NCBI RefSeq assembly: GCF_000787855.1
Contig: NZ_BBPQ01000061.1
Span: 1 to 32,799, forward strand
Direction of reading: 5' to 3'
DNA from: Streptacidiphilus anmyonensis
GTDB taxonomy: Bacteria > Actinomycetota > Actinomycetes > Streptomycetales > Streptomycetaceae
Length of the DNA: 32,799 nt
The notes beneath the pieces are model-generated. The model was not told the DNA's origin. It made no database searches and saw only the letters and a program-made list of their open reading frames with translations. Positions within the stretch are counted from its first letter, which is position 1, and the number at the start of each line of letters is the position of its first letter. Positions 1-32,799 of the stretch are shown one piece after another. A program made the position numbers and the translations under genes.

Positions 1-728
1 GCGCGGTCGTCCGCCGGGCCGAGGCCGGCGGCCGGCGGCTCCGCGGCCGCCTGGGCCGCGGCCTGCGCGGCGGCGTCCTCGGCCTGCTGGAGTCCGGCGC
101 GCTGGTCGGCCGTCAGGCTGCCCAGCAGCGCCTGGGCGTGGCCGAGTCGCCGCTGGACGTCGGCCTTGTCGGCGGCGATCGAGCGGCGCAGCCGCTCCAG
201 CTCGGCCAGCTGCTCGCCCACGGCGGCCCGGTCGCGCGCCACGCGCTGCTCGTCGCCGCGCAGCTCGGCCAGCCGGAAGGCGAGGTCGGAGTCGACCTGG
301 CCGAGGCCTTCGGCACGCTCGAGGTAGTCGGAGGGGTGGGCGCTGAGCAGCAGCTGCACCACCGGGTCCACCGTCCCTCCCTGCTGGTACTCGGACTGCG
401 CCATCGCGCCGAGCTGACCTGCCACGTCGTTGGCGCGCTGCTGCTCCTGCGCCAGCCGCTGCTCCAGCAGCGAGGCCCGGCGCAGGAGTTCGGCCTGCCG
501 TTCCTGCGCCCCGACGGCGCGTTGACCCGCCGTCTCGGCCTGGGAGTAGAGCGCGTCGACCTGGCGCTGGACCTCGTCGGGGGTGCTGCTGCCGGGGCCG
601 GAGGGGCCGGGCTGGGCCTCGGCGCCGCTCTGCGTCGTCAGCACCGCCGCGGTGGCGGCGGCCACGGTGACCGCGGCGCGGGAGAGCACGGAGGGGCCGA
701 GGCGTCTGCCTCGTCGATGGGAAGCCAC
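1..728 (-). CDS. NlpC/P60-type peptidoglycan hydrolase, N-terminal part (3' end outside window)
   Basis: This frame stays open to the window edge, giving about 242 residues without a stop. It starts at a GTG (726-728) that encodes MASHRRGRR, the same beginning as the two paralogues upstream. A basic N-terminus and hydrophobic stretch (about residues 15-35) form an export signal. A long Gln/Ala/Glu-rich coiled coil follows, containing GTVDPVVQLLLSAHPSDYL, a block shared with both paralogues. The catalytic NlpC/P60 domain would lie beyond position 1, so the hydrolase call rests on paralogy with the genes at 973-2019 and 2493-3530. In this family (RipA/RpfA-associated endopeptidases) the coiled coil restrains or targets a C-terminal D,L-endopeptidase outside the membrane. 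The gene lies downstream of the second paralogue beyond a strong hairpin, so it probably has its own promoter. No riboswitch motif is visible in its leader. Confidence 0.85.
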   Translation of the reverse strand, partial: MASHRRGRRLGPSVLSRAAVTVAAATAAVLTTQSGAEAQPGPSGPGSSTPDEVQRQVDALYSQAETAGQRAVGAQERQAELLRRASLLEQRLAQEQQRANDVAGQLGAMAQSEYQQGGTVDPVVQLLLSAHPSDYLERAEGLGQVDSDLAFRLAELRGDEQRVARDRAAVGEQLAELERLRRSIAADKADVQRRLGHAQALLGSLTADQRAGLQQAEDAAAQAAAQAAAEPPAAGLGPADDR

Positions 729-925
729 GAGCGGAGACGCTAGCGATTGGGACGAAAGCAGTCCAAGCTCCCCAGAGCTGAAAAATACCCACGCAATCCG
801 CACATATGAACCAACGCGCAGGTCGTCACCGAGACGGACGGCGTGCGTCCGGCCCGACACGCCCCCGCATCGGGCGCCGCAATGCACCCGTCGGGGTGAA
901 CGCCCCGGGCCGGCCGGACAGCACG

Positions 926-957
926 GAGCCCGCCGCCGGAGGACCGGCGGCGGGCTC
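926..957 (-). terminator. Intrinsic-type hairpin after the second NlpC/P60 gene
   Basis: A perfect 14-bp stem (GAGCCCGCCGCCGG with its complement) encloses a 4-nt AGGA loop. It sits 16 nt past the stop codon of the hydrolase that ends at 973. No U-run follows on the minus strand, which is common for actinobacterial terminators. Confidence 0.8.
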
Positions 958-972
958 GGCGGAGCGCGGGGC

Positions 973-2019
973 TCAGATGTGGCGCATCGCGTAGATCGAG
1001 CCGATGTAGCTCAGCGGCTCGTACTTGACGACGGTGCCGGTGTGCGGCGCGTGCAGCACCATGCCGTTGCCGGCCCACATGCCGACATGGCTGTCGCCGT
1101 TGAAGAAGATCAGGTCACCGACCTTCAGGTCGGCGACGGAGGACACCGGGGTGCCGTCGTCGATCTGGTCGTAGGTGGTGCGGCCGAGCGAGACGCCCGC
1201 CTGCGCGTAGGCCCACTGCATCAGGCCCGAGCAGTCGAACGAGGTCGGACCGGTCGCACCGTAGACGTACGGCAGGCCGAGGCGGGTCTGCGCGGCGGCG
1301 AAGGCCGCGGCCTCGACCGAGTCGCCGGCCTTGGCGCCGCCGAGGTTGACGCTGCCCGAGCCACTGCCGCCGCCGCTGCCGCTGCCGCCCGAGGTGCTGG
1401 GGGCGCTGGTGACGGCCGCCCGCTCGGCGGCGGTCATGGAGTCCAGCAGCGCCTGGGCCTGCTGGACCTTCTTCTGCGCCTCGGCCTTCTGCGCCGCCAG
1501 CTGCTTGGTGGTGCTCTCGATCTGCTGCAGGGTCTGCTCGGCCTGGGACTTCTGACCGGAGAGCTTCTGCTCGTCGCCCTGGAGCTGCCGGATCTCGGAG
1601 GCCTGGTTGTTCGTCAGCTGGCCGAGCGACGCCGCCTTGCTCAGGTAGTCGTCCGGGCTGGAGGAGAGCAGCAGCTGCACGGTCGGGTCGACCGCGCCGG
1701 TCGCGTACTGCTGGTTGGCGATCTCGCCGAGCTGGTCCAGGCGGGAGTTGACGGCGGCCTGGCTGCGGGCGATCTGGTCCTGCAGCGTGCCGACCGCGGC
1801 CTGCTGCTTCTGGAGCTGCTCCTGGGAGCCGTCGTACTTCTGGACCGCCTCGTCGGCCTGCGTGTTCAGCTGCTGCAGCTGAGCCTTGAGCTGGGCCGTG
1901 GTGGGCTTGGGAGCGGCCTGCGCGCTCTGCGCCGACACCGCCACAGCGGTGGCGGCCGCGGCCGTCAGGACCGACATACGGGCACGACTGGGAGACTTGG
2001 GACGACGATGGGACGCCAC
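973..2019 (-). CDS. Secreted NlpC/P60 D,L-endopeptidase (riboswitch-controlled)
   Basis: This 348-residue protein is predicted to cleave peptide stems in peptidoglycan outside the membrane. The GTG start gives MASHRRPK. A signal sequence with a hydrophobic core lies at about residues 15-36 (AQAA cleavage region), then a coiled coil (about 40-200), a Gly/Ser linker (208-225) and the NlpC/P60 domain (about 233-348). The catalytic residues fit the family: Cys263 in FDCSG, His311 in DSHVG and His323 in VLHAP. A GAAGGAG ribosome-binding site lies 8 nt before the GTG. The leader carries a ydaO-type c-di-AMP riboswitch ending about 20 nt before the start, a small hairpin over the ribosome-binding site and further upstream candidate operators. 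Known Streptomyces counterparts of this arrangement are cell-wall hydrolase genes used in germination and growth. The family is secure; the exact bond cut is inferred. Confidence 0.95.
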   Translation of the reverse strand: MASHRRPKSPSRARMSVLTAAAATAVAVSAQSAQAAPKPTTAQLKAQLQQLNTQADEAVQKYDGSQEQLQKQQAAVGTLQDQIARSQAAVNSRLDQLGEIANQQYATGAVDPTVQLLLSSSPDDYLSKAASLGQLTNNQASEIRQLQGDEQKLSGQKSQAEQTLQQIESTTKQLAAQKAEAQKKVQQAQALLDSMTAAERAAVTSAPSTSGGSGSGGGSGSGSVNLGGAKAGDSVEAAAFAAAQTRLGLPYVYGATGPTSFDCSGLMQWAYAQAGVSLGRTTYDQIDDGTPVSSVADLKVGDLIFFNGDSHVGMWAGNGMVLHAPHTGTVVKYEPLSYIGSIYAMRHI

Positions 2020-2035
2020 GAAGGCGAGCTCCTTC
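2020..2035 (-). promoter_or_regulatory. Small hairpin covering the ribosome-binding site of the NlpC/P60 gene
   Basis: On the minus strand GAAGG-N6-CCTTC can pair. The left arm is the Shine-Dalgarno core and the right arm abuts the GTG start at 2019. Because it lies between the riboswitch P1 stem and the start codon, it may serve as part of a translational expression platform. Five base pairs is short, so this is a suggestion. Confidence 0.4.
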
Positions 2036-2040
2036 TTCCT

Positions 2041-2200
2041 ACGGCCGCCTACCGGGTGAGCTGACGGGTTCGGGCCAGGAAGTCAGCCCTACGACGCCTC
2101 CGTCGTCCCGGAATCCCACCGGTCCGCCCCTGGCGTCGATACACCCCGGGAACTGTTGGTTCCCCGGCTCCGACTCGACGGCATCCCCCCGCGACCGCGT
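2041..2200 (-). promoter_or_regulatory. ydaO/yuaA-type cyclic di-AMP riboswitch
   Basis: The minus strand carries the hallmark conserved blocks of this aptamer (Rfam RF00379). The 5' block is GAGCCGGGGAACCAAC (complement of 2155-2170), followed by CGGGGTGTATC. The 3' block reads CCGAACCCG, then TCAGCTCACCCGGTAGGC (complement of 2047-2074). The outer P1 stem can form between GGTCGC (complement of 2191-2196) and GCGGCC (complement of 2043-2048). It lies in the leader of the NlpC/P60 gene, the usual target of this class in Streptomyces, where c-di-AMP binding lowers expression of cell-wall hydrolases. I recognised it from memory of the consensus; no covariance search was run. Confidence 0.9.
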
Positions 2201-2267
2201 CGTCGAACTCGACGGTGAACGCCGCTGCCACCCGGGATGGGTGAACGACCGCACGGCGATTCGAGGA

Positions 2268-2300
2268 GTGACCTTAGTAACCCAACCGTGATCCGTTCAA
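2268..2300 (-). promoter_or_regulatory. Candidate promoter with MtrA-like GTnAC repeats
   Basis: The minus strand reads GTTAC-N4-GTCAC (complement of 2268-2281), two GTnAC boxes spaced 9 nt start to start, resembling binding sites of the actinobacterial response regulator MtrA. They overlap a weak promoter-like pair, TTGAAC (complement of 2295-2300) and TACTAA (complement of 2274-2279), with a short 15-nt spacer. The position, about 70 nt upstream of the riboswitch, suits a promoter for the NlpC/P60 gene. MtrA is known to control cell-wall genes; its role here is inferred. Confidence 0.35.
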
Positions 2301-2430
2301 ATCCTTGTCAGGAAAAACTTCCGTCACTTCCGATGTGGCGTCAGCCGAGCGACGCTCTGTAGTCGCAATCTGACCGGATGCCGACGACATGAGGGAGAAT
2401 TCGGTCATTCCACCGCATGGCATGCCAATG

Positions 2431-2448
2431 CTGTGAGAGTCTTCACAG
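2431..2448. promoter_or_regulatory. CRP-type palindrome (TGTGA-N6-TCACA)
   Basis: CTGTGA-GAGTCT-TCACAG is a perfect 6-bp inverted repeat that matches the classical CRP/FNR-family operator. It lies 45 nt beyond the stop of the third hydrolase gene and about 410 nt before the start of the second, upstream of its riboswitch. As RNA the same sequence is a 6-bp hairpin, so it could instead help end transcription of the upstream gene. The base sequence is seen; Crp binding is inferred. Confidence 0.45.
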
Positions 2449-2492
2449 ATCGCTCCGGGCGTCGGCCCGCGCGTGTCGACCCGTCAAATCGG

Positions 2493-3530
2493 TCACATGC
2501 GGCGGATCGCGACGATTCCGTGGAACCAGCTGATCGGCTGTACCGAGACGTCGTAGCCGTACTCGGGCGCGTTCAGCAGCATCCCGTTGCCCGCGTACAG
2601 GCCCACATGCTCGCCGCCCTCCAGCACGATGATGTCGCCCACCTGGGCGTCGGCGATGCTCGGCACCGCGGTGCCGACGCTCTCGTCGGCCTGGGAGGAG
2701 TGCGGCAGGGAGATGCCGGCGTGGGCATAGGCCCACATGACCAGCCCCGAGCAGTCGAAGCCCTGCGGGGTGTCGCCGCCCCACAGGTAGGGCGCCCTGC
2801 CGATCTGGCCCATCGCCGCCTCCATGGCGGTGCGAGCGGCGCTCGATATCCCGGACAGGTCGATGGTGCCGCTCCACCCGCTGGTGGAGACAGACCCGTA
2901 GCCGCCGCCCCCGCCGTTCACGGCGACCTGCTGGGCCGGGGTGAGCGCGTCGAGCACGGACTGCGCCTGCTTGAGCTTCGCCAGGGCCGAGGTCTTCGCC
3001 TGGCTCATCTGCGCGAGCAGCTGCTGCTCCTGCGCGAGCTCCGCGGCGGCCTCGGCCTTCTCCCGCTGGAGCGTCGACTCCTGGGCGACCAGCGCCTGCA
3101 GCTCGGCGGTCTGGTTGCTGGTGAACTCGTCCTGCGAGGCGGCCTTCTGCAGGAAGGCGTCCGGGGAGCTGGAGAGCATCAGCTGGAGCGTCGGGTCGAC
3201 CGCGCCGTTCGCGTACTGCGAGTTGGCGATCTGCCCCAGATTGTCCAGTTCACCGTTGACCTGGGCCTGCTGGCGGGCGATCTCGTCCTGAAGGATCGCC
3301 ACCCGCTGCTGGACCGCCTGCTTCTGGGTGTTCGCCTGGTTCCACTGCTCGGTCTTGGCGGCGGCGTCCGAGCGGTCCGCGTCGACCTGCGACTTGGCGT
3401 CCTTCGTGGAGATCGTCGGGGCCGCCTGGGCCGCGGTCTGCGCCGACAGCGCCACCACGGTCGCCGCCGCAGCGGTCATCATGGAGACGCGGGCACGGCT
3501 GGCCTGGCGGGGCCGGCGGTGAGAAGCCAC
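2493..3530 (-). CDS. Secreted NlpC/P60 D,L-endopeptidase, paralogue with a Cys-His-Asn triad
   Basis: This 345-residue exported cell-wall hydrolase is a close paralogue of the gene at 973-2019. I chose the GTG at 3528-3530 (MASHRRPRQ) because it matches the paralogues and has an AAGGGA ribosome-binding site. The frame is open further upstream, but that part does not resemble the family. The signal sequence spans about residues 12-37, the coiled coil about 45-200, a Gly-rich linker about 205-220, and the NlpC/P60 domain about 228-345. Cys260 (FDCSG) and His308 (GEHVG) are in place. The third catalytic position, His323 in the paralogue, is Asn320 here (MLLNAPE); polar replacements there are tolerated in the family. 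The domain starts with a different linker from its paralogue, suggesting an old duplication. The leader shows no riboswitch. Confidence 0.93.
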   Translation of the reverse strand: MASHRRPRQASRARVSMMTAAAATVVALSAQTAAQAAPTISTKDAKSQVDADRSDAAAKTEQWNQANTQKQAVQQRVAILQDEIARQQAQVNGELDNLGQIANSQYANGAVDPTLQLMLSSSPDAFLQKAASQDEFTSNQTAELQALVAQESTLQREKAEAAAELAQEQQLLAQMSQAKTSALAKLKQAQSVLDALTPAQQVAVNGGGGGYGSVSTSGWSGTIDLSGISSAARTAMEAAMGQIGRAPYLWGGDTPQGFDCSGLVMWAYAHAGISLPHSSQADESVGTAVPSIADAQVGDIIVLEGGEHVGLYAGNGMLLNAPEYGYDVSVQPISWFHGIVAIRRM

Positions 3531-3744
3531 GAGGAATGCAGTCCCTTCGCACACACGGAACGCCCGCAGGTACGAAGAATGAACGCGAGTGCGGACGTTG
3601 TGCGTGAGGATAGTGAGGAGGCGGCCCCGTTGTCTCCCCCGGGGGGTGGATCCGGGCCTCTCTCTTAACAAATGTTCAAGATCAGCAGTTTGACCGGCAG
3701 CTCAGCGTGGTCGCCCGACCGCGCAGTGCGCCCCACCCGAGGGC

Positions 3745-5115
3745 TCAGGATCTGATGAGCCGTCGCAGCAGCATGGTGGATGGCACCGGCCGCGCCCCCG
3801 CGGCCCGCACCCCATCCGCGACCTCGCGGTCCGTGGAGACCACCACGATCGGACGCCCCTCGGGCTCGGCCCGCACCAGACGGCGGATCAGCTCGTCCGC
3901 CGTCTCCCCGGTGCGGCTGAACAGCACCCGCACGCCGCGCGGCGGCGGCGCCATCGGAATCGGCCCGTCCAGGTCCTGGCCGTCGAAGACACAGGTGATC
4001 TCGGCGCCCGTCTGCGCCGCCAGCAGACCGAGCCCGCGCTGCAACTGCTGGCGCTGCCGGTCCAGCGGCATGCCGGGCCAGCCGGTCTTGGTGACGTTGT
4101 AGCCGTCCACCAGCAGATGCACCTGCGGCAGTTCGAGCAACTGGTCCAGCAGGGCCGGGTCGTCGCCCTCCAGGGCGCGCCGCGCCACGTCGTGCGGGGA
4201 GGCCGCCACCGGGGACACCGCGTCCACCGAGTCCGCCGGACGGCCGCTCAGCGGCGCCAGGCCCAGCTCGCGCTGGAGCCCCTGCGCGCCCTGCACGACC
4301 GTGTCCAGCAGCAGCCGCAGCCGCATCTCCTCGGTGGACCGCCCCTCGCGGGCGGCCCGCCGGGACGCCTCCAAGGCGGCCTCCAGCTCGGCGACCCGGT
4401 GCTTGAGCCGGCGCACCTCGCTCTCCTGGGCCCCGCGCTCGGTCGCCCCGGTCGACCGCATCGCGTCCAGCTCGGCCGCGGCCTTGCGGGCCGCCGCCTC
4501 GGCGCGCTTGGTGTCGGCGGCGAGCGAGCGCAGCTGGCGGCGCAGGCTGTCGCCCTCCTTCTTCAGCGCCTCCAGTTCGGCCTTGGCGTGCTCGGCGTCC
4601 GCACGGTGCGCGGCGCGCAGCGTGACCAGCTCGTCCTGGAGCTTCTCGGCGAGCCTGGCCGACTCGGCGGCGACGACCTCGTGCTCGGCGCGCTCGACCT
4701 CCTCGCCCGCCTCCCCGACGATCCGGGTCCACCCCGGCGTGCGCAGCAGGTACGCGGCCGCGGCCACGTCCTGCGGGTCGGCGGCGGCCGGGACGCTCCC
4801 GCCCTCCAGCGCGGCCACCAGGTCCGGCTGGCCCTGCCGGACGCGGTCCGCTATCCGCGAGCGGAAACCCGGCTCGGTCTCCAGCGCGGCGGCGATGGCC
4901 GTCGCACCGCGCTTGACGCGGGCGTCGCGGGTGAACTTCACATAGGGGCGCAGCCGGGCCGGCAGCTCGGCCGGGGTGAACGCGCCGAGGGCGTCGGCGG
5001 CGATGCCGACCACGCGCCTGCGCACGCCCTCGGGCAGCGGACGGTCCAGCGCCTCGACGCCCTCGGCGCCCTCCGCGCCGTCACCGGGCGCCGGCGTCTG
5101 GTCTCGCTGCTCCAC
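3745..5115 (-). CDS. NYN-domain (YacP/PIN-like nuclease-fold) RNA-binding protein
   Basis: This 456-residue protein has three parts. Residues 25-130 are an uncharacterised helical region (RLRPYVKFT). Residues 135-260 are a strong coiled coil rich in Glu, Ala and Arg. Residues 330-456 are a NYN domain. The NYN acidic residues are visible: Asp337 in LLVDGYN, Asp378 in CVFDGQ, Asp407 in ETADELI and Asp429 in VSTDRE. NYN proteins have a PIN-like fold and act on RNA, for example YacP/Rae1 in Firmicutes; the substrate here is unknown. There is no signal peptide, so it is cytoplasmic. The GTG start at 5113-5115 is preceded by GGAGCGGAAG. An elaborate inverted repeat lies in the leader. The gene follows the small zinc-ribbon gene on the same strand after a gap of about 120 bp. 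Confidence 0.88.
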   Translation of the reverse strand: MEQRDQTPAPGDGAEGAEGVEALDRPLPEGVRRRVVGIAADALGAFTPAELPARLRPYVKFTRDARVKRGATAIAAALETEPGFRSRIADRVRQGQPDLVAALEGGSVPAAADPQDVAAAAYLLRTPGWTRIVGEAGEEVERAEHEVVAAESARLAEKLQDELVTLRAAHRADAEHAKAELEALKKEGDSLRRQLRSLAADTKRAEAAARKAAAELDAMRSTGATERGAQESEVRRLKHRVAELEAALEASRRAAREGRSTEEMRLRLLLDTVVQGAQGLQRELGLAPLSGRPADSVDAVSPVAASPHDVARRALEGDDPALLDQLLELPQVHLLVDGYNVTKTGWPGMPLDRQRQQLQRGLGLLAAQTGAEITCVFDGQDLDGPIPMAPPPRGVRVLFSRTGETADELIRRLVRAEPEGRPIVVVSTDREVADGVRAAGARPVPSTMLLRRLIRS

Positions 5116-5139
5116 GTCTTCCGCTCCGATCCGCCACTA

Positions 5140-5185
5140 CTGTCCGGGCCCGGCTCTCGGTCCGCTCCCCGGACAGTCATTGTCC
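5140..5185 (-). promoter_or_regulatory. Inverted repeats in the leader of the NYN-protein gene
   Basis: CTGTCCGGG (5140-5148) and CCCGGACAG (5168-5176) form a perfect 9-bp inverted repeat with a 19-nt spacer. The second arm also starts a GGACA-N5-TGTCC repeat (5171-5185). The three TGTCC half-sites sit 25-70 nt before the GTG start. They could fold as alternative hairpins in the mRNA or bind a regulator. No known motif fits. Confidence 0.4.
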
Positions 5186-5235
5186 CCGCTTGTACCCCCC
5201 GCCGATCAATTCGCCACATCTCCCAAGGAACGGCC

Positions 5236-5502
5236 TCAGCCGCGCTTGGCCTGTTCCGCGGCCTCGGCCTCCGCCCCCGGGCGGTCCACCAGCTCGATCT
5301 GGTCCACGGCGTCGCACCAGCGGCAGCGCACCGACTCCACCGTCTCGCTGAGCACCTCGCGCTCCTCGACCGTCGGGTCACCGGCCAGGTCCAGGTGGAC
5401 GAACTCGACGACCCGGGAGGAACGCGTCACGTCGAAGCGGGTCAGGTTGCCGCAGAGCGTGCAGCGCCACCTGGTCCCCTCGGAGGGCAGGGGAACGGCC
5501 AT
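5236..5502 (-). CDS. Small zinc-ribbon-type hypothetical protein
   Basis: This 88-residue protein has two CxxC knuckles, CTLCG (residues 14-18) and CRWC (60-63), which could bind one zinc ion. They are separated by a stretch with FVHLDL and an acidic helix. The C-terminus is charged and Ala-rich. No signal or membrane segment is seen. The ATG at 5500-5502 is preceded by GAGAGGA, a good ribosome-binding site. I know it only as a small protein of unknown function of a kind common in Streptomyces genomes. It lies upstream of the NYN gene on the same strand and is divergent from the rhomboid gene, so the two minus-strand genes may be cotranscribed. Function unknown. Confidence 0.82.
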   Translation of the reverse strand: MAVPLPSEGTRWRCTLCGNLTRFDVTRSSRVVEFVHLDLAGDPTVEEREVLSETVESVRCRWCDAVDQIELVDRPGAEAEAAEQAKRG

Positions 5503-5628
5503 GGCGAGGTCCTCTCGTCGTCGTCTCTACCCGGGAAACCCTAGGGCCTCCCGGCCCGGCTCGGCACGGTCCCCCACACGCTCCAGCGCGCTGGTGTCAG
5601 ATTGGTCCCGGATAGGAATGCTTTGCCC

Positions 5629-6465
5629 ATGGTGACCCTTGCGGCCCCGGAGCCCTCGACCCGCGTCCCCCGGCCTGTTCCGTACCTGCCGCTGGTGACC
5701 TGCTCGCTCATCGCGCTGTGTGTGGCCGTCTTCCTCGTCGGCCCGATCTCCGGCCTCGACCCCTTCTACGGCTCCGGCGCGGCCCGGGCGTGCGCGCAGA
5801 CCCTGTACTACCGCCAGTGGGGCGTGATCCCGGCCGAACTGCTCGCCAACGCCCCGCTGCCCGCGAAGGCGGCGCAACTGCACCACTGCGCGGCCGCCGG
5901 CGGGCTGCCCAAGATCCCGGCGCTGTCGGTGCTGACCGCCATGTTCGTCCACGGCGGCTGGCTGCACCTGGCGGGCAACATGCTCTTCCTCTTCGTCTTC
6001 GGCGCGATGGTGGAACGCCGGATCGGCCCGCTGGCCTTCCTCCTCTTCTACGTGGCCCTCGGCTACCTGGCCACCTACGGCTACGCCCTCTTCGAGTCCG
6101 GCAGCCCCGGCGCAACGCAGACCCTCGTCGGCGCGTCCGGCGCGATCGCCGGGGTGCTCGGCGCGTACCTGTGCCTGTATCCCCGGGCCCGCGTCACCAG
6201 CCTCATCCCACTGCTGCTCTTCCTGCCGCTGCGCTTCCCGGCCTGGCTGGTGCTCGGCTTCTGGTTCGCCGTCCAGTGGCTCTCCATCCCCGCCACCGAC
6301 CCGACCGTGCCCGGCGTCGCCTACGCCGCCCACCTCATCGGCTTCACCGGCGGCTTCCTCTTCGCCTGGCTGCTGTGGCGCCGGCCGGGGCGGTCCCGAG
6401 GGGCGACGGGCGCCACTGTTAGGCTCCCCGGCGTCAAGCCACGGGGAGCAACGACAGATGACTGA
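5629..6465 (+). CDS. Rhomboid-family intramembrane serine protease
   Basis: This 278-residue membrane protein has about six or seven hydrophobic segments. It shows the rhomboid signature: HLAGN (His113, Asn117) in the helix that forms the oxyanion site, the catalytic serine in GASGAIAG (Ser170), and the partner histidine in AAHLIGF (His235). Rhomboids cut transmembrane helices of other proteins within the membrane. A loop with three cysteines (residues 25-87) joins the first two helices. I chose the ATG at 5629, preceded by AGGAA with a 10-nt gap, over an in-frame TTG at 5602. The gene overlaps the next one by 8 bp, so the rhomboid and the EspC-like protein are probably translationally coupled. 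The C-terminal tail past residue 252 is cytoplasmic and low in complexity. Confidence 0.93.
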   Translation: MVTLAAPEPSTRVPRPVPYLPLVTCSLIALCVAVFLVGPISGLDPFYGSGAARACAQTLYYRQWGVIPAELLANAPLPAKAAQLHHCAAAGGLPKIPALSVLTAMFVHGGWLHLAGNMLFLFVFGAMVERRIGPLAFLLFYVALGYLATYGYALFESGSPGATQTLVGASGAIAGVLGAYLCLYPRARVTSLIPLLLFLPLRFPAWLVLGFWFAVQWLSIPATDPTVPGVAYAAHLIGFTGGFLFAWLLWRRPGRSRGATGATVRLPGVKPRGATTDD

Positions 6466-6784
6466 CCAACAGTTCGAGACGGACCCCAGTGCCGTCATGG
6501 CCCTCGCCGGTGACTTCCACCAGGAGGCGACCTCCCTGCCGGGGGACGCGGTCTCCTTCGGCCGGAGCGCCGGACAGATCGGGGCGGCCTTCGGCGTCCT
6601 CGGCGCCTGCGACGGCGCCTCGCAGCAGTACGCGAACCTGCTGAACAGCACCCTCAACGCACTCGGCAAGATCGCGGAGATGCTGGAGGGCGACGCCGAA
6701 CAGCTGGGCCAGACCGCGCAGACCTACGTGGAGAACGAGCAGCAGGTCCAGCAGCACTTCACGCGGGTGCACCAGAGTTTCTGA
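6458..6784 (+). CDS. EspC-like type VII secretion substrate candidate
   Basis: This 108-residue, mostly helical protein has the size and hairpin layout of the ESX/WXG100 superfamily. It has no Trp-x-Gly turn; the turn region reads VLGACDGA (47-54). Near the C-terminus it has Tyr90-x-x-x-Glu94 (YVENE), which fits the YxxxD/E secretion signal of type VII substrates. That combination is closest to the EspC family. It overlaps the rhomboid gene by 8 bp and is 19 bp from the WxG gene, suggesting that the two small-helix proteins pair, one giving the WxG turn and the other the YxxxE signal. No core secretion gene (EccB, EccC, EccD, MycP) is in the window. A GGGAG ribosome-binding site lies inside the rhomboid gene. 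Confidence 0.75.
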   Translation: MTDQQFETDPSAVMALAGDFHQEATSLPGDAVSFGRSAGQIGAAFGVLGACDGASQQYANLLNSTLNALGKIAEMLEGDAEQLGQTAQTYVENEQQVQQHFTRVHQSF

Positions 6785-6803
6785 GGTCCGGGGGAATCGA
6801 CAG

Positions 6804-7985
6804 ATGAACATCAACGGCGCCATCGACGGCGTGGTACTGAAGGTCCTTCAGGCTTTCGGAGTCGAGCTGCCGGGCGGCGACGGGGACGTCCTGCGCTCCA
6901 TAGCCTCCGACTGGGACGGCATGGCCACCGATCTGGCGAACCGGGTCCGGGCGCTCGACGGCCAGGTGGCGTCGACCGGTCCCACCGAGTGGTCGGGACC
7001 GGCCCGCCAGGCCTTCGACCAGCACTGGCAGCAGCAGGTCAGCACGCTGAACGAGATCGCGGGCAATCTGCACAAGGTCGCCGACGGCCTGCGCCAGTAC
7101 GCGGGCGAGATCGACTCGATCAACCTCTCCATCGTCGACATCTGCGTGCAGATCGCGGAGATGGAGGCCGCCGGGGCGCTGCTCTCCCTGGCCACCGGCT
7201 TCATCTCCGACCTGGTCGCGGACACCGCGATCGCGGCCCGGGTCGCCAAGATCATCGACCTGGTCGCGCAGTTCACCCGCGCCGCGGAGAAGGTCTCCGA
7301 GGTGCTGAGCGAGCTCTTCGAGCTCACCGAGGAGAGCGCGGCCACGCTGACCAAGGTGCTCACCGCCTTCGCCAAGATCTCGGGCTCGGCGCTGCGCTCC
7401 GCGGGCGAGTCCTTCGCCGGCAACTTCGCAGCGGACACCGGCAGCATGATGATGAACCAGGCGCTCTCCGGCCAGAAGGTCGACGTGGGCGCCGACGCGA
7501 AGGACGGCGCCGTCGAGGCCGGCGGCTCGGCCGCCTTCGCCGGACTGACCGGCGGGATCGGCGCAGCGCCGGGCGTGTCGAGCAAGGTGGGCGACTTCCT
7601 GACCGGGGACGGGGGCAAGCTCAGCAACCTGACCAACGGCGCGCTGGGCAATATCGCCGGCACCGGTCTGGACGACTACCTCCACCCCAACCAGCAGCAG
7701 GGCAAGGACGCGACCGGCGTCACCGAGGACCTCGTCACCGCCGGGGTCACCGGCGCCTACGGCAACTCCCGCATCGACGACAAGCTGAACGGCCTCAAGG
7801 AGAAGGGGAGCTTCGGCGGCGCCAACCTGAGCGAGCAGGGGAAGCGCCTCGACTCCGCGTTCGCCTTCTCGGCCGGCACCGGCGACAACACGGCTGTCTA
7901 CAACGCCGGCTCGGGAGTCGAGTCGGACCTGGAGAACCTCCAACAGGAACAGCAGAAGCTCGCAGGACAGGAGCCCGGCCAGTGA
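6804..7985 (+). CDS. WxG-containing type VII secretion-associated protein
   Basis: This 393-residue protein begins with a helical WXG100-like domain (about 1-125) bearing two W-x-G motifs, Trp37-Asp-Gly39 and Trp63-Ser-Gly65. Two long hydrophobic/amphipathic helices follow (about 125-215). The remainder (about 220-393) is Gly/Ala/Asp-rich, with blocks such as GGSAAFAGLTGGIG, and ends in a Gln/Glu-rich tail. The arrangement resembles the delivery part of LXG/WXG polymorphic toxins, but no recognisable toxin domain follows; the protein stops where one would be expected. It may be a structural effector or a toxin scaffold without a warhead. It is coupled by a GTGA overlap to a small membrane protein and follows the EspC-like gene. 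Secretion is inferred from the motifs. Confidence 0.78.
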   Translation: MNINGAIDGVVLKVLQAFGVELPGGDGDVLRSIASDWDGMATDLANRVRALDGQVASTGPTEWSGPARQAFDQHWQQQVSTLNEIAGNLHKVADGLRQYAGEIDSINLSIVDICVQIAEMEAAGALLSLATGFISDLVADTAIAARVAKIIDLVAQFTRAAEKVSEVLSELFELTEESAATLTKVLTAFAKISGSALRSAGESFAGNFAADTGSMMMNQALSGQKVDVGADAKDGAVEAGGSAAFAGLTGGIGAAPGVSSKVGDFLTGDGGKLSNLTNGALGNIAGTGLDDYLHPNQQQGKDATGVTEDLVTAGVTGAYGNSRIDDKLNGLKEKGSFGGANLSEQGKRLDSAFAFSAGTGDNTAVYNAGSGVESDLENLQQEQQKLAGQEPGQ

Positions 7986-8242
7986 GCACCCTCCCCTCCT
8001 CGACGTGGCCTCTGGCGGGCGGCAGCATCCCTCCACAGGGCGGCGGCGGCCACGGCAGCATGCACTGGGGCCTGCTCGTCGGCGTTCCGCTGATCGCGCT
8101 GGGCCTGCTGCTGGCGGGCTGCGGGCTCGTGCTCGCCGTGAAGCTGGCCAGGACGGCGACGAAGCCGGTCCAGCACCTGCTCGGTCCGTTCTTCCTGCTC
8201 CTGGGAGCAGGAATCGCCGGGCTCGGGTTCTGGCTCGCCTAG
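7982..8242 (+). CDS. Small two-helix membrane protein coupled to the WxG gene
   Basis: This 86-residue protein has a Gly/Ser/Pro-rich N-terminus (residues 1-26) and two hydrophobic helices (about 29-52 and 66-86) joined by a basic loop (KLARTATKPVQ). The GTG start overlaps the stop of the WxG gene (GTGA) and has AGGAG 8 nt upstream, so translation is coupled. No family is recognised. Possible roles are a membrane partner, chaperone or immunity-like protein for its neighbour; none can be chosen from the sequence. Confidence 0.72.
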   Translation: MSTLPSSTWPLAGGSIPPQGGGGHGSMHWGLLVGVPLIALGLLLAGCGLVLAVKLARTATKPVQHLLGPFFLLLGAGIAGLGFWLA

Positions 8243-8278
8243 CATGGTCAGCGCATGCCCCCGCCGACAGGAGACTCC

Positions 8279-8560
8279 GTGATCACCGCCATCGTGCTCG
8301 TCAAGACCAGCGTCGACCGGATCCCCGAGATCGCCGAGCAGATCGCCGCGCTGGAGAGCGTCACCGAGGTCTACTCCGTCACCGGCGGCTGGGACCTGAT
8401 CGCCATCGTGCGCGTCCGCGCCCACGAGGAGCTGGCCGATGTGATCCCCGGTCAGGTCAACAAGGTGCCCGGCGTGGAGCACACGGAGACCCACGTGGCC
8501 TTCCGCACGTACTCCAAGCACGACCTCGACGCGGCGTTCGCCATCGGCCTGGACGACTAG
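8279..8560 (+). CDS. Stand-alone Lrp/AsnC-type ligand-binding (RAM) domain protein
   Basis: This 93-residue protein matches the C-terminal effector domain of Lrp/AsnC regulators (TAIVLVKTS..EVYSVTGGWDLIAIVRV..VEHTETHVAFRTYS) and has no DNA-binding helix-turn-helix. Such single-domain proteins form ring-like oligomers and bind amino acids or other small molecules. I chose GTG at 8279 because AGGAG lies 5 nt before it and the family starts with the strand ITAIVLVK; an ATG at 8255 is also in frame but gives an unlikely Pro-rich extension. The gene is 36 bp after the small membrane protein and convergent with the class V PLP enzyme. Its ligand is unknown. Confidence 0.88.
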   Translation: MITAIVLVKTSVDRIPEIAEQIAALESVTEVYSVTGGWDLIAIVRVRAHEELADVIPGQVNKVPGVEHTETHVAFRTYSKHDLDAAFAIGLDD

Positions 8561-8580
8561 GCCCTCTCCGGCGGCGCCGC

Positions 8581-9948
8581 TCAGCGGCGGGTGTCCGGCA
8601 CGCAGCGGCCGCCCTCGGTGCGGTAGGACCACGCCGAGCCGCTGCCGACCAGCTCCCGCACCGCCGCCAGGAACCGGTCCACGTGCTCCTCCGGCGTGCC
8701 CGCGCCGAAGCTCACGCGGATCGCGTTCAGGCTGCGCTCGCCCGGCAGCGACGGCTCCGGCGCGCCGCACTCGCTGGGCGCCGTCTCCTCGCCGCCCAGC
8801 AGTGTGCGGACCAGCGGGTGCGCGCAGAACAGGCCGTCGCGCACGCCGATGCCGTACTCGGCGGAGAGCGCCGCGGCGAAGTGCGAGCTGTTCCAGCCCT
8901 GCACCACGAAGGAGAGCACACCGACGCGCGGGTGATCCTCCCCGAAGAGCGTCAGCACCCGCACCTCGGGGACCTCCGCCAGCCCGGCGCGCAGCCGCTC
9001 GATCAGCTGCTGCTCACGCGCGTGCAGGGTGTCCAGCCCCGCCTCCGCCAGCGCCCGGCAGGCGGAGGCGATGGCGTACGCGCCGATGACGTTCGGCGAG
9101 CCGGCCTCGTGCCGCGCCGGGCCCCGGTGCCACTCGACGGCCACCGATCCGTCCGTCTCCCGCGCGACGGTGCGGCTGGCGCCGCCGCCCGCCAGGTAAG
9201 GCTCCGCCGCGTCCAGCCAGTCGGCGCGCCCGGCCAGCACGCCCGCGCCGAACGGCGCGTACAGCTTGTGTCCCGAGAAGGCCACCCAGTCCACGTCCAA
9301 CTCCCGCACGGAGACCCGGTGGTGGGGCGCGAGCTGGGCGGCGTCGAGGACGATCCGGGCGCCGTGGCCGTGGGCCACCGCGGCCAGCTCGGCGACCGGC
9401 CAGATCTCCCCGGTCACGTTGGACGCGCCGGTGACGCAGACCAGCTTCGGTCCGGGACCGGCCGCGTCCAGCGCGGCGTCCAGGGCCGCGACGGCCTCCC
9501 GCGGGGAGCGCGGCGCGCGCAGGTAGGCGACCTCCAGCCCGCGGCCCGGCCAGGGCAGCAGGGACGCGTGGTGCTCGGTCTCGAACGCGAAGACCCGGGT
9601 GCCGCTCGGCAGCGCGCCGGCCAGCAGGTTGAGCGAGTCGGTGGTCGCCCGGGTGAAGACGACCTGGTCGTCCTCACGCAGGTCCAGGAACTCGGCGACG
9701 GTCGCGCGGCTCTGCTCGAACAGGTCGGTGGAGAGCTGCGAGAGGTACCCGGCCCCGCGGTGCACGCTGCCGTAGTAGGGCGCGTAGGCGGCGACGTCGT
9801 CCCACACCCGCTGGAGCGCGGGCGCGCTGGCGGCGTAGTCGAGCGCGGCGTAGCCGACCTTCTCGCCGTTGACGAGCGGCACCTCGACCTCGCGGCCGAG
9901 GACGGGAAGGGGCTGACAAACAGTGACATTACGGGCGGCGACAGACAT
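8581..9948 (-). CDS. Class V PLP-dependent enzyme (cysteine desulfurase/aminotransferase-like)
   Basis: This 455-residue cytoplasmic enzyme has the class V (SufS/CsdA-like) fold. The PLP-binding lysine is Lys228 in FSGHKLYAPFG, the ring-pairing aspartate is Asp202 (VLDAAQ), and the His pair in FETEHHASLLPW fits the family. Cys375 (DGLFCAHP) lies where desulfurases carry their active-site cysteine, but its flanks differ from the usual RxGHHC or GSSC. Desulfuration of cysteine or a related lyase reaction is therefore possible rather than proven. An extra segment (about 384-404, with PSECGAPEPS) follows. The ATG at 9946-9948 has a GGAGGTACC ribosome-binding site. It is convergent with the Lrp-domain gene, and the upstream 400 bp holds only a doubtful small ORF and a repeat. 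Confidence 0.9.
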   Translation of the reverse strand: MSVAARNVTVCQPLPVLGREVEVPLVNGEKVGYAALDYAASAPALQRVWDDVAAYAPYYGSVHRGAGYLSQLSTDLFEQSRATVAEFLDLREDDQVVFTRATTDSLNLLAGALPSGTRVFAFETEHHASLLPWPGRGLEVAYLRAPRSPREAVAALDAALDAAGPGPKLVCVTGASNVTGEIWPVAELAAVAHGHGARIVLDAAQLAPHHRVSVRELDVDWVAFSGHKLYAPFGAGVLAGRADWLDAAEPYLAGGGASRTVARETDGSVAVEWHRGPARHEAGSPNVIGAYAIASACRALAEAGLDTLHAREQQLIERLRAGLAEVPEVRVLTLFGEDHPRVGVLSFVVQGWNSSHFAAALSAEYGIGVRDGLFCAHPLVRTLLGGEETAPSECGAPEPSLPGERSLNAIRVSFGAGTPEEHVDRFLAAVRELVGSGSAWSYRTEGGRCVPDTRR

Positions 9949-10007
9949 GGCGGTACCTCCGGAGGATGCGCGTGGGTATGGCGAAACAGCCCCGGTTGGG
10001 AGGGGGC

Positions 10008-10271
10008 ATGGATGTACTACGGAGATGTGGAGGCCCGGACGGCCTCTACCGCATTCGCTTCTGCACGGGAGAACTCCTCGAGGGACGCGCGCTTGCCTGG
10101 CGGCACCTCGCCGCAGGCCTGGTCGTCACCCGGAGGCACCCCACCACGGTCGGAGGGTTGCCGGACAGCGAGCCGGGGCTTCAGCGGCGAACGCCGCGTG
10201 CTGTCACTCGTGACCTGTTCAGGAGTATGGCAGAGGACCACTCCGTGGGCGAAGGGCGTTCCGGCATGTGA
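10008..10271 (+). CDS. Doubtful small hypothetical protein
   Basis: An open frame of 87 codons begins at an ATG preceded by GGGAGGGGG, and it is divergent from the class V enzyme gene. The product (MDVLRRCGG...YRIRFCTGELLEGRALAWRHL...) matches no family I know. About three quarters of third positions are G or C, well below the neighbours' 90% or more. The frame ends next to a repeat element. It may be a real but recently acquired or poorly expressed gene, or a chance frame in a 400-bp gap. Confidence 0.3.
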   Translation: MDVLRRCGGPDGLYRIRFCTGELLEGRALAWRHLAAGLVVTRRHPTTVGGLPDSEPGLQRRTPRAVTRDLFRSMAEDHSVGEGRSGM

Positions 10272-10282
10272 GAAACCCTCTG

Positions 10283-10350
10283 GGGGCGCGAGGAACTGCG
10301 CGAGCCACGCCCACGCGGCGGAGCCGCACATCGGTGGAGCCTCGCGCCCC
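10283..10350. repeat. Streptomyces-type intergenic repeat with terminal inverted repeat, 3' of trpD
   Basis: GGGGCGCGAGG (10283-10293) and CCTCGCGCCCC (10340-10350) form a perfect 11-bp inverted repeat. Next to the left arm is AACTGCGCGAG. The block GGGGCGCG(G/A)GGAACTGCGCGA is, from memory, a repeat found many times between genes in Streptomyces genomes. It lies 6 bp past the trpD stop and probably acts as its terminator, and possibly for the plus-strand frame too. Confidence 0.65.
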
Positions 10351-10356
10351 TGGTGG

Positions 10357-11430
10357 CTACGCCTGCGTCGTCGCCTTCGCCCACTCGGCGAGCTTGCGCT
10401 CGGCCGCGCCCGAGTCGATCGCCTCCGCCGTGCGGTCCATCGCCGCGCGCATCTGCTCGACGAAGGGCGCGTCCGTCGGCGCCAGGGCCACCAGCGCGGA
10501 GGCGCTGTTCAGTACGACCGCGTCCCGGACCGGGCCGCGCTCGCCCGCCAGGACCCTGCGGGCCACCTCCGCGTTGTACGCCGGGTCCGCGCCGCGCAGG
10601 GCCTCGACCGGGGCGAAGGCGATGCCCACGTCGCGCGGGTCGAAGGAGAACTGCTCGACCTCGCCGCCGCGCACGCGCCAGACCGTCGAGGTCGTGGTGA
10701 CGGTCAGCTCGTCGAGGCCGTCGTCGCCGCGGAAGACCAGCGAGGAGTTGCCGCGGCGCGCCAGCACGCCGGCGATCAGGCCGGCCATGCGCGGGTCGAA
10801 GCAGCCGACCGCGTTCGCGCCGACCCGGGCCGGGTTGGTCAGCGGGCCCAGCAGGTTGAAGAAGGTGGGGACGCGCAGATCCCCGCGCGCCGTCGCCGCG
10901 TGCCGCATGGAGGGGTGGAAGACGGGGGCCGGGCAGTAGGTGATGCCCGTCTCCACGGCGACCTCCGCGACCCGACGCGGGGTCAGCGCCAGATTGACGC
11001 CGAGCTTCTCCAGCACGTCCGTCGCGCCGCTGGCGCTCGACGCCGCGCGGTTGCCGTGCTTGGCGACGCGCGCGCCCGCGCCCGCGGCGACGATCGCGGA
11101 CATGGTGGAGATGTTGACGGTCTTGGCGCGGTCGCCGCCGGTGCCGACGATGTCGACGGCCGGGCCGGGCACCTCGATCACGGTGGCGTGCGCGTACATC
11201 GCCTCGACCAGACCGGAGATCTCCTCGACCGTCTCGCCCTTGGCGCGCATCGCGATCATGAAGCCGGCCACCTGGGCGGGGGTCGCCTCGCCGGAGAAGA
11301 TCTGGTCCATCGCCCAGGCGGTGTCCTCCGCCGTCAGGTCCGAACCGGAGAGCAGCGGCATCAGGACGTCCGGCCAGGTGCGCACCCGCGCGGGGTCGTC
11401 GCCGCCGAACGCAGGATTGGAGTGCACCAT
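10357..11430 (-). CDS. trpD: Anthranilate phosphoribosyltransferase
   Basis: TrpD joins anthranilate to phosphoribosyl pyrophosphate, the second step of tryptophan synthesis. The 357-residue protein is the usual length. The PRPP/Mg-binding GTGGD (residues 96-100), VNISTMSA (105-112) and [12 protein letters not shown] (124-135) are intact, as is the anthranilate-binding [11 protein letters not shown] further on. I chose ATG at 11428-11430, with GAGAGGCG upstream; a TTG at 11463 is also in frame but falls in an inverted repeat. Here trpD is apart from other trp genes and next to the cytochrome cluster, as in Mycobacterium tuberculosis (Rv2192c). It lies downstream of the receiver-like gene with 79 bp between, containing a strong inverted repeat that may separate or regulate the two. 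No leader peptide rich in Trp is visible. Confidence 0.97.
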
Positions 11431-11449
11431 GACTGTCGCCTCTCGAGGA

Positions 11450-11474
11450 CTGGGGTCGATCAAGACGACCCCAG
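11450..11474 (-). promoter_or_regulatory. 9-bp inverted repeat 20 bp before trpD
   Basis: CTGGGGTCG-N7-CGACCCCAG is a perfect inverted repeat between the receiver-like gene (stop at 11510) and the trpD ATG (11430). It may be the terminator hairpin of the upstream gene, an operator, or a leader structure near the trpD ribosome-binding site. No U-run follows, so the operator or leader readings stay open. Confidence 0.5.
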
Positions 11475-11509
11475 CCTATCGAGCGGGGCGCTGGGTAAGA
11501 CGACAGATC

Positions 11510-11920
11510 TCAGGCGGCGAGACCCGCGCGTCCGCGCAGCAGCGCGGTCGCCGCGCCGACGAGCGCGACCGGGTCGACGGGGGCGGGGACGGCGGCGTCC
11601 GCGTGGCTCCAGGTGGCGAGCCACGCGTCCTGGGGGCGGCCGATCAGCACCAGCACCGGCGGGCACCGGTAGATCTCCTCCTTCAGCTGGCGGGTCAGGC
11701 CCATGCCGCCCAGCGGCACCGCCTCGCCGTCCAGCACCAGCAGGTCGATCCGGCGGGCGCCCTTCTCGTACTCGTCCAGGGCCCGGACCACGGCCGGCGC
11801 CGTCGCGCACTCGAGGTAGGCGAGCTCCGGCAGCTCCGCGTCGGGCCGCTTGCCGAGGGCCAGGCGCACCTGCTCCCGGGTGTTGCGGTCGTCGCTGTAG
11901 ACAAGGATGTTCAGGGCCAT
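11510..11920 (-). CDS. Receiver-like (degenerate REC) domain protein without output domain
   Basis: This 136-residue protein has the alternating strand/helix plan of a response-regulator receiver: NILVYSDDR (acidic pair Asp10-Asp11), LLVLDGEA (Asp64 at the phosphorylation site), VLVLIGRP and PAPVDP. The conserved Thr/Ser is replaced (LIGRP) and the conserved Lys near the end is missing (ADAAVPAPVDP instead of a KP pair). It has no DNA-binding or other output domain. It is probably a pseudo-receiver acting by protein contact. I chose the ATG at 11918-11920, which leaves GGGAG upstream; the frame is open further but without family resemblance. It is divergent from ctaE and upstream of trpD. A perfect TACATC-GG-GATGTA palindrome lies just before its ribosome-binding site. 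Confidence 0.85.
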   Translation of the reverse strand: MALNILVYSDDRNTREQVRLALGKRPDAELPELAYLECATAPAVVRALDEYEKGARRIDLLVLDGEAVPLGGMGLTRQLKEEIYRCPPVLVLIGRPQDAWLATWSHADAAVPAPVDPVALVGAATALLRGRAGLAA

Positions 11921-12216
11921 CGCTCGTTCTCTCCCTACATCGGGATGTACCGACCTGCCACGTGACGCGTACCACTGCGCGGTGCTCGTTCGGATGCTAC
12001 TCGCGTCCCGCGCGCCACAACACCGGGTGAACGACGATCTCTGATAGGAAGGTCCGGACAGCGGCACGCACTTCATCCCTTCGAGCGACACCACGTCGCC
12101 CGTCGGTGCGGCACGTCTGCTCCGACCTGCCAGAACACGGCGTCGGAGGGTACGTCATACGCCAGACACACCGAGGAAGACCCCCCGGCGTTAGTGCGGA
12201 ATAAGGGACCGACATA
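11921..12216. other. Intergenic region between the receiver-like gene and ctaE
   Basis: This stretch of about 296 bp must hold the divergent promoters of the receiver-like gene and of the ctaE-qcrCAB operon. Apart from the palindrome at 11936-11949 and an AAGGGA ribosome-binding site before ctaE, I see no clear -35/-10 pair and no coding frame with normal codon use. Confidence 0.6.
11936..11949. promoter_or_regulatory. TACATC-GG-GATGTA palindrome before the receiver-like gene
   Basis: A perfect 14-bp palindrome lies 15 bp upstream of the ATG at 11920, directly adjoining the GGGAG ribosome-binding site. It is A/T-richer than its surroundings. It could be an operator over the transcription start, possibly autoregulatory. 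The binding protein is unknown. Confidence 0.4.
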
Positions 12217-12837
12217 ATGTCGGTCGTGGCGACAGCAACTGCAGTAGAAACCGGGCACGCGCACGGTTCGGTCAACCGGCCGAACCTGACCAGCGTCGGA
12301 ACCATCGTCTGGCTGAGTTCCGAGCTGATGTTCTTCGCGGCCCTCTTCGCGATGTACTTCACGCTTCGTTCGGTGACGGGTACCGCCTTCTGGCACTCGC
12401 AGAACGACGCGCTGAACGTTCCCTTCTCCTCCGTGAACACCACGATCCTGGTGCTCTCCTCGTTCACCTGCCAGATGGGTGTCTTCGCCGCCGAGCGCGG
12501 CGACGTGAAGAAGCTCCGGGCCTGGTTCATCGCGACCTTCATCATGGGCGCGATGTTCATCGGCGGTCAGATCTACGAGTACACCGAGCTGGTGAAGCAC
12601 GACGGCCTGTCGCTGTCGTCCTCCCCCTACGGCTCGGTGTTCTACCTCACCACCGGCTTCCACGGGATGCACGTGACGGGTGGTCTGATCGCGTTCCTGC
12701 TGGTCCTCGGCCGGACGTACGCGGCCAAGAGGTTCACTCACGAGCAGGCGACCGCGGCGATCGTCGTGTCCTACTACTGGCACTTCGTCGACGTGGTCTG
12801 GATCGGCCTCTTCGCGACCATCTATCTGATCAAGTAG
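12217..12837 (+). CDS. ctaE: Cytochrome c oxidase subunit III
   Basis: CtaE is a structural subunit of the aa3 oxidase that stabilises subunit I and its proton uptake. The 206-residue protein has five predicted membrane helices (about 28-50, 71-90, 103-122, 143-165, 183-205), the short form usual in actinobacteria, which lacks the first two helices of the seven-helix type. Family motifs are [18 protein letters not shown] with its conserved Glu near residue 36, FHGMHVTGG and [10 protein letters not shown]. The ATG has AAGGGA 8 nt upstream. It leads the ctaE-qcrC-qcrA-qcrB operon, with a 72-bp gap containing a small hairpin before qcrC. The remaining oxidase subunits lie at 21.7-24.7 kb on the other strand. 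Confidence 0.97.
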
Positions 12838-12845
12838 CAGGGTCG

Positions 12846-12862
12846 GACCGTCAGGGACGGTC
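12846..12862 (+). promoter_or_regulatory. Intercistronic hairpin between ctaE and qcrC
   Basis: GACCGTC-AGG-GACGGTC is a perfect 7-bp stem with a 3-nt loop, 8 nt after the ctaE stop and 47 nt before qcrC. There is no U-run. It may trim or stabilise the ctaE 3' end, or partly terminate, setting different levels of ctaE and qcrCAB. Confidence 0.5.
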
Positions 12863-12909
12863 TACCGGACTCTCCAGACGCTCCAGATCCTCACACCGGG
12901 GTTTATTCC

Positions 12910-13713
12910 GTGAAAAAGCTCTCCGCACGACGGCGCCACCCGCTGGCAGCGCTCGTCGTCCTCATCTTCGCCCTGGCGGTCACCGGGGGGCTGTGGGCGG
13001 CGCTCGCGCCGACCAGCAGCGCCTCGGCCGATGCCAGCCAGTCCCTCCAGGTCGAGGAGGGCAAGCGGCTGTTCCAGGTCGGCTGTGCCAGCTGCCACGG
13101 TCTGAACGGCGAAGGCACCAACCTCGGCCCGTCCCTGGTGGGCGTCGGCTCCGCGGCCGTCGACTTCCAGGTCGGCACGGGCCGCATGCCCGCGCAGCAG
13201 CCGGGTGCGCAGGTCCCGAGCAAGAAGGTCATCTACAGCCAGGCCCAGATCGACCAGATGGCGGCCTTCGTCGCCACGCTCGGCGCCGGCCCGGTCATCC
13301 CGACCCAGGACCAGTACTCCGGCGGAAACGTCGCCGCGGGTGGCGAGCTGTTCCGCACCAACTGCGCGCAGTGCCACAACTTCGCCGGCGCCGGCGGCGC
13401 CCTCAGCGAGGGCAAGTACGCGCCGAGCCTCGCGGGCGTCAGCGCCAAGCACATCTACGAGGCCATGCTGACCGGCCCGCAGAACATGCCGTCCTTCCCC
13501 AACTCCACCATGCCGGAGCAGCAGAAGAAGGACATCATCGCTTACGTCCAGCACGCGACGAACAGCGACGCCAACCCGAGCTACGGCGGTATGACCCTGG
13601 GCGCGATCGGCCCGGTCTCCGAGGGTCTCTTCGGGTGGATCTTCGCGCTGGGCGCCCTGATCGGCACCGCGATCTGGATCGCCGCCCGCACCCCCAAGGC
13701 CAAGAAGTCATGA
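12910..13713 (+). CDS. qcrC: Menaquinol-cytochrome c reductase, diheme cytochrome c subunit
   Basis: QcrC carries electrons from the Rieske protein directly to the CuA site of the oxidase, replacing both cytochrome c1 and soluble cytochrome c. The 267-residue protein has an N-terminal membrane/signal helix (about 12-33), two c-type heme sites CASCH (59-63) and CAQCH (152-156), probable Met ligands in GRMP (Met93) and NMPSF (Met193), and a C-terminal membrane anchor (about 238-259) followed by a basic tail. The hemes face the outside. GTG at 12910 starts the protein with MKKLSARRR. The stop overlaps the qcrA start (ATGA). It is the second gene of the operon. Confidence 0.97.
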   Translation: MKKLSARRRHPLAALVVLIFALAVTGGLWAALAPTSSASADASQSLQVEEGKRLFQVGCASCHGLNGEGTNLGPSLVGVGSAAVDFQVGTGRMPAQQPGAQVPSKKVIYSQAQIDQMAAFVATLGAGPVIPTQDQYSGGNVAAGGELFRTNCAQCHNFAGAGGALSEGKYAPSLAGVSAKHIYEAMLTGPQNMPSFPNSTMPEQQKKDIIAYVQHATNSDANPSYGGMTLGAIGPVSEGLFGWIFALGALIGTAIWIAARTPKAKKS

Positions 13714-14777
13714 CGAGCCAGGACAACATGTCTGAAGAACACCTGCCGGAGGCCGCACACGGCCACGGGGGCGGACCCGTCGTCAGCAAGGACGGATACT
13801 TCGCCGACCCGGGCCTGCCGCCCCACGAGCACCGCCGAACCGACATCGACGAGAAGGCCGCCCGCCGTGCGGAGCGCCAGGTCGCGACGTGGTTCCTGCT
13901 GTCGATGCTGGCGACTGTCGGCTTCATCGCCAGCTACGTCATCTTCAAGCCGGGACCGACGCACCACGTCTACATCTGGCCGGTCGGCGACGTCTCCCCG
14001 CTGAACTTCGCGCTCGGCGTCACCCTCGGCATCTCGCTGTTCGCCATCGGCGCGGGCGCGGTCCACTGGGCCCGCACGCTGATGTCGGACGAGGAGCACA
14101 TCGCCGAGCGTCACCCGATCGAGTCGACCCCCGAGGTCCGCGAGCAGGTCTTCGCCGACTTCCGCCAGGGCGCCAAGGAGTCGGGCTTCGGCCGCCGCAA
14201 GCTGATCCGCAACACGATGATCGGCGCGATGGCGATGGTCCCGCTCTCCGCGGTCGTGCTCTTCCGCGACCTCGGCCCGCTGCCGGAGAAGAAGCTGGAC
14301 ACGACCGGCTGGAAGGCCGGCATGCTCCTGAAGAACATGAACACCGGTGAGCCGATCAAGGCCTCCGACGTGGAGGTCGGCTCGCTGACCTTCGCGATGC
14401 CGCAGGACCTGTCCGAGGACGACGAGGACTTCCAGGTGCGCATCGCCAAGGACGCGCTCATGCTGGTCCGTCTGCAGCCGGGCGACATCAAGGACAAGAA
14501 CTCGGCCGCCTGGGGCTACGAGGGCGTTCTCGCCTTCTCCAAGATCTGCACCCACGTCGGTTGCCCGATCAGCCTGTACGAGCAGCAGACGCACCACGTC
14601 CTCTGCCCGTGCCACCAGTCGACCTTCGACCTGTCCGACGGCGCCCGCGTCATCTTCGGCCCGGCCGGCCACCCGCTGCCGCAGCTGCAGATCGGCGTGG
14701 ACGCGACCGGCAACCTCGAGGCCCTCAACGGCTTCACCGTTCCCGTCGGCCCCGGCTTCTGGGAGCGCAGCGAATGA
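13710..14777 (+). CDS. qcrA: Menaquinol-cytochrome c reductase, Rieske iron-sulfur subunit
   Basis: QcrA takes one electron from menaquinol at the Qo site through a [2Fe-2S] cluster. The 355-residue protein is the long actinobacterial form with three membrane helices (about 60-78, 98-118, 166-186) and a twin-arginine-type motif FGRRKLIRN (160-168) before the third, which in relatives directs Tat export of the folded cluster domain. The cluster ligands are intact: Cys280-Thr-His282 and Cys299-Pro-Cys301-His302; Cys285 and Cys301 form the usual disulfide. The ATG overlaps the qcrC stop and the stop overlaps the qcrB start, so translation is coupled along the operon. A second in-frame ATG at 13728 is possible. 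Confidence 0.97.
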   Translation: MTSQDNMSEEHLPEAAHGHGGGPVVSKDGYFADPGLPPHEHRRTDIDEKAARRAERQVATWFLLSMLATVGFIASYVIFKPGPTHHVYIWPVGDVSPLNFALGVTLGISLFAIGAGAVHWARTLMSDEEHIAERHPIESTPEVREQVFADFRQGAKESGFGRRKLIRNTMIGAMAMVPLSAVVLFRDLGPLPEKKLDTTGWKAGMLLKNMNTGEPIKASDVEVGSLTFAMPQDLSEDDEDFQVRIAKDALMLVRLQPGDIKDKNSAAWGYEGVLAFSKICTHVGCPISLYEQQTHHVLCPCHQSTFDLSDGARVIFGPAGHPLPQLQIGVDATGNLEALNGFTVPVGPGFWERSE

Positions 14778-16438
14778 GCACTCACGCCAACGACAACTCC
14801 CACGAGGAGCAGATCGGCCACAGCGAGGCCGGTGTCGAGCAGAAGCACCTGGGTGAGAAGTCCGCCGACTGGGTGGACGGTCGCCTGGGCATCTACAGCC
14901 TGGCCAAGGCCAACCTCCGGAAGATCTTCCCGGACCACTGGTCGTTCATGCTGGGCGAGATCTGCCTCTACAGCTTCATCATCATCATCCTGACCGGCGT
15001 CTACCTGACGCTGTTCTTCCAGCCCAGCATGGGCGAGGTCATCTACCACGGCTCCTACACGCCGCTCCAGGGCATCAAGATGTCCGAGGCGTACGAGTCG
15101 GCGCTGAACATCAGCTTCGACGTCCGTGGCGGCCTGCTGATCCGTCAGATCCACCACTGGGCGGCGATCGTCTTCGTCGCGGCCATGCTGGTGCACATGA
15201 TGCGCGTCTTCTTCACGGGCGCGTTCCGCAAGCCGCGTGAGATCAACTGGCTGTTCGGCTTCCTGCTGCTGTTCCTGGGCATGTTCGACGGCTTCATGGG
15301 CTACTCCCTCCCGGACGACCTGCTGTCCGGTACGGGTATCCGCTTCATGGAGGGCGCGATCCTGTCGGTGCCGCTGGTCGGCACCTACCTGCAGATGTTC
15401 CTGTACGGGGGTCAGTTCCCGGGCAACGACATCATCCCGCGCTTCTTCACGATCCACGTGCTGCTGATCCCGGGCATCATGCTGGGCCTGCTGGTGGCCC
15501 ACCTGATCCTGGTCTTCTACCACAAGCACACGCAGTTCGCGGGCCCCGGCCGCACCGAGAAGAACGTCGTCGGCATGCCGCTGATGCCGGTCTACATGGC
15601 CAAGGCGGGTGGCTTCTTCTTCCTGGTCTTCGGTGTCATCGCCTTCGTCTCGGCGATCGCCTCGGTCAACCCGATCTGGGCGTACGGCCCCTACCGCCCC
15701 GACCAGGTGTCCACCGACGCCCAGCCGGACTGGTACATGGGCTTCTCCGAGGGTCTGATCCGCATCATGCCGGGTTGGGAGATCCGCGCCTGGGGTCACA
15801 CCCTGGAGCTGGGCGTCTTCATCCCGCTGGTGGTCTTCGGCCTGATGTTCATCGTCATCGCGATCTACCCCTTCCTGGAGGGCTGGATCACCGGTGACAA
15901 GCGTGAGCACCACATCCTCGACCGCCCGCGCAACGCCCCGGTCCGCACCGCTCTCGGCGTCGCCTGGATCACCGAGTACCTGATCCTGCTCGTCGGCGGT
16001 GGCAACGACCTGTTCGCCACGCACCTGCACCTGTCGATCGACGCGATCACCTGGGCCTGCCGCGTCCTGTTCTTCGTCGGCCCGGTCATCGCCTTCATGG
16101 TGACCAAGCGCTGGTGCATGGGCCTGCAGCGCGGCGACAAGGACAAGATCCTGCACGGTCGCGAGACCGGCACGATCAAGCGCCTGCCGCACGGTGAGTT
16201 CATCGAGGTCCACGCGCAGCTGCCGCAGGAGGAGCTGTTCCGCCTCACCGCCCACGAGCAGGGCGCCCCGGTCGCGCTGCCGCCGGCGGTGGACGAGAAC
16301 GGCGTCAAGCGCAAGGTCGGCGCCGTCACCAAGCTCCGTGCCAAGCTCTCCCAGGGCTACTTCGGCCCGCAGAGCCAGATCGCGAAGCCGACCGCCGAGG
16401 AGCACGCCGAGATCACCTCCGGCCACGGCCACCACTGA
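14774..16438 (+). CDS. qcrB: Menaquinol-cytochrome c reductase, cytochrome b subunit
   Basis: QcrB houses hemes bL and bH and both quinone sites. The 554-residue protein has the N-terminal four-helix heme core with ligands His127 and His141 (HHWAAIVFVAAMLVH) and His228 and His243 (HVLL...VAHL). The Qo-site loop PDWY (318-321) replaces the common PEWY, a known variant in high-GC Gram-positives. Further helices follow, and a long hydrophilic C-terminal tail (about 450-554) ends in HGHH. The start overlaps the qcrA stop (ATGA). It ends the operon, 55 nt before a strong hairpin. QcrB is the target of bc1 inhibitors of the Q203 type in mycobacteria. Confidence 0.97.
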   Translation: MSTHANDNSHEEQIGHSEAGVEQKHLGEKSADWVDGRLGIYSLAKANLRKIFPDHWSFMLGEICLYSFIIIILTGVYLTLFFQPSMGEVIYHGSYTPLQGIKMSEAYESALNISFDVRGGLLIRQIHHWAAIVFVAAMLVHMMRVFFTGAFRKPREINWLFGFLLLFLGMFDGFMGYSLPDDLLSGTGIRFMEGAILSVPLVGTYLQMFLYGGQFPGNDIIPRFFTIHVLLIPGIMLGLLVAHLILVFYHKHTQFAGPGRTEKNVVGMPLMPVYMAKAGGFFFLVFGVIAFVSAIASVNPIWAYGPYRPDQVSTDAQPDWYMGFSEGLIRIMPGWEIRAWGHTLELGVFIPLVVFGLMFIVIAIYPFLEGWITGDKREHHILDRPRNAPVRTALGVAWITEYLILLVGGGNDLFATHLHLSIDAITWACRVLFFVGPVIAFMVTKRWCMGLQRGDKDKILHGRETGTIKRLPHGEFIEVHAQLPQEELFRLTAHEQGAPVALPPAVDENGVKRKVGAVTKLRAKLSQGYFGPQSQIAKPTAEEHAEITSGHGHH

Positions 16439-16493
16439 TCCGCCGCTGATCCTCAGCTGATCGGACTGCAGTAACGCCGCCGCCACAGCGGTA

Positions 16494-16525
16494 GAGGCCC
16501 CCCTCCCCTCCGGGAGGGGGGCCTC
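16494..16525. terminator. Bidirectional terminator between qcrB and the NCS1 transporter
   Basis: A perfect 14-bp stem (GAGGCCCCCCTCCC with its complement) has a 4-nt CTCC loop. It lies 55 nt after the qcrB stop and 6 nt past the stop of the minus-strand transporter, so it can end both convergent transcripts. Confidence 0.88.
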
Positions 16526-16531
16526 GTGCGT

Positions 16532-18046
<1,515 letters not shown>

Positions 18047-18143
18047 CGCACGCCACCTCGCTCCGCGAAGAGGGCTGACCACCGACCGGGAGCGGCCGGA
18101 AACCGTCAGTGAAGCAGAGCCCGATCTTCGCGCATAGAGCGCG

Positions 18144-20078
18144 TCAGTTCCGTTCGCACACGCTCTCCAGGTGGGCGCCGATCCGGCCGAGGAACTCCTC
18201 CCAGCGCGCCACGAACTCCGGGTCGTGCGGGGACATCCCCGTCGCCATCCGGGTGACCTGCGGCAGCAGCGTCGGATAGCTGGCCAGGCCGAAGCACATC
18301 AGCCGGAACAGCGCCGGGTCGAGCTCCGGATCGAGGCGACCGGCGGCCTGCCGTCGGGCGATCTCGGCGATCTGCGCCCGGATGACGGGCGTGCGCTCCT
18401 CCTCGCGCGGGATCGGCCGGTCGCCGTAGGCGAGCGCCTCGCGCTGGAGGTAGGCGAGCCACGCCGCGTCGGCCTCCTCCTGGTGGCGGTAGTGGAACGC
18501 GAGGAACTCCCCGAACGGCTCCGGCGCGTGCCCGGCCCGGTCCAGGCGCTGCCCGCGCACCCGGGTCAGCAGCTCGTTGAAGAGCTGGTCCCCCACCCGG
18601 CCGCCGGTCGCCAGGAACATCGACCAGGCGAAGCCGCCCGCCCAGCCGGGCAGCCGCTCGACGAGCGCGTTCGCGGGCTGCCCCGGCGCCTGCGGCATCC
18701 GGTACACCAGGAACGCCGCCGCCAGCAGCAGCACCGCGCTCAGCGGCATCAGCTCGCCGAACGCGGTGGCGTAGGCGGCTCCGTGGGTCGCCGTCCCGAC
18801 CAGGGTGAAGTAGGTCAGCCCGAACAGGGCGACGCCGAGCACGTTGCCCGTCTGCATCGAGGTGGTGACCACCCCGGAGGCGCCGCCCGCGTCCTTCGGC
18901 GGGACGCTGGAGAGGATCGTGCCGACCAGCGGGCTCATGCCCAGGCCCTGGCCGACGCCGGTCAGCAGCATGGTCGGCGCCAGCGCCCACACCGACAACG
19001 AGGCGCCGGCGGCGGCCGCCGTCGCGGCCGTCCCGAACAGGCCGAAGGCGGCCAGCACGTAGCCGATGGCCAGCACGTGCCGGCCCAGCACCGGTACCAG
19101 CCGGGGGGCCAGCAGCGAGGTGCAGAAGAAGCCGACGGCGCTCGGGGTGTAGACGAGCGCGGACTTCAGCGGCGAGAAGTCCAGCCCCGTCTGGAGGTAC
19201 ACCGCGAGGGTGAACAGGAAGCCCGCGTACGACAGCTGGAACAGCACCGCGATCGGCACGCCGCTCGCGAAGCCCCGATTGCGGAAGAGGTCCAGCCGTA
19301 CCAGCGGCTGCCCGCCGCGGGCCGCGACCCTCGTCTCCCAGCGCAGGAACGCCCAGCCCACCGGGAGCGCCGCGACCAGCATCAGCACCAGCCACAGCGG
19401 CCAGCCCTGGTCCCGGCCCAGCAGCAGCGGCACCGAGAGCAGCAGCAGGAGCGCCGTCACCAGGCCCGCGCCGCCGAGGTCCAGCCGGGTCCGCGACTCG
19501 TCGCGGTCGTCCGGCAGCCACAGCAGGGCGGCCACCGCGGCCAAGACGCCGACGGGCACGTTGACCAGGAACACCGGCCGCCAGGTCCAGCCGAACAGGT
19601 CCAGCGCCAGCAGCGCGCCGCCGATCAGCTGCCCGGCGATGGCGGCGATGCCGATCACCGCGCCGAACGCGCCGAGCGCCCGGCCGCGGGCCTCGCCCTG
19701 GTAGCTGGTCTGGATGATGGCCAGCACCTGCGGGTAGAGCATCGCGCCGCCCACGCCCTGCAACACGCGCGCGACCACCAGCACGGCGATGTCCGGGGCC
19801 GCCCCGCACAGCGCCGAGGCGGCGGTGAACACCAGCAGCCCCGCGACGAACATCCGCTTGCGCCCGAGGATGTCCCCGAGCCGCCCGCCGGTCACCAGCA
19901 GCGAGGCGTAGGCGATGGTGTACGCGGACACCACCAGCTCCACCGCCCCGAACCCGGCGGAGAGGCCGGAGCGGATCGACGGGATCGCCACGTTGACGAT
20001 CGCCACGTCCAGGATCGCCATGAACGTGCCGACCAGCACGATCGGCAGAACGAATCTCCCACTGTCCCCGCGCGCCAC
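18144..20078 (-). CDS. DHA2-type MFS exporter fused to a TetR-like ligand-binding domain
   Basis: This 644-residue fusion begins with a 14-helix drug:H+ antiporter of the DHA2 type (residues 1-461). It shows motif A in GGRLGDILGRKR (64-75), the D-x-x-x-V-N motif near residues 24-29 and antiporter motif C-like Gly-rich helix 5. After a short linker, residues about 490-640 look like helices 4-9 of a TetR-family regulator: GDQLFNELLTRVRG, an AWLAYLQREAL helix, TPVIRAQIAEIARRQAAGRLDPELDPALFRLMCFGLASYPTLLPQ, and a final RWEEFLGRIGAHLE helix. The TetR helix-turn-helix (about 50 residues) is absent, and the 30-residue linker leaves no room for it in any frame. The frame is uninterrupted with normal codon use. 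The tail may sense substrate and gate the pump. The GTG start has GGGGGAGGG upstream. Substrate unknown. Confidence 0.85.
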   Translation of the reverse strand: MARGDSGRFVLPIVLVGTFMAILDVAIVNVAIPSIRSGLSAGFGAVELVVSAYTIAYASLLVTGGRLGDILGRKRMFVAGLLVFTAASALCGAAPDIAVLVVARVLQGVGGAMLYPQVLAIIQTSYQGEARGRALGAFGAVIGIAAIAGQLIGGALLALDLFGWTWRPVFLVNVPVGVLAAVAALLWLPDDRDESRTRLDLGGAGLVTALLLLLSVPLLLGRDQGWPLWLVLMLVAALPVGWAFLRWETRVAARGGQPLVRLDLFRNRGFASGVPIAVLFQLSYAGFLFTLAVYLQTGLDFSPLKSALVYTPSAVGFFCTSLLAPRLVPVLGRHVLAIGYVLAAFGLFGTAATAAAAGASLSVWALAPTMLLTGVGQGLGMSPLVGTILSSVPPKDAGGASGVVTTSMQTGNVLGVALFGLTYFTLVGTATHGAAYATAFGELMPLSAVLLLAAAFLVYRMPQAPGQPANALVERLPGWAGGFAWSMFLATGGRVGDQLFNELLTRVRGQRLDRAGHAPEPFGEFLAFHYRHQEEADAAWLAYLQREALAYGDRPIPREEERTPVIRAQIAEIARRQAAGRLDPELDPALFRLMCFGLASYPTLLPQVTRMATGMSPHDPEFVARWEEFLGRIGAHLESVCERN

Positions 20079-20102
20079 GCGCCCTCCCCCAAGATCACGT
20101 CA

Positions 20103-20126
20103 AAGTCCCTATTCTGACGGGGACTT
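20103..20126. promoter_or_regulatory. Inverted repeat in the promoter of the MFS fusion gene
   Basis: AAGTCCC-N10-GGGACTT is a perfect 7-bp inverted repeat centred 36 bp upstream of the GTG start at 20078. On the minus strand the spacer contains AGAATA, a -10-like sequence. Size, symmetry and position fit a TetR-type operator, yet no stand-alone TetR regulator is in the window. Confidence 0.5.
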
Positions 20127-20147
20127 GTGCGTGCGGGCCAGGGGTTT

Positions 20148-21449
20148 TCAGGCGCTGGGACGCAGGTACCCGACGCTCGTCGTCAGGGCCGTCCCGGACG
20201 CGCCGGCTCCGCCGCCGGTCACCGCCGCGGGGTCGGCCGGGCTCGTGGTCACCGTGCGGCCGAGCGCGCTGCCCTGCTGCCACGCCGACCAGCTGAGGTT
20301 CCAGTCGCCGTAGCCGTTGCCGAAGGGCTCCATCTCGTGGCCGAGGCTGTGGACCACCTGGACCAGGTCGCCGCGGTGGAAGGTGTCGTAGAACCACTCG
20401 GCGTTGCCGGTGCTCATGCCGGTGCAGCCGTGGCTGACGTTGGCGACGCCCTGCGAGCCGACCGACCACGGCGCGGCGTGCACGTACTCGCCGCTCCAGG
20501 TGACCCGGGTGGCCCAGTAGACGTCGAGGGCGTAGGAGTTGGAACTGCCCGCGGCGATGCCGACGGTGGAGGAGTTCATGAAGACCTCCTGCTCCTGCTC
20601 CAGCACCACCTTGATGCCGTTGCGGGTGGAGAAGCCCGGCTTGCCGGTGGTGATCGGGATGGACCGGATCTCCTGGCCGTTGCGGTAGACGGTCATGTAG
20701 TCGCTGCCCGCGTCGGTCAGGGCGAGCATCCGGTCGCCGGTCCTGAAGGCGACGGAGGCCGGCGCGCCACCGTAGAGGCCGCTCTGCACCTTGGCCCCGC
20801 CGAGGTCGAACGCGGCCTGGATCACGGCGTGCGCGGGCCAGTAGTCCTTCGGCCGGAAGTGCAGCGTCTTGTCGTCCACCCAGTACCAGGCCCCGGTGAC
20901 CGAGGGCGTCGACCGGACGGTCAGGGCGGTCTCGACGATCTTCCGGGCGGCCGGGTCGTGGACGGGCTGGCTGAGCGCGACCGTGATCGGCTCGCCGACG
21001 CCGTAGACGCCCTTGTCGCCGGGCGTCATGACGGCGGTGAGGGTCGACGTCGCCGCGAGGGTGGTGAAGCTCTTCTGGACCCCGCCACGGCCGTCCCCGC
21101 CGCCGTCCGCCGCCGCGACCTTGACGGTGTAGTGGGTGCCCGCCGCGAGCGCCCCGGTGGAGCGCCAGGAGCGGCCGTCCGCCGCCAGCTGCCCCGCCAC
21201 CTGGCGGCCCGTGTCGGAGACGACGGTGACGTCGGTGAGCCTGCCGCCGTGCTGGGCGGTGACCACGACGGGCAGCGACGGGTCCACGCTCCCGCCGCCG
21301 TTCGGGGAGATCTGCACCAGCCCGCTCGCGTCGACCTGCTGCTCAGGGCCGACGTCCCGGCCGCTGCAGGCGGCCAGCGCCAGGGGACCGGCCGTCAGAA
21401 CCACACCGGCGATGACATTGCGAGCCCACACCGTGCTTCCCGGCTTCAT
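20148..21449 (-). CDS. L,D-transpeptidase lipoprotein with Ig-like domains (LdtMt2-like)
   Basis: This 433-residue lipoprotein has a signal helix ending in a lipobox, LAAC (Cys28). Two Ig-like domains (about 45-130 and 133-235) lead to a YkuD catalytic domain (about 240-372) with His324 in YVHAAPWS and the active-site motif SHGCTGM (His340, Cys342). The C-terminal stretch (373-433) includes NLSWSAWQQGS, matching the extension that packs on the YkuD domain in mycobacterial LdtMt2. It forms 3-3 crosslinks between diaminopimelate residues in peptidoglycan and can resist most penicillins. It lies upstream of the MFS fusion on the same strand, 69 bp apart, but the operator-like repeat between them suggests separate promoters. 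Confidence 0.95.
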   Translation of the reverse strand: MKPGSTVWARNVIAGVVLTAGPLALAACSGRDVGPEQQVDASGLVQISPNGGGSVDPSLPVVVTAQHGGRLTDVTVVSDTGRQVAGQLAADGRSWRSTGALAAGTHYTVKVAAADGGGDGRGGVQKSFTTLAATSTLTAVMTPGDKGVYGVGEPITVALSQPVHDPAARKIVETALTVRSTPSVTGAWYWVDDKTLHFRPKDYWPAHAVIQAAFDLGGAKVQSGLYGGAPASVAFRTGDRMLALTDAGSDYMTVYRNGQEIRSIPITTGKPGFSTRNGIKVVLEQEQEVFMNSSTVGIAAGSSNSYALDVYWATRVTWSGEYVHAAPWSVGSQGVANVSHGCTGMSTGNAEWFYDTFHRGDLVQVVHSLGHEMEPFGNGYGDWNLSWSAWQQGSALGRTVTTSPADPAAVTGGGAGASGTALTTSVGYLRPSA

Positions 21450-21590
21450 GTGCCGTCACACCCTCTCCTGAGGTGACTGGCGCCGCGCGATCCGACGCCT
21501 CGTCACATCGTAGGAAAGTCGTACATTTCGCACCCGTTCAGTCACCCGGGCGAGTGAGACGGCCCAGCGCACCGGCGTGTCGTGACATGA

Positions 21591-21636
21591 CGAAGGGCCG
21601 GGTCCCGCACCTCTCGGTACGGAACCCGGCCCTTCG
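21591..21636 (-). terminator. Terminator hairpin after ctaF
   Basis: CGAAGGGCCGGGT (21591-21603) pairs perfectly with ACCCGGCCCTTCG (21624-21636), a 13-bp stem that can extend into the 20-nt loop. It starts 22 nt past the ctaF stop and ends the ctaCDF transcript before the L,D-transpeptidase promoter region. Confidence 0.85.
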
Positions 21637-21658
21637 CGTGGTCCGGATCAGCCGCAGA

Positions 21659-22057
21659 TCACTGCGTCTGGTTCTCGCCGCGGTAGTACTCGAAGGTCCA
21701 GCCCCAGATGCCCATGAGGATCACCGGCATCGAGAAGATCAGCAGCCACCATCCGAAGATGACGCCCATGAAGCCGAGCGCGCCGCCGAGGCCCAGGGCC
21801 AGCGGCTGCCAGCTGTGCGGGCTGAAGAAGCCCTGCACACCGGCGTCGTCCGAGACCTCAGCCTGCGGGTTGTCGCCGGCGCCCGTGTCCACGCGCTTGG
21901 CGGTGAACAGCAGGTAGAAGGCGATGAACGATCCCAGGCCGAAGGCCAGGAACAGGCAGGTGGTGCCCGTCGGGTCCTTGGACCACAGGCCGTACCAGAT
22001 GGCCATGCCCAGGACGAAGACCGCGAAGCCGGCAAAGATCTTGCCTTGCTCCTTCAT
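21659..22057 (-). CDS. ctaF: Cytochrome c oxidase subunit IV, actinobacterial type
   Basis: CtaF is a small structural subunit found in actinobacterial aa3 oxidases. The 132-residue protein has about four hydrophobic helices: 5-22, 34-52, 86-104 and 106-122, with a hydrophilic stretch (57-78) between the second and third. The family features are the N-terminal [26 protein letters not shown] and the C-terminal [11 protein letters not shown]. Its start overlaps the ctaD stop by 4 bp (ATGA), so it is translationally coupled as the last gene of ctaC-ctaD-ctaF. A terminator hairpin follows its stop. Confidence 0.95.
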
Positions 22058-23796
22058 CGGTCACCCGCCTCCTTCTTCTCCAGTGCGGCCTGCAGGTGGG
22101 CCGGCACCTCTCCGTGGTTCTCCAGGTAGTCGCGCGCCGCGATCTCCGGGTGGTGCAGGTCGAACGCCGGGGATTCGGAGCGGATGCGCGGCAGCGTGAG
22201 GAAGTTGTGCCGCGGGGGCGGGCAGGACGTCGCCCACTCGAGCGAACGGCCGTAGCCCCAGGGGTCGTCGACCTCGACCTTCTCGCCGTACTTCGCCGTC
22301 TTCCAGACGTTGTAGAGGAACGGCAGGATCGACGCGGCCAGGACGAACGAACCGATGGTCGAGATCAGGTTCAGCGTGGTGAAGCCGTCGCTGGGCAGGT
22401 ACGTCGCGTAACGACGCGGCATGCCCTCGGCACCCAGCCAGTGCTGGACCAGGAAGGTGGTGTGGAAGCCGATGAACAGCATCCAGAAGCAGATCTTGCC
22501 GAGCTTCTCGTCCAGCATCTTGCCGGTCATCTTGGGCCACCAGAAGTGGAAGCCCGCGAACATCGCGAACACGACGGTGCCGAAGACCACGTAGTGGAAG
22601 TGGGCGACGACGAAGTACGAGTCCGAGACGTGGAAGTCGATCGGCGGGGAGGCGAGCAGAACGCCCGTCAGACCACCGAAGACGAAGGTGACCAGGAAGC
22701 CGACGGTCCACAGCATCGGGGTCTCGAAGCTGAGCGAGCCCCGCCACATGGTGCCGATCCAGTTGAAGAACTTGACGCCGGTCGGAACGGCGATCAGGAA
22801 CGTCATGAAGGAGAAGAACGGCAGCAGGACCGCGCCGGTGACGTACATGTGGTGCGCCCACACCGTCACGGACAGACCGGCGATCGCGATGGTGGCCGCG
22901 ATCAGCGAGGAGTAACCGAACATCGGCTTGCGCGAGAAGACCGGCACGACCTCGGAGATGATCCCGAAGAACGGCAGCGCGATGATGTACACCTCGGGGT
23001 GACCGAAGAACCAGAACAGGTGCTGCCACAGGATGGCGCCACCGTTGGCCGGGTCGAAGACGTGCGCGCCGAACTTGCGGTCGGCCTCGAGCGCCAGCAG
23101 CGCGGCGGCCAGGACCGGGAAGGCCAGCAGGACCAGAACCGCGGTCAGCAGCACGTTCCACACGAAGATCGGCATCCGGAACATGGTCATGCCCGGGGCA
23201 CGCATGCACAGGATGGTGGTGATGAAGTTCACCGAACCGAGGATGGTGCCGAAGCCCGAGAGGGCCAGACCCATGATCCACATGTCGCCGCCGACGCCGG
23301 GGCTGTGGATCGCGTCCGAGAGCGGCGCGTAGGCGAACCAGCCGAAGTCGGCCGCACCCTGCGGGGTGAGGAAGCCGCCGACGGCGATCAGCGAGCCGAA
23401 CAGGTACAGCCAGTAGGCGAACATGTTCAGACGCGGGAAGGCCACGTCGGGGGCGCCGATCTGGAGCGGCATGATCCAGTTCGTGAAGCCGGCGAAGAGC
23501 GGCGTCGCGAACATCAGCAGCATGATCGTGCCGTGCATCGTGAACGCCTGGTTGAACTGCTCGTTCGTCAGGACGCCCGCGTTCGGCTGGGCCAGCTGGG
23601 CACGCATGGTCAGTGCCAGGATGCCGCCGATGAGGAAGAAGGCGAACGACGTGACCAGGTACAGGGTGCCGATGGTCTTGTGGTCGGTCGTCGTCATCCA
23701 CTTGATGATCGACGTACCGGCCTTCGTCTCCTTGGCCGGCCGGGCCGCGGTGGCAGTACCCCCGCTGAGCCCATGGGGTTCATTGAGGATGGTCAT
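22054..23796 (-). CDS. ctaD: Cytochrome c oxidase subunit I
   Basis: CtaD reduces oxygen to water at the heme a3-CuB centre and pumps protons. The 580-residue protein has twelve membrane helices and all metal ligands: His88 and His401 for heme a, His399 for heme a3 (VAHFHY), and His266, His315 and His316 for CuB. The crosslinked HPEVY motif (266-270) marks a type A oxidase. A hydrophilic C-terminal tail (about 505-580) is typical of actinobacteria. The start at 23796 overlaps the ctaC stop (ATGA), and the stop overlaps ctaF. In Mycobacterium tuberculosis ctaD lies elsewhere, whereas here it remains in the cluster. Confidence 0.98.
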
Positions 23797-24665
23797 TTCT
23801 GGAGGTTCCCCGCTCCCGTGGTAACGATGCCGGACGGGACGTTCCCCGACTGGCCCTTGGCCCTAAGCGCGAGCAGGTGGGCCTGGTACTGCGCCGGGGT
23901 GACCACCTTGACGTTGAACAGCATCTGCGAGTGGTCGACGCCGCACAGCTCGGTGCACTTCCCGCGGAAGGTGCCGAGCACGGTCGGGGTGACCTCGAAG
24001 TGGTTCACCACACCCGGGATGACGTCCATCTTCATGAGGAAGTCGATCGGCCAGAAGCCGTGGATGACGTCACGCGAGGTCAGGTCGAACTCGGTGGTCA
24101 CGCCCTCCGGCAGCCACAGCGTCGGCTCCTGGCTCGGGGTGCCCACGTCGTACGCGCCCGGACCGTTGACGTTCGCCGCGGTCTGGTCGTGCGGGTTGAC
24201 CTGGTAGCCGTAGTTGAACGCCCAGCTCCACTGGAAACCGACCACGTTGATGTGGTTGGTGGCGTCGTTGGTCTTGAGCAGGTAGTCCTCGTCACGCGCG
24301 GTGTAGAAGAAGAACACCGACACCATGATCAGCGGGACCACCGTGAACAGGGCCTCGAGCGGCATGTTGTAGCGGAACTGCGGCGGCACCTCGACCTTGG
24401 TGCGGCTACGCCGGTAGAACACGACAGCCCACAGGATCAGTCCCCAGACGAGCGCCCCCACCGCCAGAGCGGCGATCCAGGCGCCCTGCCACAGGAAGAG
24501 GACCGTGTGGCCCTGCTGGTCCCGGGGCGTGGGCAGGCCGAGGCGGGGCAGGTCGTCGGACGAGCAACCTGTGGCGGTGGCAAGGACGAGGCCCAGCGTC
24601 AGCGCTGAAAGCAGCTTCCGCCGCATCGAGCGCCGCGGCGAGCGGTCGGAGCCGTTGGGACTCAC
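23793..24665 (-). CDS. ctaC: Cytochrome c oxidase subunit II
   Basis: CtaC receives electrons from QcrC at its binuclear CuA site. The 290-residue precursor has a lipobox (ATGC, Cys34), two membrane helices (about 58-82 and 103-122) and an outer cupredoxin domain. The CuA ligands are complete: His202, Cys237, Glu239, Cys241, His245 and Met248 ([12 protein letters not shown]). The aromatic electron-entry patch [11 protein letters not shown] (144-154) is present. GTG at 24663-24665 starts the protein. It is the first gene of ctaC-ctaD-ctaF, overlapping ctaD by 4 bp. An inverted repeat about 90 bp upstream may mark the operon's promoter region. Confidence 0.97.
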
Positions 24666-24752
24666 TTAGCGCCTTCCCGAAGTCTCGCCCGCTCACCAGC
24701 CGACCGAAGAGCCGGAGAGGTCTCCGGTGATCCCAGTGGCTTGGTCACGGGC

Positions 24753-24783
24753 AGGGTTTGGATGTTTATGCGGCCCAAACCCT
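24753..24783. promoter_or_regulatory. 9-bp inverted repeat upstream of ctaC
   Basis: AGGGTTTGG (24753-24761) and CCAAACCCT (24775-24783) form a perfect inverted repeat with a 13-nt spacer that reads, on the minus strand, GCCGCATAAACAT. The spacer is the most A/T-rich point of the gap and offers a -10-like TAAACA for ctaC. The site is probably an operator over the ctaCDF promoter. It does not match the Rex consensus. Confidence 0.5.
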
Positions 24784-24941
24784 ACTCCAGCCCGATCGGC
24801 GGTTCGCGGGCAGGTCCCACTAACGCGCCGATCATCACCCTACGCTGCCCCCGTTCGGGCGATTTCGCAGGTCAGACGGGGTACACACGGGCTCACCCGA
24901 CCGACCGCGACACGCCGGACCGGCGGCCGGGGGGCCGCCTC

Positions 24942-24969
24942 CTGACGCCGCATGAGGACGTCATAGAAT
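24942..24969 (+). promoter_or_regulatory. Promoter of the desulfurase-TusA gene
   Basis: CTGACG (24942-24947) and TAGAAT (24964-24969) are separated by 16 bp, close to the actinobacterial HrdB (sigma-70) consensus TTGAC(A/G)/TAGAAT-like. Transcription would begin near 24976, giving a leader of about 50 nt. Confidence 0.6.
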
Positions 24970-24974
24970 CGGGG

Positions 24975-25007
24975 GCAGGCGGCACCGGCTGACATGCTGC
25001 CACCTGC
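24975..25007 (+). promoter_or_regulatory. Leader hairpin of the desulfurase-TusA gene
   Basis: GCAGGCGGCA (24975-24984) can pair with TGCCACCTGC (24998-25007) with one mismatch and a 13-nt loop. It begins at the predicted transcription start and ends 20 nt before the GTG, where no good ribosome-binding site is visible. It may affect translation or mRNA stability. Confidence 0.35.
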
Positions 25008-25027
25008 GTGCTCGTTACCGTGGGACC

Positions 25028-26437
25028 GTGCCGAATTTCGACGTCGCGTCCACCGTTCCGCTGCATCCGCTGGCCAGGCAGGCGCTGCAGGCCGCGCTCG
25101 ACGAGGGCTGGGCGGATCCGGCACGTCTCTACCGCGACGCGCGTCAGGCCCGCCTGCTGCTGGATTCGGCCCGCGAGAGCATCGCCGCCGACCTCGGCGT
25201 CCGCGCCGACGAACTGAGTTTCACCGCGTCAGGTACGCAGGCGAACCATCTCGCCGTGCTCGGACTCCTCGCCGGAAATCACCGGAAAGGGCGTCATCTC
25301 GTCCATTCCGCCGTCGAACACTCCTCCGTGCTCCACGCGGCCGAGCGATTCCAGGCGGACGGCGGTGCGGTGACGGCGGCACCCGTCGACTCCTCCGGCC
25401 GGATCCTGCTCGACTCCTTCGAGGCGGCGCTGCGCTCCCCCGGGACCGCCCTCGCCTGCCTCCAGTCGGCCAACCACGAGGTCGGCACCGTCCAGCCCGT
25501 CCTCGCGGCGGCGGAGCTCGCCGCCGAGGCCCACGTCCCGCTCTTCGTCGACGCGGCCCAGTCCGCGGCGTGGGGCCGCGTCGAGGGCCCCTTCTCCGCG
25601 CTGGCCGCCTCCGCGCACAAGTGGGGCGGTCCGGCCGGCGTCGGCGTCCTCGTGGTCCGCAAGGGCGTCCGCTACCGCAGCCCGCTCCCCGCCGACGAGC
25701 GCGAGGGCGGCCGCGTCCCCGGCTACGTCAACGTCCCCGCGATCGTCGCCGCCGCGGTCGCGCTGCGCGCCGCACGGCAGGAGGCGGCGGAGGCGGACGC
25801 GCGCCTGCGCCCCCTGGTCGAGCTCCTGCACGAGCGCGTCCCCGCGCTGGTGCCCGACGTCTCCGTGCTGGGCGACCCGGCGGTGGGCGACCCGGCGCGG
25901 CGACTGCCGCACCTGCTCACCTTCTCCTGCCTCTACGTCGACGGCGAGTCCCTGCTCGGCGCCCTCGACCGGGCCGGCTTCGCCGTCTCCTCCGGCTCCT
26001 CCTGCACCTCCAGCACCCTGACCCCGAGCCACGTCCTGGCCGCGATGGGCGCGTTGACCGAGGGCAACATCCGCGTCTCGCTCGGCCGCGAGGCGACCAC
26101 GGCGCAGGTGGAGGAGTTCCTCGCGGTCCTGCCCCCGGCTGTCGCCGAGGTCCGCGCCCGGCTGGCGCCGACGGCGCCGCGGAGCGCCGCGCAGGGCGCG
26201 ATCGTGGTGGACGTCCTGGGACAGATGTGCCCCGTACCGGTCATCGAGCTGGCGAAGACCTTCGAGGGCGTCCCGGTCGGCGGCCTGGTCGCAGTGCTCT
26301 CCGACGACGAGGTCGCGGCGATCGACGTCCCGGCCTGGTGCCACATGCAGCACCAGGCGTACGAGGGGACGGCCCCGGCGAGCCAGTACCTCGCGGGAGC
26401 GGAGGGCACGGCCTACCTGGTGCGCAGACTCAGCTAG
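25028..26437 (+). CDS. Cysteine desulfurase fused to a TusA-type sulfur carrier
   Basis: This 469-residue protein joins two sulfur-transfer modules. Residues 1-375 are an IscS/NifS-like cysteine desulfurase: PLP lysine Lys198 in SAHKWGGPAG, Asp175 (FVDAAQS), His98 (VEHSS) and the persulfide cysteine Cys326 in SSGSSCTSST. Residues 390-469 are a TusA/SirA domain with its sulfur-accepting Cys401 in GQMCPVPVIELAK. In Escherichia coli IscS passes sulfur to separate TusA for tRNA thiolation and other routes; here donor and first acceptor are one chain, so persulfide transfer could be direct. The likely end product is unknown, as no tRNA-thiolase or molybdopterin gene is adjacent. The GTG start lacks a good ribosome-binding site. 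The gene is divergent from ctaC and convergent with the PfkB gene. Confidence 0.93.
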   Translation: MPNFDVASTVPLHPLARQALQAALDEGWADPARLYRDARQARLLLDSARESIAADLGVRADELSFTASGTQANHLAVLGLLAGNHRKGRHLVHSAVEHSSVLHAAERFQADGGAVTAAPVDSSGRILLDSFEAALRSPGTALACLQSANHEVGTVQPVLAAAELAAEAHVPLFVDAAQSAAWGRVEGPFSALAASAHKWGGPAGVGVLVVRKGVRYRSPLPADEREGGRVPGYVNVPAIVAAAVALRAARQEAAEADARLRPLVELLHERVPALVPDVSVLGDPAVGDPARRLPHLLTFSCLYVDGESLLGALDRAGFAVSSGSSCTSSTLTPSHVLAAMGALTEGNIRVSLGREATTAQVEEFLAVLPPAVAEVRARLAPTAPRSAAQGAIVVDVLGQMCPVPVIELAKTFEGVPVGGLVAVLSDDEVAAIDVPAWCHMQHQAYEGTAPASQYLAGAEGTAYLVRRLS

Positions 26438-26470
26438 TGCCGTGGGCACGAGGCTCTGCTGATGTGCGGC

Positions 26471-26608
26471 GCCTCCCCCAGCCTCCGGCCGGGAGGGTGC
26501 CCCCACGACGCGGCCGGATGCAAGGCGGACGGGCGCCCCCGTACGGGATGTACGTGGGCGTGCCGCCGACGCAGCGTGGGGGTCCCCCCGGTCGAAGACG
26601 GGGGGAGG
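26471..26608. repeat. Streptomyces-type intergenic repeat with nested inverted arms
   Basis: Several arms pair across this gap: CCTCCCCC (26472-26479) with GGGGGAGG (26601-26608), and CCCCCACG (26500-26507) with CGTGGGGG (26575-26582). A local hairpin CCCCCC-N10-GGGGGG lies at 26584-26605. From memory, blocks such as CCTCCCCCAGCCTCCGGCCGGGAGG and GTGGGGGTCCCCCC recur between genes in many Streptomyces genomes. It lies between the convergent desulfurase and PfkB genes and probably terminates both. Confidence 0.65.
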
Positions 26609-26673
26609 TCGTGGCAGGCGGGCCGGGCCCGGCGGAGGTCCGACGACAGGCCCTAGCGTGCCGCCACGGAATG

Positions 26674-27687
<1,014 letters not shown>

Positions 27688-27837
27688 CTACGGTACCGGC
27701 CCCGCACCGGAGGGACACGTGCGCGTTACCGCCCCGTAGGGCTGGAAGGGCGACCCCACCCGGGCCTACTGTCGATCGTGAGACGCCGGTCACACCGCGC
27801 ACAGAGCAGCGGCGACCCGGCGTGAGGAGGCCCCGAG

Positions 27838-28056
27838 ATGATGCCCGAGCGGAACCCGGTCCAGATTCCGGCGTACCTGCGCGGCGACGCGGACGCGGAC
27901 ACCTTGGCGGGTCTGGTGGAGCGCGGGCGCAGACTGGGCCGCTTCTGGCCGCCGCTGGCCGCCGAGCCGCCCGAGCCCACCGAGCCGCTGCGGCGCAGCC
28001 CCTCCTTCCGGATCGGCGCCCGCGAGGCGCGCATCTTCGGCGGTCTGCCGGAGTAG
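27838..28056 (+). CDS. Small hypothetical protein
   Basis: This 72-residue protein (MMPERNPVQIPAYLRGD...) is hydrophilic, with a predicted helix at residues 18-35 (DADTLAGLVERGRRLGRFW), a Pro/Glu-rich stretch (40-52) and a basic/aromatic end. A GAGGAGG ribosome-binding site lies 6 nt before the ATG, and codon use is typical. It has no signal, cysteine or membrane segment. I do not recognise a family. It is divergent from the PfkB gene and about 130 bp before the lipoprotein gene, possibly in one transcript. Confidence 0.75.
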   Translation: MMPERNPVQIPAYLRGDADADTLAGLVERGRRLGRFWPPLAAEPPEPTEPLRRSPSFRIGAREARIFGGLPE

Positions 28057-28085
28057 CCGGCCGGAACAGGCGGGTCGTCCCTCAG

Positions 28086-28114
28086 GGCTGCCGGAAAACG
28101 GCTGCCCGGAAAAC
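28086..28114 (+). repeat. Tandem direct repeat ahead of the lipoprotein gene
   Basis: GGCTGCCGGAAAAC (28086-28099) is followed at once by GGCTGCCCGGAAAAC (28100-28114). Just downstream, GGAACCGGTTCC (28119-28130) is a perfect palindrome that starts with the GGAAC of extracytoplasmic-function sigma promoters. Together they suggest the control region of the lipoprotein gene; the sigma assignment is speculative. Confidence 0.45.
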
Positions 28115-28183
28115 AGGGGGAACCGGTTCCGCGCCTCCCGCGTCCCATGCACGCATCGCAAGGGACAGACCAGGAGGCTCACC

Positions 28184-28735
28184 GTGCACACCCATCGTCG
28201 CTCCCGCTCCCGCGTTCTCGGCGCGCTGGCCGTGCTGGTGGCCGCCGCCGCCGGCCTGACGGCGTGCGGCTCGAGCACGACCGCCGGCAGCGCCACCACC
28301 CCTGTGGTGAGCGGTTCCCCCTCCGGGGCGAGCGGTTCCCCCTCCGGCACGATCAACCCGGGCGGCCCGATCCAGAGCGCCTCGCCCTCGCCGAGCGCCC
28401 CCGGCACCGGCGCCAAGCCGTCACCGCCGAAGCCGGCCCACGGCATCCCGATCTCCGGCTACAACACCCAGGGGTCGGTGCTGACCGTCTACTTCTTCGC
28501 CGGGGTGTGCGAGAAATACGGCGTCACCGCGGACCAGTCCCAGGCGGGTGAGGTGCGCGCCACCATCGTGGTCACGCAGCACGCGCCGACGGGTCAGATG
28601 TGCCCGCAGGTGGTCTCCGAGCAGCACGCCAGCGTGAATCTCGGCAGCCCGCTGGGCAACCGCAAGGTCGTCGACACCAGCACCGGGCTGGCGGTCGCGC
28701 CGCAGAAGGCCGGCCTGCCCATGGGCGCGGGCTGA
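28184..28735 (+). CDS. Hypothetical lipoprotein
   Basis: This 183-residue protein has a basic N-terminus, hydrophobic helix and lipobox LTAC (Cys28), so it is anchored outside the membrane. A Ser/Pro/Gly-rich spacer (29-80) contains a duplicated SGSPSGA-type repeat encoded by a near-exact 21-nt direct repeat (28311-28352). The remaining domain (about 85-183) has two cysteines, VCEKYG (108) and MCPQV (about 140), that could form a disulfide, and a pattern of beta strands (SVLTVYFFAGVCE, VRATIVVTQHAP). No known family is recognised. GTG at 28184 follows a GGAGG ribosome-binding site. A strong terminator follows. Confidence 0.85.
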   Translation: MHTHRRSRSRVLGALAVLVAAAAGLTACGSSTTAGSATTPVVSGSPSGASGSPSGTINPGGPIQSASPSPSAPGTGAKPSPPKPAHGIPISGYNTQGSVLTVYFFAGVCEKYGVTADQSQAGEVRATIVVTQHAPTGQMCPQVVSEQHASVNLGSPLGNRKVVDTSTGLAVAPQKAGLPMGAG

Positions 28736-28750
28736 GGAGCGGGGGAAGCA

Positions 28751-28793
28751 GAACGGGAACCGCCCCGGCCGTCGGCCGGGGCGGTTCCCGTTC
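28751..28793. terminator. Bidirectional terminator between the lipoprotein gene and erpA
   Basis: A perfect 20-bp stem (28751-28770 with 28774-28793) has a 3-nt GTC loop. It is 15 nt after the lipoprotein stop and 21 nt beyond the stop of the convergent iron-sulfur carrier gene. Confidence 0.92.
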
Positions 28794-28814
28794 GCGATCC
28801 GAGCGGGCGCTCGA

Positions 28815-29168
28815 TCAGCTGAAGGAGTCGCCGCAGGCGCAGGAGCCGGTGGCGTTCGGGTTGTCGATCGTGAAGCCCTGCTTCTCGATCGTGTCCACGA
28901 AGTCCACGGTGGCGCCGGCCAGGTACGGGGCGCTCATGCGGTCGGTGACGACGCTGACGCCGCCGAAGTCGGCCACGACGTCGCCGTCGAGCGAACGCTC
29001 GTCGAAGAAGAGCTGGTAGCGCAGGCCCGAGCAGCCGCCGGGCTGCACCGCGACGCGCAGCGCGAGGTCGTCGCGACCCTCCTGCTCCAGCAGGCTCTTG
29101 ACCTTGGCCGCGGCGGTGTCGGTGAGGATGATCCCGCTCTCGACGCTGGTCTCGTCCTGGACGGTCAT
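28815..29168 (-). CDS. erpA: A-type iron-sulfur cluster carrier (ErpA/HesB family)
   Basis: This 117-residue protein delivers Fe-S clusters to target proteins. The three cluster cysteines of the HesB/IscA fold are present: Cys46 in PGGCSGL and Cys110 and Cys112 in GSCACGDSF. I chose ATG at 29166-29168 (MTVQDETSVE), with GGGAG upstream; the open frame further upstream is not family-like. It follows padR by only 4 bp, and its ribosome-binding site lies in the last padR codons, so the two are coupled if padR is read to its end. It corresponds in family and neighbourhood to Mycobacterium tuberculosis Rv2204c. The Rieske protein QcrA is a plausible client nearby. Confidence 0.95.
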   Translation of the reverse strand: MTVQDETSVESGIILTDTAAAKVKSLLEQEGRDDLALRVAVQPGGCSGLRYQLFFDERSLDGDVVADFGGVSVVTDRMSAPYLAGATVDFVDTIEKQGFTIDNPNATGSCACGDSFS

Positions 29169-29172
29169 CTGC

Positions 29173-29811
29173 TTACTCCCGGGATTGACGACGTACTTCC
29201 ACCGGCGGAAACCGCCGACGCCCCGGAGGTATTCCGGGAGGCTCCATCCCGTCCATGCTGCCACACTCCGCACCGGTCATCACGGCTGCGTGCGCCACAT
29301 CCGCCAGCCGCGCCTCCGCGCTGTCCACGGTGGCCAGATCGGCCTTGGTGTGCGCGACCGCCGCGTCGATCAGCAGCGCGACCAGCGGCTCCTGCCCGCG
29401 CTCGCGCCGCAGCCGGGTGAGCGCGCCGATGTCGGCGAGGTAGGTCTCGCGCTGCGCGGCGACGAGCTCGGCCAGCGCCTCCGGGCCCAGCCGGGCCGCG
29501 CCGAGCAGCTTGAGGAAGAGCTCGTCGCGGAAGCCCGAGGTGCGCACCCACGGGCTGGTGGCCCACTCCCGCAGCTCCTGCCGGCCCTGCCCGGTGAGCT
29601 GGTAGGCGTTCTTGTCGGGCCGGTCGGACTGCGCCACATGGACGCGGGTGACGTGGCCGTCGCGGACGAGGCGGTCCAGCACCTGGTAGAGGTGCCCGAT
29701 GTTCAGGCCGCCCCACTGCGGGCCGATGGCCTCCTCGAAGCGTCCCTTGAGCTCGTAGCCGTGGCTCGGGCCGTCGGCCAGCAGCGCCATCACCGCGTGG
29801 TGAAGCGGCAT
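29173..29811 (-). CDS. PadR-family transcriptional regulator with an unusual C-terminal tail
   Basis: This 212-residue regulator has an N-terminal winged helix (HHAVMALLADGPSHGYELKGRFEEAIGPQWGGLNIGHLYQVLDRLVRDGHVT) and a helical dimerisation region (about 90-178), as in PadR/LmrR proteins that repress drug exporters. It is divergent from an ABC exporter, which is its likely target, and an inverted repeat overlaps its promoter, suggesting autoregulation. The ATG at 29809-29811 has a strong AGGAGGTG site. The last 30 or so residues (SMDGMEPPGIPPGRRRFPPVEVRR...) have many A/T third positions, unlike the rest, and look like a translated erpA leader; the protein may have lost its original stop. 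Confidence 0.92.
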   Translation of the reverse strand: MPLHHAVMALLADGPSHGYELKGRFEEAIGPQWGGLNIGHLYQVLDRLVRDGHVTRVHVAQSDRPDKNAYQLTGQGRQELREWATSPWVRTSGFRDELFLKLLGAARLGPEALAELVAAQRETYLADIGALTRLRRERGQEPLVALLIDAAVAHTKADLATVDSAEARLADVAHAAVMTGAECGSMDGMEPPGIPPGRRRFPPVEVRRQSRE

Positions 29812-29827
29812 TTACACACCTCCTAGC

Positions 29828-29862
29828 TTGTGACAATGTACTCCTGCATTGTCGCAATGTAA
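29828..29862. promoter_or_regulatory. PadR operator and overlapping promoter
   Basis: GACAATG-N8-CATTGTC (29832-29853) is a perfect inverted repeat, and CAATGTA occurs twice (29834-29840, 29855-29861), two helical turns apart. On the minus strand TTACAT (complement of 29857-29862), a 16-bp spacer and TACATT (complement of 29835-29840) form a plausible padR promoter lying within the repeats. On the plus strand TTGTCG at 29849 with TGTAAG at 29871 could serve the ABC genes. ATGTA/TACAT-type dyads are typical PadR sites. Confidence 0.65.
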
Positions 29863-29914
29863 GGGCGGGATGTAAGGCCACAGGCACGGGGTGGAACGGG
29901 GCAAGGGGGAGCAC

Positions 29915-30613
29915 ATGCCGATCGTTCTGCGCGGCGTCAGCCGCGGCTATCCGGGGCTGACCGCGCTCGAAGCGGTGGACCTGGAGATCGCGGACGGCAC
30001 CGCCGTCGCGCTCACCGGGCCGTCCGGCGCGGGCAAGTCGACGGTGCTGCACCTGCTCGGCGGCATGGACACCCCCACCGCCGGCACGGTCGAGATCGAC
30101 GGGAAGCCGCTCACCTCCCGTGACCTGGACGCGCACCGGCGCCGCGTCGGCTTCGTCTTCCAGCGCTTCCACCTGCTGCCCGCGCTGACCGTCCTGGACA
30201 ACGTGCTCGCCCCCGTGCTGCCGCGCCGGGTGGACTACGACCGCAAGGCAAGGGCGGCGGAGGTGCTGGAGGCGGTCGGCCTCGCCGCCCGAGCCCAGGC
30301 GCTGCCCGCCGAGCTCTCCGGCGGCCAGCAGCAGCGCGTCGCCATCGCCCGCGCCCTGATCGGCCGCCCCCGGCTGCTGCTCGCCGACGAGCCCACGGGC
30401 AATCTCGACAGCGTCATCGGCCGCGAGATCGTCGACCTGCTGCTGTCCCTGCGCGAGCGCTACGGCACGACGCTGGTCCTGGCCACCCATGACGCCGAGG
30501 TCGCGGCAAGCTGCGACCGGGTGCTGCGGCTGCAGGACGGCCGGATCACCTCCGACAAGACGATCGAGCCTTCCAGCGACGTGCTCGACCGGCTCGGAGG
30601 ACTGCGGCCGTGA
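29915..30613 (+). CDS. ABC exporter ATP-binding protein (MacB/LolD type)
   Basis: This 232-residue ATPase powers the FtsX-type permease encoded next. It has Walker [10 protein letters not shown] (35-43), Q-loop Gln83 ([18 protein letters not shown]), signature LSGGQQQR (134-141), Walker B LLLADEP (154-160) and the H-loop His192. The block [18 protein letters not shown] is typical of the MacB/LolD/BceA-like class. I chose ATG at 29915, with AAGGGGGAG upstream, over an in-frame GTG at 29891. The stop overlaps the permease start (GTGA). It is divergent from padR across an operator-like repeat. Confidence 0.96.
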
Positions 30614-32799
30614 TCCGGATGATCCTCGCCCAGCTGCGCCGCCGTCGCGGCCGCGCGCTGGCCCTGGTCGCGGGGATCCTGGTGGCCGCCACCAGCTTCT
30701 CGCTGCTGACCGCGGCCGTCACCACCAGCCGCGCCGAGACCGTCGGCACGGTGAACGCCAACGCCCGCTCCGCCTACGACCTTCTGGTCCGCCCGCCGGG
30801 CACGCGCACCGCGCTGGAGCAGCAGCGCGGCCTGGTCGAGGCGGACTTCCTCTCCGGCATCTTCGGCGGTATCACCCTGGCCCAGTACCACCGGATCGCG
30901 GGCCTCGCCGGGGTGGACACGGCCGCGCCGGTCGCCAACCTCGGCTACCTGATGATCAACAGCCAGCTCCGGCTCGACGTGACCGGCCTGCTCGCCCCCG
31001 GCGTGCGCAACCAGCTGCTGCGCGTCCGTCCGGTGCTGACCGCCGGGCCGAACCGGTTCACGCTGGCCGACCAGTACGTCTACGTCACCCGCGACCCGAT
31101 CGCCGAGGTCGACGCCCGGCCCCGGGGCGGCTTCGAGTCGTCCGTCCAGATGCAGCAGACCGCCGCCGGGGGGCGGCCGGTCTGCTGGTACTACGACGAG
31201 GACTCCGCCGGGGCGCCCAGCACCGGCCCGTTCAGCCAGTGGGACCCGGTCGCCCAGGAGGGGGTCTCCGGCTCACCGTTCACCATGCCCGCGCGGACGA
31301 TGATGACCTGCGACTCCCTGGGCGGCCGCGTCTACGCGGACCTCCCGGTCGCCTTCCCGGTGATGCTCTCGGCGATCGACCCGACCGCCGAGGCCCGGCT
31401 GGTGGGCCTCGACCGGGCCGTCACCTCCGGCCGGATGCTGCGGGCCACCGACCGGCCCACCGACGTCACCCAGGGCCAGGCGACCCTCGCCCACGTGCCG
31501 GTGCTGCTGAGTGCGAACGCGCAGAGCGAGGGCACCGTCACCGCCACCGTCCAGCGCCTGGACGCGGGCGACCCGGCCACCCTGCCCGACCGGCTCTCCT
31601 CCGCCGGAGCGCGGGCCTTCGTGAACGGCCTCGGCGGCGCCACCGCGGGCACCCTGCACGCCGACCTCGACACGGCCTTCCGCACTCTCGGCACGTACGC
31701 TTCCTACAGCTCCGGCACCTACTGGACCGTCGGTCCCGTCACCTACCGCGCCACCTCCTCCGGCCTGGAGGCGGCGCCGCGCGCCGCGCAGCCGCTCGAG
31801 GCCTGGCGCGGCGGCGCCGAGCAGGGCTGGATCAGCGACGTGCCCGAGGAGAACACCGGCACCCAGTTCCGTGCCGTCACCGCGCGGGCCGAGGTCGGCT
31901 GCGAGGGCATCGAGGGCACCTGCACCGACGCCACCGCCGCGCCGACACCGATCCTCGACTTCGTCGGCCGCTACGACAGCTCCAAGCTGGACCGGTTCTC
32001 CTCGCTCAGCGGCGTCCCGCTGGACACCTACCAGTCCCCTGCGGTCACCGGCGCCGACGCCGCGAGCCGGGCCGCGCTCGGCGGCAAGGCCCTGCTCCCG
32101 GACCGCAACATCGGCGGGTTCCTCAGCCAGCCGCCGACGCTGCTCACCACGCTCGACTCCATGGACGTGTTCTTCGCCAGCCGCCTCGACCCCACCCCGC
32201 AGGCCGCCGCGCCGATCAGCGCCGTCCGGATCCGGGTGGCGGGCGTGACCGGCGTCGACGCCACCTCGCGGGCCAGGGTGAACGCGGTCGCGGCCGCGAT
32301 CCGCGCCGCCTACCCGCACCTGGTCGTGGACGTCACCGCGGGCAGCTCGCCCGCGCCGCAGACCATCGCGCTGCCCGGCGGACTGCGGGTCAGCGAGGGC
32401 TGGACCGAGAAGGGCGTGGCGCTGCGCATCATGTCCGCCGTCGACGCCAAGAGCGCGGTGCTGTTCGTCCTGGTGCTGGTGGTCTGCGCGCTGTTCCTCG
32501 GGCAGGCCGCGCTCGCCTCGGTGCGGTCCCGGCGCAGCGAGATCGGCACGCTGCGCTGCGTCGGCTGGAGCGCCGGCGAGGTGTTCCGGCTGATCCTGGG
32601 CGAGCTGCTGCTGATCGGCACGGTCGCGGGCGCCGCCGGGGCGCTGCTGGCCTACCTGCTCGCCGAGGCCTTCGGCCTGCACGCCTCCGCGGTCAAGGCC
32701 GCGCTGGTGCTGCCGACGGCGGTGCTGCTCGCGCTGGCGGCCGGGTTGCCGCCAGCCTGGCGGGCGACCCGGCTGGGTCCGCTGGACGCGGTGCACCCG
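30610..32799 (+). CDS. ABC exporter permease, FtsX/MacB-like (3' end outside window)
   Basis: The frame is open to the window edge (730 codons). The GTG start overlaps the ATPase stop; an ATG lies three codons on. A first membrane helix (about residues 15-36) is followed by a very large external region (about 37-607), then an FtsX-type core: helix at about 614-635, the cytoplasmic coupling segment SVRSRRSEIGTLRCVGWSAGEVFR, and two more helices (about 658-680 and 695-715). The external region has at least four cysteines (VCWYYDE, MTCDSL, GCEGIEGTC) that may form disulfides, and no known peptidase motif. At about 570 residues it is far larger than the usual 200-residue MacB periplasmic domain. 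A second FtsX core may follow outside the window. Substrate unknown; PadR control suggests drug or peptide export. Confidence 0.93.
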   Translation, partial: MIRMILAQLRRRRGRALALVAGILVAATSFSLLTAAVTTSRAETVGTVNANARSAYDLLVRPPGTRTALEQQRGLVEADFLSGIFGGITLAQYHRIAGLAGVDTAAPVANLGYLMINSQLRLDVTGLLAPGVRNQLLRVRPVLTAGPNRFTLADQYVYVTRDPIAEVDARPRGGFESSVQMQQTAAGGRPVCWYYDEDSAGAPSTGPFSQWDPVAQEGVSGSPFTMPARTMMTCDSLGGRVYADLPVAFPVMLSAIDPTAEARLVGLDRAVTSGRMLRATDRPTDVTQGQATLAHVPVLLSANAQSEGTVTATVQRLDAGDPATLPDRLSSAGARAFVNGLGGATAGTLHADLDTAFRTLGTYASYSSGTYWTVGPVTYRATSSGLEAAPRAAQPLEAWRGGAEQGWISDVPEENTGTQFRAVTARAEVGCEGIEGTCTDATAAPTPILDFVGRYDSSKLDRFSSLSGVPLDTYQSPAVTGADAASRAALGGKALLPDRNIGGFLSQPPTLLTTLDSMDVFFASRLDPTPQAAAPISAVRIRVAGVTGVDATSRARVNAVAAAIRAAYPHLVVDVTAGSSPAPQTIALPGGLRVSEGWTEKGVALRIMSAVDAKSAVLFVLVLVVCALFLGQAALASVRSRRSEIGTLRCVGWSAGEVFRLILGELLLIGTVAGAAGALLAYLLAEAFGLHASAVKAALVLPTAVLLALAAGLPPAWRATRLGPLDAVHP

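Follow-up and report, generated by a model that had tools for sequence, protein, structure and literature searches.

In the classic pairing of TetR regulators with MFS pumps, the drug is sensed by the regulator and exported by the pump. A stretch of 32,799 nucleotides of Streptacidiphilus anmyonensis DNA (RefSeq contig NZ_BBPQ01000061.1, positions 1 to 32,799; hereafter the window) contains a gene in which an MFS exporter runs in frame into a TetR-like tail, and it raises the questions of which part of a regulator has been retained, whether the tail is maintained and what it could do for the pump. The boundaries of the 644 aa gene with its GTG start (Table 1) agree with the coordinates given in a preliminary description of the locus. 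The gene is on the minus strand, and the purine-rich sequence GGGGGAGG lies immediately upstream of the GTG.

Table 1. Positions in the window of the fusion gene, its parts and two neighbouring genes
Feature	Position	Strand	Remarks
Whole fusion gene	18144..20078	minus	644 codons + stop; GTG start at 20078, stop at 18144-18146
Exporter part, residues 1-461	18696..20078	minus	14 membrane helices, DHA2/EmrB-like
Junction, residues 462-497	18588..18695	minus	Core 470-497 = NALVERLPGWAGGFAWSMFLATGGRVGD, one of the best conserved stretches
TetR-type C-terminal domain, residues 498-640	18159..18587	minus	Six predicted helices (TetR alpha 4-9); profile and model evidence
Cytosine/purine-type permease (Transp_cyt_pur)	16532-18082	minus	Separates the fusion gene from the cytochrome b gene
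L,D-transpeptidase (Big_10 + YkuD)	20148-21449	minus	Adjoins the cytochrome oxidase subunit IV gene

Exporter, junction and TetR-type domain

Residues 1-461 had been assigned to a 14-helix DHA2 exporter, and this type was borne out by MFS_1 (Pfam), which covers residues 15-415 (E 2.4e-49), and by a model of the whole protein in which, once split helices are merged by hand, there are 14 membrane helices up to residue 459. Hydropathy alone gave 20 peaks and an ambiguous helix count for the pump. The best NCBIfam model for the pump was TIGR00711 EmrB, at 189.8 bits against a curated cut-off of 230.2. In matching MFS_1 and in having EmrB as its best model the pump part is like the DHA2 drug:H+ antiporters of the EmrB/EfpA/LmrA group, from which the score below the cut-off sets it apart. 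EfpA (8ufd) and EmrB (8zal) align to the pump over 453 residues with 26% identity and over 451 residues with 23% identity, respectively. In a structure comparison of the whole-protein model, MFS chains fill the best 50 entries, among which there was no TetR chain and no row reaching the tail. K and R account for 18 of the 88 residues assigned to inner loops versus 2 of the 53 assigned to outer loops, a bias that favours a cytoplasmic position for the tail.

Residues D24, R66, D69 and R73 (12 of 12 aligned copies) and G149-Q150..G153-G154 are invariant, and we take these to be residues typical of drug antiporters. Proton-coupled drug export is a putative activity of the fusion protein. The invariance of these residues, together with the finding that Pfam identified no DNA-binding or other output domain in the protein and 14 tails, argues against the protein being a pump-derived receptor and not a working exporter, a reading that is very improbable even though such receptors exist (yeast Rgt2/Snf3; abstract of PMC12740885).

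The tail had been described as about 150 residues resembling helices 4-9 of a TetR regulator, with residues 465-644 suggested for comparison with TetR_C families. Its TetR-like character was upheld, with homology shown from approximately residue 498 and not from 465, residues 462-497 being a separate, strongly conserved junction. TetR_C_21 (Pfam), which has a cut-off of 26.2 bits, matches the tail alone with 28.2 bits (E 2.3e-6) and falls just below this limit within the whole protein (25.8); it was found at E<=1 in 14 of 14 tails, the best at 5.2e-7. When the PDB was searched with the single tail sequence, the lone match was a weak one to 2d6y (E 0.08), and a profile of the 14 tails matched 2d6y as the sole chain with E 3.1e-9, over tail positions 76-153 that include the P.E.ER motif. 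Comparison of the tail profile with 18 free TetRs using hhalign gave a probability of 99.7 and E 8.1e-26 (one pairwise comparison). The tail profile also scores 115-118 bits against L093-L095, three free TetRs that belong to a different family in the phylum, over a region that begins at the GGK/GGR motif and extends to helix 9. The whole-protein model has six tail helices in the order seen in TetR. On this profile and model evidence, residues 498-640 are homologous to TetR C-terminal domains.

The helix-turn-helix (HTH), also described earlier as gone, is not recognisable in the protein. TetR_N (PF00440) was absent at E<=1 from the whole protein and from 14 of 14 tails, and when a profile of 18 free TetRs is aligned to the fused copies, the match begins no earlier than profile position 53-73, the start at 53-56 in most copies lying past the HTH of the free-TetR profile and at approximately residue 498 of this protein. 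It is virtually certain that a DHA2-type exporter and a TetR C-terminal domain lacking the DNA-binding part are encoded by one gene. Production of a free tail from an internal start was ruled out, as no Shine-Dalgarno-like motif precedes any of 7 candidate internal starts at residues 444-507.

In the whole-protein model, the junction has pLDDT under 50 with short helices at 471-474 and 480-490, and no contact between tail and pump can be read from this model. Residues 470-494 are a candidate for an eroded TetR helix 2-3. When they were compared without gaps to helices 2-3 of free TetRs (23 TetRs, 17 distinct blocks), offset 0 scored best in 12 of 14 sequences (shuffle p 0.0006-0.016), and a different offset scored higher in L041 and L042 (p 0.07 and 0.10). 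However, the scores in this register (-0.7 to -13.4) fall far short of the 59.5-77.1 reached by real HTHs, and a segment starting at residue 509 of the same protein scores higher.

Distribution, relatives and gene neighbourhood

Full-length fused copies number 15 and were found in Streptacidiphilus, Streptomyces, Actinacidiphila, one further Streptomycetaceae genus, a Streptosporangiales MAG and a Rhodospirillales MAG. As the same fused frame is open in all of these, a chance frame or a frameshift artefact was ruled out. Eleven of them are the complete loci among 13 confirmed, from 39 matching stretches, when the GTDB collection, described by the tool as covering 84,980 species, was scanned with a pattern, the others being the window, G037, G050 and G003. 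The 13 GTDB loci comprise five from Streptacidiphilus, two from Streptomyces, two from Actinacidiphila, two from Streptosporangiales/Streptosporangiaceae MAGs and two from proteobacterial MAGs (one Rhodospirillales). Two further fused copies are incomplete, L038 being cut by a contig end and L039, from a proteobacterial MAG, interrupted by an insertion. The L039 insertion (~5030-5140) is ~110 bases long with long terminal inverted repeats, of a small mobile-element type, and a transposase-like gene (DDE_5) is found at 7495-8799 of the same locus.

In a sample of 394 genomes from the family, the tail had a match at E<=1e-5 in 53. Twelve places match most of the tail (48-100% identity) and all 12 are fused, and the architecture recurs elsewhere in the Streptomycetaceae and, as the GTDB loci show, outside the family; the next 18 loci (31-42% identity) are free TetRs with the HTH block. 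Inspection covered these loci and, among the weaker matches, one piece in G042. The order sample (293 genomes) gave 5 fusions, all within the family, and one free TetR-sized frame; the phylum sample (396 genomes) gave the gene's own fusion and 5 free TetR-sized frames; and the class sample (394 genomes) gave only the gene's own match, these four samples overlapping one another. Two records in a plasmid collection were TetRs at 31% identity. A TetR_C_21 search of 121 genomes found 76 with matches at E<=1e-6, a limit that the fused tail itself does not reach, and few long frames were present among the matches listed; MFS-TetR fusions of separate origin may exist elsewhere.

When 200 genomes were searched with the exporter, the tail was present in 11 of 11 matches at ~60% identity or more. 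Among the matches listed, the next 19 with loci retrieved (~41-47% identity; weaker listed matches, one at 48%, were left out of this count) all lacked it, so that 19 of 19 unfused Streptomycetaceae exporters examined differ from the fusion in having no tail. Among the matches listed, no intact pump of the fused clade lacked the tail or carried a decayed version of it. In midpoint-rooted trees, the fused proteins form one clade for the pump (15 fused and 19 unfused; support 100/99), and the fused tails form one clade for the tail (17 tails and 23 free TetRs; 100/99), with L093-L095 as the nearest free TetRs on a branch with all tails at 98/96. From these trees the fusion looks to have arisen once, a single origin being the simplest reading, and the joined gene spread as a unit. 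The copies in proteobacterial MAGs suggest transfer between phyla, with binning errors possible.

The free TetRs L093-L095 are like the tail in their C-terminal domain and in being paired with an MFS exporter, an overlapping MFS gene lying downstream on the same strand in each case. However, TetR_N is present in the two that were scanned, and the MFS gene is separate and follows the regulator instead of preceding it. TetR_N was present in all three free TetRs scanned (L100, L101 and L102). Of the downstream MFS genes, the one in L100 overlaps the TetR gene (MFS_1 E 1.4e-42) and is a separate gene of ~400 codons; L101 has a downstream MFS gene in part (MFS_1 E 1.9e-29), and L099 has a downstream frame with the same sequence start as that of L100 (translation only). 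The chain 2d6y, which we take to be SCO4008 of Streptomyces coelicolor, shares the P.E.ER motif region with the tail but is a separate regulator, with 202 residues in the entry, whereas the fused tail lacks an HTH and belongs to a pump. A title in the reference lists of PMC4258057 and PMC3924187 states that SCO4008 regulates sco4007 via multidrug recognition, and a passage of PMC3924187 describes sco4007 as a putative MFS exporter of hydrophobic cationic compounds. Because of this pair and the gene pairing at L093-L095, the relatives of the tail are considered to be sensors that control MFS pumps.

In five named Streptacidiphilus loci, terminal oxidase genes are followed by the fusion gene and then by a cytochrome b gene on the other strand. 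The L,D-transpeptidase gene before the fusion gene was picked directly in four Streptacidiphilus loci, and in L035 this stretch was merged by the gene picker. The Transp_cyt_pur permease gene intervenes in the window and in L031-L033, and in L034 and L035 the cytochrome b gene comes directly after the fusion gene. The neighbours differ in other clades (GMC oxidoreductase, SnoaL-like, LtrA, AMP-binding enzyme, amino acid permease, NADH dehydrogenase, amidohydrolase and others), and the neighbourhood points to no particular substrate. In Streptomyces sp. Tue6028 (L040:6585-7646), an AMP-binding enzyme gene starts just where the fusion gene ends, an arrangement that resembles translational coupling.

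Two loci have a free TetR from the group of the profile close to the fusion: in G003 (L058) it lies upstream, and in L036 it lies downstream on the opposite strand. This would fit if the tail were a membrane-held partner that forms mixed dimers with a separate TetR and pulls it off DNA, linking the pump to gene control. However, the free-TetR profile found no such neighbour in the window or in the remaining loci searched, and the tail profile found no second relative better than E 0.16 in the gene's own genome, where 3 other TetR_C_21 genes exist. Such a partnership is improbable.

The site between the L,D-transpeptidase and cytochrome b genes varies within the genus as to whether the fusion gene is present. 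It is present in 8 of 14 genomes of the genus sample, and in five others no trace of it was found between these two genes. G042, of the Streptacidiphilus group, retains a 34-residue tail remnant with 64.7% identity (L087:3412-3513) between the L,D-transpeptidase and permease genes; here, deletion took the pump and tail together.

Selection on pump and tail

Purifying selection acts on both halves of the protein. Using the Nei-Gojobori method on 12 pairs, dN/dS was 0.14-0.54 for the tail, for which such a test had been suggested earlier, and 0.12-0.40 for the pump, the absolute values being rough estimates owing to high GC. Constraint was weaker on the tail than on the pump in 11 of the 12 pairs. 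The tail is most strongly conserved at 481-500, 541-560 (consensus WLxYLxREALxYG..PxPxE) and 601-620, and pairwise distances for pump and tail are correlated (r 0.95, slope 1.2, 105 pairs).

The preliminary description had left room for the tail being a functionless leftover of an accidental gene fusion. The tail does evolve ~1.2 times as fast as the pump, but it is in frame in 15 of 15 full-length copies across two phyla with dN/dS well below 1, pumps of the clade were seen intact only with the tail among the matches listed, and loss within the genus removed both parts together (34 residues left in G042, none at the site in five genomes). This alternative is therefore strongly disfavoured and scarcely credible. 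As the fused frame is shared, each half forms a single clade, the halves diverge in step and purifying selection operates, the fusion is neither a product of chance nor a decaying leftover.

Possible action of the tail on the pump

The preliminary description had proposed a substrate sensor that gates transport or dimerises the pump. Most likely, the tail acts on the pump as a cytoplasmic module that responds to a ligand and/or dimerises. Members of the TetR family dimerise through their C-terminal domain, and a pure dimerisation or stability scaffold that pairs two pumps via TetR helices 8-9, with no sensing role, would agree with this and with the presence of 601-620 (the end of helix 8) among the most conserved tail stretches. 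However, 541-560 lies away from helices 8-9 and is likewise strongly conserved, and the kin of the tail are known or likely drug sensors, making a scaffold alone rather unlikely.

Ligand-responsive control of the pump by the tail is the working mechanism, with its chances evenly balanced. A DHA2-type exporter appears to have acquired once, in covalent form, a TetR ligand-binding and dimerisation domain without the DNA-binding part, and the tail would be positioned in the cytoplasm after helix 14. The exported or a related compound would bind the tail, and/or the tail would pair with that of a second pump through helices 8 and 9, the TetR dimer-making helices. The change could then be relayed via the conserved junction (470-497) to helix 14, so that the presence of substrate leads to activation or loading of the pump. 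Thirty-three pump positions are conserved in fused and rare in unfused proteins. Membrane helices account for 28 of them, the linker and the outside for 2 each, and an inner loop for 1; the 7 positions in helix 14 and the linker rest on unfused alignment rows that end early. As only one of the 33 is in an inner loop, no docking surface is indicated, which counts against the mechanism, as do the low-confidence junction with no readable tail-pump contact in the model and the weaker constraint on the tail in 11 of 12 pairs.

A word-matching search of the open PMC literature found no description of an MFS-TetR joined form, which is weak evidence; both parts are of known kinds, and on this evidence the joined form is what appears new. 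In contrast to the classic arrangement of separate regulator and pump, the sensing fold is here joined to the pump and the DNA-binding domain is absent. Its retention in numerous species suggests that the drug-sensing fold of a regulator was reused for direct pump control. We tentatively propose, with the chances somewhat against it, that a TetR drug-sensing domain freed from DNA may have become a covalent allosteric substrate sensor of the type of pump that its relatives control by transcription, export control having moved from gene to protein in one fusion that was long kept and spread between phyla. If the tail senses substrate, the fusion would provide a testable case of protein-level control of a drug exporter by a domain from the exporter's own regulator class, and would show that a sensor fold as common in bacteria as almost any other has a second use.
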